Shown: piece after piece, positions 1-64,000 of the stretch | Layout of the letters: each line of letters opens with the position of its first letter | Position numbering within the stretch: the stretch's first letter is position 1 | Notes under the pieces: model-generated | Told to the model about the DNA's origin: nothing | The model's input: only the letters and a program-made list of their open reading frames with translations | Databases searched by the model: none | Made by a program: the position numbers and the translations under genes | Origin: Thermus amyloliquefaciens | GTDB lineage: Bacteria; Deinococcota; Deinococci; Deinococcales; Thermaceae | Assembly (NCBI RefSeq): GCF_000744885.1 | Contig: NZ_JQMV01000003.1 | Span: forward strand, 1,922,001-1,986,000 | Direction of reading: 5' to 3' | DNA: 64,000 nucleotides

Positions 1-383
1 ACCCCGAGGCCGCGGACACCTTGGGGGTGGACGTGTACCGCATGCGCTACATCGGGGTGGTGCTCTCCGGGATCCTGGCGGGCCTGGCGGGGGCCTACCT
101 GGCCATCGGCTTCCTCAACCAGTTTGTGCGGGGGATGTCCGCGGGGATGGGCTTCATCTCCCTGGCCGCCATGATCTTCGGGAAATGGCACCCCTTGGGC
201 ATCCTCTTCTCCACCCTGCTCTTCGGCTTCGCCAGCGCCCTGGCCATCCAGCTCCAGGGGACGGAGATCCTGCCCGCGGTCTTGGTGCAGGCCTTCCCCT
301 ACCTGGTCACCGTCTTGGTGTTGGCGGGCTTCATGGGCAAAAGCCGCCCCCCCGCAGCGGTGGGGAGGCCTTACGAGAAATAG
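1..383 (+). CDS. ABC transporter permease, C-terminal part (cut by window edge)
   Basis: Only the last 120-odd residues are present; the gene enters from the left edge and stops with TAG. The fragment has alternating hydrophobic helices and Gly/Ala-rich packing (LSGILAGLAGAYLAIG, then GFISLAAMIFGKWHPLG), as in the BPD_transp_2 permeases of sugar or nucleoside importers (NupQ/YufQ type). It would form part of the inner-membrane channel. The rest of the transporter must lie upstream of the window. The substrate cannot be told from this piece. Confidence 0.75.
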   Translation, partial: PEAADTLGVDVYRMRYIGVVLSGILAGLAGAYLAIGFLNQFVRGMSAGMGFISLAAMIFGKWHPLGILFSTLLFGFASALAIQLQGTEILPAVLVQAFPYLVTVLVLAGFMGKSRPPAAVGRPYEK

Positions 384-385
384 GC

Positions 386-658
386 TCAGGGAGCAAAGGC
401 CTTGGCCAGCCGCCCAAAGCGGCGGCTAAGGGTGAGGGTGCTGCCGTCTTGGAAGCGAAGGACCACAAACCCCCTGCCCAGGGTGAAGTCCACCACCTCC
501 TCCCTGGCCAGGCCCTGGGCAAAGCGGGCGAAGCCATCCGCGCGCAGGTAGAGAAAACCCTCCCCCAAGGGGGTTCGCAGGAAGACCTGGGCCTCGGTGC
601 CCTGGCGGTTCAGGGCGATGCGGCGCACCCACAGGGCAAAGGCCTGGGCTTGGCTCAT
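386..658 (-). CDS. Hypothetical protein, 90 aa
   Basis: The frame is open further upstream, but the likely start is the ATG at 658. That ATG overlaps the TGA of the ricT-like gene in an ATGA junction, so the two are translationally coupled. The product begins MSQAQAFALWVRRIALNRQG, is basic at both ends and has alternating beta-type residues. I recognise no family. It is the last gene of the phosphoesterase-holB-ricT operon and converges on the ABC permease 2 bp away. Confidence 0.6.
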   Translation of the reverse strand: MSQAQAFALWVRRIALNRQGTEAQVFLRTPLGEGFLYLRADGFARFAQGLAREEVVDFTLGRGFVVLRFQDGSTLTLSRRFGRLAKAFAP

Positions 659-1446
659 GGGGCCAGCTCCTCCTTGGCCACCTCCACCGCCTTGCCCTCC
701 TCCAGGAGGAGCTCCACCGTCCCCTTCAGGGGATTCACCTTCTGCACCTTGCCGCAGACCCCCTCCTTGGTGCATACCCGGGCGTTCTTGCGGGGGAGCT
801 CCTTAAGGAGTTCCTGGTACACAGGATGCTCATAGGCCAGGCAGCAGAGGAGCCGGCCGCAGGGGCCGGAGATCTTCTCGGGGTTCAGGGGAAGCCCCTG
901 GTCGCGGGCCAGTTTGATGGACACCTGGGCAAAACCCTGAAGCCAGGTGGAGCAGCAGGACTCCATCCCACAGGCCCCCAGGGTTCCCAGGTAGGCGGCC
1001 TCCTCCCGGGGGCCCTCCGCCAGGAACTCCACCCGGGCGCCAAAGCGTTCGGAAAGCTCCCGGGCAAAGCGCCGGAGGTTGACCCTCTCCTCCGCGGCGT
1101 AGTGCACGGCCAGGTGCCGGCCATCCAGGGTGAAATCGCACCCCAGCACCTTGGCACTCACCCCCTCTTCCTGCAGGCGGGCCCGCAGGTAAAAGGCCGC
1201 CTCCTCCGCCTTGGCCCGGAGCCTCGAGGCCAGGTCCAGATCCTCCTTGGTGGCCAGGCGCACCACCTCCCCGGCCTCCTTCTCCCCCCGGGGCGGGGTG
1301 CGCACCTTGCCCACCTCCAGACCCCGGCTGGTGCGCACCACCACATAGGCTTCCAGGGGAGGGGGCTCCCCTTGGAAGCGGAAGTAGCGCAGGACAGGGG
1401 TGCGGGCCTTGCGCAGATCGGCGTGCAGGCGAACGCCCACGGTCAT
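655..1446 (-). CDS. PSP1/RicT-like protein, 263 aa
   Basis: This is a PSP1-domain protein of the RicT (YaaT) family. In Bacillus, RicT joins a Ric complex that carries Fe-S clusters and affects RNA processing and development; its job in Thermus is not established. The family Cys cluster is present: CGMESCCSTW near residue 158 and CGRLLCCLAYEH near residue 196, with a further Cys pair near the C-terminus (VCTKEGVCGK). The gene overlaps holB by an ATGA junction. Having a RicT gene beside holB is a common bacterial arrangement. Confidence 0.85.
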   Translation of the reverse strand: MTVGVRLHADLRKARTPVLRYFRFQGEPPPLEAYVVVRTSRGLEVGKVRTPPRGEKEAGEVVRLATKEDLDLASRLRAKAEEAAFYLRARLQEEGVSAKVLGCDFTLDGRHLAVHYAAEERVNLRRFARELSERFGARVEFLAEGPREEAAYLGTLGACGMESCCSTWLQGFAQVSIKLARDQGLPLNPEKISGPCGRLLCCLAYEHPVYQELLKELPRKNARVCTKEGVCGKVQKVNPLKGTVELLLEEGKAVEVAKEELAP

Positions 1447-2252
1447 GTTTCCAAGTCTAAGGCCAACCGGGCCAGGACCAGGTCCGGGCTCACATACCGC
1501 TCCAAGGCCTCCCGGGCGGCCTCCAGGGCCAGAAGCGCCCGGGGGAGGTGGCGGAAGGCGGCGTAAAGGGCAAAAATCCCTTCCTCATCGGCAAAAAGCT
1601 CCTTGAGGAGGGCCAACCGCCGCCAGGAGGAAGCCCCCCTCACCTCCCGGGCCTTCTCCATGCGGGCGCGAAAGGCGCCGGGGTCGGCCAGGGCCCTTAG
1701 GAGCCGGCCTGGAGCCCCAGCGGCGTAGGCCAGCAACTCCGGGTCCTGGGTCAGGGGGTAAAGCCGCTCCTCGGGCACGGGGGCAAAGGCCACCTCCAGG
1801 GCCCGGCTGGCCAGGGTGGGAAGGAGGGTGGCGCGGCTTGGGGCGATGAGGACGATGCGCCCATAGGAGGGGGGTTCTTCCAGAAGCTTCAGCAGGGCGT
1901 TGGCCGCGGCCTCGGTGAGGAGATGGGCGGCGTCCAGGACGGCCACCTTGACCCGCTCCCGGGGATGGGTGGCGAACCAGGCAAAAAGGGGTTCCACCTC
2001 CTCCAGGCGGATCTCCCCCATCCCCTTCAGGCCCCGCTCCTGGGGGCCGACCTCCAGGAGGTCGGGGTGCTCCCCCAGGGCGGGGGGAGGAAACCCCCGG
2101 TTGAGTCCCCAGGCGTACCAGCGGGCCACCCGGCGCCTTCCCACCCCTTCCGGCCCCGAGAAGAGCAAGGTGGAGGCCCCAAGCCGGGGGAGGAGCTCCA
2201 GGATGGCCTCGTGGCCGATTATTCCCCCAGGGTCAGGCGGGTGTAGAGCCAT
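1443..2252 (-). CDS. holB: DNA polymerase III subunit delta'
   Basis: This is the clamp-loader delta' subunit, an AAA+-fold protein that helps load the beta sliding clamp at the replication fork. The start MALHPPDPGGIIGHEAILEL and the 269-residue length agree with the T. thermophilus protein as I remember it. The region equivalent to the nucleotide loop reads GPEGVGRRRVA, degenerate compared with a true Walker A, as expected because delta' does not hydrolyse ATP. Sensor-type sequence ANALLKLLEEPP follows. The start at 2252 lies inside the end of the upstream phosphoesterase gene, which suggests coupling. A longer upstream reading frame is just Gly/Pro-rich shadow. Confidence 0.92.
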   Translation of the reverse strand: MALHPPDPGGIIGHEAILELLPRLGASTLLFSGPEGVGRRRVARWYAWGLNRGFPPPALGEHPDLLEVGPQERGLKGMGEIRLEEVEPLFAWFATHPRERVKVAVLDAAHLLTEAAANALLKLLEEPPSYGRIVLIAPSRATLLPTLASRALEVAFAPVPEERLYPLTQDPELLAYAAGAPGRLLRALADPGAFRARMEKAREVRGASSWRRLALLKELFADEEGIFALYAAFRHLPRALLALEAAREALERYVSPDLVLARLALDLET

Positions 2253-2941
2253 TGGGGGAACCCCTCCTCCGCCAGGCGATGGGCCACCTTGGCCATGTCG
2301 TACCCCACCCGGAAAAAGGCGATCCCCTCCCCCTCCCACAGGGCAAAGGCCGCCCCCGGAACCTGGTCGCGGGGCTGGCCCACCGAGCCCGGGTTGACCA
2401 GGGCCCGCACCGTGGGGGGCAGGAGGAGCTCCCCCCCCTCGGCGAAGCGTTGGTGGCGCACCCAGGGACGGGGCCCGGAAAGCTCCAAAAAAGCCCCCGC
2501 CAGGTGGGTGTGCCCGTGGAAGGTGAGGCGGTGCTCCGTGCAGTTAAAGGCCTGGCGGGCCAGCTCCAGCCCGTCCAGGTACTCCAGGGGATCGCAGGGG
2601 CTGCCGTGGACCAGAAGCGCCCCATCCACCTCCCTCTGCCAGGGCCAGGAGGCGAGGAAATCCAGGTGCTTGGGGGATAGCCTCGCCCGTTGCCAGGCCA
2701 GGATCTCCAGGACCACCCCCTTCTTGGGCAACCGGTCCAGGGCCAGAAGCCAGGCGTCGTGGTTGCCTAAGACGCACTGGGCCTCCACCTCCATTAGCCA
2801 GTCCAGCACCCGGTCCCCATCCGGATAGTAGCCCACCGCATCCCCCAGGAAGAGGACCCCATCAAAGGGGGGGGCCGCCTCCAGGACCGCCTGCAGGGCA
2901 GGCCAGTTGCCGTGGATGTCGGAGAGGACCAGGTAGCGCAC
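2219..2941 (-). CDS. Metallophosphoesterase (calcineurin-like), 240 aa
   Basis: The metal-binding motifs of the family occur in order: DIHGN near residue 8, GDAVGYYP near 37, GNHD near 66, VHGSP near 117 and the final GHTH near 148. This predicts a two-metal phosphodiesterase or phosphatase of the YfcE/Ser-Thr phosphatase-like type; the substrate is unknown. The start is taken as the GTG at 2941 (product VRYLVLSDIHGN), because residues upstream look non-coding and the next gene diverges only 23 bp away. It heads the holB-ricT operon. Confidence 0.85.
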   Translation of the reverse strand: MRYLVLSDIHGNWPALQAVLEAAPPFDGVLFLGDAVGYYPDGDRVLDWLMEVEAQCVLGNHDAWLLALDRLPKKGVVLEILAWQRARLSPKHLDFLASWPWQREVDGALLVHGSPCDPLEYLDGLELARQAFNCTEHRLTFHGHTHLAGAFLELSGPRPWVRHQRFAEGGELLLPPTVRALVNPGSVGQPRDQVPGAAFALWEGEGIAFFRVGYDMAKVAHRLAEEGFPQWLYTRLTLGE

Positions 2942-2964
2942 GGGGTTTAGGATACCATGTGGCC

Positions 2965-3633
2965 ATGGCTTCCTTACGGCGTTCCCTAGGGGAAGCGACC
3001 CTGTTGGAACGGCTTTCCGCGGACCTCGAGGTCCTTTCGGAGCACCTTCGGGCAGGGCTGGACGAGTTCGGCACCCTGTACTGCTACCTGGAGGGGGGAC
3101 GGGGAGGAAGGACCTACCTCCTCCACGCCCCCTACCAGGAGGCCTTGCCCGTGCTCCAGGCCCTAAACGGCCTTTCCTTTCGGGGGCGTATCCTCCTGGC
3201 TCTGGACCCTTCCCCCCTCTCCCCCACCCTGGAGGGCCTTCCCCTTTCTGGCCCCACCCGGGCACCCTTGGCCCACCTCCTGGAAAGAGCCCGCCCCGAC
3301 CGCCTCCTCTTGGCCTTTCCCGGGGAGGGCCTGGGCCAGGGCTTCCCGGGGGGCAAGGAGACCGCCGGCGAGCCCGACGGAACGGCCCCCCGCTGGCAAC
3401 CCCTCGAGGCGGAAGGGGAACCCCTGACGCTCCACGTGGAAGCCCCCACCGGCCTCCTCTACCGCGAGGTGCGGGCCTACGGCCCCTGGGAAAGCCCTCC
3501 CCTTAACCTGGACCTACCCATAAGCCCGGGGCCCTACTGGGGAAGCGTGGGCACAGCCTTGGGGATTCCCACCTACGGGGTGGGTTTGGTAAACTTACGG
3601 GCAAGCCTGGAGGCGCTTCTCAGCCTCTGGTAG
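2965..3633 (+). CDS. Hypothetical protein, 222 aa
   Basis: I recognise no family. The N-terminal third is helical and charged (LLERLSADLEVLSEHLRAGL). The middle is rich in Pro, Gly and Leu, and the C-terminal part alternates beta-like segments. It has no signal peptide or membrane helix. The ATG at 2965 is preferred; a GTG lies two codons upstream at 2959. The sequence GGATAC about 7-12 nt before these codons may be a -10 box of a leaderless promoter. It diverges from the phosphoesterase operon and is followed after 13 bp by a small membrane protein. Confidence 0.6.
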   Translation: MASLRRSLGEATLLERLSADLEVLSEHLRAGLDEFGTLYCYLEGGRGGRTYLLHAPYQEALPVLQALNGLSFRGRILLALDPSPLSPTLEGLPLSGPTRAPLAHLLERARPDRLLLAFPGEGLGQGFPGGKETAGEPDGTAPRWQPLEAEGEPLTLHVEAPTGLLYREVRAYGPWESPPLNLDLPISPGPYWGSVGTALGIPTYGVGLVNLRASLEALLSLW

Positions 3634-3646
3634 CAGGAGGGAGGAT

Positions 3647-3847
3647 ATGGCATACATCGCGCTGTTTGCCTTGGGAGCGGCCTTGGTGACCCTGCTCTTC
3701 TACCTGATCCTGAACCCCCGGGTGCTCACCACCGAAGGGGAGACCTTTGACCTGCGCTTCATCCTCTTCATGCTGATGCTCATCATCCTGGCCGCCAGCA
3801 CCGTGGCCCTGATGCTGACCCTGGGCAAGATGCACCACCTGCTTTAG
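3647..3847 (+). CDS. Small membrane protein, 66 aa, two predicted helices
   Basis: The protein starts MAYIALFALGAALVTLLFYL, a clear first transmembrane helix. A short polar loop with TTEGETFDLR follows, then a second helix rich in Leu, Ile and Met (FILFMLMLIILAASTVALML). A Shine-Dalgarno-like GGAGG lies a few bases before the ATG. It probably shares a transcript with the preceding 222-aa gene. I know of no family assignment. The 170 bp to the next gene hold a weak GC hairpin around 3900-3915 and a one-mismatch DnaA-box-like sequence at 3991-3999, but no further gene. Confidence 0.6.
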   Translation: MAYIALFALGAALVTLLFYLILNPRVLTTEGETFDLRFILFMLMLIILAASTVALMLTLGKMHHLL

Positions 3848-4017
3848 CCCCTGCCCGGGCACGGAGTCTCGGGAAAGCCTCAGGGGCCCAAGGCCTGGAC
3901 CCCCCCTCAGGGGTTCTGGTTTGGATATCCCGTCGCGGCTTGCGCCACGACAGGGGCCCCGGGAAGGCTTTGGGGATCGCCCTTCTTCACCTATCCACAA
4001 CCTGCGGGCACCGGCCC

Positions 4018-4440
4018 TTAGGTCTTGGTGGCCTTTTGCTCCCCTTCCTGGGAAACCTGCCTTAGGTAGGCGAGGTCCTTTTCCAGCACCTGGCGGGTGG
4101 CCTCGAGGACCGGGGCGAACCCAGGGGGTAGCTCCCGGGCCAGCTGGTCCAGGCACACCAGAAGCCCCTCCACCATGACCTTCTCCTGCTCCCGCCTGCG
4201 CTTACCCCCCCTTAGGGCGCTATAGGCCAGATGCTCCAGCCGCCGCACCACGCACACCCTGGGCTCCCCCCCTACCCCAGCGCAGGGCAGGCCCTCTGCC
4301 CCGCTACAGGTGGCGTAGGCCTGGGGGTAAAGGGGAGCCAGCTCAGGATGCCCCAAAAGCGCTGGCCCCAGGGGGCCCGCATGGGCCGCGGCCAGGCGGA
4401 GGTATGCGGCGTGGCGGGCACGGCGGATCTCCACCTCCAT
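4018..4440 (-). CDS. Hypothetical protein, 140 aa
   Basis: This is a soluble, Ala/Leu/Arg-rich helical protein. It contains two Cys close together (ATCSGAEGLPCAG near residues 44-56) and further Cys in VCVVRR and LVCLDQ, which could bind a metal. I cannot place it in a family. It is transcribed toward the small membrane protein and is separated from the next minus-strand gene by about 90 bp. Confidence 0.5.
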   Translation of the reverse strand: MEVEIRRARHAAYLRLAAAHAGPLGPALLGHPELAPLYPQAYATCSGAEGLPCAGVGGEPRVCVVRRLEHLAYSALRGGKRRREQEKVMVEGLLVCLDQLARELPPGFAPVLEATRQVLEKDLAYLRQVSQEGEQKATKT

Positions 4441-4527
4441 GGTTTCATCTTAGACACGGGCCCTCGGGACAAATGCCCCAAAGGGGTATGGGGGTGGCCG
4501 CACCTTCCCTGACCCAAGGGCCCATAC

Positions 4528-5496
4528 CTAAGGAAGCCGGAAAGGGCGCCTCAGCCCGGCCAAGGCGATGGCCCTGGCCTCCTCCGGGGCCCAAGAAAGG
4601 GCAAGAACCCCCCGGTAGGCCCTCAGGGCCCGTTCCCTTTCCCCGGCCAGGTCCAGAAGCTGGCCAAAGCGGGCCAGCAGGTACCCCGGCAGGTAGCCGG
4701 GGTGTTGGAAATCCAGGCGGAACACCTCCTCCATGAGGGCCAGGGCCTCCTGCCACTCCCCCGCCGCCAGGTAAATCTGGGCCGCCAAGTAGAGGGCCTC
4801 AGGGCTTCCTATCTGGAAGAGGCCCTCAAGAAGCCCTCCCCAGTCGTCCTCCTCCTTAAGCTGCCAGGCCCGGTCCAAAAGGGCCCTTTGCCGCTCCGCC
4901 TCCGTGGGTTCATGGGCCTGGGGCAGGGCCTGGGGGAAGGCCTCGGCCAGAAGGGCATAGTCCAGGAGCTCCGCCACCACCGCCCCCTCCCTACCCCTCA
5001 AGGCCTCCGCTACCCTTGCCATGCGGCGGGCCCGGAATCCCGTGGCCGGACCTTCCCCGAAGGCCTGGACGTACCCCCCATAGATCCGGCGCAGATGGGC
5101 CAAGAAGGCCTCCGAGCCCAGGCCCTCCGGGGTGAGGGGAGTCTGGAGAAGCTGCACCAGCTCCCGGTCAAAAGCCTGCATCTTCTCCAGATGGGCCCGC
5201 CCTATGGGGTGCTGGGCCAAGGCCTCTCGGAAGGCCTCCGCCTCCCCCTTGAGATGGGCCTCCTCGTCCAAGGCCACCACGGGTATCCCCTTCTCCTCCG
5301 CCCAGGGAAGCAGGTGGAAAAGAAGGGGGTCCTCCTCCCGCCAAAGCCCTTCCCTTAGGCTCTCCTCCGAGTGGGAGGCCAGGTAAAGGACAGGGGCGCG
5401 GGCCCTTTCCAAAAGGGCCAACACCGTGGCGGCGTTGTAGCGTGGATGCAGGATGTGGAAGGGCCCAAGGGAAGGAAGGAGCAACATCCTCACCAT
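4528..5496 (-). CDS. Hypothetical protein with TPR-like C-terminal repeats, 322 aa
   Basis: The ATG at 5496 is chosen because a good Shine-Dalgarno site (GGAGGT) lies 5 nt upstream. The N-terminal part reads GPFHILHPRYNAATVLALLE and then ARAPVLYLASHSEES, which looks like an alpha/beta fold. The last 110 residues are helix pairs of TPR type (YLAAQIYLAAGEWQEALALM, then LARFGQLLDLAGERERALRA). No enzyme motif is recognised. Its 5' end overlaps the divergent MFS gene by about 44 bp if the MFS ATG at 5453 is used. Confidence 0.6.
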   Translation of the reverse strand: MVRMLLLPSLGPFHILHPRYNAATVLALLERARAPVLYLASHSEESLREGLWREEDPLLFHLLPWAEEKGIPVVALDEEAHLKGEAEAFREALAQHPIGRAHLEKMQAFDRELVQLLQTPLTPEGLGSEAFLAHLRRIYGGYVQAFGEGPATGFRARRMARVAEALRGREGAVVAELLDYALLAEAFPQALPQAHEPTEAERQRALLDRAWQLKEEDDWGGLLEGLFQIGSPEALYLAAQIYLAAGEWQEALALMEEVFRLDFQHPGYLPGYLLARFGQLLDLAGERERALRAYRGVLALSWAPEEARAIALAGLRRPFRLP

Positions 5497-6676
5497 CTTA
5501 GACCTCCGGGACCGCAACTACCGCCTGGCGGTGGTGAACGGCTGGCTGGTGTGGCTTGGGGATACCTTTTTGCACCCCAACATCGTCCTCACCAGCTTCG
5601 CCGCCAAGCTGGGGGCGCCCGGGGCCCTGATCGGCCTCCTCCCCGCCTTGCTCCAGGCCGGGGGCATGGTCCCCCAGGCCTTCCTGGCCCCCTACGTGGC
5701 CCGCTTTCCCCGGAAGATCGTGCTTTACCGGAAGGTGGCGGCCCTAAGGCTTCTGGGGGTGGTCCTCATGGCCCTTTCCGCCTTCTTCCTCGGGGCCTGG
5801 CCGCCCCTCCTCTTCCTCGGCTTCCTTCTGGGCCTCCTCCTCAACGCCCTCTTCACCGGGGTCAGCAGCCTCCCCTTCTGGGAGGTGGTGGCCAAGACCA
5901 CGCCCCCGGCAAGGCGCGCCGCCCTTTTCTCCGCCCGCAACCTCGTGGGGGGGCTCCTGGCCTTCCTGACGGGGTTTGGAGTCCGGGAGATCCTCGCCCT
6001 TCCCCTTCCCTTCCCCCTCCCCTACGCCCTCCTCTTCGCCCTGGGAGCCTTGGCCTTCGGCACGGGCTGGTACCTTTTCGGCCTTACCCAGGAACCCGAG
6101 GAACCCCCCCGGGAGGAGCGCCTGGACCTCCGCCTGCCCCTAAGGAGCGCGGGTTTTCGCCGCTACCTGCGGGTGCGGGTGCTTTTGGGCCTGGCGGGGA
6201 TGGCCGAGCCCTTCTATGCCGTCTATGCGGTGCGCACCCTGGGGCAGGGGCAGGAGCTTGGCCTTTACCTCTCCCTTTACGCCCTTGCCTTTACCCTTTC
6301 CAACCTGCTTTGGGCCAGGATGGCGGAACGGGGTTCCAAGGGGGTCCTCCAGGTGGGGGCCTTCCTGGCCCTTTGGGCTCCCCTTCTGGCCCTCCTCCTC
6401 CCCCCGCCCCTCTTCGGGCTGGTCTTCCTGCTCCAGGGGGCCTATTTGGCCGCCCTGGGCCTGGCCACCACCACCTACCTCCTCAACCTGGCCCCTCCCG
6501 GGGAGCGGAGCGCCTTTATCGGGCTGGCCAACACCGTGGCTGGGGTTTTCGCCTTCACCCCGGTGCTGGGAGGGTGGCTGGCCGATGGCCTGGGCTTCCC
6601 CAGCCTCTTCATCCTGGCGGCCTTCTTCTACGCCTGGGCCTTTTATGCGGGAAGGAAGCTCCCGCAGGAGGGGTAG
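5453..6676 (+). CDS. Major facilitator superfamily transporter, 407 aa
   Basis: Around 10-12 hydrophobic helices are visible, with MFS-style short basic loops such as APYVARFPRKIVLYRK between helices 2 and 3. The C-terminal half has GERSAFIGLANTVAGVFAF. This predicts secondary transport across the cytoplasmic membrane; the substrate is unknown. The only ATG in a sensible place is 5453, inside the 5' end of the divergent gene. An AAGGAG motif lies just 4 nt before an in-frame ATC at 5486, so a rare ATC start is possible. The gene ends 55 bp before thrS. Confidence 0.75.
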   Translation: MWKGPREGRSNILTILDLRDRNYRLAVVNGWLVWLGDTFLHPNIVLTSFAAKLGAPGALIGLLPALLQAGGMVPQAFLAPYVARFPRKIVLYRKVAALRLLGVVLMALSAFFLGAWPPLLFLGFLLGLLLNALFTGVSSLPFWEVVAKTTPPARRAALFSARNLVGGLLAFLTGFGVREILALPLPFPLPYALLFALGALAFGTGWYLFGLTQEPEEPPREERLDLRLPLRSAGFRRYLRVRVLLGLAGMAEPFYAVYAVRTLGQGQELGLYLSLYALAFTLSNLLWARMAERGSKGVLQVGAFLALWAPLLALLLPPPLFGLVFLLQGAYLAALGLATTTYLLNLAPPGERSAFIGLANTVAGVFAFTPVLGGWLADGLGFPSLFILAAFFYAWAFYAGRKLPQEG

Positions 6677-6717
6677 GCGTCCTCGCCCCCAACCCGCACC
6701 CCGGCCCTCGAGGTGTG

Positions 6718-6723
6718 TATAGT
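6718..6723 (+). promoter_or_regulatory. -10 box of thrS (leaderless)
   Basis: The sequence TATAGT ends 7 nt before the ATG at 6731, so transcription should begin at or next to the start codon. There is no Shine-Dalgarno site and no room for a T-box leader. No clear -35 element is visible. Confidence 0.6.
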
Positions 6724-6730
6724 AGGGTCC

Positions 6731-8703
6731 ATGGTGGTCTACTTGCCGGATGGGAAGGCCCTCGAGGTGGAGGAGGGCGCCACCGCCTGGGACGTGGCCC
6801 GGGCCATAGGCCCGGGGCTGGCCAAGGCCGCGGTGGGCGCCTTGGTGAACGGGGAGGTGTATGACCTCCTAAAACCCCTTCCCCCAGGGGCCCAGGTGCG
6901 GATCCTCACCGAGAAGGACCCCGAGTACCAGCTCCTCTTCCGCCACACCCTGGCCCACGTGCTGGCCCAGGCGGTGAAGGAGTTCTTTGCCGAAAAGGGC
7001 TACGATCCGGAAAGCGTGAAGCTGGGGGTGGGGCCGGTGATTGAGAAGGGCTTTTACTACGACATCGACGCCCCAGAACCCCTCTCCGATGAGGACCTGC
7101 CCGCCATAGAGGAGAAGATGCGGGCCATCATCGCCAAAGACCTCCCCTTGCGCCGCTACGTGTTGCCCCGGGAGGTGGCCCTGGCCCGCTACCAGGGCAA
7201 GGACCCCTACAAGACCGAGCTCATCCTGGACCTGCCCGAGGACGAGGAGATCAGCTTCTACCAACAAGGGGACGAGGCCTACGGCTTCACCGACCTCTGC
7301 CGCGGACCCCACGTGCCCTCCACGGGCCGCATCCCCCCCACTTCAAGCTCACCCACGTGGCCGGGGCCTACTGGCGGGGGGATGAACGGCGCCCCATGCT
7401 CCAGCGGGTCTACGGGGTGGCCTTCCGCACCGCCGAGGAGCTGAAGGAATACCTTTGGCAGCTGGAGGAGGCCAAGAAGCGGGACCACCGCCGTTTGGGG
7501 CGGGAGCTGGAGCTGTTCCTGATCGACCCCATGGTGGGCAAGGGGCTGGTGCTTTGGCTCCCCAAGGGCAACGTGATCCGGGAGGAGCTCATCGCCTTCA
7601 TGCGGGAGGAGCAGATAAGGCGGGGCTACCAGCTGGTCACCACCCCCCACATCGGGAGCCTGGAGCTCTACAAGACCAGCGGCCACTACCCCTACTATGC
7701 GGAAAGCCAGTTCCCCCCCATCCGCTTCCCGGAGGGGGAGGAAGAGTACCTCCTCAAGCCCATGAACTGCCCCCACCACATCCGCATCTACGCCCATAAA
7801 AAGCGCTCCTACCGGGAGCTCCCCCTAAGGCTTGCCGAGTTCGGCACCGTCTACCGCTACGAGAAGGCGGGGGAGCTTCTGGGCCTAACCCGGGTGCGGG
7901 GCTTCACCCAGGACGACGCCCACCTCTTCTGTACCCCCGAGCAGGTGAAGGAGGAGTTTCTCGGGGTTTTGGACCTGGTGCTGAAGGTGCTTTCCACCCT
8001 GGGCCTAAAGGACTACAGAGCCCGCATCGGCACCCGGGACCCCAAAAGCGACAAGTACGTGGGGGACGAGGCCAAGTGGGCCCTGGCGGAAAGGCAGATT
8101 GAGGAGGCGGCCCTGGAAGCCGGCCTCCACTACACCGTGGAGGAAGGGGATGCCGCCTTCTACGGCCCCAAGCTGGACTTCGTGGTGAAGGACGCCCTGG
8201 GGCGGGAGTGGCAGCTTGGCACCATCCAGGTGGACTACAACCTCCCCGAGCGCTTCGGCCTCACCTACGTGGGGCCGGATGGCCTGGAACACCGCCCCGT
8301 CATGATCCACCGTGCCCCCTTTGGCTCCTTGGAGCGCTTCATCGGCATCCTCATAGAGCACTTCGCCGGGGACTTTCCCCTATGGCTTTCCCCGGTGCAG
8401 GCCGTGGTGGTGCCGGTCTCGGAAAAGCAGGAGGACTACGCCAAGGAGGTGGTCTTTAGGCTCAAGGAGGCGGGCCTCAGGGCCGAGGCGGACCTGCGCC
8501 CGGAGCGCATGCAGGCCCGCATCCGCGACGCCGAGGTGGGGAAGGTCACCTACATCCTGGTGGTGGGGGACAAGGAAAAGGCCGAGGGCACGGTGAGCGT
8601 GCGCAGGCGGCTCAAGGGGAACCTGGGAACCATGCCCCTGGCGGTTTTCCTCGAGGGGGTCCTTAAGGAATACAAGGAACGCCTCTTGGAGCCAGCCTTC
8701 TGA
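6731..8703 (+). pseudogene. thrS: Threonine--tRNA ligase, reading frame broken by a one-base deletion
   Basis: ThrRS attaches threonine to tRNA-Thr. The TGS domain (MVVYLPDGKALEVEEG), the editing domain ([26 protein letters not shown]), the class II catalytic core (MNCPHH near 7761; [12 protein letters not shown]) and the anticodon-binding end (VVVPVSEKQ) are all present in order. The frame shifts in the C run at 7333-7339: seven C are present, and eight would read [14 protein letters not shown] as expected. Because the enzyme is essential, a sequencing error or slippage is more likely than a dead gene. It overlaps the next gene by TGATG. Confidence 0.93.
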
Positions 8704-9485
8704 TGCGGGCCCGATCCACCATCTTCACCCTCTTCATGGAGTATGTCTACCCGGAACGGCAAGCCCGGGTCCAGGACCTCATCGCCATGATGGAGGTCCT
8801 GGGCTTCTCCGAGGCGGCGGTGAGGGCGGCCCTTTCCCGGAGCGCCAAAAGGGGCTGGGTGGTGGCCAAGCGGCGGGGGCGCATGGCCTACTACGCCCTC
8901 TCCGACCGGGTGTTCTGGCAGGTGCGCCAGGTGCGAAGGCGCCTTTACGAGGCCCCACCTCCCTGGGACGGGCGTTTCCTTCTGGTCCTTCCGGAGGGCC
9001 CCAAGGAACGGGGGGAAAGGGAGCGCTTCCGGCGGGAGATGGCCCTTTTGGGCTACGGCAGCCTGCAAAGCGGGGTCTACCTGGGGGCAGGGGTGGACCC
9101 CGCCGCCACCCGGGAGCTCCTCGCCTTTTACGGGCTTTCCGCCACCCTCTTCCGGGGCGAGCACCTGGGGCCGAGGGAGGAGGTGCTCCGCGCCTTCCCC
9201 CTGGAGGAGGCCTCGGCCCACTACCAAACCCTCCTCGCCCACCTCCCCCCAACCCCTGAGGACCCCCTTCTGGCCTTCCAGGCCCTGACCCGCCTGGTGC
9301 ACGAGATGCGCAAGCTCCTCTTCCTAGATCCCCTCCTGCCCCCCGAACTCCTCCCGCCAGGCTTCCTTGGCTCCTCCGCCCGGGAACGCTTCCTCGCCCT
9401 CCGAAAAGCCCTTTACCGGCAGGCCGAGCCCTTCCTTAAGGGGCTATCCCTTCCCCTCTCAGCCCTCTCACCCCAGGCGGGATAA
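8703..9485 (+). CDS. PaaX-family transcriptional regulator, 260 aa
   Basis: The N-terminus (STIFTLFMEYVYPERQARVQ, then GFSEAAVRAALSRSAKRGWV) is the winged-helix domain of PaaX-type repressors, which control aromatic acid catabolism through phenylacetyl-CoA in other bacteria. The central part (LLVLPEGPKERGERERFRRE; LGYGSLQSGVYLG) matches the family's second domain. The start overlaps the thrS stop. The two sugar-binding protein genes follow within 10 bp, so its target could be sugar uptake or a distant aromatic pathway; neither is shown here. Confidence 0.8.
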   Translation: MRARSTIFTLFMEYVYPERQARVQDLIAMMEVLGFSEAAVRAALSRSAKRGWVVAKRRGRMAYYALSDRVFWQVRQVRRRLYEAPPPWDGRFLLVLPEGPKERGERERFRREMALLGYGSLQSGVYLGAGVDPAATRELLAFYGLSATLFRGEHLGPREEVLRAFPLEEASAHYQTLLAHLPPTPEDPLLAFQALTRLVHEMRKLLFLDPLLPPELLPPGFLGSSARERFLALRKALYRQAEPFLKGLSLPLSALSPQAG

Positions 9486-9495
9486 CCTTTAGGGG

Positions 9496-10685
9496 ATGAG
9501 GCGGTTGCTAGGCCTTTCCCTGATCCTTGCCACCTTGGCCCAGGCCCAGGTGGTCATCCCCTTCTGGCACACGGCGGGCCCCCCGGGGAACGGCGTCTTG
9601 GAGGAGGCCATAAGGAGCTTCAACGAGTCCCAGCGCACCTACCGGCTCGAGGCCCGCTACGTGGGGGACTACCGGGAAGCCGGGGTCAAGCTCCTGGCCG
9701 CCTTGCGCTCGGGGGGGCCCCGGTGCTTTTCCACGGGGAGCTCTCCTTCCTGCCCCGCTTGGCCCAGGAAGGAGTGGCCTTGGCCCTGAACCCCTACCTG
9801 CAAAACCTGCCCAAGGACGTGTATCCGGAGATGATGCGCACCACCCAGGTCCGGGGGCAGGCCTATGGCCTCCCCCTGGGGCTTTCCGTGCCCGTCCTCT
9901 ACTACAACAAGGACGCCTTCCGCGCCAAGGGCTTGAAGCCCCCCAGGACCTGGGCCGAGGTGGAGGAGGCGGCCGCTAAGCTCACCAGCCGCACCAGCAA
10001 GGGGCTTGTCGTCTCCACGGACATCTGGAGCTTCAACGCCTTGGTGATGAGCCTCGGGGGGAGCCTGGTCAAGGATGGGCTTCCCGCCTTCACCTCCAAG
10101 GAGGTGGTGGAGGCCTTGGAGATGCTCCACCGCATGGTGCAGAAGGGGCACGCCCAGGCCAGGAACCTGGCCGAGGCCCAGTTCGCCGTGGCCGACTTCC
10201 TGCGCACCAAGGCCTTCATGGGCCTTGGCCCCACCACCGCCTTGCCGGTGGTGCTGGCCCAAACCTCCTTGCCCTTCCAGGTGGGCATGGCCCCCCTGCC
10301 CCGGCGGGAAGGGGGTGCGGTGCCCCTTTCCGGGGCGGCCTTGGCGGTGCTCAAGGGGGCAAGCCCAGAACAGGCCCGGGGGGCGGTGGCCTTCTGGCTG
10401 CACTTCCTGGAACCCAAGCGCCAAGCGGAGTGGGTGCGCACCACCTGGTACCTACCCCTGAGGCGGGAGGCGGAAAAGGAGCTGGCCGATTTCCTGAAGG
10501 ACCCCGAGAGGCAGGCGGTCTTCGCCCAAGCGGAGGTGGGGCGTCCCTGGAGCCAGGACCCGGAGCTGGTGGTCTGGTACGGCTTCCTGGAGGAGGCCCT
10601 GGAGAGGAGCCTGAAGCAGGGGGTGAGGCCCCAGGTGGCCCTCGAGGAGGCCCAGAGGAAAGCCCTGGCGGTGGAGAAGCGCTAG
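9496..10685 (+). pseudogene. ABC sugar-type solute-binding protein, frame broken by a one-base deletion
   Basis: This is an extracellular solute-binding protein of family 1 (UgpB/MalE type). A signal peptide (MRRLLGLSLILATLAQA) is followed by VVIPFWHTAGPPG, the family's first strand. The frame shifts in a G run at 9711-9717: seven G are present, and eight would restore LRSGGAPVLFHGELSFLPR. The rest continues to 10685 with typical binding-protein motifs (GQAYGLPLGLSVPVLYYNKD). No lipobox Cys is seen. It is a clear paralogue of the next gene, and no permease or ATPase gene is adjacent. Confidence 0.85.
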
Positions 10686-10728
10686 GGGCTGACCCGCTGC
10701 TGACAGGGGGGATGGTAAAATCCCTTCC

Positions 10729-11925
10729 ATGAAAAAGCTCCTCGCCCTGGTCTTCCTCCTCCTTCCCGGCCTGGCCCAGGTGGAGGTCTCCTTTTGGCAT
10801 TCCATGGATGGCCCCGCGGGCAGGCTCCTTTCCGCCTTCGCCCAGGAGTTCAACGGCAAGCAGTCCCAGTACCGGGTGTCGCCCCAGTACGTAGGGGACT
10901 ACCGGGATGCGGAAACCAAGCTGGTGGCCGCCCTGCGCACCGGGGCTCAGCCCGTCCTCTTCCAGGCAGAAATCTCCTTCTTCCCCCGGCTGGTGGGGGA
11001 GGGCCGGGCCTTGGCCCTGGATGCCCACCTGAGCCTGGAGCGGGCCTTCCTGGAAGACCTCTTTGAACCCGCCTGGAACTACGGGGTCATGGAGGGCAAG
11101 CGTTACGGTCTTCCCCTGAACACCTCCACCCCCGTTCTCTTCTACAATCTGGACGCCCTCCGGGCCAAAGGGCTGAAGGCCCCAAGGAACTGGAGGGAGT
11201 TTGAGGAGGTGGCCAGGGCCCTCACCTCCCGTCAGGCCAAGGGCTTCATCTTCGTCACCGACCCCCAGGCCTGGCTTTTTGAGGCCATGGTGACCAGCCG
11301 GGGTGGAAGCCTGGTGAAGGAGGGAAGGCCCAACTTCACCTCCAAAGAGGCCCTGGAGGCCCTGGAGATGCTCTGGCGCCTGAACAAGGCGGGGGCCCTC
11401 TCCGCAAGGAGCATGGCTGAGGCCACCTTCGCCCAGCTGGACTTCGTGCGCACCAAGGGGATGATGGTCATGGCCTCCATCGCCAACTGGCCCGCCGCGG
11501 AGAACTTCTCCTTCGCCTTCACCCTGGGGGTGGCCCCGGTGCCCCGGGAACCGGGGGGCAGGGTGCCCATGGGGGGAGCCCAGCTGGTGGTCCTCAAGGG
11601 GGCCACGGAAGCCCAGGTGCGGGGGGCTTTGGAGTTTTGGAAGTACCTGATGGAACCCCAGAACGTGGCCCGCTGGGTGGAGGCCAGCTACTACGTGCCC
11701 GTGCGCAAGTCGGCCATTCCCCTCCTGGAGGGCTTCTACCGGGAAAACCCCTTCCGCAAGGTGGCCTTTGAGCAGATCGCCTACGCCCAGGAGCGCCCCC
11801 GCCATCCCCAGTTCTCCGCCTGGGCCAGCGTCCTGGCCGAGGCCCTGGAGAAGGCGCTAAAGGGCGGCGTACCCCCCCAGCGGGCCCTGGAGGAGGCCCA
11901 GAGGAAGGCGGAGGCCCTCCGGTAA
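10729..11925 (+). CDS. ABC solute-binding protein, UgpB-like, 398 aa
   Basis: A signal peptide (MKKLLALVFLLLPGLAQ) precedes VEVSFWHSMDGPAGRLL. The body has the family pattern KRYGLPLNTSTPVLFYNLDA and FTSKEALEALEMLWRL. It would bind a sugar or glycerol-phosphate-type ligand outside the membrane and deliver it to an ABC permease. A TAAAAT box at 10714-10719 may drive it. It is a tandem paralogue of the preceding frameshifted gene, with the same motifs at the same spacing. The ligand is not determined. Confidence 0.88.
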   Translation: MKKLLALVFLLLPGLAQVEVSFWHSMDGPAGRLLSAFAQEFNGKQSQYRVSPQYVGDYRDAETKLVAALRTGAQPVLFQAEISFFPRLVGEGRALALDAHLSLERAFLEDLFEPAWNYGVMEGKRYGLPLNTSTPVLFYNLDALRAKGLKAPRNWREFEEVARALTSRQAKGFIFVTDPQAWLFEAMVTSRGGSLVKEGRPNFTSKEALEALEMLWRLNKAGALSARSMAEATFAQLDFVRTKGMMVMASIANWPAAENFSFAFTLGVAPVPREPGGRVPMGGAQLVVLKGATEAQVRGALEFWKYLMEPQNVARWVEASYYVPVRKSAIPLLEGFYRENPFRKVAFEQIAYAQERPRHPQFSAWASVLAEALEKALKGGVPPQRALEEAQRKAEALR

Positions 11926-12025
11926 GACCACCCCACCCTGGCCGGGGACCCGAGAAGCCCCTTATCCAAGCCGCGTCGGGGAGTGTAAGGGGCGCAACAG
12001 GGGGTTGGCTCCTCCATAAAGACCC

Positions 12026-12031
12026 TAAAAT
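12026..12031 (+). promoter_or_regulatory. -10 box (TAAAAT) of the isomerase gene
   Basis: TAAAAT ends 7 nt before the ATG at 12039, the spacing expected for a leaderless transcript. It overlaps the alternative ATG at 12030, which argues for the downstream start. TTGGCT at 12005-12010 is a possible -35 element with a short 15-bp spacer. Confidence 0.5.
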
Positions 12032-12038
12032 GGCAGGG

Positions 12039-12806
12039 ATGCGCCTAGGCTTTAGCCCTTTTAATGCGGAGATGGGTTACGAGGAAGCCTTCCGCCTGGC
12101 GGCGGAGCTGGGGCTAGACCTCGAGGTCCCCTACGACCTGCACGAGGTCCTACCCCTTCCCGACCCCAAGGCCCTGCGGGCCACGGGGGAGGCCTTAGGG
12201 GTGGGGTTCACCCTGCACCTGCCCTTCGTGGAGATGAACCCCGCCAGCCTCATCCCCAGCGTCCGCGCCCTGGCCGAGGAGCGCCTTAAGCGGGCCCTGG
12301 AGTTTGGCGAGGCCCTGGGGGCCAAGGTGGGCGTGCTCCACACCGGCCAGGTGCCCGTGCGCCACCCCATGGCCCTAAGCCTGGCCCGGGAGGCCCTGGA
12401 AAAGACCCTCTCCGCCCTCCTTCCCCTCCCTTTCCCCGTGGCCCTGGAAAACCTGGCCCTCTCCGAGGAGGACCTCCTCCGGGGCCCGGAGGAGCTCAAG
12501 GCCCTCCTGGACCGTTTCCCCCAGTACGGGTTCTGCCTGGATGTGGGCCATGCCCTGGTGGAACTGGGCTCCCTGGGCCCCCTCCTCTACTGGGAGGCCT
12601 TGGAAGGCCGGATCCTCCACCTCCACCTCCACGACAACCACGCCCGCAGGGATGACCACCTGCCCGTGGGCGCAGGCGGGGTGCCCTGGGAAAGGCTGGC
12701 CCCCCGGCTCAGGGACTTTCCCGCCACCGCAACCCTGGAGGTGGGTGGGGGCAGCCAAGGGGTGCGGCAAAGCCTCTCCCGCCTCCAAACCCTCCTCGCC
12801 TCCTAA
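12039..12806 (+). CDS. Sugar phosphate isomerase/epimerase-like TIM barrel, 255 aa
   Basis: This is an AP-endonuclease-2-type TIM barrel. Metal-site sequences appear in order: GVGFTLHLPF, VGVLHTGQV, VALENLAL, FCLDVGHAL, then HLHLHDNHARRDDHLPVGAG and a final TLEVG strand. Members isomerise sugars or sugar phosphates or act as endonuclease IV. The lack of a DNA-binding insertion favours a sugar enzyme. It could act on material imported by the binding proteins upstream. The start at 12039 is preferred over 12030 because of the -10 spacing. Confidence 0.78.
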   Translation: MRLGFSPFNAEMGYEEAFRLAAELGLDLEVPYDLHEVLPLPDPKALRATGEALGVGFTLHLPFVEMNPASLIPSVRALAEERLKRALEFGEALGAKVGVLHTGQVPVRHPMALSLAREALEKTLSALLPLPFPVALENLALSEEDLLRGPEELKALLDRFPQYGFCLDVGHALVELGSLGPLLYWEALEGRILHLHLHDNHARRDDHLPVGAGGVPWERLAPRLRDFPATATLEVGGGSQGVRQSLSRLQTLLAS

Positions 12807-12824
12807 CCCCCCTTCCATAAGCGG

Positions 12825-12883
12825 GGACATCTGTCCTTGCCGGGCCTCACTTATAGTAGTGAGGTGGGGGTTTGTACACCCCC
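12825..12883 (+). promoter_or_regulatory. fbc operon promoter with two dyads and a leader hairpin
   Basis: A -10 box TATAGT (12852-12857) is flanked exactly by CCTCACT and AGTGAGG, a perfect 7-bp dyad centred on the box. Upstream, where the -35 would be, GGACA-TC-TGTCC (12825-12836) forms a second perfect dyad, and there is no good -35 hexamer. The leader then holds GGGGGT-TTGTAC-ACCCCC (12866-12883), a 6-bp stem. The AGGGAGG Shine-Dalgarno site at 12891-12897 precedes the ATG at 12902. This looks like a factor-controlled promoter. Confidence 0.6.
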
Positions 12884-12901
12884 TTCACAAAGGGAGGCAG
12901 A

Positions 12902-13624
12902 ATGGTCGTAGACCGGATTGAGGTGTACCTGGACGGGGCCAGCGAACCCCTGGCGGTTCTGAGGGAACCCCCCTACCGGCTGAATCTGGACACCCGAAAG
13001 ATCCCGGATGGGGAGCATGTCCTGCGGGTGGTGACCCACTTCCGTGGGGGAGGTAAGGAGATCAAGGAGATCCCCTTCACCGTCAACAACTACCCCGACG
13101 TGATGGTCCTGGGCCTAGACGAGGGGGGCGAGGTGGCGGGGAACCTCGAGCTCCGGCTGGCCGTGGGGGAACCCGAGCTCCCGGTGGAGCCGGTGCGCTT
13201 CAACCCCATCTGGTACGCGGTGGCCTCGGTGATCGTGCTGGGCGGGATCTGGGCCTACTTCGCCTTGAGCCCGGCCGCCGAGAGGATCGTGGCTGAGGTG
13301 GCCCCCCCTGCCCAGGAATCCCACGCCCCCGCGCAGGGAGGCGCCGCGGCGGGGGTGGACCCGGCCCTCATGGAGAAGGGCAAGTCCCTCTTTGAGGCCA
13401 ACTGCGCCGCCTGCCACGGGGCGAACGGCCAGGGGATGCCCCCGGTTATGCCGGCCCTGGCGGGCAACGCCAACCTGAAAGACGCCCAGATGATCCTGAA
13501 CGTCGTCAAGAACGGGCGGGGAGCCATGCCCGCCGTGGGCGCCGCCTTCTCGGACGAGGAGCTCAAGGCCGTGGCCACCTACATCCGCAACAGCTTTGGG
13601 AATAGCTTCGGCCCGGTGGAGTAG
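12902..13624 (+). CDS. fbcC: Membrane-anchored cytochrome c of the bc complex
   Basis: The first gene of the fbcCXFB operon known from T. thermophilus. About 100 N-terminal residues look like a beta-domain (VVDRIEVYLDGASEPLAVL). One membrane helix follows (NPIWYAVASVIVLGGIWAYF near residue 103), then a Pro/Ala linker and a class I cytochrome c domain with haem motif CAACH near residue 167 and GRGAMPAVG as likely axial-Met region. It carries electrons from the Rieske/cytochrome b core. The start is set by the AGGGAGG site 5 nt upstream. Confidence 0.88.
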   Translation: MVVDRIEVYLDGASEPLAVLREPPYRLNLDTRKIPDGEHVLRVVTHFRGGGKEIKEIPFTVNNYPDVMVLGLDEGGEVAGNLELRLAVGEPELPVEPVRFNPIWYAVASVIVLGGIWAYFALSPAAERIVAEVAPPAQESHAPAQGGAAAGVDPALMEKGKSLFEANCAACHGANGQGMPPVMPALAGNANLKDAQMILNVVKNGRGAMPAVGAAFSDEELKAVATYIRNSFGNSFGPVE

Positions 13625-13633
13625 GAGGGTGGC

Positions 13634-14116
13634 ATGTACCGTAACGACCCCATCGTCCCCACCTTTGCCCTCATCTTCGCCGCGGGCCTCTTCTACCTGG
13701 CCTACCTGGATGGGCTCCACATCGCCCGCCTCCTGGGCCACACCCCGGAGGAGCTCTCCGTGGGCCAGATCGGCCTGATGGCCTTCGGCGCCGTCCTCCT
13801 CCTTTACGGCCTGATCGGCCTGGTGTCCTACTGGCTGGAAGGGGTAGAGCTCCGCCCCGGCCGCCACTTCCCCACCCCCTCCACCGCCCCCGTGGCCGCG
13901 GGGGTCATCCTGGTCCTCCTCCTCACCGCCCTTTCCGGCTTCTTCGTCCGCCTCATCCTCTACTCGGCCCAGACCGGGCACAACCCCACCTGGCTCCAAG
14001 GCGCCGTCTTCGGGGGCATCAGCCTGGTGGTGGCGGCCCTTTTGGGCATCTACAAGAAGTTCTTCGGCCGGGACGAGGTGGTCACCGAGGAGGAAAAGAG
14101 CCACTTCCCTTGGTAA
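13634..14116 (+). CDS. fbcX: bc complex subunit FbcX, four-helix membrane protein
   Basis: A 160-aa integral membrane protein with four hydrophobic stretches (PTFALIFAAGLFYLAYLDGL; GLMAFGAVLLLYGLIGLVSY; VAAGVILVLLLTALSGFFV; AVFGGISLVVAALLGIY). Its position between the cytochrome c and Rieske genes matches fbcX of T. thermophilus, whose product belongs to the Thermus bc complex. Its precise role is not known to me. A GGAGGG site 5 nt before the ATG supports the start, and the 9-bp gap to fbcC shows operon membership. Confidence 0.82.
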   Translation: MYRNDPIVPTFALIFAAGLFYLAYLDGLHIARLLGHTPEELSVGQIGLMAFGAVLLLYGLIGLVSYWLEGVELRPGRHFPTPSTAPVAAGVILVLLLTALSGFFVRLILYSAQTGHNPTWLQGAVFGGISLVVAALLGIYKKFFGRDEVVTEEEKSHFPW

Positions 14117-14126
14117 GGGGTGAAGC

Positions 14127-14756
14127 ATGGACGAACGCGAGATCCGCTTGCAAAAGTCCCGTAGGCGGCTTTTCCTGAAGACCGCCATCGGCACCGGAAT
14201 CGGCCTTTCCCTGGTTTCCGCCTTCTACGTGGGGGCCAGCCTGCGTCCCAAGGCCGAGGTCACCCCGGAGAAAGAGCCCTTGAAGCCCGGGGACATCCTG
14301 GTCTACGCCCAAGGCGGGGGGGAGCCCAAGCCCATACGTCCGGAGGAGCTCAAGCCCGGGGACCCCTTCCTCCTGGCCTACCCCATGGACCCCAAGAGCA
14401 AGGTGGTGAAAAGCGGGGAGGCCAAGAACACCGTCTTGGTGGTGCGCTATAGGCCCGAAGAGCTTGCCCCAGAGGTGGCCCAGCACGGAGTGGAAGGCAT
14501 CGTGGCCTTCTCGGCCGTCTGTACCCACCTGGGGTGCATCATAAGCCAGTGGGTGGCGGACAAGAAGGCGGGCCTTTGCCCCTGCCACGGGGGGACTTTT
14601 GACTTCGCCCAAGGGGCCAAGGTCATCTCCGGCCCCCCGCCCAGGCCCGTGCCCCAGCTTCCCCTCAAGGTGGAAGGCGGCCTCCTGGTGGCCGCAGGGG
14701 AGTTCTTGGGCGAGGTGGGGGTGAAGGCGGAAGCGGGCTTCTGCCGTCACGTCTAG
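14127..14756 (+). CDS. fbcF: Rieske iron-sulfur protein
   Basis: This is the Rieske [2Fe-2S] subunit that takes electrons from quinol and passes them to cytochrome c. The cluster ligands are visible in CTHLGC (near residue 132) and CPCHGG (near 152), with the usual two Cys and two His plus a disulfide pair. The N-terminus [10 protein letters not shown] followed by a hydrophobic helix is a twin-arginine export signal-anchor. The 209-aa length fits the Thermus protein. It lies 10 bp after fbcX. Confidence 0.93.
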
Positions 14757-14765
14757 GAGGAGAGC

Positions 14766-16028
14766 ATGTACAAGTGGCTTGACGAACGCTTGGACCTCAC
14801 CAGCCTTTACCAGAAGGTCCTGCGCAAGGCCTTTCCCGTACACCACTCCTTCTTCCTGGGAGAGATCACCCTCTTTGCCTTCCTCGTCCTGGTCCTCACC
14901 GGGGTCTTCCTCACCCTGAACTTTGAGCCCTCCATCCGGGAGGTGAAGCTCCCGGATGGCCGCACGGTGCCCGCCGCCTACGCCAGCGTCCTCTATATCG
15001 ATAGCCTGCCCTTCGGGGCGGTGATCCGTAGCCTCCACCACTGGTCGGCCCACGTGATGATCGCCGCCGCCTTCTTGCACATGCTGCGCATCCTGCTCAC
15101 GGGGACCTACAAGAAGCCCCGGGAGCTCAACTACCTGGTGGGCCTGGCCCTTTTGGGCCTGGCGGTGGTCACCGCCTTCACCGGCTACGCCCTGCCCTAC
15201 GACAACTATGCCGTCACCGCCACCCGCATCGGCTACGGGATCGCCGCCTCCATACCCTGGGTGGGCGGGGCCATAGCGGAGGTGATGTTCGGGGGAGAGT
15301 TCCCGGGCTCAACCAAGTCCATCCCCCGGCTTTTTAGCCTGCACGTCCTCTGGCTCCCCCTCCTCCTCATGGCCCTCATCGGGGGCCACCTGGCCATCAT
15401 GATGAAGCAGAAGCACACCCAGCCCCGCTACGCGGAGCGGGTGGCCCCGGGGAAGATCCTGGGCGTGCCCATGTACCCCCAGCAGATGGTGATGATGGGC
15501 ATCCTCTTCGCCCTTTATGTGGGCATCATGACCCTGATCGCCGGGGCTTTCCTGGCCCACCCCATCGAGGCCTTCGGGCCGCCCACCCCCAACACCCCCG
15601 CGGTCAAGCCCGACTGGTACTTCCTCTGGATCTACGGCATCCTGCAGCTCATCCCCTCCACCTGGGAGTTCCACCTCTTCGGGGCCACCATCGGGCCGGA
15701 GTTCATCGGAGGGGCGATCATCCCCGGCATCCTGGGCCTGGTGGGCCTCCTCCTGCCCTTCGTGGATGTGCGCAAGGACAAGATGCGCTACATGGAGCTC
15801 CCCTCGGAGCACCCGGTGCGCACCAGCGTCATCCTGGCCCTTTTGGTCTTCTTCCTCATGAGCTCCCTGGCGGGGTACAAGATCGACTTCCAGCAACAAG
15901 GCTCCATCCTGGGCAACAACGCCGTGCTCTGGACCCTGGTCCTGGGAGGCCCCCTGCTCACCTACCTGGTTTCCTACACCCTGCTGCGCATCTTCTACGG
16001 CAAGGAGAAGGAAAAGGCCCTCCAGTAA
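14766..16028 (+). CDS. fbcB: Cytochrome b of the bc complex
   Basis: This is the quinol-oxidising membrane core with two b haems. Helix-borne His pairs are seen in SLHHWSAHVMIAAAFLHMLR (near residues 86-104) and further on in FSLHVLWLPLLLMALIGGHL. The Qo-site PEWY motif of mitochondria appears as PDWYFLW, near residue 280. Eight or more helices are predicted in 420 aa, so this is the long, fused form of cytochrome b. A GGAGGAGAGC site precedes the ATG. It ends the fbc operon and faces rpsA. Confidence 0.93.
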   Translation: MYKWLDERLDLTSLYQKVLRKAFPVHHSFFLGEITLFAFLVLVLTGVFLTLNFEPSIREVKLPDGRTVPAAYASVLYIDSLPFGAVIRSLHHWSAHVMIAAAFLHMLRILLTGTYKKPRELNYLVGLALLGLAVVTAFTGYALPYDNYAVTATRIGYGIAASIPWVGGAIAEVMFGGEFPGSTKSIPRLFSLHVLWLPLLLMALIGGHLAIMMKQKHTQPRYAERVAPGKILGVPMYPQQMVMMGILFALYVGIMTLIAGAFLAHPIEAFGPPTPNTPAVKPDWYFLWIYGILQLIPSTWEFHLFGATIGPEFIGGAIIPGILGLVGLLLPFVDVRKDKMRYMELPSEHPVRTSVILALLVFFLMSSLAGYKIDFQQQGSILGNNAVLWTLVLGGPLLTYLVSYTLLRIFYGKEKEKALQ

Positions 16029-16036
16029 AGCCCTCA

Positions 16037-16096
16037 TGCCCCCCAGGCCTGGGGGGCAAAAAGAAGGGGCCCCGCCATCGGGCGGGGCCCCAAGCC
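16037..16096. terminator. Double hairpin terminator between fbcB and rpsA
   Basis: Two GC-rich hairpins sit between the convergent genes. The first is GCCCCCC-AGGCCT-GGGGGGC (starting near 16037). The second is GGGGCCCCGCC-ATC-GGGCGGGGCCCC (starting near 16067), followed on the plus strand by a T run at 16096-16100. Read on the minus strand, the second hairpin is followed by CTTTTT-like sequence. It can therefore serve both directions. Confidence 0.8.
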
Positions 16097-16106
16097 TTTT
16101 TGGGGC

Positions 16107-17726
16107 TTAGGAGGACTTCTCCTCCTCGAGGCCCAGGCTCGCCAGGAGGTCGCCGTAGAGATCGCCCAGCTTCACGCTGGCGCTGGCCGTGGGGATGGCG
16201 GAGGCGTCGTAGAGGTTGTACTCGGCCACCGCCCCGTACTCGTACTCCCGGCGCTCCTCCCGGCGCGGGGCAGGTTTCCGCTTGCCCCGGGCCTCCTTGC
16301 CCTTGGCCCGGCGGGGACGCTCCTCCTCGGCCTTGGGGGGCGGAGGGGGCAGCAGGCGCTTGCGGGAAAGGGAGATCCTTTGCTCCACGGGGTCGATGTT
16401 GAGGACCACCACCTCCATCTCCTCCCCCTTCTTGAAGAGGGCGGCGGGGTTCTCAATGCGCCCGTGGTCCAGCTCGGAAATGTGGACCAGCCCCTCCATG
16501 CCCGGCTCCAGCTCCACGAAGACCCCGAAGTCGGTGATGCCGGTGATCTTGCCCTTGACCACGGTGCCCGGGGGGTACTTTTCCGTGAGGAGCTGCCAGG
16601 GATCGGGCTGGGTCTGCTTAAGGCCCAAGGAGAGGCGGCGCTCGGCGGGGTCCAGCCGCAGGACCACCGCCTCCACCTCGTCGCCCTCCTTCACCACCTC
16701 GGAGGGGTGCTTGGGGCGCTTGGTCCAGGAAAGCTCGGAGATGTGGATGAGCCCCTCGAGGCCAGGCTCCACCTCCACGAAGGCCCCGAACTGGGTGAGG
16801 CCCACCACCTTACCCCGGACGCGGCTTCCCACCGGGTACTTCTCGGCCACCGTGAGCCAGGGATCGGGGATGAGGGCCTTGATGGACAGGTTCACCCGCT
16901 CCTTGGCGGGGTCCACGGAAACCACCTGGGCCCGCACCTTCTGCCCCTTATGGATCACCTCCTTGGGGTGATGGAACCGGCCCCAGGTGATCTCGGAGCG
17001 GTACACCAGGCCGTCCACCGGACCCAGGTTCACAAAGGCCCCGAAGTCGGTGACGTCCACCACCGTGCCCTCCACCACCTGCCCGGGCTCAAGGCTCTGG
17101 AAAAAGGCCTCCTTGGCCCGCTTCTGCTCCTCCTCCAACACCGCCCGACGGGAGAGGAGAACCCTCTCCTTTTTGCGATTGAACTCAATGATCTTCGCCA
17201 GGATCTGCTGGCCCACGTAGGCATCCAGGTTGGGGATGCGCTTGAGGTCCAGCTGCGAAGCGGGGATAAAGGCGGATACGCCCTCCAGGTCGGCAATCAC
17301 GCCGCCCTTGACCTTCTCCTTGACGGTGACGGTCACCGGCTCGCCCTTCTCGTAAAGCTCCCGGATGCGGTCCCAGTGCTCCGTGGCCTCCACCCGCTTG
17401 CGGGAGAGGACAACCTGGCCCGTTTCCGGGTCCACCTTGATCACCTGGACCCGCACCTGGTCACCAGGCTTCAAAAGGGCCCGTAGCTCCTCTTCGGGAA
17501 GGGGCTTTTTCGTAAGCTCGTTGAAAGGAATGGTGCCTTCCGTCTTGGCGCCGATATCTACCGCCACACCCTCCGAGCCCACCAGGACCACCTTGCCCGT
17601 CAGGATCTGGCCGGGGCGCACGCGCTTTTCCAAGCGGGCCTCCGTCTCCTGCAGGGCCTCCTCCATGCTGAAGGCCTGGCCTGGGGTCAAGTTGGCTTCG
17701 CTGACCTGGGTCGCCTTTTCTTCCAT
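16107..17726 (-). CDS. rpsA: 30S ribosomal protein S1
   Basis: S1 helps mRNA bind the small subunit. Repeated S1/OB-fold units are clear, each with a pattern such as GKVVGLTQFGAFVEVEPGLE or GKITGITDFGVFVELEPGME. At least five are seen, preceded by an acidic N-terminus (MEEKATQVSEANLTPGQAFS) and followed by a basic tail rich in Lys and Arg. The 539-aa length fits Thermus S1. The ATG at 17726 is chosen because family similarity begins there and a GA-rich site lies just upstream; the longer open frame is the leader. Confidence 0.93.
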   Translation of the reverse strand: MEEKATQVSEANLTPGQAFSMEEALQETEARLEKRVRPGQILTGKVVLVGSEGVAVDIGAKTEGTIPFNELTKKPLPEEELRALLKPGDQVRVQVIKVDPETGQVVLSRKRVEATEHWDRIRELYEKGEPVTVTVKEKVKGGVIADLEGVSAFIPASQLDLKRIPNLDAYVGQQILAKIIEFNRKKERVLLSRRAVLEEEQKRAKEAFFQSLEPGQVVEGTVVDVTDFGAFVNLGPVDGLVYRSEITWGRFHHPKEVIHKGQKVRAQVVSVDPAKERVNLSIKALIPDPWLTVAEKYPVGSRVRGKVVGLTQFGAFVEVEPGLEGLIHISELSWTKRPKHPSEVVKEGDEVEAVVLRLDPAERRLSLGLKQTQPDPWQLLTEKYPPGTVVKGKITGITDFGVFVELEPGMEGLVHISELDHGRIENPAALFKKGEEMEVVVLNIDPVEQRISLSRKRLLPPPPPKAEEERPRRAKGKEARGKRKPAPRREERREYEYGAVAEYNLYDASAIPTASASVKLGDLYGDLLASLGLEEEKSS

Positions 17727-17885
17727 GCCGCCTCTTTCCTCCTTACGCGCCTTCCAGGGAAGGCGGGCGCATCTTGCGCGCGTCCACACGAAAAGGAGGG
17801 GGAGAAGCCTCACTCCCCGCTTCCGTGTGAACCGGCCCCGAAGGGCATACCCTTCCTTTATACCACGGGGAGGCCCCCTTGCCAA
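17727..17885 (-). promoter_or_regulatory. rpsA promoter and structured 5' leader
   Basis: On the minus strand TTGGCA (17880-17885) and TATAAA (17857-17862) are separated by exactly 17 bp, a strong sigma-A promoter. The roughly 125-nt leader contains three stems: a GCCC-UUCG-GGGC tetraloop hairpin (17835-17846); a CACACG/CGTGTG stem (17824-17829 with 17785-17790) that encloses a GGGGAG/CTCCCC stem; and CGCCTTCC/GGAAGGCG (17748-17765) just before AAGGAGG. This is a candidate autoregulatory leader. Confidence 0.65.
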
Positions 17886-17925
17886 GAGGCCCAAAGCCCC
17901 GTGGAGCTTGGGCCATAATGGACCC

Positions 17926-19041
17926 ATGGAGACCCTAGCCTGGATGCAGGCAAAGCTACCCGAGTTTTTAAAGGACCTCGAGGCCTTTGTGCGCCGGGAA
18001 TCCCCCTCCAGGCACCTAAAGGGCCTTCAGGAGGCGGCAGCCTTTTTGGAGGAAGCCTTCGGGCCCCTTCAAGGGCGGCTTTCCCGTAAGGACACCCCCC
18101 TGGGCCCCATCCTCCTTTTGAAGCGGGAAGGGGAAGGAAGCCCGGTCCTCATCCTCTGCCACTACGACACCGTCCACCCCCAGGGAAGCTTCCCCGAACC
18201 CTTCCGCCTGGAAAGGGACCGGGCGGCAGGACCAGGGGTCTACGACATGAAAGGGGGGATTATCGCCCTACTCTACGCTCTCCGCCACGCGGAGGCCACG
18301 GGGAGAAAGCTCCCCGCCTTGGAAATCCTCTTTACCCCTGACGAGGAGATCGGCTCCCAGGAAAGCCGGCCCCTCATCGAAGCCGCCGCCAGGAAGGCCC
18401 GGGCCGTCTTGGTCCTCGAGCCCCCCACGGCGGAAGGCGACCTGAAGGTGGCCCGAAAAGGGGTGGGGCTCTACCGCCTTAAGGCCCTGGGCAAGGCCGC
18501 CCACCAAGGGGTGGAGCCGGAAAAGGGGGTAAACGCCATCCTGGAACTCGCCCACCAGATCGTGAGGGTGGCGGCCCTGGAGGACCGGGAAAGGGGAACC
18601 ACCCTGGGCCCCAACGTGGTGGCGGGGGGCACGGCGAGCAACGTGGTGGCGGAGGAGGCCTGGGTGGAAATTGACCTGAGGGCCTGGAGCCTGGAGGAGG
18701 CCCGGCGGGTGGAGGAAGGCCTTAAGCGCCTCACCCCCATCCTCCCTGGGGCCCGGCTGGAGCTTTCCGGAGGCCTGAACCGCCCCCCCATGGAGCCCAC
18801 CACGCAAAGCCTGGCCCTTTTTGAAAAGGCCCGGGCCATCGGGGAGGCCCTGGGCCTCTCCTTGCGCCCCGGCCGGGTGGGCGGGGGCTCGGACGGGAAC
18901 TTCACCGCCGCCCTGGGGGTGCCCACCCTGGATGGCCTTGGCCTTTACGGGGGCGATGCCCACCAGAAGACTGAGTACGTGGTGGTCTCGGAGATCCCCA
19001 GGCGGGTGGCCCTCCTGGCCGAACTCCTCTACGCCCTATGA
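17926..19041 (+). CDS. M20-family metallopeptidase (glutamate carboxypeptidase-like), 371 aa
   Basis: The co-catalytic zinc site is visible: HYDTVHP near residue 79, VYDMKGG near 106, DEEIGS near 140 and the late His in GGDAHQKTEY. A dimerisation/lid domain lies in the middle with GVGLYRLKALGKAAHQGVEP. This predicts hydrolysis of an amide or peptide bond releasing an amino acid; the substrate is not evident. A CATAAT box at 17914-17919 ends 6 nt before the ATG, so it is probably leaderless. It overlaps the next gene by 4 bp and heads a run of small genes. Confidence 0.83.
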   Translation: METLAWMQAKLPEFLKDLEAFVRRESPSRHLKGLQEAAAFLEEAFGPLQGRLSRKDTPLGPILLLKREGEGSPVLILCHYDTVHPQGSFPEPFRLERDRAAGPGVYDMKGGIIALLYALRHAEATGRKLPALEILFTPDEEIGSQESRPLIEAAARKARAVLVLEPPTAEGDLKVARKGVGLYRLKALGKAAHQGVEPEKGVNAILELAHQIVRVAALEDRERGTTLGPNVVAGGTASNVVAEEAWVEIDLRAWSLEEARRVEEGLKRLTPILPGARLELSGGLNRPPMEPTTQSLALFEKARAIGEALGLSLRPGRVGGGSDGNFTAALGVPTLDGLGLYGGDAHQKTEYVVVSEIPRRVALLAELLYAL

Positions 19042-19514
19042 GCCTCTCCCCCTCGGCCAAAAAGGTGCAAAGGGCCTTGGAGGCCAAGGGCTTTGGCCAC
19101 CTAAGGGTGGTGGAGCTTCCCACCTCCACCCGCACCGCAAGGGAGGCGGCGGAGGCGGTGGGGGCCGAGGTGGGGCAGATCGTGAAGAGCCTGGTCTTCG
19201 TGGGGGAGGGAGGGGCCTACCTCTTCCTGGTGAGCGGCAGGAACCGCCTGGACCCCTCCAAGGCCCAAAAGGTCACGGGCGAAGCCCTGCGAAGGGCCAC
19301 CCCCGAGGAGGTGCGCGCCCTGACGGGTTACGCCATCGGCGGGGTGCCCCCCGTGGGGCACGACACCCCGCTTCCCGCCTTTTTGGATCAGGACCTTCTG
19401 GCCTACCCCCGGGTCTGGGCCGCAGGGGGTACGCCCAAGGCCCTCTTCTCCCTGACCCCCAGGGAGCTCCTGGCCCTCACGGGGGCCCAGGTGGCGGATC
19501 TAAAGGAGGCCTAG
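19038..19514 (+). CDS. YbaK/EbsC-type aminoacyl-tRNA deacylase, 158 aa
   Basis: This is a trans-editing enzyme of the YbaK/ProX family, which hydrolyses mischarged Cys-tRNA-Pro or similar tRNAs. Typical segments are RVVELPTSTRTAREAAEAVG, the conserved QIVKSLVF strand with its Lys, and GGVPPVGH near residue 102 with AAGGTPKALFSL. Length and motif order fit the family. It overlaps the M20 gene by ATGA. Its exact tRNA target cannot be read from sequence. Confidence 0.85.
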   Translation: MSLSPSAKKVQRALEAKGFGHLRVVELPTSTRTAREAAEAVGAEVGQIVKSLVFVGEGGAYLFLVSGRNRLDPSKAQKVTGEALRRATPEEVRALTGYAIGGVPPVGHDTPLPAFLDQDLLAYPRVWAAGGTPKALFSLTPRELLALTGAQVADLKEA

Positions 19515-19515
19515 G

Positions 19516-19794
19516 GTGTGGTTCCTCCGCAAAGACCCCCACGTGAAGCCCGAGGGCCCCTTGGCCTTCCGGGTCCGGGTGCGCACGAAAAGCGGGGAGG
19601 TGGTGGAGCTCCGGCTCTCCAAGAGCATGGAAATAAGCCCGCATGAGGGGGGCTATTACGTCCGCAAGGAGATCGTGGCCCCAAGGAGCCTGGACCGGGC
19701 GGTCTTGGAGATCTGGTTTGACCGCGGCTACCGCCCGGTGCGCAAAAACGTTGAGGGGGGAGAGCTTATACCTATCCGGGAATGGAACGGCTAG
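19516..19794 (+). CDS. Hypothetical protein, 92 aa
   Basis: A small basic beta-rich protein that starts with GTG (VWFLRKDPHVKPEGPLAF) directly after the deacylase stop. Segments such as RVRVRTKSGEVVELRLSK and YYVRKEIVAPR suggest a small beta-barrel. No family is recognised. It lies in an unbroken run of co-oriented genes spaced 1-10 bp apart. Confidence 0.6.
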   Translation: MWFLRKDPHVKPEGPLAFRVRVRTKSGEVVELRLSKSMEISPHEGGYYVRKEIVAPRSLDRAVLEIWFDRGYRPVRKNVEGGELIPIREWNG

Positions 19795-19803
19795 AATGGG
19801 GCC

Positions 19804-20088
19804 ATGGAAAAACTCCTGCTACTCCTAGGCCTTTTGGTCATGGTCTACAACGTCCTTTACGGCTTTCGGCTTAAGCGGGCCATCCCCGGAGGGGTCATGG
19901 GGGAAAGGGGCGGGCAGATGCTGGGGCTCATCGTCTTCTTCGCCGTGGCGTACCTGGTGGTCCTGGTCCTCACCTGGAGCGAGCCCAGTAGCCTCCTTCT
20001 CCTCCTCCTCTCCCTGATCCTCCTCCTGGGGGCGGTTTTCGTCTACATGGTGCTGCGCCTGGTGGACGCCATCGTGGCCTCCTTGTAG
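19804..20088 (+). CDS. Small membrane protein, 94 aa, three predicted helices
   Basis: Three hydrophobic stretches are present: LLLLLGLLVMVYNVLYGF, LGLIVFFAVAYLVVLVL, and a long Leu-rich helix around residues 61-90. The short loop RLKRAIPGGVMGERGG is cytoplasmic by the positive-inside rule. The function is unknown. TAGAAT at 19792-19797 lies 6 nt before the ATG and could be its own -10 box, within the stop region of the previous gene. Confidence 0.6.
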   Translation: MEKLLLLLGLLVMVYNVLYGFRLKRAIPGGVMGERGGQMLGLIVFFAVAYLVVLVLTWSEPSSLLLLLLSLILLLGAVFVYMVLRLVDAIVASL

Positions 20089-20090
20089 CC

Positions 20091-20489
20091 ATGGTCTTCC
20101 GCCGCAACCCCAATCCCCCGGAAACCGACTGGAAGCCCACCCCCGAGGAGTGGCGGGTCTATACCCTCTGCGACGGTCGGCGCACCGAGGAGGAGGTGGT
20201 GCGGGAAAGCGGCCTGGGGGAGGAGGCCTACGTCCTCCTGGCTTCCCTTCTCAAGCGGGGCCTGATCCTGCCCGTGGAGGGGGCCACAGAGCTTTGCCAG
20301 AAGCTGGTGGGCCTCCTCAAAACCCGGCTTGGCCCCAAGGCCGAGCCCTTTGTGGCCCGCCTGGAGGGGTGCCAGAGCCGAGAGGCCCTGGAGGAGGAAG
20401 CCCTCAGGGTGGCCCTGAAGGTGAAGCTCACCCTGGACCGCAAGACGGGGGAGGAGCTGGAAAAAGCCATCCGGGCCCTATTCCGTTGA
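20091..20489 (+). CDS. Hypothetical protein, 132 aa, winged-helix-like
   Basis: The N-terminal half (WRVYTLCDGRRTEEEVVRES, then EEAYVLLASLLKRGLILPVE) resembles the PqqD/winged-helix-like segments found in Thermus DUF4388-type regulators. The C-terminal half is helical. It has no catalytic motif. It begins 2 bp after the preceding gene and ends the plus-strand run. Confidence 0.55.
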   Translation: MVFRRNPNPPETDWKPTPEEWRVYTLCDGRRTEEEVVRESGLGEEAYVLLASLLKRGLILPVEGATELCQKLVGLLKTRLGPKAEPFVARLEGCQSREALEEEALRVALKVKLTLDRKTGEELEKAIRALFR

Positions 20490-20599
20490 GGCGAAGCTAG
20501 CCCCGCAAGAACTCCTCCAAGTGGGGTTTGCCGCAAGAAAGGGGCTTTGCCCCCGACCCCTGGGCGGGAAAGTGAGGGCATTCCAGGGCTTTTCCGGGG

Positions 20600-20627
20600 C
20601 CCCGTCGTGGCCCAAGCCACAACGGGG
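20600..20627. terminator. Bidirectional hairpin between convergent genes
   Basis: CCCCGT(C)GTGGC and GCCAC(A)ACGGGG form a stem with one mismatched pair and a short loop. It lies between the end of the 132-aa gene and the end of the symporter gene. The plus side is followed by TTCTTAGG; no strong T run is present on the other side. Confidence 0.5.
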
Positions 20628-20635
20628 TTCTTAGG

Positions 20636-21991
20636 TCAGCGGGGCGGTATCCAGGGCTCCCCCCGGAAGAAGCCGTAGACCAACCGGGCCACCACCGGCC
20701 CCAGGAGGATGAGGCCCAGGAGGTTCGGTATGGCCATGAGGCCGTTCAGGGTGTCGGAGATGGCCAAGAAGGCCTCGAGGCCCCCCAAGGGCCCCACAAA
20801 GGCCAAGACCGCGAAGGTGAGGCGGTAGGGCCAACGAATCCCCTCCCCGAAGAGGAAGGCCGCCGCCTCCTCCCCGTAAAACCCCCAGGAGACCATGGTG
20901 CCCAGGGCGAAGACCGCCACGGTGAGGGCCAGGATGAGCCCGCCCAAGGGGTGGGCCTGGAAGAGGGCGCCCGCGGCCTCGGCCGCACTCCCCGCCCCTC
21001 GCCAAAGGCCCGAGGCGATGAAGGTGAGGGCGGTGAGGCTGGTCACCAGGAAGCTCACGAACATCTCCGTGACCCCCCAGAAGCCCTGGCGCACGGGATG
21101 GTCCACCTGGGCCTGGGCGTGGGCGATGGGGGCAGAGCCCAAGCCCGCCTCGTTGGCGAAGATGCCCCGGCCAAGCCCCGCGTTGATGGCGGCGAAGAGG
21201 CCATAACCCGCCACGCCCCCCAAGGCCGCCTCCGGGCTGAAGGCCGCCCGGAAGACCAGGGCCAAGGCCTCGGGGATCTGGCCCCCGTAAACCAGAAGAA
21301 GGGGAACCACCGCCACCAGGAAAAGGAGGAGCTTCAGGGGCACCACCACCTGGGCGAAACGGGCCACCCACAGGATGCCCCCACCCAGCACCACCCCCAC
21401 CAGGAGGGCCAGGAAAAGGCCCACCAAGGCGGGCGGTGCCCCCAAAGGGGCCAGGGCACCCCCCACCGCCCCGGCCTGGGAGAGGTTGCCGATGCCAAAG
21501 GCGGCCACCGCGGCGAAGAAGGCGAAGAAATAGGCCAGAAAGCGGAGCCGGGGAAGACCCCGGTACAGGTAGTACATGGGCCCGCCCGAAACCGAGCCAT
21601 CGGCGAAGCGGAGGCGGTAGTGCACCGCCAGGGTGGCCTCGGCAAACTTGGTGCCGGTGCCAAAGAAGTAGCCCACCCACATCCAAAAAACCGCCCCAGG
21701 CCCCCCCGTGAGCACCGCCGCCAGCATGCCCAAAAGGTGCCCGGCGCCCACCGTGGCGGAGAGGGCCACCATGGTGGCCTGGAAGGGGGTGATCTGCCCG
21801 CCGAAGCCGTAAGCGCGCTCGCGGATGGCCCCAAAGGTCTCGCTGAAGGAAACCCGCATCATCCTGAGGGGGGCGCTGAACCAACGGATTTGGAAAATAA
21901 CCAAATAAGCCCCCACCAGGAGGAAGACCAACTTCATGGGAAAGCCGTATACGATCCGGTTGAGAAAGTCGTTCAGGGCCAGAATATCCAT
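20636..21991 (-). CDS. Sodium:alanine symporter, AGCS family, 451 aa
   Basis: An integral membrane carrier that imports alanine or glycine with sodium. The family signatures are visible: GGQITPFQATMVALSATVGA near residue 49, then the pore segment FGIGNLSQAG and NEAGLGSAPIAHAQ near residue 272. Ten or more helices are predicted. The downstream end is near a bidirectional hairpin. It begins 2 bp after the DUF4388-type gene, so both are probably in one transcript. Confidence 0.88.
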   Translation of the reverse strand: MDILALNDFLNRIVYGFPMKLVFLLVGAYLVIFQIRWFSAPLRMMRVSFSETFGAIRERAYGFGGQITPFQATMVALSATVGAGHLLGMLAAVLTGGPGAVFWMWVGYFFGTGTKFAEATLAVHYRLRFADGSVSGGPMYYLYRGLPRLRFLAYFFAFFAAVAAFGIGNLSQAGAVGGALAPLGAPPALVGLFLALLVGVVLGGGILWVARFAQVVVPLKLLLFLVAVVPLLLVYGGQIPEALALVFRAAFSPEAALGGVAGYGLFAAINAGLGRGIFANEAGLGSAPIAHAQAQVDHPVRQGFWGVTEMFVSFLVTSLTALTFIASGLWRGAGSAAEAAGALFQAHPLGGLILALTVAVFALGTMVSWGFYGEEAAAFLFGEGIRWPYRLTFAVLAFVGPLGGLEAFLAISDTLNGLMAIPNLLGLILLGPVVARLVYGFFRGEPWIPPR

Positions 21992-21993
21992 GG

Positions 21994-22836
21994 CTACACC
22001 TCCGGCACCACCTCCACCTTATCCCCCCGCCTGAGGCGGAGGCGCCTAAGATCCTCCTCCAAAAGGCCAAGCCGCCCAGGGATGTTGGGCCTAGGCCGCA
22101 CCTCCATCACGGCCTCGAGGCGCCTTAGGCGAAGGCGGAAGCCATGGCGGATGGCCCGGGCCCACTCGGCGAAAAGGGCCTCGTCCACATAGGCCACCCC
22201 GGACCCGGGGCCGTAGATGGGGAGGACCAAAAGGGAAGTGGGCGGCACCTCCACCAAGGGCACCGCCTCGAGGGCCCCCATCTGCAGCAGGGTGTGCAGG
22301 ATGCGGGCCAGGCGCAAGACCCCGGGGGCCAGGAGCACCTCCACGATGCGCTTCCCCTCCACCTGGGCCAGGACCCGCAAGGCCTCGGGGCCAAGCTCCA
22401 CCTGGCCTCCCTGGGCGGGCAGGCGCAAGACGTACCCCCAGTCGGAGGGCAGGGAAAGCCCCTGCCACACGGCTTGGGCCTCGCTCAGGCGGGCGGGCAC
22501 CGCAAGCCCCCCCAGCAAGGTGGTGTGGGGTGGCAACGCCTCGGGCTCAAAGCGATAAGGCGCCCGCTTGAGGCCGGAAAGCAGGTCCAGGGCCTCCTCT
22601 CCCTCCAGGCCCTTCTCCCCAGACCAAACCCGGGCGTGGACCACCTGGCCCCCCCGCAAAAAAACCTCCCCCTCCAGGTAGGAGGAGCGGACCCAAAGCC
22701 TTCCCGTGCGCCCGGTGCTCATCAAAGCCCCCACCAGGGCCACAAAGGGAAACTCCGCAAGGTTACCTTCAAGATAGCCCTGCGGCTGACCAAGCTGACC
22801 TGAGGCTTCACCCAGCATTCCTCCCCGTTTTACCAT
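21994..22836 (-). CDS. DUF4388 (PATAN-like) protein, 280 aa
   Basis: The N-terminus (YLEGNLAEFPFVALVGALMS, then TGRTGRLWVRSSYLEGEVF and GGQVVHARVW) is the DUF4388/PATAN domain, found in bacterial signalling proteins and abundant in Deinococcus-Thermus. The middle has winged-helix character (VEGKRIVEVLLAPGVLRLAR), and the tail is Arg-rich. It is probably a regulatory or scaffold protein. The ATG at 22836 is chosen because GGGGAGGGGG precedes it and a promoter lies 25 bp upstream; the ATG at 22818 is an alternative. Confidence 0.7.
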   Translation of the reverse strand: MVKRGGMLGEASGQLGQPQGYLEGNLAEFPFVALVGALMSTGRTGRLWVRSSYLEGEVFLRGGQVVHARVWSGEKGLEGEEALDLLSGLKRAPYRFEPEALPPHTTLLGGLAVPARLSEAQAVWQGLSLPSDWGYVLRLPAQGGQVELGPEALRVLAQVEGKRIVEVLLAPGVLRLARILHTLLQMGALEAVPLVEVPPTSLLVLPIYGPGSGVAYVDEALFAEWARAIRHGFRLRLRRLEAVMEVRPRPNIPGRLGLLEEDLRRLRLRRGDKVEVVPEV

Positions 22837-22860
22837 GCCCCCTCCCCAGCGTCCAGGCGG

Positions 22861-22900
22861 GGTATCCTGGGGCTCTGCCCCAGGGGCAAACACCTTTGCG
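22861..22900. promoter_or_regulatory. Divergent promoter region with a perfect operator-like dyad
   Basis: For the minus-strand gene, TTGCCC (22884-22889) and GATACC (22861-22866) are 17 bp apart. The spacer between them is a perfect inverted repeat CCTGGGGC-TCT-GCCCCAGG (22866-22884). A second small dyad, GCAAA-CACC-TTTGC (22887-22900), lies toward the hydrolase gene on the other side. Confidence 0.5.
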
Positions 22901-22912
22901 TAAGCTGGGGGC

Positions 22913-23620
22913 ATGAACCTCCTTTTACTTCACGGGTTTACCTCCCATCCCGTCCTCACCCTGGGTCCCTTGCCCCAGGTGTTGCGGGAGGCGGGGTTTC
23001 AGGTGAGCCAGCCGGCCCTTCCCGGCCACGGCACGCGACCGGAGGACCTCCTCAAGGTGCGCTGGCAGGACTGGCTGGAAACAGCCCGGGCCGCTTACCG
23101 GGAGCTGCCCGAGCCTCGAGGGGTGGTGGGGCTTTCCATGGGCGCCCTCCTGGCCGCCCACCTGGCGGCGGAAACCCCCACCCAGGCCCTGGTGGCCCTG
23201 GCCCCAGCCCTAGCCCTCAAGCATCCCCTTGCCCCCCTGGCCCCCCTGGCCCCCCTCTTCGCCTGGCTCATTCCCCGCTTCCCCGGCCCCGATTCCATCC
23301 AGGACCCCGAGCGCAAAAGATCCAACCCCAACTACCCCTACTTCCCCACCCGGGCTTTGCCCCAGCTTCTGGCCCTGATGCGCCGCACCCCAGAGGTCCT
23401 GCCCAGGGTAGAGGCCAAGGCCCTGGTGGTGGAGGCGGGCCGGGACAAGGTGGTGCATGCTGCGGGGGTGCGGGGCTACTACGCCCTTTTGGGAAGCTCG
23501 CGGAAGGCGTACCTGGTCTTCCCGGAAAGCGGCCACGACCTTCTTCTGGACCGGGACCGGGAGGCGGTGGCCCAGGCGGTTCGGGACTGGCTTCTTGCTA
23601 ACAATAATCACTTGCATTAA
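22913..23620 (+). CDS. Alpha/beta hydrolase (carboxylesterase-like), 235 aa
   Basis: An alpha/beta-hydrolase resembling Bacillus Est30-type carboxylesterases. The oxyanion-side LLLHGFTSHP is at residue 4. The nucleophile elbow GLSMG is near residue 73, the acid Asp in EAGRDKVVH near 181, and the catalytic His in ESGHDLLLDRD near 206. It would cleave a short or medium carboxyl ester in the cytoplasm; there is no signal peptide. The final codons (LLANNNHLH) are unusually AT-rich and appear to double as the promoter region of the next gene. Confidence 0.83.
   Translation: MNLLLLHGFTSHPVLTLGPLPQVLREAGFQVSQPALPGHGTRPEDLLKVRWQDWLETARAAYRELPEPRGVVGLSMGALLAAHLAAETPTQALVALAPALALKHPLAPLAPLAPLFAWLIPRFPGPDSIQDPERKRSNPNYPYFPTRALPQLLALMRRTPEVLPRVEAKALVVEAGRDKVVHAAGVRGYYALLGSSRKAYLVFPESGHDLLLDRDREAVAQAVRDWLLANNNHLH
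23589..23620 (+). promoter_or_regulatory. AT-rich candidate promoter or operator of the ZIP transporter
   Basis: The last codons of the hydrolase gene form an AT-rich block (CTAACAATAATCACTTGCAT) in a GC-rich genome, directly before a metal-transporter gene. TTGCTA (23594-23599) could be a -35 element. The block is an imperfect palindrome of the kind bound by Fur/Zur-type regulators. It is a hint only. Confidence 0.35.
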
Positions 23621-23630
23621 GCTTGAGGCT

Positions 23631-24377
23631 ATGGAACCCTCATCCATCTCCCCCTGGAGCGTTTTCCTATACGCCCTCCTCACCGCCATCGCCACCGGTC
23701 TGGGGGCCATTCCCTTCCTCTTTACCCGGCACATCCTGGCCCACCACCTGGGCCTGGCCAACGCCGCGGCCGCTGGCCTGATGCTCTCGGCCAGCTTTGG
23801 CCTCATCTACGAGGGGGTGCACTACCACCTGGGCCGCACCCTTTTGGGGGTGGTCCTGGGCCTTGTTTTCATCCAACTTTCCCACCGCTTCCTCCACGGC
23901 CGGGAGGTGAGCTTCGGTACCCTAAACGGCCTGGACGCCCGGAAAGCCCTCATGATCGTGGGGATCATGACCCTACACTCCTTTGCCGAGGGGGTGGGGG
24001 TAGGGGTGGCCTTCGGGGGCGGGGAGGCGTTAGGGGTTTTCATCACCCTGGCCATCGCCGTGCACAACATCCCCGAGGGCTTGGCCATCAGCCTGGTTCT
24101 GATTCCCCGGGGCGTCGGCGTCCTAAGCGCTGCCCTGTGGAGCGTTTTCTCCAGCCTACCCCAGCCCCTCATGGCCGTGCCCGCCTTCCTCTTCGTGGAG
24201 GTGTTCAAACCCGCCCTCCCCGTGGGTCTGGGCTTCGCCGCCGGGGCCATGATCTGGATGGTGGCGGCGGAGATCCTTCCCGAGGCCCTAAGGGAGGCCA
24301 AGGCGGAAGGGGTGGCCACGGTGCTCACCCTAGCCGTGGCCCTGATGGTGGCCTTCCAGATTCTCCTTGGGGGGTAA
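23631..24377 (+). CDS. ZIP-family metal transporter, 248 aa
   Basis: ZIP carriers import zinc, iron or manganese. The two signature metal-binding helices are clear: HSFAEGVGVGVAFGGG near residue 111 and HNIPEGLAISLVLIPRG near 143. Eight hydrophobic helices are predicted, and a His-rich loop (HYHLGR; HRFLHGRE) lies between helices 3 and 4. TTGAGG just before the ATG can act as a Shine-Dalgarno site. The 3' end overlaps the convergent sfsA by 48 bp. Confidence 0.9.
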   Translation: MEPSSISPWSVFLYALLTAIATGLGAIPFLFTRHILAHHLGLANAAAAGLMLSASFGLIYEGVHYHLGRTLLGVVLGLVFIQLSHRFLHGREVSFGTLNGLDARKALMIVGIMTLHSFAEGVGVGVAFGGGEALGVFITLAIAVHNIPEGLAISLVLIPRGVGVLSAALWSVFSSLPQPLMAVPAFLFVEVFKPALPVGLGFAAGAMIWMVAAEILPEALREAKAEGVATVLTLAVALMVAFQILLGG

Positions 24378-25046
24378 GAAGACCCAGGGAAGCTCCCCAT
24401 CCAGGTACAGGGCTTCCAAGGTGGGGCGGATCCGGAAGGCGAGCAACCTCACCCCCGCCTCCTTGGCTTCCCGGGCTGCCCGGTGCAGGAGCCGGTCCTC
24501 CGGATCCAGGGCGAAGGCCTGGGCCAAGGGATGCTGGACCATCCAGACGGCATAGGCCAGCCCCCCATCCCGGGCAAAAGCCGCCAGGAGCCTGAGGTGC
24601 CTGGCCCCTCGAGGGGTGGGGGCATCGGGGAACAGGGCCAAGCCCTCCTCCACCCGGTTGCAGTTCTTGGCCTCCAAGAAGGCTTCCTTCCCCCCGATCC
24701 GGGCCCAGAAGTCCAGCCTTTCCCCCCTGAGAGGCACCTCCCTCCTCAGGTTCCCAGGGCCTGGGCCGAGGGGGCCGAAAAACCCTTCCCTTATGAGCAC
24801 CTCGAGGAGGCGGTTGGCCAAGGAGGCATCCACCCCCACCAAGACCCCTTGGCTTTCCACCAGGATCATCCGGCCCACCGTCTTGGGGGTGGGCCTGGGA
24901 TGGTACCAGCAGGGAGTCCCGGGGAGGAGAAGCTCCCCCATCCGCCCCGAGTTGGGGAGGTGCAGGGGTCCCACGTCCGCCTCCACCAGGAAGCGGTTGC
25001 GCCTCTTGAGGAAGCGGCAAGGCTTTAGAGGGGGCAGGGGCCACAT
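24330..25046 (-). CDS. sfsA: SfsA family protein (sugar fermentation stimulation protein homologue)
   Basis: SfsA proteins combine an OB-like N-terminus with a PD-(D/E)XK-nuclease-like C-terminal domain and are described as DNA-binding in E. coli. Characteristic sequence includes KRRNRFLVEADVG near residue 13, CHLPNSGRM-like HLPNSGRMGELLLPG near 29, LEAKNCNRV near 125 and FPDAPTPRGARHLR near 140. The nuclease-type residues D/E and K lie in this last part. The ATG at 25046 is preferred to a TTG two codons earlier. It overlaps the end of the ZIP gene. Confidence 0.85.
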   Translation of the reverse strand: MWPLPPLKPCRFLKRRNRFLVEADVGPLHLPNSGRMGELLLPGTPCWYHPRPTPKTVGRMILVESQGVLVGVDASLANRLLEVLIREGFFGPLGPGPGNLRREVPLRGERLDFWARIGGKEAFLEAKNCNRVEEGLALFPDAPTPRGARHLRLLAAFARDGGLAYAVWMVQHPLAQAFALDPEDRLLHRAAREAKEAGVRLLAFRIRPTLEALYLDGELPWVFLPPKENLEGHHQGHG

Positions 25047-25058
25047 GGCCAAAAGTTT

Positions 25059-25079
25059 AGCCCGGTCAGGGACCGGGCT
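25059..25079 (-). terminator. Terminator of the tRNA-Ser pair
   Basis: AGCCCGGTC-AGG-GACCGGGCT is a perfect 9-bp stem with a 3-nt loop just after the minus-strand tRNA-Ser(GCT) gene. On the minus strand it is followed by AAACTTTT, a weak U tract. On the plus strand it is followed by five T. Confidence 0.65.
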
Positions 25080-25081
25080 TT

Positions 25082-25175
<94 letters not shown>

Positions 25176-25183
25176 AAGCTTTC

Positions 25184-25274
25184 TGGCGGAGGGTGAGGGA
25201 TTCGAACCCCCGGTGGGCCTGAGGCCCACAGCGGTTTTCAAGACCGCCGCCTTCAACCGCTCGGCCAACCCTCC
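25184..25274 (-). tRNA. tRNA-Ser(TGA)
   Basis: The minus strand starts GGAGGGTTGGCCGAGCGG. The anticodon loop CTTGAAA gives TGA (codon UCA). A long variable arm with a GTGGGCC/GGCCCAC stem is present, as is the T-loop GTTCGAATC. The CCA end is encoded at 25184-25186. It lies 8 bp upstream of tRNA-Ser(GCT), and the two are surely co-transcribed. Confidence 0.95.
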
Positions 25275-25294
25275 AAGGTATGGCCGCAATGCCT

Positions 25295-25323
25295 ACTATG
25301 CGGCAAGCCTCCCGGGTTGTCAA
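25295..25323 (-). promoter_or_regulatory. Promoter of the tRNA-Ser pair
   Basis: On the minus strand a consensus -35 TTGACA (25318-25323) and a -10 CATAGT (25295-25300) are separated by exactly 17 bp. Transcription would begin about 14 nt before the tRNA-Ser(TGA) 5' end. Confidence 0.75.
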
Positions 25324-25724
25324 TCGGGCCAGGCTATGTTCAGCGGACCCGCCCCATCCGCCCCTCCCTCCTGGTTCTTGCCCATCTTGGCAAGGGAGTG
25401 CGACGAGATAGTGCACAGCGAGTGCCGATACACCCTCTGGAGAAATACGGGCTTTGAGTACTGTTCCTTTAGCTTTTGGTGCATATTGGCTCTGCCCCCC
25501 TTCTCCGGGCACTTCGTGGAACAGGAACGGGAGCAAATATGCTGGACACGATGCAAAAATGGCTATACCTACACGGCCGTGTATCACCAAAGACGCTCCC
25601 TGTTGGTGGGCTGTTGTGGCGGTGGGCTACCCCTCAAGCGGGGCGGGGAACCCTATAGAGGGCTTCCCGGCCGACAAGAGGAGCCCTTCCGCATCCTGCC
25701 CGAGGAAAAGAGGTAGGCTTTAGG
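25324..25724. other. Unexplained 400-bp patch of atypical composition
   Basis: This gene-free stretch is richer in A and T than its surroundings, with ATATT, CAAAAATGG and AAATATG words that are rare elsewhere. Frames open on both strands (for example plus 25213-25716) use codons unlike those of neighbouring genes, so I do not call a protein. It holds a perfect palindrome TACACGGCCGTGTA (25567-25580) and a possible plus promoter TATACC (25563-25568). Downstream are hairpins CCCC-TCAAGC-GGGG and CCCT-ATAG-AGGG and a real-looking terminator at 25725. A non-coding RNA of about 170 nt, or a decayed mobile element, would fit. Confidence 0.35.
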
Positions 25725-25747
25725 CCCTCTCCTCCCAGAGGGATTTT
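25725..25747 (+). terminator. Plus-strand intrinsic terminator
   Basis: CCCTCT-CCTCCC-AGAGGG forms a 6-bp stem followed by ATTTT. It points in the plus direction although no plus-strand gene precedes it, which suggests an unrecognised transcript from the patch upstream. On the minus strand it may also end the SWIM-protein transcript. Confidence 0.55.
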
Positions 25748-25759
25748 CCCCATGGCTCC

Positions 25760-27157
25760 TTAGTCCAGTAAGGGGGCGAGTTCCTCCCTTAGGGCGGGCC
25801 GCCTGGGGTAGGCCAGGACCAGGGCTAAAGCCGCCCCCTTGGCCGCCTTGGGGTCCAAGCGGGCAAGGCGCAGGAGGAGGCTTGCCGCCTCCCGGTAGGC
25901 CTTGCGGGTCCCCTTCTCGGCCGCCAGCCTGGCCGCCTCCTGGTAAAGCCTTCCCGCCTCCTCGGGAAGCCTCTCCTCCAGCGCCTCCGCCAAGCGGGGG
26001 TAGGCCTCGGGCGGGGCGCCCTTGAGGAGGCGGTCCAGGGCCTTCCAATCCTCCTCCAGGAGGTGGATGCGGGCGAGAAGGGCCGGGTCCTTCACCTGGC
26101 GCAGGAGGGCTTGGCGCTCCTCGGCAAAGGCCCGGCCCAGCTTGGCCTTGAGGGCCAGGTAGTCCTCCAGGTTCGGCCTCACGGCAAAGCGGGCCCGGTG
26201 GTCCTCCGGGCGCCCCCGGTGGGCCACCAGGAGGTCCAAGAGGGGAAGGAGCCTGGGGTCCTTGCCGAACCAGTCCCGGGCCTCCTCCGCGTACTTAAGG
26301 GCCTCCTCCACCCGGCCCAGGGCCAGGAACCGCTCCACCAGGTGGAGGTAGTCCTCCACCCCCTCGAGGCCCTCCCGCAAAACCCCAAGGGCCTCCTCCA
26401 CCCGCCCCAATCGGAAGAGGAGTTCCGCCCTAAGCCCCCGGACCTCCCTCCCCTGAAGGAGGCCTAGGGCCCTTTCCGGCTCCTCCAAAGCCCTCCGCAA
26501 AAAGGCCTCCCGCACCCCCTCCGAGGGGTGGCGCCGGTGGAGGGAAAGGAGGAAGGAAAGCCGGGGGGAAAGCTCCAGGTAGCGCGCCAAAGCCGCCCGC
26601 AGGTAGGGCTCAGGGTCAAAGGGGGCCAGGGGCAGGGCCTCCAAAAAGGCCTCCACCTCCTTCCTCCCCGCCCGGTCCAGGCGCAAAAGAAGCCTCCTCG
26701 CCTCCTCCTCCCCCTCCCCCAGGCGGAAGGCCTGGCGCAGGGCCCGCACCCCCGCCAAGAAGGCCTCCCCCGGGGCCAGGGCCTCGGCCAGGAGAAGGCC
26801 CACCTCGGGAAGAAGGGCAAGCCTTTTCAGGAGGCCTTTGGCCTCCTCAGGGGTCAGGGCCTCAATCAGGGGCGCCAGGTCCGGGGCCTTGCCCTCCAGG
26901 TGGGCGTAAAGAAGCGCCACCGCGTGCTTGCAGGGGAAACCGGGGTAGGGGCAGGTGCAATGGCCCACAAGCCCCGGCCCCACCTCCACCCGGTAGGGGG
27001 TGGGCTCGGAACCCTGCACCTCCCCAAGGAGCTTCTCCCCCACCCGGAAAAGGCGGCGCACCCGGCCCTCCTTGAAGTAGGCCAGGCCCCGGCGGAGGAT
27101 CTCCTCCGGCACAAAGGGGGCAAAGTCCTCTTCCCTTTCGGGGGGAAAGGTGGCCAC
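25760..27157 (-). CDS. SWIM zinc-finger protein, 465 aa
   Basis: A SWIM finger with ligands C-x-C-x(n)-C-x-H appears as CTCPYPGFPCKH near residues 68-79, preceded by the usual strand-rich entry (RRGLAYFKEGRVRRLFRVG). The remaining 380 residues are Leu/Ala/Arg/Glu-rich helix pairs, like TPR or HEAT-type repeats (VEEALGVLREGLEGVEDYLH). SWIM domains bind DNA or proteins; the role here is unknown. The GTG at 27157 is used; no ATG gives a complete N-terminus. Confidence 0.78.
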   Translation of the reverse strand: MATFPPEREEDFAPFVPEEILRRGLAYFKEGRVRRLFRVGEKLLGEVQGSEPTPYRVEVGPGLVGHCTCPYPGFPCKHAVALLYAHLEGKAPDLAPLIEALTPEEAKGLLKRLALLPEVGLLLAEALAPGEAFLAGVRALRQAFRLGEGEEEARRLLLRLDRAGRKEVEAFLEALPLAPFDPEPYLRAALARYLELSPRLSFLLSLHRRHPSEGVREAFLRRALEEPERALGLLQGREVRGLRAELLFRLGRVEEALGVLREGLEGVEDYLHLVERFLALGRVEEALKYAEEARDWFGKDPRLLPLLDLLVAHRGRPEDHRARFAVRPNLEDYLALKAKLGRAFAEERQALLRQVKDPALLARIHLLEEDWKALDRLLKGAPPEAYPRLAEALEERLPEEAGRLYQEAARLAAEKGTRKAYREAASLLLRLARLDPKAAKGAALALVLAYPRRPALREELAPLLD

Positions 27158-27216
27158 GCCTAAAGTCTACGCAAGGCCCCCTCCGCGGGTGCTATCCTGA
27201 AGGTGGGCCCTATGAA

Positions 27217-28269
27217 ATGACCCTCACCGCCACCCTAAGGGAAGCCGACCTGGTCCGGCCCTTGCCCAAGGGGTACGTGCAGTGCCGGGCCTGCGCCCAC
27301 TACTGCGCCGTCCCCGAGGGAAAAGCGGGCAAGTGCGGGGTTAGGCGCAACCTCGGGGGCAGGCTGTACTTGGTGACCTACGGCAAAGCCGCCGCGGTCC
27401 ACCTGGACCCGGTGGAGAAAAAGCCCCTTTACCACTTCCACCCCGGGGAGGGGATCCTCTCGGTGGGCACCGTGGGGTGCAACCTCTTCTGCGCCTTCTG
27501 CCAAAACTGGCAGATCTCCCAGTTCCGGGAGTTCAAGGTCACGCCGGAAGGCCACCTGGACCGGCCCATCGGGGAGGACTGGCCCCCGAGGGCCATTGTG
27601 GAGGAGGCCGAGGCCTTGGGGGTGCGCCTCATCGCCTACACCTACAACGAGCCCGCGGTCTGGATTGAGTACGCCCACGACACCGCGCGGCTCGCCAAGG
27701 AACGGGGCATGAAAAACGTCTTCGTCACCAGCGGCTTTGAAACGGAGGAGGCCTGGGCGTATATACGGCCTTACCTGGATGCCGCCAACGTGGACCTGAA
27801 GGGCTTCACGGAGGCCTTCTACCGGGAGGTCTGCGGGGCCCGGCTGAAGCCGGTGCTGGCGAGCCTCGAGCACCTGGTGGCCCAAGGGGTCTGGGTGGAG
27901 GTGACCACCCTCCTCCTGGAGGGCTACAACGACGCCCCCGAGGAGATAAGGGCCATGGCCCGCTTCCTCAAGGGGCTTTCCCCCGAGATCCCCTGGCACC
28001 TCACCGCCGCCCACCCCGACTACCGCATGCTGGACCTCAAGCCCACCCGGCACTCCACCCTGGTGCGGGCCTACGAGATCGCCAAGGAAGAGGGCCTGAG
28101 GTTCGTGTACGTGGGCAACGTCTTGGACGAGGATAGGGGCTCCACCCGTTGCCCGGACTGCGGCCGGCTCCTCATCCGCAGGCGGGGCTACCGGGTGGAA
28201 ACCCTTTGGGACACCCCAGGCGTCTGCCCGGGGTGCGGGAGGAGGATCCCCGGGGTATGGACCTGGTAA
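27217..28269 (+). CDS. amrS: AmmeMemoRadiSam system radical SAM enzyme
   Basis: A radical SAM protein whose [4Fe-4S] motif reads CNLFCAFC near residue 88, preceded by GILSVGTVG. Extra Cys appear in CRACAHYCAVPEGKAGKCGV near the N-terminus. The C-terminus carries a zinc-ribbon-like CPDCGRLL...CPGCGRR pair. This is the architecture of AmrS, which is found with MEMO-like and AMMECR1 proteins. The reaction has not been assigned to my knowledge. It overlaps the next gene by 13 bp. Confidence 0.87.
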   Translation: MTLTATLREADLVRPLPKGYVQCRACAHYCAVPEGKAGKCGVRRNLGGRLYLVTYGKAAAVHLDPVEKKPLYHFHPGEGILSVGTVGCNLFCAFCQNWQISQFREFKVTPEGHLDRPIGEDWPPRAIVEEAEALGVRLIAYTYNEPAVWIEYAHDTARLAKERGMKNVFVTSGFETEEAWAYIRPYLDAANVDLKGFTEAFYREVCGARLKPVLASLEHLVAQGVWVEVTTLLLEGYNDAPEEIRAMARFLKGLSPEIPWHLTAAHPDYRMLDLKPTRHSTLVRAYEIAKEEGLRFVYVGNVLDEDRGSTRCPDCGRLLIRRRGYRVETLWDTPGVCPGCGRRIPGVWTW

Positions 28270-29069
28270 GGCCGCCGGCGGTGGCGGGCTACTTTTACCC
28301 CATGGAGGCCAAACGCCTAAGGCAGGAGGTGGTGGGCCTTTTGCATGGGGCCCAGGCCTCCCCCGACCCCAGGGTGCGGGGGCTTCTTTCCCCCCATGCG
28401 GGTTACCTCTACTCGGGAAAGGTGGCGGCGGAGGGCTTCAAGGCCCTTTCCGCCTGGCGAGGAAGGGCCAGGAGGGTTTTCCTCCTGGGGCCCAGCCACT
28501 TCGTGCCCTTCCTGGGCGTGGCCTTCTACCCCTACCGCGCCTGGGCCACCCCCTTAGGGGAGGTGGCGGTGGACCTGGAAGGGGGAAGGAGGCTTGGGGA
28601 AAAGGGCCCCCCCTTTCTGGTGTACGAGGAACCCTTCCGGGAAGAACATAGCCTCGAGGTCCTCCTCCCCTTCCTCCAGGTGGCCTTGCCGGGCACGCCC
28701 ATCCTGCCCCTCCTCTTCGGGGAGGTGGACCCCCAGGAGGTGGCCGAGGCCCTCTTGCCGGAGCTTGGGGAGGGGGATCTGGTGCTGGCCTCCAGCGACC
28801 TCTCCCACTACCACCCCGACCCCGTGGCCCGCAAGCGGGACCAAAGGACCCTGGAAAGGGCCCTGGCCCTGGACGTGGAAGGGGTGGCCCAAGGGGAAGC
28901 CTGCGGCCACCTTCCCTGGGCCACCCTCACCGCCCTGGCCAGGGCCTTGGGTTGGAAGCCAACGCTTTTGGCCTACGCCACCAGCGCCGAGGCCTCCGGG
29001 GACACGGGCCGCGTGGTGGGGTACGCGGCGGTGGCCTACTTAGGGCAAGGTTCACCCGCCTTAGGATGA
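28257..29069 (+). CDS. amrB: AmmeMemoRadiSam system protein B (MEMO1 family)
   Basis: A MEMO-family protein related to extradiol dioxygenases. Conserved sequence includes RPPAVAGYFYP at the start, LLSPHAGYLYSGKVAAEGF near residue 41 with the metal-site His, FLLGPSHF near 74, EEHSLEVLLPFL near 127 and SSDLSHYHP near 180. The ATG at 28257 lies inside the end of amrS, so the pair is coupled. No AMMECR1-like (protein A) gene is nearby. Function remains to be shown. Confidence 0.87.
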   Translation: MDLVRPPAVAGYFYPMEAKRLRQEVVGLLHGAQASPDPRVRGLLSPHAGYLYSGKVAAEGFKALSAWRGRARRVFLLGPSHFVPFLGVAFYPYRAWATPLGEVAVDLEGGRRLGEKGPPFLVYEEPFREEHSLEVLLPFLQVALPGTPILPLLFGEVDPQEVAEALLPELGEGDLVLASSDLSHYHPDPVARKRDQRTLERALALDVEGVAQGEACGHLPWATLTALARALGWKPTLLAYATSAEASGDTGRVVGYAAVAYLGQGSPALG

Positions 29070-29073
29070 GACC

Positions 29074-29631
29074 ATGACCCCGGTGCGCAAGCGGTTTACC
29101 GTGGAGGAGTTTCACAGGATGGCCGAGGCCGGCCTCCTGGGAGAGGACGACCGGGTGGAGCTTCTGGAAGGGGAGGTTTGGGAGATGAGCCCCATCGGCA
29201 GCCGCCATGCCGCCCTGGTGCGGCGCCTTCGCCGCCTGTTCACCCCCTTGGAGATGGAAGGGGCCTGCCTTATCGCCGTACAGGACCCCGTGCGCCTCAG
29301 CCCTTTCAGCGAGCCCCAACCGGACCTAGCCCTTTTGCGCACCCGGCCTGACCTTTACCAGGAGGAGCACCCCGGCCCCCAGGATGTCCTCCTCCTGGTG
29401 GAGGTGGCGGAGGCCTCCTTGGCCTACGACCTGGGGGTTAAGGCACCCCTATACGCGCGCCACGGGGTCCTTGAGCTCTGGGTGCTGGACCTGGAGGGCA
29501 AGCGTCTTCACGTTTTTCGCTCTCCCTCCCCCGAAGGTTACCAGGAAGTCCAGACCCTGGCCCCAGGAAACCACCTGGCCCCCGCGGCCTTCCCCTCCTT
29601 TTCGCTCCCGGTGGCCGAGCTCCTCGGCTAA
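29074..29631 (+). CDS. Uma2-family (DUF820) PD-(D/E)XK endonuclease-like protein, 185 aa
   Basis: The N-terminal RFTVEEFHRMAEAGLLGEDD, followed by RVELLEGEVWEMSPIGSRHA, is the standard Uma2 opening. The nuclease core is visible as EPQPDLALLR (Asp) and VLLLVEVAEASLAYDLGVK (Glu-x-Ala...Lys). Uma2 proteins are common in thermophiles and cyanobacteria, and their targets are unknown. It starts 4 bp after amrB. The 3' end touches the convergent membrane-protein gene. Confidence 0.85.
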   Translation: MTPVRKRFTVEEFHRMAEAGLLGEDDRVELLEGEVWEMSPIGSRHAALVRRLRRLFTPLEMEGACLIAVQDPVRLSPFSEPQPDLALLRTRPDLYQEEHPGPQDVLLLVEVAEASLAYDLGVKAPLYARHGVLELWVLDLEGKRLHVFRSPSPEGYQEVQTLAPGNHLAPAAFPSFSLPVAELLG

Positions 29632-30017
29632 AGCCTAAGAAGGGGCCGGAACCAGGGGATGGAAAGGAGCAAGAGCGCCAGGGCCAGGGCGAAGAGGAGC
29701 CGGGCCCGGGGCTTTCCCCTCCGGGCCTGGGAAAGCCCCGCGTGGGCCAGGCCTAAGGCGATGAGCCCCCCCACCCAGTGCTCGGCCACGAAGAAGCGGG
29801 CCTCGCCCCCGGTCTGCATCACTGCCTCCAGGTTGGCCAAGGCCCCTTGGAACAAGGGGCTTAGGAAGGCCAGAACCACCCCTAAGACCACCTGCAGGGT
29901 GAAGGTGTGGGCGAAAAAGGCCCCAGGCCGTGCTTCGGGACGGAAGACCGCCCAAAGGCCAAAGGCCAGGACCAGCCAGCGCACCAGGCTGTGGAGGAGC
30001 AGGAAGGCCTCGTGCAT
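29628..30017 (-). CDS. Membrane protein with four predicted helices, 129 aa
   Basis: Four hydrophobic stretches (FLLLHSLVRWLVLAFGLWAV; FTLQVVLGVVLAFL; WVGGLIALGLAHAGL; LLFALALALLLLSIPWF) with His residues near helix starts suggest a small haem- or quinone-linked membrane protein, but this is only a guess. A GGAGGAGG site about 20 bp upstream belongs to the broken gene before it. The ATG at 30017 starts MHEAFLLLHS. Confidence 0.6.
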   Translation of the reverse strand: MHEAFLLLHSLVRWLVLAFGLWAVFRPEARPGAFFAHTFTLQVVLGVVLAFLSPLFQGALANLEAVMQTGGEARFFVAEHWVGGLIALGLAHAGLSQARRGKPRARLLFALALALLLLSIPWFRPLLRL

Positions 30018-30021
30018 AAGC

Positions 30022-30270
30022 TTAGCCTACCATAAAGTTCCTCCTCCTTTGGGCGGGAAATCACCAAGCATCCCCCGGCGAGGAGGTAGGGCAAAGCGGT
30101 CAGAGCGAAGGCCAGAAGGGGACGGCGCCCCGCCAAGGAAGCGGCCAAAAGCCCAAAGGCCACCCCCGCCCTCAGCCCACGCCCCTCCCCCTCGGCGAAG
30201 GCTCCAAGGAGCCAAAAAATACCCAGAAGGCGGAAGCCGCGCTGGCAAGGCCCAGCGCCGCCCGCCTCAC
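30022..30270 (-). pseudogene. Small hydrophobic membrane protein gene, probably frameshifted
   Basis: A GTG at 30270 follows the HAD gene stop directly (TAGGTG). From it the frame reads VRRAALGLASAASAFWVFF. At the A run 30214-30219 (T6 on the coding strand) a one-base insertion would join it to WLLGAFAEGEGRGLRAGVAF, then ASLAGRRPLLAFALTALPYL and RPKEEELYGRL, giving a coherent protein of about 80 aa with three hydrophobic helices. The 3' end is uncertain: the second frame runs on without stop into the next gene. Codon use is typical of Thermus throughout. Confidence 0.45.
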
Positions 30271-31020
30271 CTAGGCCCCCAGAAGGGCCAGGGCCTCCCT
30301 AAGGTCCCGCACCTCCAGGTGGGCCGGGTAGCGGGGGTCCTTGGGGCGGTGGCCCCGGTCCACCCAGACCGCCTTCACTCCCACCGAAAGGGCCCCCTTG
30401 ATGTCCCGCTCGGGGTTATCCCCCACCATCACCGCCTCCTCCGGGCCCACGCCAAAGGCGCAAAGGGCCATGCGGAAAAGCCGGGGGTCGGGCTTGCCCA
30501 GGCCCACCTCCCCGGAGATCAGGGTGAGGGCAAAGGCTTCCCCCAGGCCGGCCCCAAAGAGCTTCTCCCGCTGCAGGTCCGGCACGCCGTTGGTGAGGAG
30601 GACCAGGATGGCCCCCTTGGCCCTCAGGGCCTCCAGAAACGCCGGCACCTCGGGGAAAAGGGGGTAGCGGCGCCTTTCCCGGAAAAAGGCCTCGGCCAGC
30701 TCCCGGGCCAGCCCCTCGGGGCCCCCCAGCTCCCTTAAGGCCTCCCGGAAGACCCGTTCCCGAAAGGGCCAGGCCCATTCCCCCAGGGCCTCGAGGCCCG
30801 GGGTGGAGTAGCGGGCCCAAAGGGCCTCCAGGGCCGAGTGGCCGATGCGTTCGGCCCAGGGGTAAAAAGGGGCCTCCCGGAAAAAGGCCTCCGCCTTTTT
30901 TCCCACCGCCTGGAATAGCCCCTCCACCCCCGCCTCCTCTCCCAAGCGGCCCAAGACCTCCTGGCTCACCCGGTGGTCCACAAGAAGGGTATCGTCCAGG
31001 TCCAAAAGCCAAAGCCTCAT
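30271..31020 (-). CDS. HAD-superfamily hydrolase, 249 aa
   Basis: HAD motif I is LLDLDDTLL at residue 4 with the two catalytic Asp. Motif II is LLTNG near residue 142, the motif III Lys is in GEVGLGKPDPRLF near 173, and motif IV is VMVGDNPERDI near 197. The helical cap domain between motifs I and II makes it a subfamily I phosphatase; the substrate is unknown. The start overlaps the VOC gene by 4 bp in a LOG-VOC-HAD operon. Confidence 0.85.
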   Translation of the reverse strand: MRLWLLDLDDTLLVDHRVSQEVLGRLGEEAGVEGLFQAVGKKAEAFFREAPFYPWAERIGHSALEALWARYSTPGLEALGEWAWPFRERVFREALRELGGPEGLARELAEAFFRERRRYPLFPEVPAFLEALRAKGAILVLLTNGVPDLQREKLFGAGLGEAFALTLISGEVGLGKPDPRLFRMALCAFGVGPEEAVMVGDNPERDIKGALSVGVKAVWVDRGHRPKDPRYPAHLEVRDLREALALLGA

Positions 31021-31409
31021 ACGCCCCCCTCAGGGGTGGTTCTGGGAAGCTCCTGCACCAAGACCGGGTTCTCCCCCGGGTCAAAGAGGAGGAGGTGGTC
31101 CCCCGCATCCCGGAAGGCTAGGCCGTACTTGGAAAGGCGAAGCCTCTCGTGCTCCAGGCTCTCCACGAAGAAGACCAGGCGCCCCTCCTCCAGCCCGAGC
31201 CGGGCAAAGCCCCGCCCCTCGGGCCGGGGGCGGTTGGGCCCCGGCTCCACTCCCCCGCCCCCTGGGCGCAGGAGGAGAAGGGGCCCCTCGAGGGGCGCAA
31301 GAAGGGCCTCCCTTTCCGGGATGAGCTCCTCCAGGGCCAGCCCCAGGGCCTGGTAGAAGCTCACCCCCTGGCCCAGGTCGGGCACGTAGACCACCACGCT
31401 CTCGCTCAT
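31017..31409 (-). CDS. VOC-family (glyoxalase/bleomycin-resistance-fold) protein, 130 aa
   Basis: Two beta-alpha-beta-beta-beta modules are suggested by [20 protein letters not shown] at the start and [20 protein letters not shown] near residue 75, ending with [16 protein letters not shown]. The paired metal ligands of glyoxalase I are not obvious, so activity cannot be assumed. It is coupled on both sides by 4-bp overlaps, with the LOG gene upstream and the HAD gene downstream. Confidence 0.72.
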
Positions 31410-31921
31410 AGGCTTCGCAAAAACCCCCTGAGCTCCTCCTCGTCCCCCACCACCCGGAGGAGGCCCAGGTCCTCCGGGGCGATCTCCCCGTGGACCCTTA
31501 GGAGGGAAAGCCAGTAGGGGTCCACGGCCAGGGGCCGGCCCAGGCCCCGCCTGAGGTAAAGGAGGTTCCAGGCCAGGGTGAGCTCGGCCAAGGTGCCCAC
31601 CCCCCCGGGAAGGGCCAGGTACCCCGCCCCCAGGTCCAAAAGCCTTCCGATGCGCTCGGGCAAGGAGGAGGCGGGAAGCTCCAGGTCCACGTAGGGGCTT
31701 GGCCCCTTGCGCTCAGGGAAAAGGGCGGGGGCCGTAACCCCCACCACCAGGCCCCCCTTGGCCTTCACCCCCCGGGCCAAGGCCTCCATCCCCCCCTGGT
31801 ACCCCCCGCAGGCCAGGCCGAAGCCCTCCTCGGCCAGCACCTCCCCGTAGCGCACGAGCCGGGGGTAAAGGGGGCTTTCCGGGGAAAGGCGCGAGGAAAC
31901 GAAGACGGAAAGAAGGCGCAT
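31406..31921 (-). CDS. LOG-family nucleotide phosphoribohydrolase, 171 aa
   Basis: The family signature [10 protein letters not shown] is present near residue 105, along with the Rossmann-type opening [20 protein letters not shown] and [15 protein letters not shown] proteins release a free base from nucleoside 5'-monophosphates (cytokinin riboside type) and are often misnamed lysine decarboxylases. The Thermus substrate is not known. It is probably the first gene of the LOG-VOC-HAD operon, 9 bp after the Usp gene. Confidence 0.83.
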
Positions 31922-31930
31922 CCCCAGGCC

Positions 31931-32365
31931 CTAGCGGCAACGCACCACCAGCACAGGGATGCCCACCCGGTGCAAGACCCCTTCGGTCACCGAGCCCAGG
32001 AGGAGCTTGTCCAGCCCGGTGCGCCCATGGGTGCCCATCACCAGGAGGTCAAACCCCTTGGCCGCCTCCACGATGGTGGGCACCGGCACCCCTTCCTTCA
32101 CCTCCCCCGTGGCCTCCACCCCCTTTTCTTGGGCCAGGGAAAGGGCCTTGGCGATGGCCTCTTCCCCCGCCTTCTTCAGGTCCTCCAGAAGCTCCAGGCC
32201 ATAGGGAACGCTCTCCGGGGCGATCCAGATGGCCTGGGCGGGGTTTTCCAGCACGTAGAGGAAGTGGACCTTGGCCGAAAGGACCTTGGCCAGGGAAAGG
32301 CCGTGCTCCAGGGCCTGCAGGCTACAGGGGCTACCGTCCGTGGGCATCAGGATGGTTTTGTACAT
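31931..32365 (-). CDS. Universal stress protein (UspA family), 144 aa
   Basis: A single Usp domain with the ATP-binding signature G-x2-G-x9-G-S in MGTHGRTGLDKLLLGSVTEG near residue 111, plus the opening MYKTILMPTDGSPCS. It therefore belongs to the ATP-binding Usp branch. AAGGAGG lies 6 nt before the ATG. It begins a minus-strand run divergent from the rRNA methylase, with TATGAT at 32386-32391 as a possible -10 box. Confidence 0.9.
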   Translation of the reverse strand: MYKTILMPTDGSPCSLQALEHGLSLAKVLSAKVHFLYVLENPAQAIWIAPESVPYGLELLEDLKKAGEEAIAKALSLAQEKGVEATGEVKEGVPVPTIVEAAKGFDLLVMGTHGRTGLDKLLLGSVTEGVLHRVGIPVLVVRCR

Positions 32366-32399
32366 GGTTCGCCTCCTTCGCCCTCATCATACCGGGTCG

Positions 32400-32405
32400 T
32401 AAACT
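32400..32405 (+). promoter_or_regulatory. -10 box (TAAACT) of the RNA methylase gene
   Basis: TAAACT ends 7 nt before the ATG at 32413, as for other leaderless genes in this window. The opposing TATGAT of the Usp gene lies only 8 bp away, so the two promoters share the same short region. Confidence 0.5.
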
Positions 32406-32412
32406 TAAGGCC

Positions 32413-33129
32413 ATGTGGATCTACGGAAGGAACCCGGTCCTGGAGGCCCTGAAGGAGGGCCGGGTGCGGCGGGTCTTGGTGGCCCGGGGGGTGGAGGCCT
32501 GGCTCCTAAGGGAGCTGGAAAGGCTGGGGGCGGAGTACACCCTGGTGCCCCGGATTGAGCTGGACACCCTGCTAAGGACCACCCACCACCAGGGCCTGGC
32601 GGCGGAGGTGGAGGAACCCCATTACGCCTCCTTGGAGGAGGCCTTCTCCCTGGCGGAGGCCCGGGGAGAGATGCCCCTTCTGGTCTTCCTGGACGGCATC
32701 ACCGACCCCCGGAACTACGGGGCCATGATCCGGAGCGCCCTGGCCCTGGGGGCCCATGGGGTGGTCTCCGAGGAGCGCCGGAGCGCCCCCCTCTCCCCCC
32801 TGGCCCTGAAGGCCAGCGCCGGGGCCGCCCTGAAGCTTCCCGTGGTGAAGGTGAAAAACCTCCCCCGGGCCCTCGAGGCGGTCAAGCAAAGGGGGCTTTG
32901 GGTCTACGGCCTGGACCTTCGCGGGGAGAAGACCCCCAAGGCCCTGGATTTCCAAAGGCCCCTGGCCCTGGTGGTGGGCTCGGAGGGCGAGGGGATGCGG
33001 CGGCTGGTGCGGGAGGCCTGCGACGAGCTCTTCCGCATCCCCATCCGGGAGGAGGCCGAGTCCTTGAACGCCTCCGTGGCCCTGGGCATCGCCCTCTACG
33101 CCGCCTCCTTGGGTCGGGGTGTAGGATAG
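32413..33129 (+). CDS. SpoU/TrmH-family RNA 2'-O-methyltransferase (RlmB-like), 238 aa
   Basis: The N-terminal RNA-binding domain begins IYGRNPVLEALKEGRVRRVL. The three SpoU motifs follow: LDGITDPRNYGAMIRSALAL near residue 94, LVVGSEGEGMRRLV near 186 and IPIREEAESLNASVALGIAL near 208. These form the trefoil-knot SAM site. The architecture matches RlmB, which methylates 23S rRNA (G2251 in E. coli), but other RNA targets are possible. Confidence 0.87.
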   Translation: MWIYGRNPVLEALKEGRVRRVLVARGVEAWLLRELERLGAEYTLVPRIELDTLLRTTHHQGLAAEVEEPHYASLEEAFSLAEARGEMPLLVFLDGITDPRNYGAMIRSALALGAHGVVSEERRSAPLSPLALKASAGAALKLPVVKVKNLPRALEAVKQRGLWVYGLDLRGEKTPKALDFQRPLALVVGSEGEGMRRLVREACDELFRIPIREEAESLNASVALGIALYAASLGRGVG

Positions 33130-33133
33130 GGGC

Positions 33134-34204
33134 GTGGACTGGGTACGGCTCCTTTCCCGCCTCCTCCAGGCGGAAAGCCTCCCGGGGCAGGAGGGGGAGG
33201 CCGCGGGCTTGATCCTCGAGGCCTTAAGGGGGATGGGGCTCCCCGCCATCCTGGACGAGGCGGGAAACGTGGAAGCCCTGCTGGGGGAGAAGGAACCCGA
33301 GGTGGTCCTAACCGGGCACCTGGACGTGGTACCCGTGGGGGACCCCGCCCACTGGCCCTATCCCCAAGGCAGCGTGGTTCAGGAGGTGGTCTGGGGCCGG
33401 GGGGCGGTGGACATGAAGGGGCCTTTGGTGGCCATGCTCCTGGCCCTCGAGGCCCTGTCCCAAAAGCCCCTAAGGGGGCGGGTGCGCTTCCTGGCCACGG
33501 TGCAGGAGGAGGTGGGGGGCCTGGGAAGCCGCCATGCGGCGGCCAGGCTTTCCCCGCGCGCCTTTATCCTGGGGGAGCCTTCGGGAAGGAGGCTCATGCG
33601 GGGCCACCGGGGCCGGGCGGAGGTCTGGGCGGACTTCCAAGGGGAGGAAGCCCACGCCGCCATCGCCGGGCCGGAAAACCCCCTCTACGCCCTGGGGGAG
33701 TACCTCCTGGCCCTAAGGGAGCTTCCCCTTCCCCCCAGCCTGAAACTCACCCCCACCCGGGTGGACACCTACCCCGGGGCCCGGAACCAGACCCCGGGGG
33801 TGGTGCGCCTCTACCTGGACGTGCGCTACGAGCCCGAGGCCGATCTGGAAGGCCTTTTGGAGAGGCTCAGGGCCTTGGGGGATGCCTCGGTCTACATCCC
33901 CGAGGAGGAGCGGGCCTCGGGGGAGGTGCGCCTCCTCATCCCCGCCCTCTGGCCCCCCTACCGCCTGCCCGAGGACCATCCCCTGCTCCTCACGGCCCTG
34001 AAGGCCCTGGGCCAGGAAAGGGCGGGCCTTTGGCCCTTCACCACCGACGCCCCCTACCTGGGCGCCAGGGCCCCGGTCCTGGGCTACGGGCCGGGGGATC
34101 CCGCCCTGGCCCACACCGCCAAGGAACACCTCCCCTTACGGGAGGTGGAAGGGGCTGCCCAAGATTACGTGCGCCTGGTGGAGGCCCTATGGAACGCCGC
34201 CTGA
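33134..34204 (+). CDS. M20-family deacetylase/peptidase (ArgE/DapE-like), 356 aa
   Basis: Zinc-site motifs are TGHLDVVPVG near residue 60, WGRGAVDMKGPL near 87, QEEVGGLGSRHAA near 124 and the late His in ALAHTAKEHLPL. A dimerisation domain is present with GHRGRAEVWADFQGEEAHAA. It belongs with ArgE, DapE or LysK-type enzymes that remove an acyl group or carrier from an amino acid; the exact substrate is open. The GTG at 33134 starts it, 4 bp after the methylase. It overlaps the next small gene by 16 bp. Confidence 0.83.
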   Translation: MDWVRLLSRLLQAESLPGQEGEAAGLILEALRGMGLPAILDEAGNVEALLGEKEPEVVLTGHLDVVPVGDPAHWPYPQGSVVQEVVWGRGAVDMKGPLVAMLLALEALSQKPLRGRVRFLATVQEEVGGLGSRHAAARLSPRAFILGEPSGRRLMRGHRGRAEVWADFQGEEAHAAIAGPENPLYALGEYLLALRELPLPPSLKLTPTRVDTYPGARNQTPGVVRLYLDVRYEPEADLEGLLERLRALGDASVYIPEEERASGEVRLLIPALWPPYRLPEDHPLLLTALKALGQERAGLWPFTTDAPYLGARAPVLGYGPGDPALAHTAKEHLPLREVEGAAQDYVRLVEALWNAA

Positions 34205-34425
34205 TCGCCGGTACCCCCTACCGCAGGCTCCTCACCGTCCCCCGGCCCGTGGCCGAGGGGGTGAGGGCGAGGCTCGAGGCCAGGGGCATCCCCGTGATCC
34301 TGGAAACCCCCTTTTCCGGCCTGCCCGAGGCGGCCCTGGGCACCTACATGGGGGACGTGAACCTCTGGGTACCCGAGGCCTTTTGGGGCGAGGCGGAGGC
34401 GGTTTTGGAGGAGGAGATCCCATGA
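34189..34425 (+). CDS. DUF2007-like small protein, 78 aa
   Basis: The protein reads MERRLIAGTPYRRLLTVPRP followed by LEARGIPVILETPFSGLPEA and GDVNLWVPEAFWGEAEAVLE. This pattern of domain-swapping strands and two helices fits DUF2007, once called putative signal-transducing proteins. Its role is unknown. The ATG at 34189 lies inside the M20 gene, and its TGA overlaps the glucokinase ATG. Confidence 0.7.
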   Translation: MERRLIAGTPYRRLLTVPRPVAEGVRARLEARGIPVILETPFSGLPEAALGTYMGDVNLWVPEAFWGEAEAVLEEEIP

Positions 34426-35330
34426 CCGTGGTGGGCTTGGACCTGGGGGGAACCAAGATCGCGGCTGGGGTTTTTGACGGGGAGAGGCTTCTTTCCCAGG
34501 TGGTCCTCCCCACCCCCGAGGAAGGGGGCCTGGCGGTGGTCCAGGCCCTGGCGGAGGCCACGGCCAAGGCCGAGGCCGAGGCCGGGACCCGGGGCGTGGC
34601 CATCGGCCTGGGCACCCCGGGGCCCTTGGACTTCAAAAGGGGGGTGATCCGTTTCACCCCCAACATCCGGGGCCTTTCGGACTTCCCCATCCGCCGCCTT
34701 CTGGAGGAGGCCACGGGGAGGCCCGTCCACCTGGAAAACGACGCCAACGCCGCCGCCTTGGCCGAACACCACCTGGGGGCGGCCAAGGGAGAGGAGAGCT
34801 CCCTCTTCCTCACGGTTTCCACCGGGATCGGGGGCGGGGTGGTCCTGGGGGGAAGGGTCCTAAGGGGGGAAAGGGGGCAGGGAGGGGAACTGGGGCATAT
34901 CACCCTCCTCCCCGGGGGGCCGGTGTGCGGCTGCGGGCTGGAGGGGTGCCTGGAGGCCTTGGCCGCCGGCAGGGCCTTGGAACGGGAAGCCTCCTATGCC
35001 TTCCACCGCAAGGTGGACACCCGGGAGCTTTTCCGGCTCTTCCAGGAGGGGGACGCCAAGGCCCGGCGCATCCTCCTGCAGTCCGCCCGCTACGTGGGCA
35101 TGGGCCTCGCCAGCCTGGTCAAGGCCTTTGACCCGGGGGTGGTGGTGGTGGGCGGGGGGCTGGCCCTCAACGCCCCCCAAGCCTACTGGGAAGATCTAGA
35201 GGAAGCGTACCGGCACTACCTCTCAGGCTGGGAGGTTCCCCCTCTGCGCCGGGCCCTTTTGGGGAAGGAAGCGGGGCTTTTAGGGGCAGCCCTGACCGCC
35301 TATTTGGAGGTGCAAGGTGGAAGTGGGTAA
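34422..35330 (+). CDS. glcK: ROK-family glucokinase, 302 aa
   Basis: The ATP-binding phosphate-1 motif is VGLDLGGTKIAAGVFDG at residue 3, and the sugar-site sequence is HLENDANAAALAE near 104. The zinc-binding ROK signature CGCGLEGCLE is near residue 169 with GHITLLPGGP just before it. The length matches the Thermus ROK glucokinase. It phosphorylates glucose (and perhaps related hexoses) for glycolysis. It overlaps both the DUF2007-like gene and the DUF2905 gene, so the cluster is one operon. Confidence 0.88.
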   Translation: MTVVGLDLGGTKIAAGVFDGERLLSQVVLPTPEEGGLAVVQALAEATAKAEAEAGTRGVAIGLGTPGPLDFKRGVIRFTPNIRGLSDFPIRRLLEEATGRPVHLENDANAAALAEHHLGAAKGEESSLFLTVSTGIGGGVVLGGRVLRGERGQGGELGHITLLPGGPVCGCGLEGCLEALAAGRALEREASYAFHRKVDTRELFRLFQEGDAKARRILLQSARYVGMGLASLVKAFDPGVVVVGGGLALNAPQAYWEDLEEAYRHYLSGWEVPPLRRALLGKEAGLLGAALTAYLEVQGGSG

Positions 35331-35538
35331 AACCCTTTTCCTGCTCGGCCTTTTCCTAGCCCTTCTTGGCCTTCTCCTCCTCTACTTTCCCAAGCTCTTC
35401 GCCTGGTTCGGCCACCTGCCAGGGGACATCCGCGTGGAGCGGGAGGGCCTAAGGGTGTACATCCCCCTCACCTCGGCCCTGGTGCTATCCCTCCTCCTAA
35501 GCCTTCTTTTCAACCTGCTTTCGGCCCTACGCCGATAG
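35317..35538 (+). CDS. DUF2905 membrane protein, 73 aa
   Basis: Two helices flank the family signature: GLFLALLGLLLLYFPKLFAW, then FGHLPGDIRVEREGLRVYIP, then a Leu-rich helix. The phrase LPGDIRVER is diagnostic of DUF2905. The function is unknown. It starts with GTG inside the end of the glucokinase gene. Confidence 0.82.
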   Translation: MEVGKTLFLLGLFLALLGLLLLYFPKLFAWFGHLPGDIRVEREGLRVYIPLTSALVLSLLLSLLFNLLSALRR

Positions 35539-35837
35539 CCTAACCGCCCTCTGGCGGCCCGGCTTTACCTGGAAGGCCCGCATGGCGAAGGCCGTCAACC
35601 CAGGCCCCCTCAGGCGCAGGTGCAGGGAGCCAGGGCCCACCAGAAAGCGGTGGAAGAAGGTTTCCCAAAGCCGCACGTGGGCCTCCTTCCCCCCGAACCC
35701 GGACTTTTCGCCGAGACCCCGGAGGTCACCCAAGAAGCTGGCCCCGCCACCCTCATGTTCCGCGTGCCCCAAGGGGCGGAAAGCGGCATCCTGCGCCTGC
35801 ACCACCCCAAAACCCCGACTAAAAGGCCCCACGCCAG
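35539..35837. other. Ambiguous 300-bp region, possible gene remnant
   Basis: Both strands look partly coding. On the plus strand, 35650-35848 reads HVGLLPPEPGLFAETPEV and then ATLMFRVPQGAESGILRLH, which resembles the C-terminal strands of DUF4352-like secreted domains. On the minus strand, 35527-35690 reads VRLWETFFHRFLVGPGSLHL and LTAFAMRAFQVKPGRQRAVR with typical Thermus codons. Neither frame gives a complete protein with a start and a ribosome site. I call it a probable remnant and not a gene. Confidence 0.3.
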
Positions 35838-35859
35838 CCCCCCTGCCTAGGCAGGGGGG
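35838..35859. terminator. Perfect 22-bp palindrome after folE
   Basis: CCCCCCTGCCT and AGGCAGGGGGG form a perfect inverted repeat directly after the folE stop codon on the minus strand. No T run follows on either strand. It probably ends folE transcription or stabilises its mRNA 3' end. Confidence 0.55.
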
Positions 35860-35860
35860 T

Positions 35861-36469
35861 TCACTTTAGGTAGCTCAAAAACTCCTCCCGGGTCTTCTGG
35901 CTCTCCCGGAAAACCCCCAGCATGGCGCTGGTGGTGGTGCGGGAATGCTGCTTCTCCACCCCACGCATCATCATGCACAGGTGGATCCCCTCCACCACCA
36001 CCCCCACCCCCTGGGGCTCGAGGATCTCCTGTATGGCCTCGGCGATCTGGACCGCCAGGCGCTCCTGCACCTGAAGCCTCCTGGCAAACATATCCACGAT
36101 GCGGGCGAACTTGGAAAGCCCCAGGATCTTCTGGCCCGGGATGTAACCGATGTGCACCTGGCCGAAAAAGGGCAGCATGTGGTGCTCGCACATGGAGTAG
36201 AACTCAATGCCCTTCACCACCACCATCTCGCTGCCCTCGGCCTGGAAGACCGCCCCGTTCACGATCTCCTGAAGGCGCTGGCGGTAGCCCCGGGTAAGGA
36301 AGGCCCAGGCCTTGGCCACCCGCTCGGGGGTCTTCAGGAGGCCCTCTCGAGCAGGGTCTTCCCCAATGACCTCCAGCCACTCGGCCGCAAGGCGCTGGAG
36401 CCGCTCCAGGTCAAGCCCCGTTTCAAAGGTGAGACCGGTCTCCTCTAACTCCACCATTCTGCCTTCCAT
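35861..36469 (-). CDS. folE: GTP cyclohydrolase I
   Basis: FolE converts GTP to dihydroneopterin triphosphate, the first step of folate-type pterin synthesis. The zinc Cys and His are in [12 protein letters not shown] near residue 92 and [13 protein letters not shown] near 164, with [20 protein letters not shown] between them. The 202-aa length and end ([11 protein letters not shown]) fit the Thermus enzyme. The ATG at 36469 gives [10 protein letters not shown], as I recall for the T. thermophilus form; 36457 is an alternative start. Confidence 0.93.
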
Positions 36470-36507
36470 GGTGCCCCCCTTACCGCTTTTCCTGTGTGGC
36501 CCCGGGC

Positions 36508-38417
<1,910 letters not shown>

Positions 38418-38469
38418 GCCCCTATCCTACGCGCCCCCGCATGGTAGAGTGGGGGGATTGGGTGCGCCC

Positions 38470-40233
38470 ATGGAGATTAGAAACATTGCCATCATTGCCC
38501 ACGTGGACCACGGAAAAACCACCTTGGTGGACGCCATGCTTCGCCAAGCCAAGGCGCTTTCCAAGGAAGAGGGGGAGCGGATTTTGGACTCGGGCGACCT
38601 GGAGAAGGAGCGGGGCATCACCATCCTGGCCAAGAACACCGCGGTGGTCTGGGGCGGGGTGAAGATCAACATCGTGGACACCCCCGGGCACGCGGACTTC
38701 GGGGGGGAGGTGGAACGGGCCCTTTCCCTGGTGGACGGGGTGCTCCTCTTGGTGGACGCCGCCGAGGGCCCCATGCCCCAGACCCGCTTCGTCCTGAGGA
38801 AGGCCTTGGAGGCGGGGCTCAAGCCCCTGGTGGTCCTCAACAAGGTGGACAAGAAGGAGGCCTGCCCCGATGAGGTCCTAAACCTCACCTTTGACCTCAT
38901 GGTGGAGCTGGGGGCCACGGAGGAGCAGTTGGACTTCCCCTACCTCTACGCCATCGGCCGGGAGGGCCGGGCCTGGCGGGAGGAACCCAAGGAGGATCTC
39001 TCGGAGCTTTTCCAGACCATCATCGAGCACATCCCCTCGCCCCGGTGGGAAGAGGGGCCTTTCCAGCTTCTGGTGGCCAACCTGGACCACTCCCCCTACC
39101 TGGGGCGGATCGCCATCGGTAAGGTGGCCCGGGGCCGGGTGCGCAAGGGGGAAAGCCTGGCCATCCTGAAGGAGGGCCAGGTCCTCCCCGCAAGGGTGGC
39201 GGCGGTCTACACCCACCAGGGCCTGGAACGGGTGGAGGTGGAGGAAAGCCCGCCCGGGGACATCGTGGCCCTGGCGGGGGTGGAAGGGGTGGAGATCGGG
39301 GATACCCTCTCTGACCCTCAGGCCCAGGAGGCCTTGCCCCGCCTGCAGGTGGACGAGCCCACCGTGGCCCTCACCCTCACCGCCAACACCTCCCCCTTTG
39401 CCGGCCGGGAGGGGAAGTACGTGACGGGGCAGAAGCTGAAGGAACGCCTCCTTAAGGAGCTTCGCACCAACGTGGCCCTGCAGGTGGCGGAGGTGAGCCC
39501 CGAGGTCTTTGAGCTTAGGGGCCGGGGGGAGCTCCACCTGGCCATCCTCCTGGAAACCATGCGCCGGGAGGGGTACGAGTTCAGCGTGGGCCAGCCCAGG
39601 GTGCTCACCAAGGATGGCCTCGAGCCCTACGAGCTTTTGGTGGTGGAGGTACCCCAGGACCGCTTTGGCAGCGTCATGGAGGCCCTGGGGGCCAGAAGGG
39701 CAGAAATGACCCACATGGAGGTGGGCGAACGGGTAAGGGCGGAGTTCGTGGTCCCAGCCCGGGCCCTGTTTGGCTTCCGGAGCCTTTTCCTTTCCCTCAC
39801 CGGGGGGGAGGGCCTTATGAGCCACACCTTCCACGGCTTCGGCCCCGAGGCGGGCCCCATCCCCACCCGCACCACGGGAAGCGCCGTGGCCATGGAGGCG
39901 GGGGTTGCCACCGCCTATAGCCTGAACCGCCTGCAGGAGCGGGTGCAGTTCTTCATTGAGCCGGGCACCGAGGTCTACGTGGGCATGATCGTGGGGGAGC
40001 ACGTGCGGGAAAACGACCTGGAGGTGAACGTCACCACCGCCAAAAAACTCACCAACATCCGGGCGGCGGGCTCCGACGAGAACATCCGCCTCATCCCCCC
40101 GAGGCCGCTTTCCCTGGAGGAGGCCCTGGGGTTCCTCGCCGAGGACGAACTCCTGGAGGTAACCCCTAAAAGCCTCCGCTTGCGCAAGAAGGTGCTGGAC
40201 CCCTCAAAGCGGAAGCGCCTGGTGGGCCGCTAA
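38470..40233 (+). CDS. typA: Ribosome-associated GTPase TypA/BipA, 587 aa
   Basis: A translational GTPase with G1 AHVDHGKTTLVDAML near residue 10, the switch I region DLEKERGITILAKN near 37, G3 DTPGHADFGGEVERAL near 66 and G4 LNKVDK near 121. The C-terminal domains typical of BipA follow (MSHTFHGFGPEAGPIPTRTTG). BipA assists 50S assembly and stress growth in other bacteria. The ATG at 38470 is chosen because similarity begins MEIRNIAIIAH; the upstream codons lie in the intergenic region. Confidence 0.93.
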   Translation: MEIRNIAIIAHVDHGKTTLVDAMLRQAKALSKEEGERILDSGDLEKERGITILAKNTAVVWGGVKINIVDTPGHADFGGEVERALSLVDGVLLLVDAAEGPMPQTRFVLRKALEAGLKPLVVLNKVDKKEACPDEVLNLTFDLMVELGATEEQLDFPYLYAIGREGRAWREEPKEDLSELFQTIIEHIPSPRWEEGPFQLLVANLDHSPYLGRIAIGKVARGRVRKGESLAILKEGQVLPARVAAVYTHQGLERVEVEESPPGDIVALAGVEGVEIGDTLSDPQAQEALPRLQVDEPTVALTLTANTSPFAGREGKYVTGQKLKERLLKELRTNVALQVAEVSPEVFELRGRGELHLAILLETMRREGYEFSVGQPRVLTKDGLEPYELLVVEVPQDRFGSVMEALGARRAEMTHMEVGERVRAEFVVPARALFGFRSLFLSLTGGEGLMSHTFHGFGPEAGPIPTRTTGSAVAMEAGVATAYSLNRLQERVQFFIEPGTEVYVGMIVGEHVRENDLEVNVTTAKKLTNIRAAGSDENIRLIPPRPLSLEEALGFLAEDELLEVTPKSLRLRKKVLDPSKRKRLVGR

Positions 40234-40273
40234 CCTCAACCCGAGGGGGGAGCCCGCCAAAAGGAAAGGTATA

Positions 40274-40315
40274 GGCCGGACCCCGGGGGTCCGGCCTGGG
40301 CTTCCCCGCTTTTTT
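40274..40315 (+). terminator. typA terminator
   Basis: GGCCGGACC-CCGGG-GGTCCGGCC (40274-40296) is a perfect 9-bp stem. A run of six T follows after a GC-rich gap, at 40310-40315. It also lies just behind the small minus-strand ORF. Confidence 0.7.
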
Positions 40316-40388
40316 ACTCCTCTTCCCGCTCCCCGTAGGTTTCCAGGGCTTCCTGCCACGCCTGGCTGATCTCCTTGGCCTGCTCCAT
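40314..40388 (-). CDS. Possible 24-aa small protein with a strong ribosome-binding site
   Basis: On the minus strand a consensus AAGGAGGT lies 5 nt before an ATG. The ORF reads MEQAKEISQAWQEALETYGE and ends EREEE with TAA. It would be one amphipathic, acidic helix. The near-perfect Shine-Dalgarno site in a genome where many genes lack one argues that it is translated. It may be a free small protein or a leader peptide, but no co-oriented gene follows. It ends at the typA terminator. Confidence 0.5.
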   Translation of the reverse strand: MEQAKEISQAWQEALETYGEREEE

Positions 40389-40457
40389 GGTGAACCTCCT
40401 TGAGCCTAAGGGTAAGAGGGGGCGGCCTCAGGCGGAGCAAGGTAAAGCGAAAACGCG

Positions 40458-40495
40458 TACACCCCGCAGACGGTGTAACGGGCAAAAGCTACACC
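40458..40495. promoter_or_regulatory. Alternating TACACC/GGTGTA repeats, switch-like
   Basis: TACACC (40458-40463), GGTGTA (40472-40477) and TACACC (40490-40495) occur in a row. The middle copy can pair with either neighbour, so two hairpins exclude each other, as in attenuators and riboswitches. It lies between the 40502-41185 gene and the 24-aa ORF. Direct binding by a regulator is the alternative reading. Confidence 0.4.
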
Positions 40496-40501
40496 GGGGC
40501 C

Positions 40502-41185
40502 TCAGGACTGGAGGAGCGCCTCCGCCTCGAGGCGGGCCAGCACGCTTTCCAAGCTTCCCCCTTGCCAGCGCTCCACCGCATAGGCGGAGAGGGGAAACCG
40601 CTCCCTAAGCCTCCGGATGAGGCCTGCGGCATCCTCAGGCCGGCTTCCTTGTAGCACCAAGAGGTACCCTCCCGTAAGGCGAAAGGCCAGATCCCCCCGG
40701 CGAAGCTCCGCCTGCAGCCGCTCCGGGGGAACAGGAGAAGAAAAGTAGACCAACACCAAGGGCCGCCTAAGGGCCAAGCCCTCCAGGGCCCCCGCCAGGC
40801 GGCGCAGGTCCTCCTGGGAACCCACGCCCTCCAGGGCCGGCAAAAGGGGAGCCTCCCGCCCCGTGCCCAGGAAAAAGGCCATGGCCAGGGACAAAGCCCC
40901 CAAGGTGCCCCCCAAAGCGGTGTACCCTGGGGCCTCGAGGCCCGCCACGGCCAAAGCGCTTTCCAGGGCCAGCTGGAAGGCCAATAACCCCAAGCCCAAA
41001 ACCAGGAAGAACTGCACGGAAAAGGCCACAGGGAAGCGGGAAAACAGGCTGGCGGTGGCCGCCAGGAAAAGAGCGGAAAGCAGAAGCCCAAGCCCCCGAT
41101 CCACCTGGCCCAGGGGCTCGGCCAAGGCCAAGGGAAGAAGCCCCAGCAGGAAGAGGCCCCAGGGCAGAAGGAAAAGCCAGCGCAT
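40502..41185 (-). CDS. Hypothetical membrane protein, 227 aa
   Basis: Four hydrophobic stretches fill the first 110 residues (LFLLPWGLFLLGLLPLALAE; GLLLSALFLAATASLF; VAFSVQFFLVLGLGLLAFQL; LGGTLGALSLAMAFFLG). The soluble C-terminal half (SQEDLRRLAGALEGLALRRP; VYFSSPVPPERLQAELRRGD; YLLVLQGSRPEDAAGLIRRL) may form a small alpha/beta signalling or GGDEF-remnant-like domain, but I see no motif. It diverges from rarA. Confidence 0.6.
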   Translation of the reverse strand: MRWLFLLPWGLFLLGLLPLALAEPLGQVDRGLGLLLSALFLAATASLFSRFPVAFSVQFFLVLGLGLLAFQLALESALAVAGLEAPGYTALGGTLGALSLAMAFFLGTGREAPLLPALEGVGSQEDLRRLAGALEGLALRRPLVLVYFSSPVPPERLQAELRRGDLAFRLTGGYLLVLQGSRPEDAAGLIRRLRERFPLSAYAVERWQGGSLESVLARLEAEALLQS

Positions 41186-41327
41186 GCTCCTTCCAAGCCT
41201 ACCATGCCTCCCCTTACCCCCGCCTTAAGCACCCCCAAAAGGGCCTCCTCCTTCCCGGCCCCTTGGCTGCGGGGGAAGCCCATTAGCTTGCGGCAACCCC
41301 CGTGCCCCGGCGCTTACCATGAAGGGG

Positions 41328-42575
41328 ATGGAACCCCTGGCCGAACGCCTTAGGCCCCGCTCTTTGGAGGAGGTCCTGGGCCAGCCCCACCTCACCGGGC
41401 CCCAAGGGCTTTTGCGGCGGATGTTGGAGGCGAAAAGGCTTTCCCCCATGGTCCTCTTCGGCCCCCCGGGCACGGGCAAGACCACCCTGGCCCGCCTCCT
41501 GGCCGAGGGGGTGGGGAGGCCTTTTTGGCAGCTTTCTGCGGTGGAGGCCGGGCTCAAGGAGGTGCGGCAGGCGGTGGAAAGGGCCCGGCGGGAAGGGGGC
41601 TTGGTCCTCTTCCTGGACGAGATCCACCGCTTCAACAAAGCCCAGCAGGACGCCCTCCTGCCCCACCTGGAGTCCGGCCTCCTCACCCTCATCGGCGCCA
41701 CCGCGGAAAACCCCGCCTTCGGGCTCATCCCCGCCCTGCGCTCCCGGCTCCGCTTCTTCCCCCTAAAGCCCCTTTCCCCAGAAGACCTCCTCCGCCTCCT
41801 GAAGCGGGCCCTGGAGGACGAACGGGGCCTTCCCGGCACCCCTTACGAGGAAGGGGCCCTCCGTCTCCTGGCCCAGGCGGCCGGGGGCGACGCCCGCTTT
41901 GCCCTCAACACCCTGGAGCTGGCCGCCGCCTTCGGGCGGGTGGACGAGGGGAGCGTGAGGGAGGCCCTGGGCTCAGAGCGCTTCGCTATGGACCGGGGCG
42001 GGGACCATTTCTACGACCTGGTCTCCGCCCTGCACAAGAGCCTTCGGGGAAGCCACGTGGACGCGGCCCTTTACTACCTGGCGAGGCTCCTTAAGGGCGG
42101 GGCCGATCCCCGCTACCTGGCCCGCCGCCTCATCCGGGTGGCGGTGGAGGACGTGGGCCTGGCCGACCCCCTGGCCCTAAGGCTCGCGGTGGCCGCCAAG
42201 GAGGCTTACGAGGCCCTGGGAAGCCCGGAAGGGGAGCTCGCCCTGGTGGAGGCCACCGTTTACCTGGCCCTGGCCCCCAAGTCCAACAGCCTCTATGCGG
42301 CCTGGGGAAAGGCCCAGGAGACCGCCCAGGCCCACCCCGAGGCCCCCGTGCCCCTCCACCTGCGGAACGCCCCCACCGGCCTGGCCAAGGCCCTGGGCCA
42401 CGGCCGGGGCTACGCCTACTACCACGAGGACAAGGAGGGGAGCTTCGCCCAGGCCTACCTGCCCGAGGGCCTCGAGGGGCTCCGCCTCTTTGAGGCCACG
42501 GGGGAAGGGTGGGAAGAGCGGGTGCGGGAGAGGCTAAAGGCCCTCAGGGAGCGCTTCCGTCAACCTAGCCCTTGA
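41328..42575 (+). CDS. rarA: Replication-associated recombination protein A (RarA/MgsA), AAA+ ATPase
   Basis: Walker [17 protein letters not shown] is near residue 44, Walker [21 protein letters not shown] near 93 and sensor [10 protein letters not shown] near 122. The C-terminal part has the RarA-specific [20 protein letters not shown] and [19 protein letters not shown]. RarA acts at stalled replication forks. TACCAT (41315-41320) ends 7 nt before the ATG at 41328, so this start is preferred to 41319. Confidence 0.92.
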
Positions 42576-43350
42576 GCCCCTCCTCAAAGGTGGCCACCAC
42601 CCGCCGCTCAAAGGCCAGGTAGAGGAGGGCGATGGGCAGGACCGAAAAGAGGGCCGCCGCCGAGAGCAGGCCCCAGTCCGTGGGGTACTTGCGTTGCAGG
42701 TCGGTGAGCCAGGTCTGCAGGGTCCAAAACCTGGGGTCGGAGACCACCACCCGGGGGTAAAGCACCAGGTTCCAGTGGGCGGCAAAGGCCAGGACGCCCG
42801 CGGCCACCAGGGTGGGCCGCACCAAGGGGAACAGGATCCGGAAAAGAAGCACCCGGTGCCCCGCCCCGTCCAGCCGGGCCGCCTCCAAAAGCTCTTCCGG
42901 GACCGCCCGCATGGCCCCGTAGACCAAATAGATGACGAAGGGGCTGGCGGCGAAGGGAAGGAGCAGGGCCCAGAAGGTGTCCAGGAGGGAAAGCCCCTTC
43001 AAAATGCCGTAAAGGGGCACCAGGAGGAGCTCGGCGGGTATGGCCATGAGGGCCAGGTACAAGGGCAGAAGGCCCAGACCCGCCCGCAGGGCGTAGGCCG
43101 CCAGGAGGGCGGTGAAAAGCTGGAGGGCCACCGCCCCGCTGGAAAGCAGGAGGGAAAACCCCAGGCGGTCCCAAAAGCCCTCCTGGTTCAGTCCCCGGAG
43201 GTTCTCCAGGCTGAACCCCACCTTGGAAAAGAGCTCTCCGGAATACACCGCCTCCTTGGGCATGAAGGCGGCGTAGGCCATCCAGAGGAAGGGGAGGGCC
43301 ACAAAGAAAAGCACGGCGAAGACCAAGAGGTGCCCCAGAAGCCGGCCCAT
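42565..43350 (-). CDS. Carbohydrate ABC transporter permease (MalG type), 261 aa, orphan
   Basis: A MalG-like inner-membrane permease with six helices. The ATPase-coupling EAA motif reads [20 protein letters not shown] near residue 153. The N-terminus [20 protein letters not shown] and the C-terminal [18 protein letters not shown] are typical. No partner permease, ATPase or binding protein is adjacent; two binding-protein genes lie about 31 kb away at 9.5-11.9 kb. A TATAGT box ends 7 nt before the ATG, so it is the first gene of a leaderless transcript. Confidence 0.87.
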
Positions 43351-43357
43351 GCCCCCC

Positions 43358-43374
43358 ACTATACGCCGTAAGAT
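43358..43374. promoter_or_regulatory. Back-to-back leaderless promoters
   Basis: TATAGT on the minus strand (43358-43363) serves the permease, and TAAGAT on the plus strand (43369-43374) serves the CoA transferase. Each -10 box ends 6-7 nt from its start codon, and only 5 bp separate the two boxes, so the two polymerases cannot bind together. Confidence 0.6.
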
Positions 43375-43380
43375 GCCCCC

Positions 43381-44583
43381 ATGAGGCCTCTTTCCGGCAT
43401 CAAGGTCCTGGACCTCTCCCGGGTCCTGGCGGGGCCCCTTTGCACCATGGTCCTGGCCGACCTGGGGGCGGAGGTGGTCAAGGTGGAACCCCCCTGGGGG
43501 GACGAAACCCGGGGCTGGGGCCCCCCCTTCGTGGGGGGGGAAAGCGCCTACTTCCTTTCCGTGAACCGGGGCAAGCGGAGCCTGGCCCTGGACCTCAAGG
43601 CCCCAGAGGGCCAGGAGGCGGTGCGGAGGCTGGCCCAAAGGGCCGACGTGCTGGTGGAAAACTTCAAGACCGGGGACCTCAAGCGCTACGGCCTGGACTA
43701 CGAGGCCCTAAAGGCGCTGAACCCGCGCCTTATCTACCTCTCCCTCACCGGCTTCGGCCACACGGGGCCCAGGGCCCAAGAACCCGGGTACGACGCCGCC
43801 TTGCAGGGCTACACCGGCATCATGTCCGTGACCGGGGAGCCGGAAGGCCCCCCCATGAAGGTGGGGGTGGCCTGGATCGACGTGATGACGGGGATGATGG
43901 GGGCGGTGGCGGTCCTGGCGGCCCTCTACGAGCGGGAGCGAAGCGGTTTGGGTCAGCACATCGACCTCTCCCTCTTTGACGTGGGGCTCTTCGCCCTGGC
44001 CAACCTGGGGGAGAGCTACCTCCTCACGGGCAAGCCCCCGGGGCGCCTGGGCAACGCCCACGCCCAGATCGTGCCCTACGGGGCCTTCCCCGCGGCGGAC
44101 GGTTGGCTGGTGCTGGCGGTGGGCAACGACGAGCAGTTCCGGCGGCTTTGCCATGTGCTGGACCTGCCTTGGCTTTGGGAGCGCTTTCCCCAAAACCCCC
44201 AGAGGGTGGAGCACCGCAAGGAGGTGGTGGAGGCGGTTTCCGCCGTGCTGAAGACCCGCCCTCGAGGCTACTGGCTGGAAAGGTTCAAGGAGGCGGGCAT
44301 CCCCGCCGCCCCCGTGAACGACCTGGCGGAGGCCTTCCAGGACCCGCAGGCCCAGGCCCGGGGTGCGGTCTGGACCCTCCCTCACCCCCTCCTGGGACCC
44401 CTCCCCACCCTGGCCAACCCCTTGCGCTTCCTCTCCCGCACTCCCGCCGCCCCCTCCCTTCCCCCGCCCCTCCTGGGGGAGCACACGGAGGCGGTGCTCC
44501 TCGAGGCGGGCTTCACCCCGGAGGAGGTGCGGGCCCTTGTGGAAAAGGGGGTGGCCCGGAGGGCGAAGGGGGAGGAGGGATAG
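43381..44583 (+). CDS. CoA transferase family III (CaiB/BaiF), 400 aa
   Basis: The conserved opening GIKVLDLSRVLAGPLCTMVL and DLGAEVVKVEPPWGDETRGW are diagnostic, followed by NRGKRSLALDLKAPEG and LVENFKTGDLKRYGLDYEAL. The catalytic Asp lies in the region GYDAALQGYTGIMSVTGEPE. These enzymes move CoA between carboxylic acids. The substrate pair is not evident. It converges on the SRP RNA gene. Confidence 0.88.
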   Translation: MRPLSGIKVLDLSRVLAGPLCTMVLADLGAEVVKVEPPWGDETRGWGPPFVGGESAYFLSVNRGKRSLALDLKAPEGQEAVRRLAQRADVLVENFKTGDLKRYGLDYEALKALNPRLIYLSLTGFGHTGPRAQEPGYDAALQGYTGIMSVTGEPEGPPMKVGVAWIDVMTGMMGAVAVLAALYERERSGLGQHIDLSLFDVGLFALANLGESYLLTGKPPGRLGNAHAQIVPYGAFPAADGWLVLAVGNDEQFRRLCHVLDLPWLWERFPQNPQRVEHRKEVVEAVSAVLKTRPRGYWLERFKEAGIPAAPVNDLAEAFQDPQAQARGAVWTLPHPLLGPLPTLANPLRFLSRTPAAPSLPPPLLGEHTEAVLLEAGFTPEEVRALVEKGVARRAKGEEG

Positions 44584-44587
44584 GGAA

Positions 44588-44640
44588 AAGCGCCCTCCTG
44601 GAGGGCGCTGGTCTGCAAAAGGGCCTTGCGGGGCCCAAAA
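44588..44640 (-). terminator. Tandem terminators of the SRP RNA gene
   Basis: Read on the minus strand, GGGCC-CCGCAA-GGCCC followed by TTTT (44618-44636 region) and then AGCGCCCTCC-AGGAGGGCGCT followed by TTTT (44588-44609 region) are two intrinsic terminators in series. The T runs are on the minus side only, so they act on the ffs transcript. Confidence 0.7.
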
Positions 44641-44646
44641 GGAGCC

Positions 44647-44667
44647 TGTGGATAACCCTGTGGATAA
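44647..44667. promoter_or_regulatory. Two consensus DnaA boxes in tandem
   Basis: TGTGGATAA occurs at 44647-44655 and again at 44659-44667, both exact complements of the bacterial DnaA-box consensus TTATCCACA, in the same orientation and 12 bp apart. They lie between the SRP RNA 3' end and its terminators. No other origin feature (AT-rich unwinding region, dnaA, dnaN) is present, so this is not oriC. Confidence 0.75.
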
Positions 44668-44668
44668 C

Positions 44669-44769
44669 GCCCCCGGCTACCCAGCGGCACCCGACCCGTG
44701 GCGCTTAGGGCTGCTTCCTTCCGGACCTGACCCGGTTCACGCCCGGACCGCCGCGCTGGACCGGGGGCT
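44669..44769 (-). ncRNA. ffs: Signal recognition particle RNA, small bacterial type (4.5S-like)
   Basis: The minus strand carries the SRP RNA domain IV core GGTCAGGTCCGGAAGGAAGC with its GGAA tetraloop, at about 44700-44735. The flanks pair into one long hairpin: the 5' GAGCCCCCGG pairs with the 3' GCCGGGGGC end, and CCAGCGCGGC with GCCGCTGGG. It binds Ffh to target membrane proteins. A TATACT -10 box at 44775-44780 precedes the 5' end. The ends are estimated from the pairing. Confidence 0.92.
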
Positions 44770-44773
44770 CGGG

Positions 44774-44780
44774 TAGTATA
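44774..44780. promoter_or_regulatory. Shared divergent -10 region of ffs and the ABC exporter
   Basis: The sequence TAGTATA reads as TATACT on the minus strand (44775-44780, for ffs) and as TAGTAT on the plus strand (44774-44779), 7 nt before the ABC gene ATG at 44787. The two -10 boxes overlap almost completely, so only one promoter can be occupied at a time. Confidence 0.6.
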
Positions 44781-44786
44781 GCACCC

Positions 44787-45665
44787 ATGGAAGCCCTGAG
44801 GCTAGAGGGGCTCGGCAAGCGCTACGGCCGTAAGCCCGTCCTGGAAGGGGTGAGCCTGGCGGTGAGGCCGGGGGAGGTCTACGCCCTGGCCGGGCCCAAC
44901 GGCTCCGGCAAGACCACCCTGATCCGCCTGGTCACGGGGTTGGCCTTCCCCACGGAGGGCCGGGCCTTCCTCCTGGGGGAGGACGTGCACAAGAACCCCA
45001 AAGCCCGGCGCCACCTGGGGGCGGTGGTGGAGGCCCCCGCCGCCTTTTACCCCTACCTCACGGGGCGGGAGAACCTGAGGATGCACGCCTACCTGGCCGC
45101 GGTGCGGGACGAGGGCCGCATCAGCGAGGTCCTGGCCCGGCTCAAGCTCCTGGCGGTGGCCGACCAGAAGGTGGGAAGCTACTCCCTGGGCCAGCGCCAG
45201 CGCCTGGGCCTGGCGGCCGCCATCCTGCACCGGCCCAAGGTCCTGGTCCTGGACGAGCCCACCTCGGGCCTGGACCCCGAGGGGGTGGAGCTGGTCCATG
45301 GCCTCTTGCAGGAGCTGGCCCGGGAAGGGGTGGCGGTCCTCCTCTCCACCCATCACCTGCAGGAGGTGAGCCTTTATGCCCACAAGGTGGGCATCCTGGG
45401 AGGGGGAAGGCTTCTGGACGAGGTGGTCCTGGAGGGGCGGGAGGTGTACCGCCTCGAGGCCCACCCCCTGGAGGGCGCCTTTGCCCTCCTCAAGGCCCTA
45501 CCCCAGGTGGCCTCGGTGCAGCTGCAGGGCGGGGCCATCCTCTTCGCAGGAAGTCCGGAGGTGGCCCTGGAGGCCCTCCTCAAAGAGGGCTACCGGGTGC
45601 AGGCCCTGGAGCCCCACCGCTTTGACCTCATGAGCTACTACCAGGAGAGGGTGAAGCATGCTTAG
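44787..45665 (+). CDS. ABC transporter ATP-binding protein (ABC-2 exporter), 292 aa
   Basis: Walker A AGPNGSGKTTLIRL is near residue 36, the signature YSLGQRQRLGLAAA near 132, Walker B VLVLDEPTSGLDPEG near 152 and the H-loop STHHLQEV near 188. It pairs with the membrane subunit that follows with an 8-bp overlap. Cargo could be a drug, lipid or peptide; nothing nearby decides. Confidence 0.87.
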   Translation: MEALRLEGLGKRYGRKPVLEGVSLAVRPGEVYALAGPNGSGKTTLIRLVTGLAFPTEGRAFLLGEDVHKNPKARRHLGAVVEAPAAFYPYLTGRENLRMHAYLAAVRDEGRISEVLARLKLLAVADQKVGSYSLGQRQRLGLAAAILHRPKVLVLDEPTSGLDPEGVELVHGLLQELAREGVAVLLSTHHLQEVSLYAHKVGILGGGRLLDEVVLEGREVYRLEAHPLEGAFALLKALPQVASVQLQGGAILFAGSPEVALEALLKEGYRVQALEPHRFDLMSYYQERVKHA

Positions 45666-46428
45666 GCTGTTCGTCTTTGAGCTTTACAAGCTCTTCCGGC
45701 TCCGCTCCGTGGGGCTTGGCCTCTTGGCCGCCTTCCTCCTCCCCTTCCTCTGGGCCCTGGCCCCGGGGCTTAAGGAGGTCTACGGCCTCGTTTTGGCCTC
45801 GGGCTGGCAGGTGGTCTCCTTAAGCCTCCTGGCGGGGATGGAGTTCCTCTTCCCCTTCCTGGTGGTCATGGCCGCCAGCGAGTCCTTGGGGAGCGAGGTG
45901 GCCCAGGGTACCCTGAAAAGCCTCCTCCTCAGGCCCCTCCCCCGCACCGCTCTCCTCCTCGCCAAGCTCCTGGCGGTGCTCTTTTACCCCTTCGTCCTCC
46001 TGGCGGCCAGCTTTCTGGGCGGCCTCCTGGCGGGTCTTCCCCATGGCCTCGGGCCCTTCTACGGGGGCACGGGCCTGGGGGCGGGGGGGTTCGCTGGGGT
46101 GGGGCTCCTCCTGCCGGGGGCGGCCTTAGCCGAGCTCCTCCGGGCCCACCTCCTGGCGGGGGCGGTCCTCCTGCCCCTGGCCTCCCTGGCGCTTCTCTAC
46201 GGGACCATCTTTCTCTCCACCACGGCAAGCGCCCTGGCGGCGGTGGCCACCCTCCTCCTCATGCGCCTCCTGGTGGCCTTCCCCACCCTCACCCCCTTCC
46301 TCCTCACCACCTACCTGGACCTCCACCTGAGGCCCCAGGCGGCGGGGCTCGGGCTTTCCCTCCTCCTCATCTACACCCTGGGCTTCGCCTTCCTGGCGGC
46401 CTTGGTCTTTGAGCGGAAGGACCTCTAG
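45658..46428 (+). CDS. ABC-2 type permease, 256 aa
   Basis: Six hydrophobic segments are arranged as in ABC-2 exporters: FELYKLFRLRSVGLGLLAAF at the start, then SESLGSEVAQGTLKSLLLRP, the typical elbow before helix 3, and LGLSLLLIYTLGFAFLAALV near the end. It forms the channel for the ATPase encoded just upstream. The 3' end overlaps the convergent aminopeptidase gene by 4 bp. Confidence 0.83.
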   Translation: MLRLFVFELYKLFRLRSVGLGLLAAFLLPFLWALAPGLKEVYGLVLASGWQVVSLSLLAGMEFLFPFLVVMAASESLGSEVAQGTLKSLLLRPLPRTALLLAKLLAVLFYPFVLLAASFLGGLLAGLPHGLGPFYGGTGLGAGGFAGVGLLLPGAALAELLRAHLLAGAVLLPLASLALLYGTIFLSTTASALAAVATLLLMRLLVAFPTLTPFLLTTYLDLHLRPQAAGLGLSLLLIYTLGFAFLAALVFERKDL

Positions 46429-47516
46429 GCAAAGGGGTAGGGCTCCGGGAGGCCCACGAAGCGCCCCCCCTCCACCAAGGCCTCCCCGTCCAGAAGGAGC
46501 GCCCCCTCCTCCAGGGAGAGGACCAGGTCCCAGTGCAGGGCGCTCTCGTTCTTGCCCCCGGTCTCCGGGTAGCTCCGGCCCAGGGCCAGGTGCACCGTGC
46601 CCCCCATCTTCTCGTCCAGGAGGATGAGGCCTGTGGGCCGGGTGAGGCGGAAGTTGGTGCCCAGGCCCACCTCCCCAAGCCGCCGGGCCCCCGCGTCCGT
46701 GGCCAGGGCCGAGAGGAGGTAGCCCTCCCCCACCTCCGCCCCGGCCTCCACCACCTCCCCCCCTTGGAAACGGAGGTAAACCCCTTCCACCCGCCTTCCC
46801 CCCACGAAGGCGGGGAGGTTGAAGCGCACCTCCCCCTCGGCGCTCTCCTCCAGGGGGCCGGTGAAGACCTCCCCCGAGGGCATGTTGCGCCGGCCATCGG
46901 AGTTGATCCACCTCCGCCCCGCCACGGAAAGCCTTAGGTCCGTCCCCGGGGCCAGGATGCGGAGCTCCTTCCCCTGGGAAAGCCTTTGGATGAGCCCCTC
47001 CTGGAAGCGGGCCAGGGCCCGCCAGGCCCCCACGGGGTCTTCCTGGTCCAGGAAAAGGGCCCCTTCCAGGTAGGCCCTGAACGCCTCCGTCCCCATCCCT
47101 GCCCCCACCGCATACCCCACCGTGGGGTAGAGGGTGAGGGCCCAGCGCTTCTTGAGGCGAAGCTCGGTAAGGGGCCGCCAGGCCCGCCCGTACCTCAGGG
47201 AGAGGTCCGGGTCCAAGGAGGCGGCCTCGAGGGGGTTTTCCGCGGACAGGATGCGCAGGAACTTGTCCGTCCTCTCGTATAGGGCCTGCTCCGCCGCCGG
47301 AACCTCCTCCAGCCAGCGCCCGGCAAAGCGCAGGAAATCCCGCATCTCCCCAGGGTAGGCCAGGCGAAGGAGGGGGTAGGCCCCCCGGGCGAGAAGAGCC
47401 CGCTTCAGGTGGGGCAAAAGGGGCAAGGCCGGGGTCTCCGCCTCCACCAAGACCACCTCCCCCTCCCCGGCCTCCAGGCAGTAGTCCGCCAAAAGCTCGG
47501 CCAAACGTGCTTCCAC
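46425..47516 (-). CDS. M29-family aminopeptidase (aminopeptidase T type), 363 aa
   Basis: Thermus aminopeptidase T founded the M29 family. Its metal-site sequence is visible: NMPSGEVFTGPLE near residue 214, GEVGLGTNFRL near 280, and HLALGRSYPETGGKN...ALHWDLVL near 310-330. It removes N-terminal residues from peptides and uses two metal ions. The GTG at 47516 is used because TATGAT ends 6 nt before it, a leaderless arrangement. Confidence 0.88.
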   Translation of the reverse strand: MEARLAELLADYCLEAGEGEVVLVEAETPALPLLPHLKRALLARGAYPLLRLAYPGEMRDFLRFAGRWLEEVPAAEQALYERTDKFLRILSAENPLEAASLDPDLSLRYGRAWRPLTELRLKKRWALTLYPTVGYAVGAGMGTEAFRAYLEGALFLDQEDPVGAWRALARFQEGLIQRLSQGKELRILAPGTDLRLSVAGRRWINSDGRRNMPSGEVFTGPLEESAEGEVRFNLPAFVGGRRVEGVYLRFQGGEVVEAGAEVGEGYLLSALATDAGARRLGEVGLGTNFRLTRPTGLILLDEKMGGTVHLALGRSYPETGGKNESALHWDLVLSLEEGALLLDGEALVEGGRFVGLPEPYPFA

Positions 47517-47521
47517 CCTGT

Positions 47522-47528
47522 TATCATA
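47522..47528. promoter_or_regulatory. Shared palindromic -10 region of two divergent genes
   Basis: TATCATA reads TATGAT on the minus strand (47523-47528, aminopeptidase, 6 nt before its GTG) and TATCAT on the plus strand (47522-47527, 9 nt before the ATG at 47537). The same few bases seem to serve both genes. Confidence 0.5.
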
Positions 47529-47536
47529 GGACCAAG

Positions 47537-48663
47537 ATGGAAGAACCTAGGATCACGCCCCTGGCCCGGCGTCTTGCGGAGGAGAACGGCATTGACTGGC
47601 GCAGGCTCCAGGGCACGGGCCCAGACGGCACCATCGTGGAGCGGGACATCCTGGCCTTTTTGGCCAAGGTGATGGCGGGGGAGGTGGAGTTGCCCCCCAT
47701 GCCGGAAGAGCCCCCGCCCGTCCTCCCGGAGGAGGACCTGAAGCGGGCCCAGGAGGCCTTGGGGCGGGAGGGGGTGGACCTCTCCGAACTCATCCCCGAA
47801 GCCCCCAGGGCCCCCACCCTCCAGGTGGAGGAGGTCCCTGAGGAGGAACTGGACCTGGAGCCCGCCCTCCTGGAGGACCTGGAGCTGGACCTGGAGGAGG
47901 ACCTCCTCCTGGCCGAGGAAGCCCCCGTGCTGGCGGAAGAGCCCCGGGAGGAAGGCCTCCCGGAAGAAGCCCCGGCCACGGCCCTGGAAGACGAGCTGGA
48001 AGCCCTCCTGGCGGAGGAGGCCGGCCTGAGCGAGGCGGAAGAACCCTCCCTCCTCCCCGAGGAGGCCCTCTTGGAGGAGGAAAGCCTCCTGGAGGGGCTC
48101 AGCCCGGAGGCCCTGGAGGAACCCCTTACGGCCGCTCCCGAAAGCCCCGCGCCCGCGGCGGCAACCCCGCCCCCGCCCCAGTGCCTATCCCCACCCCCGC
48201 ACCTGGCCTCACCCCCACCCCCGCCACGGGGCCCCTTCCCCCGGCGCTCCGCGCCTTCCGCCGGCGGCTGAACCCCGCCCCCCTGGAGGAGGCGGTGGGC
48301 GCCTTCCACCGGGTCTACGGCGTGCCCAAAACCCCCCTCCCCTTCCTGGTCAGGGCGGCGGAAAGGGCCCTGGCGGACCTGGAGCTTCCCTTAAGGCCCC
48401 TCCTGGGCCAGGCGGAGGGGGAGAGCGTACGGGGCTTGCGGCCTAGGGAAGGCTTCCTGGCCCTCTTCCGCCAGGAAGGCGGGGATGAGGGCGAGGGGCT
48501 TTTGTGTTTCTTCGGGGAGGAGGAGGTCCACACCGGCCGCCCGAGCCTCTTCCTCTCCCCCGAGGGGGTGCTCTCCGCCTCCGGGCTGGAAGGCCCCGTG
48601 GCCAAAAAGCTCCTGGAGCGGGTGGCCCTCTACCTGGAAAACCCGGTGCTCCTTTTGGCCTAG
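47537..48663 (+). pseudogene. E3-binding-domain protein with degenerate E2-like C-terminus, frame broken by a one-base deletion
   Basis: Residues 1-45 (RITPLARRLAEENGIDWRRL, GTGPDGTIVERDI) are a peripheral-subunit-binding domain as in dihydrolipoamide acyltransferases. An acidic Glu/Leu-rich stretch of about 140 residues and a Pro/Ala linker follow. The frame shifts in the C-rich linker near 48170-48174 (one C too few). The second frame, to 48663, resembles an E2 catalytic domain (VGAFHRVYGVPKTPLPFLVR; then GLEGPVAKKLLERVALYLEN at the end) but lacks the HxxxDG catalytic motif. There is no lipoyl domain. Confidence 0.72.
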
Positions 48664-50657
48664 CGGCGGCGCCGCTTCCTGCGGCTTCCCGGCACCGGCT
48701 CGGGGGCCTGCAACCCCTGGAGGCGGGCCTCGAGGGCCCTAAGCTCATCCCTTAGCCTTGCCGCCCGCTCAAAGTCCAAGGCCTCCGCCGCCTGCCACAT
48801 GGCCAGCTCCAGCTCGGCGATCCTTTCCTTCAGGTCCTCCCCGGCAGGCTCCGGCAGGGGCGCCTCCTCGTACCCCTCGGGGCGGATGATGGCCCTCACC
48901 TCCTTCCGCACCGTCTTTGGGACGATGCCGTGCTCCCGGTTGTAGGCCTCCTGGATGGCCCTCCGGCGGTTCGTCTCCCGGATGGCCCGCTCCATGGCCT
49001 CGGAGACGGCATCCGCATAGAGCCAGACCTCCCCCCGGGCGTTCCGGGCCGCCCGGCCGATGGTCTGGATGAGGCTCCGCTCGCTCCGGAGGAAGCCCGT
49101 CTTGTCCGCATCCAAAATGGCCACCAAGGAGACCTCCGGCAGATCCAGGCCCTCCCGGAGGAGGTTGATGCCCACCAAGGCGTCAAAGTGCCCCAGCCTG
49201 AGGTCCCGGATCAGGGCCTGGCGCTCAAAGGCGTCCAGCTCGTGGTGCAGGTAGCGGGCCCGGACACCGTGCTCCTGCAAAAAGGCGGTGAGCTCCTCCG
49301 CCATGCGCACCGTCAGGACGGTGACCAGGGTGCGCTCGCCCCTGGCCGCCCGCTCCCGGATCCCCTCCATGAGGTCCAGGATCTGGTTCTCCGTGGGCTT
49401 CACCACCACCAAGGGGTCCAAAAGCCCCGTGGGGCGGATGATCTGCTCCACGATGCGACCCGAGTGCTCCAGCTCAAAGGGCCCCGGGGTGGCGGAGACG
49501 AAGATCACCTGGGACACCCGCTCCAAAAACTCCTCAAAGCGCAAGGGGCGGTTGTCCAGGGCGGAGGGCAGGCGGAAGCCGTAGTCCACCAGGGTCTTCT
49601 TGCGCGCGTAGTCCCCCCGGTACATACCCTGGAGCTGGGGCACGGTCACGTGGGACTCGTCCAGGAAGACCAGGAAGTCCCCGGGGAAGTAGTCCAAAAG
49701 GGTGTAGGGGGGCTCCCCCGGGGCCTTGCCCGTGAAGTAGCGGGCGTAGTTCTCCACCCCCGGGCAGGTGCCCATGACCCTGAGCATCTCCAGGTCGTAG
49801 AGGGTGCGCTCCTTGAGGCGCTGGGCGTAGAGCACCTCCCCCCGTTCCTCAAAGTACCGGACCCTTTCCCATAGCTCCTTCTCAATCTCCTGCAGGATGG
49901 CCTCCAGCCCCTCCGGGGAAAGGTAGTGGGTGGCGGGGAAGAGGACGAAGCCGGGAAGCTCCCTAAGCCTTTCCCCGGTGAGGGGGTGGACCTGCAGGAT
50001 GCGCTCCACCTCGTCGCCAAAGAGCTCCACCCGGATGGGCTCGGTCTCGTAGGCGGGGAAGATCTCCAACACCTCCCCCTTGGCCCGGAAGCGGCCCGGG
50101 GAGAGGTCAATGTCGTTGCGCTCGTAGCCCAGCTCCAAAAGGCGCTCCAAAAGGGCCTCCCGCGGGTAGACCATGCCCCTTTCCACCACCAGGTTCCTCT
50201 GCCGGTACTCCCGGGGATCCCCCAGGCCGTAGATGGCGGAGACCGAGGCCACCACGATCACGTCCCGCCTCGTGAGGAGGCTACGGGTGGTGGAGTGGCG
50301 CAGGCGCTCAATCTCCGGGTTGATGCTGGCGTCCTTCTCAACGTAGAGGTCCTTGCCGGGAACGTAGGCCTCGGGCTGGTAGTAGTCGTAGTAGCTGATG
50401 AAGTACTCCACGGCGTTTTCCGGGAAAAGCTCCCGGAACTCCGCGGCCAGCTGCGCCGCCAGGATCTTGTTGGGGGCCAGGACCAAGGCGGGCCTCCCCA
50501 GGGCCTCCACCACCTTGGCCATGGTCACCGTCTTCCCCGTGCCCGTGGCCCCCAGGAGGGTGACGAAGCGCTCCCCATCCCTAAGGGCCTCCACCAGCTC
50601 CCCTATGGCCTTGGGCTGGTCCCCCTTGGGCTCAGGGCCATGGTAGCGGAAGGTCAT
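48660..50657 (-). CDS. uvrB: Excinuclease ABC subunit B
   Basis: UvrB is the damage-verifying helicase-like core of nucleotide excision repair. Walker [17 protein letters not shown] is near residue 35, the beta-hairpin region [14 protein letters not shown] near 92, [10 protein letters not shown] near 338 and the helicase motif [12 protein letters not shown] near 540. The C-terminal UVR domain reads [20 protein letters not shown]. The 665-aa length fits Thermus. TAAACT ends 7 nt before the ATG at 50657. It ends in a CTAG overlap with the E2-like gene. Confidence 0.95.
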
Positions 50658-50711
50658 CCTCCTTAGTTTAGGGGTAACCCTTTCCGGTGACCACGAAGGC
50701 CGCAAGAAAAG

Positions 50712-50751
50712 AACCCAAGGGGCTCGCCCTTTTGGGCGAGCCCCTTGGGTT
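50712..50751 (-). terminator. Strong slpA terminator
   Basis: Arms 50712-50729 and 50734-50751 are perfect 18-bp complements around a 4-nt loop, just after the slpA stop. On the minus strand CTTTTCTT follows. This is the longest perfect hairpin I found in the window, fitting a very highly expressed gene. Confidence 0.9.
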
Positions 50752-50757
50752 TAGGTT

Positions 50758-53454
50758 TTAGAACACCACCTTGTAGCTAATCTTGAAGCCGCGGCCGTAC
50801 AGGGGGCTACCGTTGTTATCCACCACGAAGTCCGCGTAGGAGAGGGCAAGGTCCCAGTAGTTCCAGGTCACGTAGAAGCCCGTGACGCTCCCGTTGACGC
50901 CCGCAGCGTTCAGCGTGGAGTCGTAAAGGTGGTCCACGCTGGCATCCCAAGCCTTCTCCGCATTGCCCACAAGAACGCTGCCAACGTTCTGGGCGATGTA
51001 GGAGCCGTACTTGACCTCGAGGCTGGAGTTGGCAAAGAGGAACTCGTTCAGCTTGAGGCCAAGGGCGTACTTGGTCTCCGCGTTGTCAGCAGTGCCGCCA
51101 TCCGTGGTGCGGGCCACGTACTCCCCAAAGACGCTGGGCTTCAAGGGCACCGCCAGGGCTTCGGTCTCCGCCTTCACCCCATACTTGAGGGTAGTGTAGC
51201 TTTGTGCCGGCGCACCCACCACGTCCTGCACATGGTAGCGGCCCAGGAGCATGCCCTTGAGGAAGCCAAGGGTGAAGGAGAAGTCGCCGTATACGGCGAT
51301 GTCAGTCTTCGCACCGGGGGCAAACTGCGGGCGCACGTCGTAAGCGGCGGTCAGGTTCAGGCCCTTGATGAAGGCATCGGTGGCCTTACCGTCGTGGGTC
51401 AGCTTAGCCCCGTACTGGGTGTAGTCACTACCAGAGGAGACGTAGCTGCTGGTCCCCGCGGTCTCCTTGGCGGCGCTATCATCCGGGGTGCCGTTGTTGC
51501 CGCTATCGGCCACCCGGTAGTAGCCGCTTAGGCTGAAGGCCCCGAACTTCAAGCCCGCCTCAGCCCCATAGGCGGTCCGGGCACCAGCGCCCGTATAGGT
51601 ATCGTAGAAGCCGCCCAGGCTAAGGGCGCCGAGGGTCAGGTTGGCCTTGGCCCCATAACCCACCTGGTCAGCATGGAAGGGCGCGGCGTTGGCGGCGTTG
51701 GCCGGGGCGGCGTCGTAAGAGAGCATGTTGGCCGGGTTGACGCCCGCTCCGATGCTCCGGTAGTTACCCTCCACGGACACCAGGCCCAAGTCGGCCTTGG
51801 CCTTCACGTAGTAGCCGTTGGCGTTGGCCGCCGCATCGGAGGAGAAGTATTCCCCCGACAAGCTCACCGGCCCTAAGGCCAAGTCGGCGCCCACGCCGTA
51901 CACGGTGACGGCGGAAGGACCTCCACCCAGGATGTCGCCCCCCTGCTGGGCCACAGCCCCCTTAAGGGAGAAGCCCTGGAAGGGAGAAAGGGTCAGGCCC
52001 GCCCCGCGGACGTAGAGGTTATCCCCATCTGCCCCACCCTTAGAGGCGTAAACCCCGGTGAGGGTGGCCCCCAGGACGCCGGGCTTGTAGGTGGCCACAA
52101 GGCCGTGGCCGTAGCTCACACCGTCGTTGTCAAACACGTACTCGCTGAACTTGGTCTTGACCGAGCGGCCGAAGGTGAAGGACAAAGCCTGGTCCTTGGC
52201 CACGGCCAAGGTGGTGGAAACCGCATCCACGGTTACGTTGAGGGGGCCATATGTGGTACCCGAAGCGGGGTTGCTAATCGAGCCCGTCAAACTGAAGCCC
52301 ACCAGGCCAGGGTAGGTGTTGTAACCACCGGGGCTGGACTTGGCGTCCAGCGCGTTGGCCTTTAGGGTTAGGCTGAGGGTGGCCGAGGTCTGACCCTCAG
52401 CGTTCTGGCCCAAGTCCTCATGATCCACGACAAGCCCGTCGCTGTCGCTATCGCCCGTGGAGAAATTAGAGGAGAAAACCCGGTCGATGTCAAACTGGGT
52501 TCCCGAACCCGCGAAGGCCCCGTAGCTGAGGCTCAGGCTACCGCTGATGGTGAAGGCGTTCCGCTCCAGCTTGGACACCTTGCCGGAGAGGTCCCCCACG
52601 GTGCCTTCCAGCTTGGACACCTTCTCGGAGAGGCCCACCAGGTCGGAGCGGAGGGCGGCGGCGAACTCCTGGACCGCGGCCACGTCCTCCTTGGAGGCGA
52701 ACTGCTCAAAGTCCACGCCCTGAAGTTCAGCCAAACCCTTCTCCAGGGCGGTCACCCGGTCCTGCAGGGCCAGCACGTCCTGGTTGAGGAGGACGGCCAG
52801 CTCGTTCAGGGCCTGGATGGCCTGGGCGTTGGCCTCCACCTGGGTGCCCAAGGCGGCCAGGTCACCCTTCACCCCCTCCACGTCCTGGGCCAGGGCGTCC
52901 AGCTGCTCGGCCAGCTGCTGGGCCTGGGCCAAGGCGGTGTCCGCGGCGATGGAGGCGGCCTCCACCCGGTCGGCCAGGTCCTGCAGGGCAGCGGCGTCCA
53001 TGCCAGGCTCGGGCATGGGCATGGCCTTCAGCTCCTCGATCATGGCCTCGAGGCGGGCGATGTCCTCCTTGGTGGCGGCGCTGTCCTCCAGGGCCGAGAC
53101 CCGCACGCCCAAGGCGGCCAGCTCAGCGGCCAGCTCCTGCACGGCGTTCTTCAGGGCCTCGAGGTCCTCGGAGGACATGGCCTCCATGGTGGGGGAGGTC
53201 CCCTTGGCCTTCAGCTCCTCCTCAATCTGCTGCAGGAGGCGGTAGATGATGAGGGCCGCCTGGTAGCGGGTGAGGGTCTCGTTGCCCCGGTAGGTGCCGT
53301 CGGGGAAGCCCACGAGGATCCCCTTGGCCGCCAGGGCCTCCACCGCCTCCTTGGCCCAGTGCCCGGCGGGCACGTCGGAGAACTGGGCTAGACCGAAGCC
53401 CATGGAGAGCACGGTCAAAAGCCCCGCCAGTAGCATGACTAGCTTTTTCTTCAT
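50758..53454 (-). CDS. slpA: S-layer protein SlpA, 898 aa
   Basis: This is the main surface protein of the Thermus envelope. A signal peptide (MKKKLVMLLAGLLTVLSMGF) is followed by an SLH domain (FSDVPAGHWAKEAVEALAAK, then FPDGTYRGNETLTRYQAALI) that binds pyruvylated cell-wall polymer. A long coiled coil spans roughly residues 75-310 (EDLEALKNAVQELAAELAAL; LEGTVGDLSGKVSKL). The remaining 590 residues alternate beta strands as in an outer-membrane barrel and end in Phe. The N-terminal third closely matches T. thermophilus SlpA; the barrel is probably more divergent. Confidence 0.92.
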   Translation of the reverse strand: MKKKLVMLLAGLLTVLSMGFGLAQFSDVPAGHWAKEAVEALAAKGILVGFPDGTYRGNETLTRYQAALIIYRLLQQIEEELKAKGTSPTMEAMSSEDLEALKNAVQELAAELAALGVRVSALEDSAATKEDIARLEAMIEELKAMPMPEPGMDAAALQDLADRVEAASIAADTALAQAQQLAEQLDALAQDVEGVKGDLAALGTQVEANAQAIQALNELAVLLNQDVLALQDRVTALEKGLAELQGVDFEQFASKEDVAAVQEFAAALRSDLVGLSEKVSKLEGTVGDLSGKVSKLERNAFTISGSLSLSYGAFAGSGTQFDIDRVFSSNFSTGDSDSDGLVVDHEDLGQNAEGQTSATLSLTLKANALDAKSSPGGYNTYPGLVGFSLTGSISNPASGTTYGPLNVTVDAVSTTLAVAKDQALSFTFGRSVKTKFSEYVFDNDGVSYGHGLVATYKPGVLGATLTGVYASKGGADGDNLYVRGAGLTLSPFQGFSLKGAVAQQGGDILGGGPSAVTVYGVGADLALGPVSLSGEYFSSDAAANANGYYVKAKADLGLVSVEGNYRSIGAGVNPANMLSYDAAPANAANAAPFHADQVGYGAKANLTLGALSLGGFYDTYTGAGARTAYGAEAGLKFGAFSLSGYYRVADSGNNGTPDDSAAKETAGTSSYVSSGSDYTQYGAKLTHDGKATDAFIKGLNLTAAYDVRPQFAPGAKTDIAVYGDFSFTLGFLKGMLLGRYHVQDVVGAPAQSYTTLKYGVKAETEALAVPLKPSVFGEYVARTTDGGTADNAETKYALGLKLNEFLFANSSLEVKYGSYIAQNVGSVLVGNAEKAWDASVDHLYDSTLNAAGVNGSVTGFYVTWNYWDLALSYADFVVDNNGSPLYGRGFKISYKVVF

Positions 53455-53610
53455 ACTTCCTTACACCCCCTTCAGGGTTTCGGGAAGCACCTTTTGGGCG
53501 AGTTGCCGCGTTTCCTCCCCAAAGGGTGCCTTCCGGGACGCAAGCCTGGTTTCTCGCAGATTCGCCTTGCGCCCGTTGGTATCATAAAAGCCTCACCCAA
53601 GCCCTGTCAA
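53455..53610 (-). promoter_or_regulatory. slpA promoter and 120-nt leader
   Basis: On the minus strand a consensus TTGACA (53605-53610) and TATGAT (53581-53586) are 18 bp apart. The transcript would start near 53574 and carry a leader of about 120 nt, similar in length to the untranslated leader described for T. thermophilus slpA. AAGGAAG lies just before the ATG. The leader is rich in short G/C stems. Confidence 0.8.
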
Positions 53611-53633
53611 GACTCCTGGCCTTAAGGTTTTGC

Positions 53634-53639
53634 TATACT
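53634..53639 (+). promoter_or_regulatory. Extended -10 promoter of glmS
   Basis: TATACT is preceded by TGC, giving an extended -10 element. The -35 region is poor. Transcription would start near 53646, leaving a leader of about 290 nt before the glmS ATG. The start lies 70 bp from that of slpA, in the opposite direction. Confidence 0.6.
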
Positions 53640-53689
53640 CCGCCGAGGGAGGTGGGAGGAAGGGTAAAAAGCCAAGGAAAAGGGGAAGG

Positions 53690-53879
53690 CGGGAAGCGCA
53701 GGGGGCCGAAAAGGCCTGACGAGGTGGCGGACCCCAAGTGGGGATAACCGGCCGGGGCCGGGAAAGATCGAGGGATCCGCGGATGCCGCCCGGGGTGTGC
53801 CCGCCCCGCCCGCCTGCGAAAAGCCCCAAGGGAAAGCCCCAAGGAAAAGGCCTCCTGGGGACAACCGCGGGGCAGGGCG
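53690..53879 (+). ncRNA. glmS-type self-cleaving ribozyme in the glmS leader
   Basis: The core elements of the GlcN6P-activated ribozyme appear in order: a predicted cleavage site A-GCGC between 53695 and 53696; a hairpin GGGCC-GAAAA-GGCCT; GACGAGG (53718-53724); a stem GGCGG (53726-53730) with CCGCC (53786-53790); AUCGA (53767-53771); CGCGGAUGCC (53778-53787); and a hairpin CGGGG/CCCCG (53791-53808). A closing P4-like stem GCCUGC/GCAGGGC with an inner CCCC/GGGG stem follows. An extra 35-nt segment with two hairpins sits at 53731-53765. The usual GCGCC reads GCGCA. Cleavage would lower glmS expression when GlcN6P is high. Confidence 0.85.
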
Positions 53880-53896
53880 AAGCAAGGGGTAAGCCG

Positions 53897-53927
53897 GGGT
53901 GGCCGAGGGCATGGCCACCCAAAAGGA
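53897..53927 (+). promoter_or_regulatory. Hairpin and ribosome-binding site of glmS
   Basis: GGGTGGCC (53897-53904) and GGCCACCC (53913-53920) form a perfect 8-bp stem that ends directly before the AAAAGGA site (53921-53927), 6 nt upstream of the ATG. It could insulate or tune ribosome access downstream of the ribozyme. Confidence 0.5.
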
Positions 53928-53933
53928 CGCTCT

Positions 53934-55748
53934 ATGTGTGGGATTGTAGGCTACATCGGTTTCCGAAACGCCACGGATGTGCTCATGGATGGACTGAGGA
54001 GGCTGGAGTACCGGGGGTACGACTCCGCCGGGGTGGCGGTGCGCACCCCCGCGGGGCTGAAGGTGGTCAAGCGCTCGGGGAAGCTTTCCGCCCTGGAAAA
54101 GGCCCTTAAGGAGGAGCACCTGGAGGGGCCTTTGGGCATCGGCCATACCCGCTGGGCCACCCACGGGGCCCCCACCGACCCCAACGCCCACCCCCACACC
54201 ACGGAGGATGGCAAGATCGCCGTGATCCACAACGGCATCATCGAGAACTACCTGGAGCTCAAGGAGGCCCTGAAGGCACGGGGGCACCGCTTCACCTCGG
54301 AAACCGACAGCGAGGTTCTGGCGCATCTTCTAGAGGAGAAATACCAAGGGGATCTTTACGAGGCCCTGAGGGAGGCCCTAAGGGAGGTGCGGGGCGCCTA
54401 TGCGGTGGTGGCGGCGCATGAGGACCACCAGGAGATCGTGGCCGCCCGCACGGTGAGCCCACTGGTGATCGGCCTGGGAGAGGGGGAAAACTTCCTGGCC
54501 TCGGACGTGCCCGCCCTCCTTCCCTACACCCGGCGGGTCATCTTCCTCCACGACGGGGACCTGGCCCGCATCACCCGGGAGGGGGTGGAGGTCACCGACC
54601 TTCAGGGCCGCCCCCTGGAGCGGGAGGTGGTGGAGATCGACTGGACCCTCGAGGCCGCCGAGAAGGGCGGCTTCCCCCACTACATGCTGAAGGAGATCTA
54701 CGAGCAACCCTGGGTGCTGGAGAACACCCTGGGGGGCCGCCTGCGCGAGGAAGAGGGGGACGTGGACCTGGGGCTCCGCCTGGACCCCCAGGCGGTGGAG
54801 CGGGTGCACGTGATCGCCTGCGGCACTGCGGCCTACGCGGGCTGGTACGGGAAGTACCTCCTGGAAGCCCTGGCCCGCATCCCCACGGAGTGGGACGTGG
54901 CCAGCGAGTACCGCTACCGCGATCCCCTGGCGGACGAAAGGACCCTGGCCATCGCCATCAGCCAATCGGGGGAGACCATCGACACCCTGGAGGGGGTGCG
55001 CGAGGCCAAGCGCAAGGGGGCCAAAACCCTTGGGGTCATCAACGCCAAGGGTTCTAGCATCACCCGGGAGGTGGAGGACGTCCTCTACATCCACGCCGGT
55101 CCCGAGATCGGGGTGGCCTCCACCAAGGCCTACACCGCCATGCTGGCGGCCATGGCCATGCTGGCGGTCCACCTTGGCCGAAGGAGGGGGATCCTCGGCA
55201 AGGAGGAAGCCCAGGGCCTCCTTAAGGAGATGCGAAAGCTTCCCCGGTTGGTGGAGGAAGTTTTGGAAAAGCGCCCCCTCATCGCCCACCTCGCCGAGAA
55301 GTACCACCAGGCCCAGGACTTCCTCTTCCTGGGGCGGCACGTGCAGGCCCCCACCGCCTATGAGGGGGCCTTGAAGCTCAAGGAGATCAGCTACATCCAC
55401 GCGGAGGCCTACCCCGCGGGGGAGATGAAGCACGGGCCCATCGCCCTCATTGACGAGCACCTGCCCGTGGTGGTCCTGGCCACCCAAGGCCCCCTCTACG
55501 AGAAGACCCTCTCCAACGTCCAGGAGGTGCGGGCCCGGGGAGGCAAGGTGATCGCCCTGGCCACGGAAGGGGATGAGGAAATCCGCAAGCTGGCCCAGGA
55601 CGTGGTCTACCTCCCGGAGGTGCATCCCCTCCTCGCCCCCATCGTGAGCGTGGTGCCCTTGCAGCTTCTGGCCTACGAGATCGCCGTCCTCCTGGGTCGG
55701 GACGTGGACCAGCCCCGCAACCTGGCCAAGAGCGTGACCGTGGAGTAA
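53934..55748 (+). CDS. glmS: Glucosamine-6-phosphate synthase (glutamine--fructose-6-phosphate aminotransferase)
   Basis: GlmS makes glucosamine 6-phosphate from fructose 6-phosphate and glutamine, the entry to UDP-GlcNAc, peptidoglycan and envelope polymers. The N-terminal Cys (MCGIVGYIG) is the glutaminase nucleophile; LRRLEYRGYDSAGVAV and GHTRWATHGAPTDPNAHPH follow. Two SIS domains are seen (VIACGTAAYAGWYGKYLLEA; AISQSGETIDTL) and the C-terminal tail PRNLAKSVTVE is the conserved isomerase end. The 604-aa length is standard. It is downstream of the ribozyme. Confidence 0.96.
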   Translation: MCGIVGYIGFRNATDVLMDGLRRLEYRGYDSAGVAVRTPAGLKVVKRSGKLSALEKALKEEHLEGPLGIGHTRWATHGAPTDPNAHPHTTEDGKIAVIHNGIIENYLELKEALKARGHRFTSETDSEVLAHLLEEKYQGDLYEALREALREVRGAYAVVAAHEDHQEIVAARTVSPLVIGLGEGENFLASDVPALLPYTRRVIFLHDGDLARITREGVEVTDLQGRPLEREVVEIDWTLEAAEKGGFPHYMLKEIYEQPWVLENTLGGRLREEEGDVDLGLRLDPQAVERVHVIACGTAAYAGWYGKYLLEALARIPTEWDVASEYRYRDPLADERTLAIAISQSGETIDTLEGVREAKRKGAKTLGVINAKGSSITREVEDVLYIHAGPEIGVASTKAYTAMLAAMAMLAVHLGRRRGILGKEEAQGLLKEMRKLPRLVEEVLEKRPLIAHLAEKYHQAQDFLFLGRHVQAPTAYEGALKLKEISYIHAEAYPAGEMKHGPIALIDEHLPVVVLATQGPLYEKTLSNVQEVRARGGKVIALATEGDEEIRKLAQDVVYLPEVHPLLAPIVSVVPLQLLAYEIAVLLGRDVDQPRNLAKSVTVE

Positions 55749-55767
55749 GGGCGGGCTTTCCCTAGGG

Positions 55768-57345
55768 CTACCCTTCCCCCAGCAACCCCAAGAAGGCCTC
55801 CACCACCTCCGGGTCCAGGCTCCTGCCCGCCTGGGCCCGGAGCTCCTTTTGGGCCTCCTCTGGGCTCCAGGCCCGCTTGTAGGAGCGCTCGGAGGTGAGG
55901 GCATCGTACACGTCCACCACAGCAAAAATGCGGGCCTCCAAGGGGATCTCCTCTCCCTTGAGGCCCCTGGGGTAACCCGAGCCGTCCCAGCGCTCGTGGT
56001 GGTAGAGGACCACATTGAGAACCACCTGCGGCAGAAACGGCAGGCTCTTTAGGATCTCCAGGCCCACCTCCGGGTGGGTCTTCACCACCCGCCACTCCCC
56101 GGTGGAGAGGGCGCCGGGCTTCTTCAGGATCTCGTCCGGCAGGGCCAGCTTGCCCAGGTCGTGGAAGTAGGCGCCCAGGCGGAGGCCCTCGAGGTCCGGA
56201 AAGCCCAAGGCCTGCCCCAGCCGCACGCAAAGCTCCGCCACCCGCTCCGTGTGCCCCTTGGTCTCCAGGTCCCGGTACTCCAGAACCCGGGAGAGGGCCT
56301 TGAGGGCGGCTTCCCTGGTGGTCTGCAGGGTGCGGATGTGAAAAAGCCGCTCCAAGGCCTCCTCCAGCCGCTTGGCCACCAGCTTCAAAACCCCCTCGTC
56401 CTCAAAACGGTAGGGGATCCGCTCGCCAAAAGAACCCAGGGCCAAAACCCCATACCGCCTGCCCTCAGGCTTCAAGGGCACCAGCAGGGCGGAGGTTAAG
56501 CCGGCCTCCGCATAGGGCCGTAAAGCCCCGGGAAAGCGGGCGTACTCCTCCACGTACACCGGCCCCTCCCAAAGCCGGGGGTGGCCCAGAAGACCCTCCC
56601 CAAAGCGGATGGGGTGCTCCTCGTAAAGCCGGGGAAACCCTGGGGGGTAGCGTCCGGAGATCACCGCTGGGCGCACCGTCCCCTCCTGGAAGAGGTAGAG
56701 CGCCCCCGCGTGGTAGGGGGTGAGGCGGAGCAGGGTGTCCAGGGCCTCCTGGGCCATGGAGAAGGGCTCCCGGGCGCTCTCCAGGGCCAGGGAGAGAGCC
56801 AAAAGGGCCTGCGCCCGCTCCGCTTCCGCCCGGGCACGCTCCAAGGCCTCGATGCGGGAGAGCACCACCCCCGCCGCCTCCGCCAGGGCCTGGATCCAGA
56901 AGCGATCCTCCGGACGGATCTCGCCCACACCCCCGGCGGTGTCCATGGACAGGACCCCAAGGACCCGCCCCCCCGCATCCCGCAAGGGCACCCCAAGGTA
57001 GACCCCTGGTTGGCGCTTGCCCGACAGAAAGATCACCCGCGAGTCCCGGCTGACATCGGCCACGTACACCGGCTCGCCCTTGCGCAAGACCTCCCAGGAG
57101 ATGCCCCGGTTACGGGGCAAACGCAGCCCCACCTTGTCCCGGCTCAGCCCGGCAGCGGCCACCAGCTCCAAGATCTCCTCCTGCGGCCGGTAAAGGAAGA
57201 GGAGGACGGAAACCGCCCGGGTAGAGGCCTTTGCCGTCTCCACCACCGTACGGTAAACCTCCTCCGGGCGCTCCAGAGGCGCCAGCAGGCGCCAGGCCTG
57301 GGCCAAGGCCTCCAGGCGCCTCAGCTCCAACGCCTCAGGGGTCAT
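55768..57345 (-). CDS. Dual-GAF HD-GYP signalling protein, 525 aa
   Basis: Two GAF sensor domains (about residues 25-165 and 185-330) precede an HD-GYP phosphodiesterase domain. The HD-GYP residues are visible: YRDLETKGHTERVAELCVRL, GAYFHDLGKLALPDEIL, KTHPEVGLEIL and HHERWDGSGYPRGLKGEEIP, then VVDVYDALTSERSYK. This predicts cyclic di-GMP hydrolysis in response to a GAF ligand. No membrane helix is seen, so it is cytosolic. It is the third gene of the trxB operon, 7 bp after the DUF4127 gene. Confidence 0.88.
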   Translation of the reverse strand: MTPEALELRRLEALAQAWRLLAPLERPEEVYRTVVETAKASTRAVSVLLFLYRPQEEILELVAAAGLSRDKVGLRLPRNRGISWEVLRKGEPVYVADVSRDSRVIFLSGKRQPGVYLGVPLRDAGGRVLGVLSMDTAGGVGEIRPEDRFWIQALAEAAGVVLSRIEALERARAEAERAQALLALSLALESAREPFSMAQEALDTLLRLTPYHAGALYLFQEGTVRPAVISGRYPPGFPRLYEEHPIRFGEGLLGHPRLWEGPVYVEEYARFPGALRPYAEAGLTSALLVPLKPEGRRYGVLALGSFGERIPYRFEDEGVLKLVAKRLEEALERLFHIRTLQTTREAALKALSRVLEYRDLETKGHTERVAELCVRLGQALGFPDLEGLRLGAYFHDLGKLALPDEILKKPGALSTGEWRVVKTHPEVGLEILKSLPFLPQVVLNVVLYHHERWDGSGYPRGLKGEEIPLEARIFAVVDVYDALTSERSYKRAWSPEEAQKELRAQAGRSLDPEVVEAFLGLLGEG

Positions 57346-57352
57346 GATGGGT

Positions 57353-58576
57353 TCAGTTTACCACCTCAGGCCATCGGGAAAGCGGCAGGGCCTCCAGAAG
57401 ACCCCAGGCCTCAAAGGAGCGCCTCCAGGGAAACTCCACCCGCAAAAGATCCACCCGGTGCCCTTCCAACTCCAGATAGGGCCAAAGCTCCTTCACCGCC
57501 GAGGCCCTCTCCGGCAAGGGTTCGGAAAAGCGGGAGCGCACCCAAAGTCGCCCCACCTCCCCCCACCAGTAGGCGAAATAGGCCTCCGCCAACCGCCCGA
57601 GGCGGCCCTCAGGATCCTTCAGGAAAAGCCCCCCCTGGGCCAGGGCGCTCCCCAGGTTGTTGGCCGGGGTGCCCCAGGAGGCGTAGGCGGCAAGCCGAGG
57701 GTAGAGCCCCAGGGCCTGGAGGTAGGCCATGAGCCCGGGATCCCCCCGGTTCACCCGGGAAAGGTCCGCCAGGACCACGGGAAAGCGGGGCATGAGGTGG
57801 AGAAGGTCTTGAATGGCCCTCCTGGGGTTCCGCCCCCCGTAGGCGTAAAGCACCAGGTCCGGCCCCTCGGCCAGGGCCACCTCCCGCGCCCCGGCGCTTC
57901 CCAAAAGCCCCGCCACCGTCTCCCTAAGGGGAAGGCCCTCGTAAGGGGTGACCCGGTGGGCCAGGGCCACCTCCTCGTAGACCACCGCCACCCGTAGGCC
58001 GGGCCGCAGGGCCCTGAGGAGGAGGACCTGCCCCGCCTCGTCCGCCCCGGGGCGGCTCGGGTAGGCGAGGGACCGGGCCTCCCCTGGGGCAGGGGAGCCC
58101 CTTAGGGCATCGTCCCAGACAGCCTCCAGGTACACGCCCGCCAAGCCCGACCAGCGGGCCAAGGCCTGGAGCACCGCCAGGTTGCGCCCCCTTTGGGTGG
58201 CGTCCCAACGGGGCACCACCCCGAAGAGGAGGAGTTCACCCCCATGGCGTACCTTCCAAGAGAGCAGGGGCCCAAGGCGGGCCAGGGCATCCTCCGGGGG
58301 CAAGGCCAGGTGCCGGCTTTGCAGGAGGCCCCCGTAGGCCAGGACGTCCACGCTGGCCACCAGGCGCTTCCCCGGCGTGGCCAAAAGCCAAACCCTGAGG
58401 CGGGAAAGGTCCGCCCCCTCAGGCCCCCGGTAGGCCTCCTTAGGGGGGCAGAGGACCAGGCCCCAGGCGCAAGGGGCCCAGTTGGGGGGACGGTCGTCCA
58501 GGGGCAGGTAGAGGATGGGGGCTTGGGCCAGCCCCAAACCCCAAAGGAGAAGCCCCCAAAGCCCTAAGCGCCGCAC
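57353..58576 (-). CDS. DUF4127 family exported protein, 407 aa
   Basis: A signal peptide (MRRLGLWGLLLWGLGLAQA) is followed by the DUF4127 opening ILYLPLDDRPPNWAP. Later family-like segments are LVASVDVLAYGGLLQSRHLA, FGVVPRWDATQRGRNLAVLQ, PGADEAGQVLLLRAL and ASWGTPANNLGSALAQG. The family has no assigned function to my knowledge. It lies 7 bp from both neighbours, so it is co-transcribed with trxB and the HD-GYP gene. Confidence 0.8.
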   Translation of the reverse strand: MRRLGLWGLLLWGLGLAQAPILYLPLDDRPPNWAPCAWGLVLCPPKEAYRGPEGADLSRLRVWLLATPGKRLVASVDVLAYGGLLQSRHLALPPEDALARLGPLLSWKVRHGGELLLFGVVPRWDATQRGRNLAVLQALARWSGLAGVYLEAVWDDALRGSPAPGEARSLAYPSRPGADEAGQVLLLRALRPGLRVAVVYEEVALAHRVTPYEGLPLRETVAGLLGSAGAREVALAEGPDLVLYAYGGRNPRRAIQDLLHLMPRFPVVLADLSRVNRGDPGLMAYLQALGLYPRLAAYASWGTPANNLGSALAQGGLFLKDPEGRLGRLAEAYFAYWWGEVGRLWVRSRFSEPLPERASAVKELWPYLELEGHRVDLLRVEFPWRRSFEAWGLLEALPLSRWPEVVN

Positions 58577-58583
58577 CCCAACC

Positions 58584-59558
58584 CTAGCCCACCTTCTCGT
58601 GGGCCTCCGCCAGGTAGCGCTCCGCCATCATGGCCGCCCGGGTGCCCGCCCCCACGCTGGTGGTGAGCTGGCGGTAAATGGGGTCGGCCACGTCCCCGGC
58701 GGCGAAGATGCCGGGGACGGAGGTGAAGACCTCCTCCCGCACCGCCACGTAGCCGTCGGGGCGGAGCTCCACCACCCCCTGGAGGAAGGCGGTGTTGGGC
58801 TCATGGCCGATGAAGACGAAGACCCCATCCGTGGGGTAGACGTACTCCTCCCCCGTCTTCAGGTTCTTGAGCCTGACCCCCGTGACCTGGTCCTCGCCCA
58901 GGATCTCGGTGACGATATGGGAGAAGAGGAAGTGCATCTTGGGGTTTTGGAAAGCCCGGGCCTGGGCCACCTTGTTGGCCCTAAGCTCGTCCCGGCGGTG
59001 GACGAGGGTCACCTTGCGGGCGAACTTGGTGAGGAAAAGCCCCTCCTCCACGGCCGCATCCCCGCCGCCCACCACCACCACCTCTTTGTCCCGGTAGAAG
59101 AAGCCGTCGCAGGTGGCGCAGGTGGAAACCCCCCGGCCGTAGAACTTTTCCTCTCCAGGCACCCCCAGCTTCCTGGGATTGGCCCCGGTGGCGATGATGA
59201 CCACCCGCCCAAAGTAGGAGCGCTCAAACCCCCGGACCAGAAAACCGCCCTCTTGGACCTCGAGGCCCAGCACCTCGTCCATGACGATCCGGGCACCAAA
59301 CTTCTCCGCCTGCTGCACCATGCGGCTGGCCAACTCCGGCCCGGAGATGCCCTCGGGAAAACCCGGATAGTTTTCCACCTCGTCGGTCTGGGCGATCTGC
59401 CCCCCCGGGAGGCCTTTTTCCAGGATGACGGTCTTGAGTTGGGCCCGCCCGGCGTAAATCCCCGCGGTGAGGCCCGCAGGCCCGCCGCCGATGATGACCA
59501 CGTCGTACCGCTCCTCGTCCTTGCCGCTTCCCGCAAGCCCAGTGAGGGTGAACTCCAT
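58584..59558 (-). CDS. trxB: Thioredoxin reductase
   Basis: The redox motif CATCDG is near residue 152. The FAD-binding [20 protein letters not shown] is near residue 20, the NADPH site [20 protein letters not shown] near 165, and the C-terminal FAD motif [20 protein letters not shown] near 284. It passes electrons from NAD(P)H to thioredoxin. AAAGGAGG lies 6-8 nt before the ATG. It is the first gene of a three-gene operon behind a tRNA cluster. Confidence 0.94.
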
Positions 59559-59583
59559 GGATCCCTCCTCCTTTCAGGTTACG

Positions 59584-59607
59584 CCCCCACATACCCAGTG
59601 GGGGTAT
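59584..59607. promoter_or_regulatory. Nested inverted repeats upstream of trxB
   Basis: CCCCCAC (59584-59590) and GTGGGGG (59598-59604) form one perfect dyad. ATACCC (59591-59596) and GGGTAT (59602-59607) form a second that overlaps it. They lie 26-50 bp before the trxB ATG, where a regulator or an alternative RNA fold could control the gene. A possible -35 TTGACT is at 59640-59645 on the minus strand. Confidence 0.4.
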
Positions 59608-59683
59608 CACCCACCCAGTTTCCACCCGCCCCCGGGCGCCAGTCAAGGGAAGCCTGGCCCAAAAAAGCAATCCGAGCCGCTTC

Positions 59684-59759
59684 TGGTGACCCCAGGGGGA
59701 TTCGAACCCCCGTCTCGGCCTTGAGAGGGCCGTGTCCTAGGCCTCTAGACGATGGGGCC
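59684..59759 (-). tRNA. tRNA-Glu(CTC)
   Basis: The minus strand starts GGCCCCATCGTCTAGAGG. The anticodon stem CGGCC/GGCCG encloses CTCTCAA, giving anticodon CTC (codon GAG). The T arm GGGTTCGAATCCC is standard. The CCA end is encoded at 59684-59686. It is last in the tRNA operon, before trxB. Confidence 0.95.
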
Positions 59760-59780
59760 GTGCGCGGCTCGGACTGCTTT

Positions 59781-59855
59781 TGGTGACCCCAGGGGGACTC
59801 GAACCCCCGCCGCCGCCTTGAAAGGGCGGTGACCTAACCACTAGTCGATGGGGCC
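59781..59855 (-). tRNA. tRNA-Glu(TTC)
   Basis: The minus strand starts GGCCCCATCGACTAGTGG. The anticodon stem CCGCC/GGCGG encloses CTTTCAA, giving anticodon TTC (codon GAA). The T arm is GGGTTCGAGTCCC and CCA is encoded (59781-59783). The acceptor stem equals that of tRNA-Glu(CTC), so the pair probably arose by duplication. Confidence 0.95.
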
Positions 59856-59861
59856 AGGTTT

Positions 59862-59935
59862 TGGCTGGGGTGCGTGGACTCGAACCACGACCGGCGGATC
59901 CAGAGTCCGCTGTCCTGCCGTTAGACGACACCCCA
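59862..59935 (-). tRNA. tRNA-Gln(CTG)
   Basis: The minus strand starts TGGGGTGTCGTCTAACGG. The anticodon stem GCGGA/TCCGC encloses CTCTGGA, giving anticodon CTG (codon CAG). The discriminator is G and CCA is encoded (59862-59864). The gene is 6 bp upstream of tRNA-Glu(TTC) and is the first of the three-tRNA transcript. Confidence 0.95.
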
Positions 59936-59942
59936 GCGGCGC

Positions 59943-59996
59943 TTGCCCGATCCCTCGGGCAGAGGTTATGGTACACTCTGAAGGGCAGATTGGCAA
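59943..59996. promoter_or_regulatory. Overlapping divergent promoters: tRNA operon and 60015 gene
   Basis: On the minus strand TTGCCA (59991-59996) and TACCAT (59968-59973) are 17 bp apart, serving the tRNA operon. On the plus strand TTGCCC (59943-59948) and TATGGT (59967-59972) are 18 bp apart, serving the gene at 60015. The two -10 boxes overlap by five bases. Confidence 0.65.
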
Positions 59997-60014
59997 GCCC
60001 CAGGGTGTCCTCCT

Positions 60015-60626
60015 ATGGCGTCAAACGAGGAAAGCCTTTTGCAAGTTCTAAGCCAGTACGTTTCCCCCCGGGCTGCGGAAAACCTGGTGAGGCGGGCCCT
60101 GGCCCAGAGGGCCCCCACCTCCCCAGAGGCGTGGGCGCGCCTTCTAGAGGAGGCCCTCTGGCCCGAGCTGAGCCGCCTCCTTCCCTTCCGGGAGATGCCC
60201 CCGGAGCTGAAGGCCTTGGCGCGGCAATGGAGGGAGCAGGCCGCTTCCCTGGTGACGGAGGCGGAGGCCCCCGAAGCCGAGGAGGAAGACCTTTCCCTGG
60301 AGGCGGTGGACCTCGAGGACCCCTCGGCCCGGCAGCAGCTGGCCAAAAGGCTCGCCCGCCTGGAGGGGGTAACGGGGGTGGTGGTGGCGGGAACCCGCGG
60401 CAAGGAGGAGCTTTTTGCCGGGGAACCCGTGCCCTTGGACCTGGCCTACCCCATCCTCCGGCGCCAGGGCTACGGGATTTTCTATGCCCTTTTAGAGGGG
60501 GGAATCGTGGCCTTAAGGCCCCTGGCCCAGGGATACATCGGCCTTCTAGCCAGAAAGGAAGCCAACATCGGCCGCCTGCTCCACGCCTTGAGGCGGCTCA
60601 CATCCCTAGCGGAGGTCAGCGAATGA
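60015..60626 (+). CDS. Hypothetical protein with possible Roadblock/LC7-like C-terminus, 203 aa
   Basis: The N-terminal part is helical and conserved-looking (LLQVLSQYVSPRAAENLVRR; RLLEEALWPELSRLLPFREM). An acidic linker (EAEAPEAEEEDLSLEAVDLE) follows. The last 95 residues (LARLEGVTGVVVAGTRGKEE, then YILL-type strands and GYIGLLARKEANIGRLLHAL) resemble a Roadblock/LC7 domain, which often controls small GTPases or motility. This is weak. Its TGA overlaps the next ATG, so it is coupled to a membrane protein. Confidence 0.6.
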   Translation: MASNEESLLQVLSQYVSPRAAENLVRRALAQRAPTSPEAWARLLEEALWPELSRLLPFREMPPELKALARQWREQAASLVTEAEAPEAEEEDLSLEAVDLEDPSARQQLAKRLARLEGVTGVVVAGTRGKEELFAGEPVPLDLAYPILRRQGYGIFYALLEGGIVALRPLAQGYIGLLARKEANIGRLLHALRRLTSLAEVSE

Positions 60627-62341
60627 AAAGGTGGTCCGCCCTAGCCTTGTTCCTTGGCCTTTTGGCGTCAGCCGCTCCCCTGCCCCAGGTCTATGACCGC
60701 GTGGAGGAAGCCCTAAGGCAGGTGCGCCTGGAAAACCCCACCCAGGCCCTTTCCGCCCTGGACCGGGCGCAAAGCCTTCTGCGCCAGGAAAGCGAAGGGC
60801 TTCCCCCGGTGTTGCGCGACGCCACCCTCCTGCACCTCCAGGATGCCCGGCAGGCGGTGCTCAAGCAAAGCCGGGCGGACCTCGAGGCCCGCCTCCTCCT
60901 GGTGCGCCACCTCCTGGGCAAGGCCCTTTACGATGGCTTCTTCCGGGCCCAAGCCCCCGAAAAACCCCAGTACCTTAGCCGTCTTATCCGGGCCACCGGC
61001 CTGCCCCAGGCCCAGGTGCAGGGCGTGGAAAACCGCCCCTCGGAGGAGGCCCGGCTCCGGTTGGAAGCTGTCTACCTGCAACTCCTGGCCGAGGACCTGA
61101 ACCGAACCCTTTCCGCCTCCTCCCGCCCCCAGGCCTACCTGGCCCTGGCCCGGGCCTACGCCCGCTTCCTGGTGATCCAGGACAGCCCCCAAAGCACCCT
61201 CAAGGCCCAGGAGTTCGTCCAGGCCTTGGCCAAGGTCTCGGGTGGGGAGAGCTTCCGTCCAGACGTCCAGGCGCTGCAAAAGAAGGCGGCCGCCTGGCGT
61301 CAGGGCCTTGCGGCTTCCACGGCCTCGCCCCCTCCTTCCTCCCCTCCTGCCCCCTCCCCGCCGGCCACCCCATCGCCTACCCGTGCCGCCCCAACGCCCA
61401 GCCCTGCCCAACCCTCTTCAGCCCCTCCTTCCTCCCCCACCCCCTCCCCCACACAAGCACGCCTAGCGGAAGCGGTTTTGTCCCAGGAGATCCGGGAGGA
61501 GACGAGCCTTCTCCGGTTAGATCCGGAAACAAGCGTGCGAGTGGGTGAAGCCCTGCAACGGCTAGCCATCCCCAGCCTGATCAACTGGCTGGACCTTCTG
61601 GACGAGGTGCGCAGCAGCCTGGCCCAAGCGCAGCTTTATACGGAAACAGGCCAGTACCAACGGGCCAGAGCCCAGTTGAGCTACGCCTACAGCCGCTTCC
61701 GCCTGAAAATCTACCCGGTGGTGGGTGGCTACGCCCCGGAGCTAGCCGAACGCACCGACCGCCTCTTTCTGGCCATGGAAAACGCCGTGGGTCTACGCAC
61801 CGTGGACTTCACCGTGCTTCTCGGCGAGATCCAGGAGATTGAAGAGCGGCTTCTGGGGAACACCCTGGGCTTCTGGCATGCCCTGCAGGTGCAAATTCAA
61901 CTCTTCTTCCTGGGCATCCCCCGCGCCGTGTTCTTCCTCTTGGCGGCGGCCCTGGCCTTCTTCCCCCTCTACCTCATCCGCATCACCTTCGGAGGAAGGA
62001 ACGTCTACTGGAACCTCCTGGGCCTGGCTTTCCTCTTCCTGGTGCTCCCCATCGTGGCCGAGGGGCTCTCCTATATGGGGTCCATCCTGGCCGAATACGG
62101 GGGTCTACCCGCTTTAGGGGTCTTGGCCAACCTCTCCATCGCCCAGGCCTTGGGACCCTACTTGGCCTGGGGGTTCACGGCCTTCCTGGTGGTGGCCTTC
62201 GCCGGGGCGGGCTTAAGGGGCATCGCCGCCCAGTTTGGCCTTCTGAAGGAGCGGGGCAAGGAGGTGGCCACCCTAGCGGAGAAGCCCTCGGCCACCACCC
62301 TCACCAGCGAGACCATCGTGGAGTGGGACGAGGAGTTCTAA
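60623..62341 (+). CDS. Exported membrane protein of unknown function, 572 aa
   Basis: A signal peptide (MKRWSALALFLGLLASAAPL) precedes a helical outer domain (VYDRVEEALRQVRLENPTQA), a 55-residue Pro/Ser/Ala/Thr linker (about residues 235-290) and a second helical domain. At the C-terminus three helices are seen (VFFLLAAALAFFPLYLIRIT; WNLLGLAFLFLVLPIVAEGL; PYLAWGFTAFLVVAFAGAGL). A short acidic cytoplasmic tail follows (TSETIVEWDEEF). I recognise no family. Coupling to the Roadblock-like gene suggests a two-component membrane module. Confidence 0.6.
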   Translation: MKRWSALALFLGLLASAAPLPQVYDRVEEALRQVRLENPTQALSALDRAQSLLRQESEGLPPVLRDATLLHLQDARQAVLKQSRADLEARLLLVRHLLGKALYDGFFRAQAPEKPQYLSRLIRATGLPQAQVQGVENRPSEEARLRLEAVYLQLLAEDLNRTLSASSRPQAYLALARAYARFLVIQDSPQSTLKAQEFVQALAKVSGGESFRPDVQALQKKAAAWRQGLAASTASPPPSSPPAPSPPATPSPTRAAPTPSPAQPSSAPPSSPTPSPTQARLAEAVLSQEIREETSLLRLDPETSVRVGEALQRLAIPSLINWLDLLDEVRSSLAQAQLYTETGQYQRARAQLSYAYSRFRLKIYPVVGGYAPELAERTDRLFLAMENAVGLRTVDFTVLLGEIQEIEERLLGNTLGFWHALQVQIQLFFLGIPRAVFFLLAAALAFFPLYLIRITFGGRNVYWNLLGLAFLFLVLPIVAEGLSYMGSILAEYGGLPALGVLANLSIAQALGPYLAWGFTAFLVVAFAGAGLRGIAAQFGLLKERGKEVATLAEKPSATTLTSETIVEWDEEF

Positions 62342-62344
62342 GCG

Positions 62345-62372
62345 CCCCCTCGGGGCCCAAGCCCCGAGGGGG
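62345..62372. terminator. Bidirectional hairpin between 60623 gene and fmt
   Basis: CCCCCTCGGGGC and GCCCCGAGGGGG form a perfect 12-bp stem with a CCAA loop between two convergent genes. Neither side has a strong T run, so it may work with other factors. Confidence 0.6.
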
Positions 62373-62391
62373 ACCCCAGCCAAAAGGACCC

Positions 62392-63306
62392 CTATTCCAG
62401 CCGCGTGCCCGGAACCACCCCATACCCCCGGGCCCAGTCCGCGGCGGGCATGGGCCGCTTCCCCTCGGGCTGGACCTCTAGAAGCCGGATAAGCCCCTCC
62501 CCCGTGCCCACCAAGACCCCTTCCCGGTCCACCCCCTGGACCACCCCCGGGGCCCCTTGTCCGGGCTCGGGGCGCATCCTGAGGACCTTGACCCGCTTGC
62601 CCCCGTGGAAGCAGTAGCTCCCCGGCCAGGGCTGCACCCCCCGGTGGCGGTTGTAGATGGCCTGGGCGCTTTCCCCAAAGCGGATACGCCCCTCCTCCTT
62701 GGTGAGCAGGGGAGCGTAGGAGGCCTCCCCTTCCTGGGGGGTAGGGGTGAGGTGGGGAAGGTTCTCCAGCACCCAAAGGAGGAGCTCTATGCCCTTGTCC
62801 CTAAGGCGTTCCGAAAGGGCCACCGCGTCCTCGTCGGGGCCGATGGCCGTGCGGTAGACGGCATAGAGGGGCCCGGTGTCCAGCCCCTCCTCCGTCTTCA
62901 TGATGGCTACCCCGGTTTCCTCCTCCCCCCGGATCAGGGCCCAGGGCACGGGGGCCGGGCCGCGGTATTTGGGAAGGAGGGAGGGGTGGAGGTTCAAAAA
63001 GCCATAGGGGGGCACCTCGAGGACCTCCCTGGGCAGGATCTTGCCGTAGGCGGCGGTCACCGCCACCTCCGGGGCTGCTTCCTTGAAGGCCTCCAGGAAG
63101 GCCTGGTTGCCCTTGAGCCGTTCGGGCTTCAAAAGGGGCAGGCCCCGGGCCTCGGCGTACTGGGCCACGGGGCTAGGCGTGGGCTTCAGGCCCCGGCCCT
63201 TGGGCCTATCCGGCTGGGTGACCACCAGCACCACCTGGTGGTGGCGGTTCAGGGCGTCCAATACCGGCACCGCCCAGGCTGGCGTGCCGAAAAAGGCCAC
63301 CCTCAT
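62392..63306 (-). CDS. fmt: Methionyl-tRNA formyltransferase
   Basis: Fmt formylates Met-tRNA for initiation. The N-terminal formyl-THF domain has VAFFGTPAWAVPVLDAL at residue 3, AYGKILPREVLEVPPYGFLN near 91 with the conserved Asn, and HPSLLPKYRGPAPVPWALIR near 107 with the catalytic His and Arg region, then EEGLDTGP. The C-terminal OB-like domain (RIRFGESAQAIYNRHRGVQP; VPGTRLE) follows. The 304-aa length is normal. It overlaps def by 4 bp. Confidence 0.95.
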   Translation of the reverse strand: MRVAFFGTPAWAVPVLDALNRHHQVVLVVTQPDRPKGRGLKPTPSPVAQYAEARGLPLLKPERLKGNQAFLEAFKEAAPEVAVTAAYGKILPREVLEVPPYGFLNLHPSLLPKYRGPAPVPWALIRGEEETGVAIMKTEEGLDTGPLYAVYRTAIGPDEDAVALSERLRDKGIELLLWVLENLPHLTPTPQEGEASYAPLLTKEEGRIRFGESAQAIYNRHRGVQPWPGSYCFHGGKRVKVLRMRPEPGQGAPGVVQGVDREGVLVGTGEGLIRLLEVQPEGKRPMPAADWARGYGVVPGTRLE

Positions 63307-63878
63307 CTTTGGGAAAGCTCCTTCAAAAGCGCCCTGGCCTCCTTCTGCATCCGGGCCAGCTCCGCCCGGTTCTCCTGCAAAAAGGCCTCCCGCTTGGCCT
63401 TGGGCAGGCGTTCAAAAAAGAAGACGCCCTCCAGGTGGTCCACCTCGTGCTGGAAGACCCTGGCCATATACCCCTCCAGCTCCAGGGTGCGCTCCCGCCC
63501 CTCCTCGTCCTGGTAGGTCACGCAGATGCGCTCCGCCCGGGGGACCTCCTCGGAGTAGAGGCCGGGGAGGGAGAGGCACCCCTCCAAACCCTCCACCTCC
63601 CCCTCCCGGTGGGTGATCACGGGGTTGGCCACCACGTAGACCCGGCGCACCAGGTCGCGCAAGGGGCGCTCCTCCCCCTCGGGCTCATCGGCGTACTCCA
63701 CGGCCACGAAGAGGCGCTCAGAAAGCCCAATCTGGGGTGCGGCCAGGCCCACGCCCCGGGCGGCAAACATGGTCTCCAGCATGTCCTCGGCAAGCTTCTT
63801 GAGGCCCCCGAAGTCCTGGACGGGCCGCGCCCGCTTGCGCAACACCGGGTCCCCGTAAAGGCGAATGGGGTAGATCAT
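63303..63878 (-). CDS. def: Peptide deformylase
   Basis: Def removes the formyl group from new proteins and so works with Fmt. All three motifs are present: GVGLAAPQIGL near residue 42, EGCLSLPG near 97 (Cys ligand), and QHEVDHLEG near 142 (two His ligands and catalytic Glu). The 191-aa length matches Thermus. It is translated from the ATG at 63878, with TAGAAT ending 7 nt upstream. It is directly coupled to fmt. Confidence 0.95.
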   Translation of the reverse strand: MIYPIRLYGDPVLRKRARPVQDFGGLKKLAEDMLETMFAARGVGLAAPQIGLSERLFVAVEYADEPEGEERPLRDLVRRVYVVANPVITHREGEVEGLEGCLSLPGLYSEEVPRAERICVTYQDEEGRERTLELEGYMARVFQHEVDHLEGVFFFERLPKAKREAFLQENRAELARMQKEARALLKELSQR

Positions 63879-63883
63879 CCCAT

Positions 63884-64000
63884 CTATTCTAGCGCAAGCC
63901 GCACCCTCCCCAAAACCTCCCCCAGAACCCTCACCCCCGGGGGCAGGCTGAGGACAAGAGGGCCCGAGACCTCCCCCGGGCGAAAGCCCCCTTGGGGCCT
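63884..64000 (-). CDS. C-terminal end of an upstream gene (cut by window edge)
   Basis: The minus strand from the right edge reads RPQGGFRPGEVSGPLVLSLP, then GVRVLGEVLGRVRLALE and a TAG stop. Codon use is typical for this genome, so it is the end of a real gene. The pattern of a Pro-Gly turn after beta strands (SLPPGVRVLG) resembles YbbR-like domains, but 38 residues are too few to be sure. It lies 5 bp before the def start. Confidence 0.6.
   Translation of the reverse strand, partial: RPQGGFRPGEVSGPLVLSLPPGVRVLGEVLGRVRLALE
63886..63891 (-). promoter_or_regulatory. -10 box (TAGAAT) of def-fmt
   Basis: TAGAAT on the minus strand ends 7 nt before the def ATG, as for leaderless genes. It lies over the last codons of the upstream gene, whose stop TAG is at 63884-63886, so the def operon may also receive readthrough. 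Confidence 0.55.

Follow-up and report, generated by a model that had tools for sequence, protein, structure and literature searches.

A conserved DnaA box pair at the 3' end of the SRP RNA gene in Thermus: a putative DnaA control site outside the origin

The described systems closest to the locus reported here come from E. coli. The datA locus follows the glyVXY tRNA operon, and passages of PMC10950094 report box 2 of datA to be needed for the formation of DnaA oligomers and to lower read-through; in the E. coli sequence, datA holds a double box and, 162 bp on and in the same orientation, a box-like 9-mer, TTATTCACA. A second precedent is the asnC terminator, where RNA polymerase is halted by a DnaA complex (Schaefer and Messer, 1988, 1989, as cited in the same passages of PMC10950094), and E. 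coli MG1655 carries the box TTTTCCACA approximately 21 bp behind asnC, presumably the box of those studies, oriented to transcription as are the boxes described below. With respect to binding, portions of PMC11317965 place E. coli DnaA in vivo mainly on boxes 2-3 bp apart, report that altering either box or adding 1 bp of spacing strongly cuts binding, and state that ChIP peaks are predicted substantially better by double than by single boxes. For the DnaA of a thermophile, binding to two boxes with a 3-bp gap has been reported at 8 nM (Pei, 2007, cited in an excerpt of PMC4588119).

In Thermus, DnaA boxes are described for oriC, which in T. thermophilus contains 13 consensus or near-consensus sites (Schaper, 2000, as cited in part of PMC4451416) and in T. 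parvatiensis contains 12 boxes with the consensus TGTGGATAA (PMC5529391, the accessible sections of which treat boxes for oriC only). No description of DnaA boxes at ffs, the gene encoding the small SRP RNA, was found in the accessible portions of the open-access literature, including the corresponding sections of PMC12494982, on Mycoplasma pneumoniae.

A pair of such boxes was noticed behind ffs in a first-pass annotation of a 64,000-nucleotide stretch of Thermus amyloliquefaciens DNA, here called the window and analyzed at its full length. The find is real, recurs in the majority of the Thermus genomes compared, and is larger than first described. To our knowledge, little is known about how Thermus limits or times initiation, and one conserved, well-delimited DnaA site away from oriC would offer a direct genetic handle on this process, consisting of three 9-mers, one of which can be changed via synonymous codons.

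The box pair and its setting

In the window, ffs occupies positions 44667-44767 of the minus strand (RF00169, 66.8 bits, cut-off 40). It is flanked by a convergent CoA-transferase family III gene at 43381-44583 (plus strand; PF02515, 453.9 bits) and by a divergent ABC transporter ATP-binding gene at 44787-45665 (plus strand; PF00005), an order common to 27 Thermus genomes and to G049, a genome of a sister genus. Specifically, the CoA-transferase gene adjoins ffs in all 27 and in G049, and the ABC gene does so in 26 of the 27, the exception being G046, where approximately 1.1 kb, inserted upstream of ffs, lies between. TATACT at 44775-44780 (minus strand), which precedes the 5' end of ffs by 7 bp and lies between ffs and the divergent ABC start codon, is by eye a likely -10 element of ffs; a promoter scan at ffs returned nothing.

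Two copies of TTATCCACA, read in ffs sense, stand in tandem at the ffs 3' end: box 1 at 44659-44667 and box 2 at 44647-44655, both on the minus strand and both reading TGTGGATAA on the plus strand. The two perfect boxes of like orientation named by the first-pass annotation are therefore present, and the 12 bp by which they were said to be apart is the start-to-start distance, the gap between them being 3 bp. The RF00169 model match shares its last base with the start of the pair, and the ffs sense strand directly past the RNA reads TTATCCACAgggTTATCCACA. Two 9-mers near TTATCCACA, in tandem and 2-3 bp apart, constitute a DnaA double box, and the pair has exactly this layout. An exact TGTGGATAA 9-mer is expected 0.04 times in the 64-kb window, and two copies arose in none of 100 shuffles. 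Allowing up to one mismatch, the window contains nine matches to TGTGGATAA against 2.8 expected (nine were reached in none of 100 shuffles), three of which are boxes of the ffs site; the same scan recovered the one-mismatch relative previously listed at 3991.

The pair had been placed between ffs and its terminators, a description that holds for hairpins with short T tails found by a loose rule, whereas a stricter scan of 44500-44900 found no terminators. One such hairpin, at 44589-44609 (minus strand) with a TTT tail, is a candidate two-way terminator for ffs and the CoA-transferase gene, and a second, at 44621-44636 (minus strand) with a TTTT tail, is a candidate ffs terminator delimited by eye, for which the loose rule gives a longer hairpin with the same end base. 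By the loose rule, candidate intrinsic terminators lie within 190 bases in 18 of the 24 Thermus genomes that carry the pair. Within the 35 bases from the ffs 3' helix onward, a run of at least five T is found in none of these 24, in one of the three Thermus genomes lacking the pair (G037), and in 19 of 23 other Thermaceae. The box pair stands in place of the T-run found in most relatives.

A third box within the convergent gene

The original picture of two boxes was correct as to both, and incomplete in that a nearer one-mismatch box, TGTGGAAAA on the plus strand, had been missed. This third box lies at 44538-44546 on the minus strand, where it reads TTTTCCACA in the same orientation as the pair, 109 bp from box 2 and within the last codons, at the 3' end, of the convergent CoA-transferase coding sequence. 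Among the 24 paired genomes, 23 have CTTTTCCACAAG at this place and G046 has ATTTCCACA; the 12-mer CTTGTGGAAAAG is likewise intact in 23 of 24. The third box is missing in G049 and in all three unpaired Thermus genomes (G037, G038, and G048), which lack all three boxes jointly.

The spacer between the third box and the pair (44547-44646) has diverged in sequence, yet its length is nearly constant, the distance from box 2 to the third box being 109 bp in 11 genomes, 110 bp in eight, 111 bp in one, and 100 bp in three, with no exact third box in the remaining one. This distance is kept although spacer sequence and stop codon position vary. The three genomes with 100 bp (G027, G035, and G047) are not sister taxa, and their alignment gaps fall at two different places; the helical phasing of 100 versus 109-111 bp is suggestive, not proven. 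Control gaps in the neighborhood behave variously: two are far more variable, that between 46425- and 48181+ measuring 531-693 bp in 20 genomes and that between typA and 40502- measuring 209-347 bp in 13 of 17 genomes and more than 3.5 kb in the other four, whereas that between 40502- and 41319+ measures 41-45 bp in 16 of 22. Since this last, short gap is near-constant, a fixed length does not by itself set the spacer apart.

Evidence of constraint on the third box is also found in its codons. The codons CTT GTG GAA AAG are invariant in 21 aligned sequences (21 of 22 genomes, G039 falling below the coverage filter, in an alignment made without the fragment of G042 and the frameshifted tail of G046). 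In six neighboring genes, counting the columns in which the amino acid is invariant, CTT is kept throughout in just one of 249 for Leu and GAA in just one of 81 for Glu, and in each case this is the third-box codon; both are non-preferred codons, the last bases of which belong to the box. These counts draw on six of 10 genes, 37551 having been left out with its 16 sequences and 38416, 42565, and 48660 because their alignments held 0-2 usable columns. Taken by itself, the length of the codon-invariant run was rejected as evidence, a four-codon run in another gene scoring 7.6 bits against 6.6 here. In G046 (L165), the CoA-transferase tail is frameshifted, with the frame running through both boxes of the pair into ffs, and here the pair is intact and the third box carries a further mismatch, so that conservation of the third box may partly rest on the protein.

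Distribution and history of the site

The gene ffs was found, and its downstream flank read, in all 50 Thermaceae genomes. A search for the same pair in other Thermus, proposed at the outset as a check, located it at the same spot in 24 of 27 Thermus genomes: both boxes are perfect in 20, one is perfect and the other changed at position 3 in four (G030, G035, G042, and G047), and G037, G038, and G048 have no pair. Box 1 is exact in 21 of the 24 paired genomes and box 2 in 23, and the three and one deviating copies, respectively, differ at position 3 only, where they carry T or G; this change is known from oriC boxes as well. All 24 pairs have a 3-bp gap, and their position, measured from the SRP core, differs by at most 2 nt. 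Pairwise identity averages 0.97 and 0.99 for the boxes, 0.86 for the 3-bp gap, and 0.40-0.42 for the next 60 bases, the last figure being somewhat lowered by counting identity without gaps.

No pair was found behind ffs in any of the 23 non-Thermus Thermaceae genomes. A scan of the phylum matched 24 of 111 genomes, all Thermus; the presence of ffs itself was established for the 50 Thermaceae. In the genome contig collection, the SRP core followed by an exact box within 36-64 bases occurs in 24 stretches, nine of them from Thermus, and of the 15 others L071 and L072 alone appear ffs-like by eye and have one box each in the stretch viewed. No wider spread beyond Thermus was found in these scans, the non-Thermus matches being near chance level by a rough estimate.

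The genome-wide list of exact boxes that the first-pass annotation called for has 13 entries, 10 in oriC, two at ffs, and one single; the reversed-pattern control gives six, and composition predicts approximately 3.4 single boxes and 3e-6 exact 3-bp-gap pairs per genome. The single box, at C3:946704-946712 (L067:4705) and roughly opposite oriC, sits inside a putative sensor-kinase-like ORF. At up to three mismatches of 18, the double boxes of the genome number three: the one at ffs and a further two in oriC. Across the 27 Thermus genomes, at up to two mismatches, there are 78 double boxes, 54 beside dnaA (two in each genome), 24 at ffs, and none elsewhere, against zero in the reversed-pattern control. 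On the strength of shuffles, genome-wide rarity, and conservation, chance was rejected as the source of the pair.

At the same threshold of two mismatches, the 23 non-Thermus Thermaceae have 2-14 double boxes per genome, oriC included; G049 has two, fitting its oriC cluster. Twelve double-box places were viewed in three of these genomes (L127-L138), which, unlike Thermus, carry several outside oriC: nine lie inside script-called ORFs that include, by eye, phosphopentomutase-like and NADH:flavin oxidoreductase-like ones, and a cluster of two pairs lies beside an acetyltransferase-like ORF.

The oriC of T. amyloliquefaciens (C3:5507-5724) lies behind dnaA (C3:4159-5502, Pfam-checked), and the gene that follows from 5800 is dnaN-like by eye. 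It contains 13 boxes at up to one mismatch, TTTTCCACA among them, and its segment C3:5516-5539 is identical over 24 bp to the sequence around the ffs pair (CCTGTGGATAACCCTGTGGATAAC). The earlier remark that no replication-origin features are near can thus be made precise, in that oriC is approximately 94 kb off if C3 (2,055,291 bp) is circular. The ffs-oriC distance is 82-94 kb in nine of the 11 paired genomes that have both on one contig, and 196 and 284 kb in the other two, with two of the 11 assuming a circular contig. In most genomes in which this distance can be measured, the site is therefore copied soon after oriC.

With respect to history, the trees conflict. A dnaA tree (31 taxa, without G042) groups G037, G038, and G048 basally within Thermus, with supports of 0.89 and 0.97, which would imply a single gain without any loss. 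In a tree of seven genes (27 taxa, without G042, 20-27 sequences per gene, six of the seven genes being neighbors of the locus), G037 is again basal, but G038 and G048 fall well inside Thermus, beside G027. On the seven-gene tree, with which the dnaA tree alone disagrees, we favor one gain after the G037 split and one later joint loss of the three boxes by deletion. In G038 and G048 (L158 and L167), most of the spacer is gone and the stop codon of the CoA-transferase gene falls within ffs; a deletion appears to have joined the two convergent genes, taking all three boxes with it. Between dnaA and the ffs neighborhood, the trees disagree over G030, G038, and G048, perhaps as a result of recombination.

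Proposed function and comparison with known systems

The functional reading first attached to the boxes, that of real DnaA sites which would titrate or reactivate DnaA or link transcription of a growth-related RNA to the cell cycle, was to be refuted by a lack of conservation behind ffs. It is upheld in part: conservation in 24 of 27 genomes, the tandem layout, and the 24 bp shared with oriC point to a DnaA site under selection. Given the preference of E. coli DnaA for close double boxes, binding of DnaA to the ffs pair is very likely. DnaA would occupy the 3-bp-spaced pair cooperatively, and further DnaA on the third box, approximately 10 helical turns off, would join the pair complex, probably with bending of the DNA; we lean slightly toward the view that the three boxes between 44538 and 44667 would form one joint DnaA complex outside the origin. 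Because the pair starts at the ffs end, in the orientation seen at asnC and datA, such a complex would stand in the way of RNA polymerase as it moves out of ffs, and ffs transcription and DnaA occupancy would then affect each other. The local effect would be a polymerase block behind ffs, while the main task would be similar to that of datA or DARS, the site holding or altering DnaA shortly after initiation at oriC. It is the third box, at its constrained distance, that suggests a complex of several DnaA molecules, and with it a datA- or DARS-like task over a bare roadblock. A role in replication control, rather than in termination pure and simple, falls just short of an even prospect, and both this assessment and that of the joint complex were lowered slightly on account of G046 and the near-constant control gap. 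Against a control site of this kind stand the small number of boxes, three being few for titration beside the 13 of the genome's own oriC, the three of 27 Thermus genomes that do without it, the distances of 196 and 284 kb from oriC in two of 11 genomes, and, for the local effect, the loose-rule terminators in 18 of 24 paired genomes, which may make a roadblock superfluous.

The strongest competitor, which we consider a tentative but substantial possibility, is that DnaA on the pair merely stops RNA polymerase behind ffs, setting or regulating the 3' end of the SRP RNA and shielding it from convergent CoA-transferase transcription, with no control of replication. In its favor are the position of the pair at the RNA 3' end, where it replaces the T-run, and an orientation identical to that of the E. 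coli box located approximately 21 bp past asnC; the terminator hairpins between the genes are not conserved throughout, and in G046 the third box has degenerated although the pair is intact. Left unexplained are the third box itself, 100-111 bp off and beyond the candidate terminators, and its frozen synonymous codons. Passive titration, in which DnaA would be held and then released or diluted on replication, with neither nucleotide exchange nor an effect on ffs, appears distinctly unlikely. It would draw on a cluster outside the origin that, at 82-94 kb from oriC in nine of 11 genomes, is duplicated soon after initiation, and on the sole non-origin double box of the Thermus genomes searched, but three boxes against 13 in oriC offer little capacity in a genus of which one species, T. 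thermophilus, is described in abstracts as polyploid, and neither the geometry of the boxes nor their place at ffs is accounted for.

Still less probable is an element acting in RNA, by which a read-through ffs transcript containing UUAUCCACA twice would be read as an 'rDnaA box' or as a processing signal. The sense orientation behind an RNA gene accords with this proposal, and for E. coli a his attenuator that depends on DnaA and contains RNA boxes has been put forward (PMC10989985); the relevant portion of that paper itself concedes that there is no conclusive evidence of direct binding, and both the exact identity with oriC DNA boxes and a third box lying antisense in a coding gene fit DNA binding better. 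That the site is an accident, or a functionless relic of an oriC copy, is scarcely credible: transfer of a segment by recombination is conceivable given the 24 bp identical to oriC, but near-invariance over 24 genomes beside DNA of approximately 40% identity, a nearly constant third-box distance, frozen synonymous sites, and the uniqueness of the double box all contradict it.

Returning to the control-site reading, its fullest form holds that the end of ffs in Thermus carries one dedicated DnaA control site outside oriC, at which a looped three-box complex, sensing or swept by ffs transcription, would couple initiation to export capacity, with DnaA also terminating ffs. Taken as a whole, this scenario is speculative and rather unlikely. 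In more general terms, the ffs site may be regarded as a putative chromosomal DnaA control site of a known kind in a different setting.

As at datA, a cluster of boxes outside oriC lies behind a stable-RNA gene and would be reached by its read-through transcription, as reported for datA (passages of PMC10950094), the orientation to transcription is that of the boxes at datA and behind asnC, and a further box follows, 162 bp on in datA, where it is a box-like 9-mer, and 100-111 bp on here. Several differences accompany these similarities: the neighbors are a CoA-transferase and an ABC transporter gene and not glyVXY and queG, the datA boxes, unlike the ffs pair, are not at the exact RNA end, and datA requires IHF. 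The asnC arrangement, a box behind a gene with the sense strand reading TTxTCCACA, recurs in the ffs pair, which differs in having two perfect boxes and a distant third, in lying behind an SRP RNA gene with its T-run replaced, and in that the block is putative. DARS1 and DARS2, too, carry a double box outside the origin (PMC11317965, table 1), but are located upstream of uvrB and mutH. Finally, the T. amyloliquefaciens oriC shares 24 bp and the box TTTTCCACA with the ffs site and differs from it in being a large cluster of 13 boxes (at up to one mismatch) beside dnaA, as opposed to three boxes and no dnaA. Set among these systems, the ffs site would extend a datA-like layout to another stable-RNA gene, and would be a DnaA site standing where the T-run of an RNA gene used to be.

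Follow-up and report, generated by a model that had tools for sequence, protein, structure and literature searches.

The glmS gene of Thermus amyloliquefaciens is preceded by a long, GC-rich leader, which raises the question of whether this leader encodes a glmS ribozyme and, if so, in which features the ribozyme departs from the canonical form. We analyzed a stretch of 64,000 nucleotides, referred to here as the window, in which the plus-strand gene at 53934 to 55748 was identified as glmS, encoding a glutamine--fructose-6-phosphate transaminase (isomerizing) of 604 amino acids (TIGR01135, 848 bits). The element under study (53688 to 53878, plus strand) is located in the 5' leader of this gene, on the same strand, and its predicted cleavage site lies between positions 53695 and 53696. 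The data make it highly probable that the leader encodes a glmS ribozyme that lowers glmS expression by self-cleavage triggered by glucosamine-6-phosphate (GlcN6P) and that carries two additional stems (P2a and P2b), a shifted bulge, and a flanking helix that we term P0. Homology, structure, and gene context thus support the identity proposed in the first-pass annotation.

The surroundings of the element are as follows. The sequence TATACT at 53634 to 53639 (plus strand) is preceded by TGC, as in extended -10 promoters, and probably represents the -10 box of the glmS promoter; it also precedes the ribozyme element in the leaders L022, L025, and L026. The glmS promoter annotated earlier stands as far as this box is concerned, but a promoter scan of the region scored no full sigma-70-type site on the glmS strand. 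The intergenic region is shared with a divergent neighbor, an SlpA-type S-layer protein gene (50758 to 53454, minus strand; PF21620, SLH domain), and contains a strong sigma-70-like promoter on the minus strand (TTGACA-18-TATGAT, 53581 to 53610). Between the ribozyme and the glmS start, the plus strand encodes a strong GC-rich hairpin without a U-run, GGGGUGGCC...GGCCACCC (53893 to 53925), and most Thermus leaders have a hairpin of differing sequence at the equivalent position. The G+C content of the element is 72.3%; its build is indeed G+C rich, as had been pointed out, but only modestly more so than that of the window (67.6%).

The motifs of the leader, all on the plus strand, follow each other in the order AGCGC, P1, ACGAGG, the P2 5' strand GGCGG, a 35-nucleotide insertion, UCGA, CGCGGAUGCC, the P2 3' strand CCGCC, P3, and P4. 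The predicted cleavage site, A(-1) at 53695 and G(+1) at 53696 of the invariant AGCGC, is homologous to that of glmS ribozymes. It is followed by the P2.2 5' strand (53697 to 53702), composed of CGC, the bulged A5 (53700), G6, and G7, which pairs with CCGCG at 53777 to 53781; this 3' strand is 100% paired in Thermales and covaries with position 6 across the phylum. The P1 hairpin (GGGCC-loop-GGCCU, 53703 to 53717) is paired in 100% of the cells, with compensatory changes in three pairs. The catalytic core strand ACGAGG (53719 to 53724), which in known glmS ribozymes carries the general-base G, is invariant in our alignment and conserved in the Rfam consensus; it includes the P2.1 5' strand (53720 to 53722), and the 3' strand of P2.1 (53768 to 53770) lies within the equally invariant UCGA (53768 to 53771). 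The P2 strands (53726 to 53730 and 53786 to 53790) show a C-G to U-A compensation, and the core sequence CGCGGAUGCC covers 53778 to 53787. The inserted segment occupies exactly positions 53731 to 53765, as annotated, and forms P2a (CCCC/GGGG, 53732 to 53735 with 53740 to 53743), an AUAA linker, and P2b (CCGGC/GCCGG, 53748 to 53752 with 53757 to 53761). The supporting domain comprises the P3 hairpin (CGGGG...CCCCG, 53791 to 53808), whose loop GCCC (53799 to 53802) pairs with GGGC at 53875 to 53878 in the P3.1 pseudoknot, and the P4 domain (53823 to 53873), with an outer stem (53823 to 53827 with 53869 to 53873), an inner stem (53837 to 53840 with 53857 to 53860), and an internal loop (GGGAAAG plus ACAACC) in which AAA and ACA are retained, as in canonical P4 domains. 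With the sequence read directly and the coordinates verified with a script, the motif letters, order, pairing, and coordinates of the first-pass annotation proved accurate to the base, except that helix P0 moves the start of the element from 53690 to 53688.

This structure was evaluated on an alignment of 43 sequences, pseudoknots included, using as a control the same helices with partners slid by 1 to 3 columns. In total, 94.5% of the helix cells were paired, compared with 34 to 56% for the slid partners, and the covariation score exceeded that of all 500 shuffles. Several observations can be made. (i) The segments AGCGC, ACGAGG, UCGA, and GCGGAUGCC showed no variation. (ii) The helices of the double-pseudoknot core, namely, P2.2, P1, P2.1, and P2, were 100% paired; P2.2 and P2.1 never vary in this set, and their support consists of conservation and of the covariation between positions 6 and 53. 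(iii) Compensatory changes were present in P1, P2, P2a, P2b, P3, P4, and P3.1. (iv) P2a and P2b were paired in 99.4 and 98.8% of the cells, respectively, five of their pairs were changed on both sides (C-G to U-A, C-G to G-C, and G-C to A-U), and RNAalifold recovered both stems unaided. (v) The hairpins described earlier as P3- and P4-like are borne out across the alignment, with pairing of 91.3% for P3 and of 92.4 and 100% for the outer and inner stems of P4, respectively. P3.1 was 83.7% paired in the Thermus register; in the Meiothermus-like loci it has the form UGAACC/GGUUCA, one base off this register.

Canonical glmS ribozymes have a C5-G53 pair and a bulge at nucleotide 6. The window presents a different arrangement, in which A5 is bulged and G6 pairs with C53. 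Among 71 canonical loci, retrieved with a pattern that prescribed C5 and G53, position 6 was A, U, G, or C. In every parsed leader of the phylum, by contrast, position 5 was A, and the 6-53 pair was G-C in all 27 Thermus genomes, in 20 of the 21 other genomes of family f1, and in 10/10 genomes of family f4, and A-U in 2/2 genomes of family f2 and 19/22 of family f5; the three remaining f5 leaders carry an A53, with which a 6-53 pair would not form. The simplest reading of these sequences is that the bulge has moved from position 6 to position 5, with nucleotide 6 now predicted to pair with position 53. The unusual GCGCA in place of GCGCC is therefore real and is accounted for by this shift in P2.2 together with the covarying 6-53 pair. 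A mutational scan of the Thermoanaerobacter tengcongensis core gave a similar result, in that A6G rescued G53C approximately 60-fold and C5 was inferred to bulge (PMC7125110). Since the 5-53 pair is not well conserved in the glmS ribozyme family (PMC7125110), its absence here is a variable and not a defining feature. The natural rearrangement of positions 5, 6, and 53 can be regarded as the evolutionary counterpart of the rescue seen in that scan (PMC7125110).

The element was found in 27/27 Thermus genomes, always before glmS and in the same layout, and the conservation of the core in other Thermus leaders on which the initial proposal depended was thus observed throughout. This conservation, along with the pairing of the helices well above the slid controls, indicates that the element is not due to chance. 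A further 77 loci of the phylum were retrieved via GlmS, and the same core was present before glmS in nearly all genomes of families f1, f2, f3, and f4 and in most of those of f5, about nine f5 loci being without a recognizable element. The extra core stems were present in f1, f4, f5, and part of f3 and absent from f2, and equivalents were also seen in L073. Heat adaptation, considered as a full account of these stems, was rejected, since their presence follows lineage; of the high-temperature build suggested earlier, the stems are better described as a lineage trait. Genome G071 of the sister genus g5 initially appeared to lack the ribozyme, which was not the case, as the element was located 590 bases upstream of glmS, beyond an intervening gene. 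At this locus (L079, C38:272543-275101), the intervening gene is on the same strand and encodes a 23S rRNA intervening-sequence protein (PF05635, 97.6 bits), and the ribozyme would lead a two-gene unit.

Family f5 also contains apparently decayed ribozymes before glmS, namely, L121, in which the 5' part alone is kept (CCGAGGUAGCGCAAGCCC...), and L111, which has a degenerate ...AAGCGCA...GUGACAAGG... stretch; in several g22 genomes, no element was seen before glmS. The ribozymes of this family (L093 to L126) seem to be without P4, having a short stretch between the 3' strands of P0 and P3.1 (for example L105, AGACCC/GGGUCU).

Such decay bears on an alternative explanation, according to which the Thermus leader derives from a glmS ribozyme and has kept its fold but has lost GlcN6P dependence or cleavage, for example by having become a constitutive cleaver or a structured leader that an RNase processes. 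This would agree with the decayed appearance of some f5 relatives and with the report that the T. tengcongensis core is substantially impaired when C5 alone is changed (PMC7125110). However, A5 is accompanied in the window by G6 and C53, which restores pairing, and none of the core segments varies among the 43 sequences, a constancy that a nonfunctional fold would not need. We consequently judge this alternative improbable and a functional glmS ribozyme much the better reading.

The search with the Rfam model RF00234 had been proposed as a check of this identity, with the lack of a hit as a refutation. The model matched neither the window at the gathering score (37 bits) nor the 401-base leader at an E value of ≤10, and it matched in 0/27 Thermus genomes. 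Among 111 genomes of the phylum, 21 were matched at an E value of ≤1, of which four were above the gathering score and none was from Thermus. From this search, 20 loci were kept, 17 of which had a glmS start; these matched loci belong to f2, f3, and Meiothermus-like genomes, and the element occupies the same place before glmS. In the best of these sister loci, the Rfam alignments place AGCGC, ACGAGG, and GCGGAUG on the model. Because relatives elsewhere in the phylum are matched, we read the failure on the leader as a limit of the Rfam model: its silence on Thermus reflects insensitivity, and the gathering score is a detection threshold and not a biochemical definition. The class is present in the phylum, and Rfam loses its detection step by step towards Thermus. 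The question raised in the first-pass annotation, whether existing models cover this lineage, can thus be answered: RF00234 does not cover Thermus.

A covariance model of the lineage (R1), built from 23 sequences of the Thermus family and f4, matched in 66 of the 111 genomes when strict filters were applied, and its strong matches sit at glmS. Outside its training set, R1 detected Rfam-positive sister loci, with E values as low as 6e-11, as well as canonical glmS ribozymes of Bacillota, with best E values of 1e-4 to 1e-3, although the latter matches are less independent, as these loci had been preselected by a core pattern. The sister loci are hence reached by RF00234 and by R1, and R1 also reaches the canonical Bacillota members, as expected for common descent. 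Cores of glmS ribozymes followed by a glmS-like start were also seen in L129, L179, L180, L182, L196, and L202, with the record titles Chloroflexi, Tepidiforma, Synergistaceae, and Acidimicrobiia. A divergence great enough to escape RF00234 might be taken to indicate a riboswitch that has shifted to a ligand other than GlcN6P. We consider this very improbable: the strong model matches are located at glmS, the gene for the enzyme that makes GlcN6P, the invariant core segments are kept, and the sequence gives no hint of a different ligand.

Minimum free energy folding of the single sequence gave a z score of -0.79, no more stable than shuffles, and it is uninformative because a GC-rich double pseudoknot is expected to give no signal. 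This value, the 72% GC content of the region, and the silence of RF00234 might suggest chance GC-rich pairing without a ribozyme, an explanation that is already refuted by covariation and to which, in view of the compensatory changes, the slide controls, and the reciprocal model matches, we attach practically no weight.

With the leader thus read as a glmS ribozyme, its boundary is set by helix P0, formed by GGCGGG shortly before the cleavage site (53688 to 53693, plus strand) and CCCGCC directly after P3 (53809 to 53814, plus strand), bases that the Rfam model leaves unpaired. We tested P0 across the phylum at a fixed register against strand shuffles, using distinct sequences only. In 31 non-f5 sequences, 129 of 155 cells were Watson-Crick paired, versus 96.8 after shuffling, and in 20 f5 sequences, the corresponding values were 99 of 120 and 85.6; in neither group did any of 10,000 shuffles reach the observed value, counts that are not probabilities, since related sequences are not independent. 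The occurrence of several different compensated pairs, which include UUCGGG/CCCGAA, ACGGG/CCCGU, UCGAG/CUCGA, ACGAG/CUCGU, and GUCGAG/CUCGAC, is a stronger argument for P0 than the shuffle counts. P0 is weakest in the Meiothermus-like genus g4 (AGUGAGG/CUCCGCU), in which a mismatch or bulge is needed. The same procedure showed P0 to be absent from the 71 canonical glmS ribozymes (101/355 paired cells versus 93.7 shuffled). A free complement search within 52 nucleotides and a looser positional search, both with a swapped-family control, were set aside, as the GC-rich region matches everywhere; own scores were clearly above swapped ones in Thermus only.

Homology, secondary structure, gene context, and the presence of RNase J are directly supported by these data; the RNase J family gene in the genome of the window scored 521.8 bits, against a cutoff of 400. 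By analogy with the family, from which GlcN6P binding, self-cleavage, and the effect on glmS are deduced, plentiful GlcN6P, the product of GlmS, would bind a preformed pocket and act as a catalytic cofactor. The RNA would then cut itself between 53695 and 53696, leaving a downstream fragment with a 5'-hydroxyl that could be degraded by RNase J, so that glmS expression would decrease. P0 would fasten the segment just 5' of the cut to the P3 side of the ribozyme and probably stabilizes the double-pseudoknot fold. It may also retain the 5' product once cleavage has occurred, and in Thermus its six G-C pairs may persist at growth temperature, such that the product would stay attached until a nuclease acts.

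The element resembles the canonical glmS ribozymes (RF00234; Bacillus, Thermoanaerobacter) in gene context, in the core formed by AGCGC, ACGAGG, UCGA, and GCGG.UG, and in having P1, P2, P2.1, P2.2, P3, the P3.1 pseudoknot, and P4 with an A-rich internal loop. Unlike these, the Thermus form has a 35-nucleotide, two-stem insertion between P2 and P2.1, bulges P2.2 at position 5 instead of 6, has P0 flanking the cleavage site, and scores below detection by the Rfam model. McCown, Roth and Breaker (RNA 2011, 17:728) reportedly described glmS variants of Deinococcus-Thermus with additional stems in the catalytic core and altered substructures supporting it, and the element of the window fits this description. 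An enlarged form of the ribozyme in Deinococcus-Thermus is therefore reportedly already known. Among the papers accessible to our literature searches, none quoted this result on Deinococcus-Thermus, and no glmS paper named a P0 helix. The present analysis adds the failure of RF00234 across a whole genus, the account of the bulge shift, and P0, of which the latter two may or may not be new. A further reading, which we hold tentatively and think somewhat likelier to fail than to hold, is that the glmS ribozymes of Deinococcota constitute a subclass of their own, marked by a previously undescribed P0 and the one-position bulge shift in P2.2. In this subclass, the 5' cleavage product would be tethered by P0, which, unlike in Bacillota, could favor reversal of the reaction or postpone decay.

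Taken together, the standard family model misses the glmS ribozyme of a whole genus of model thermophiles, so that automatic annotation suggests that Thermus has none, and the alignment obtained here would mend this model. The GC-rich version from a thermophile is a convenient subject for structural work at high temperature, and P0, if undescribed, would extend, in a testable way, the picture of how the substrate strand is held in this ribozyme class.
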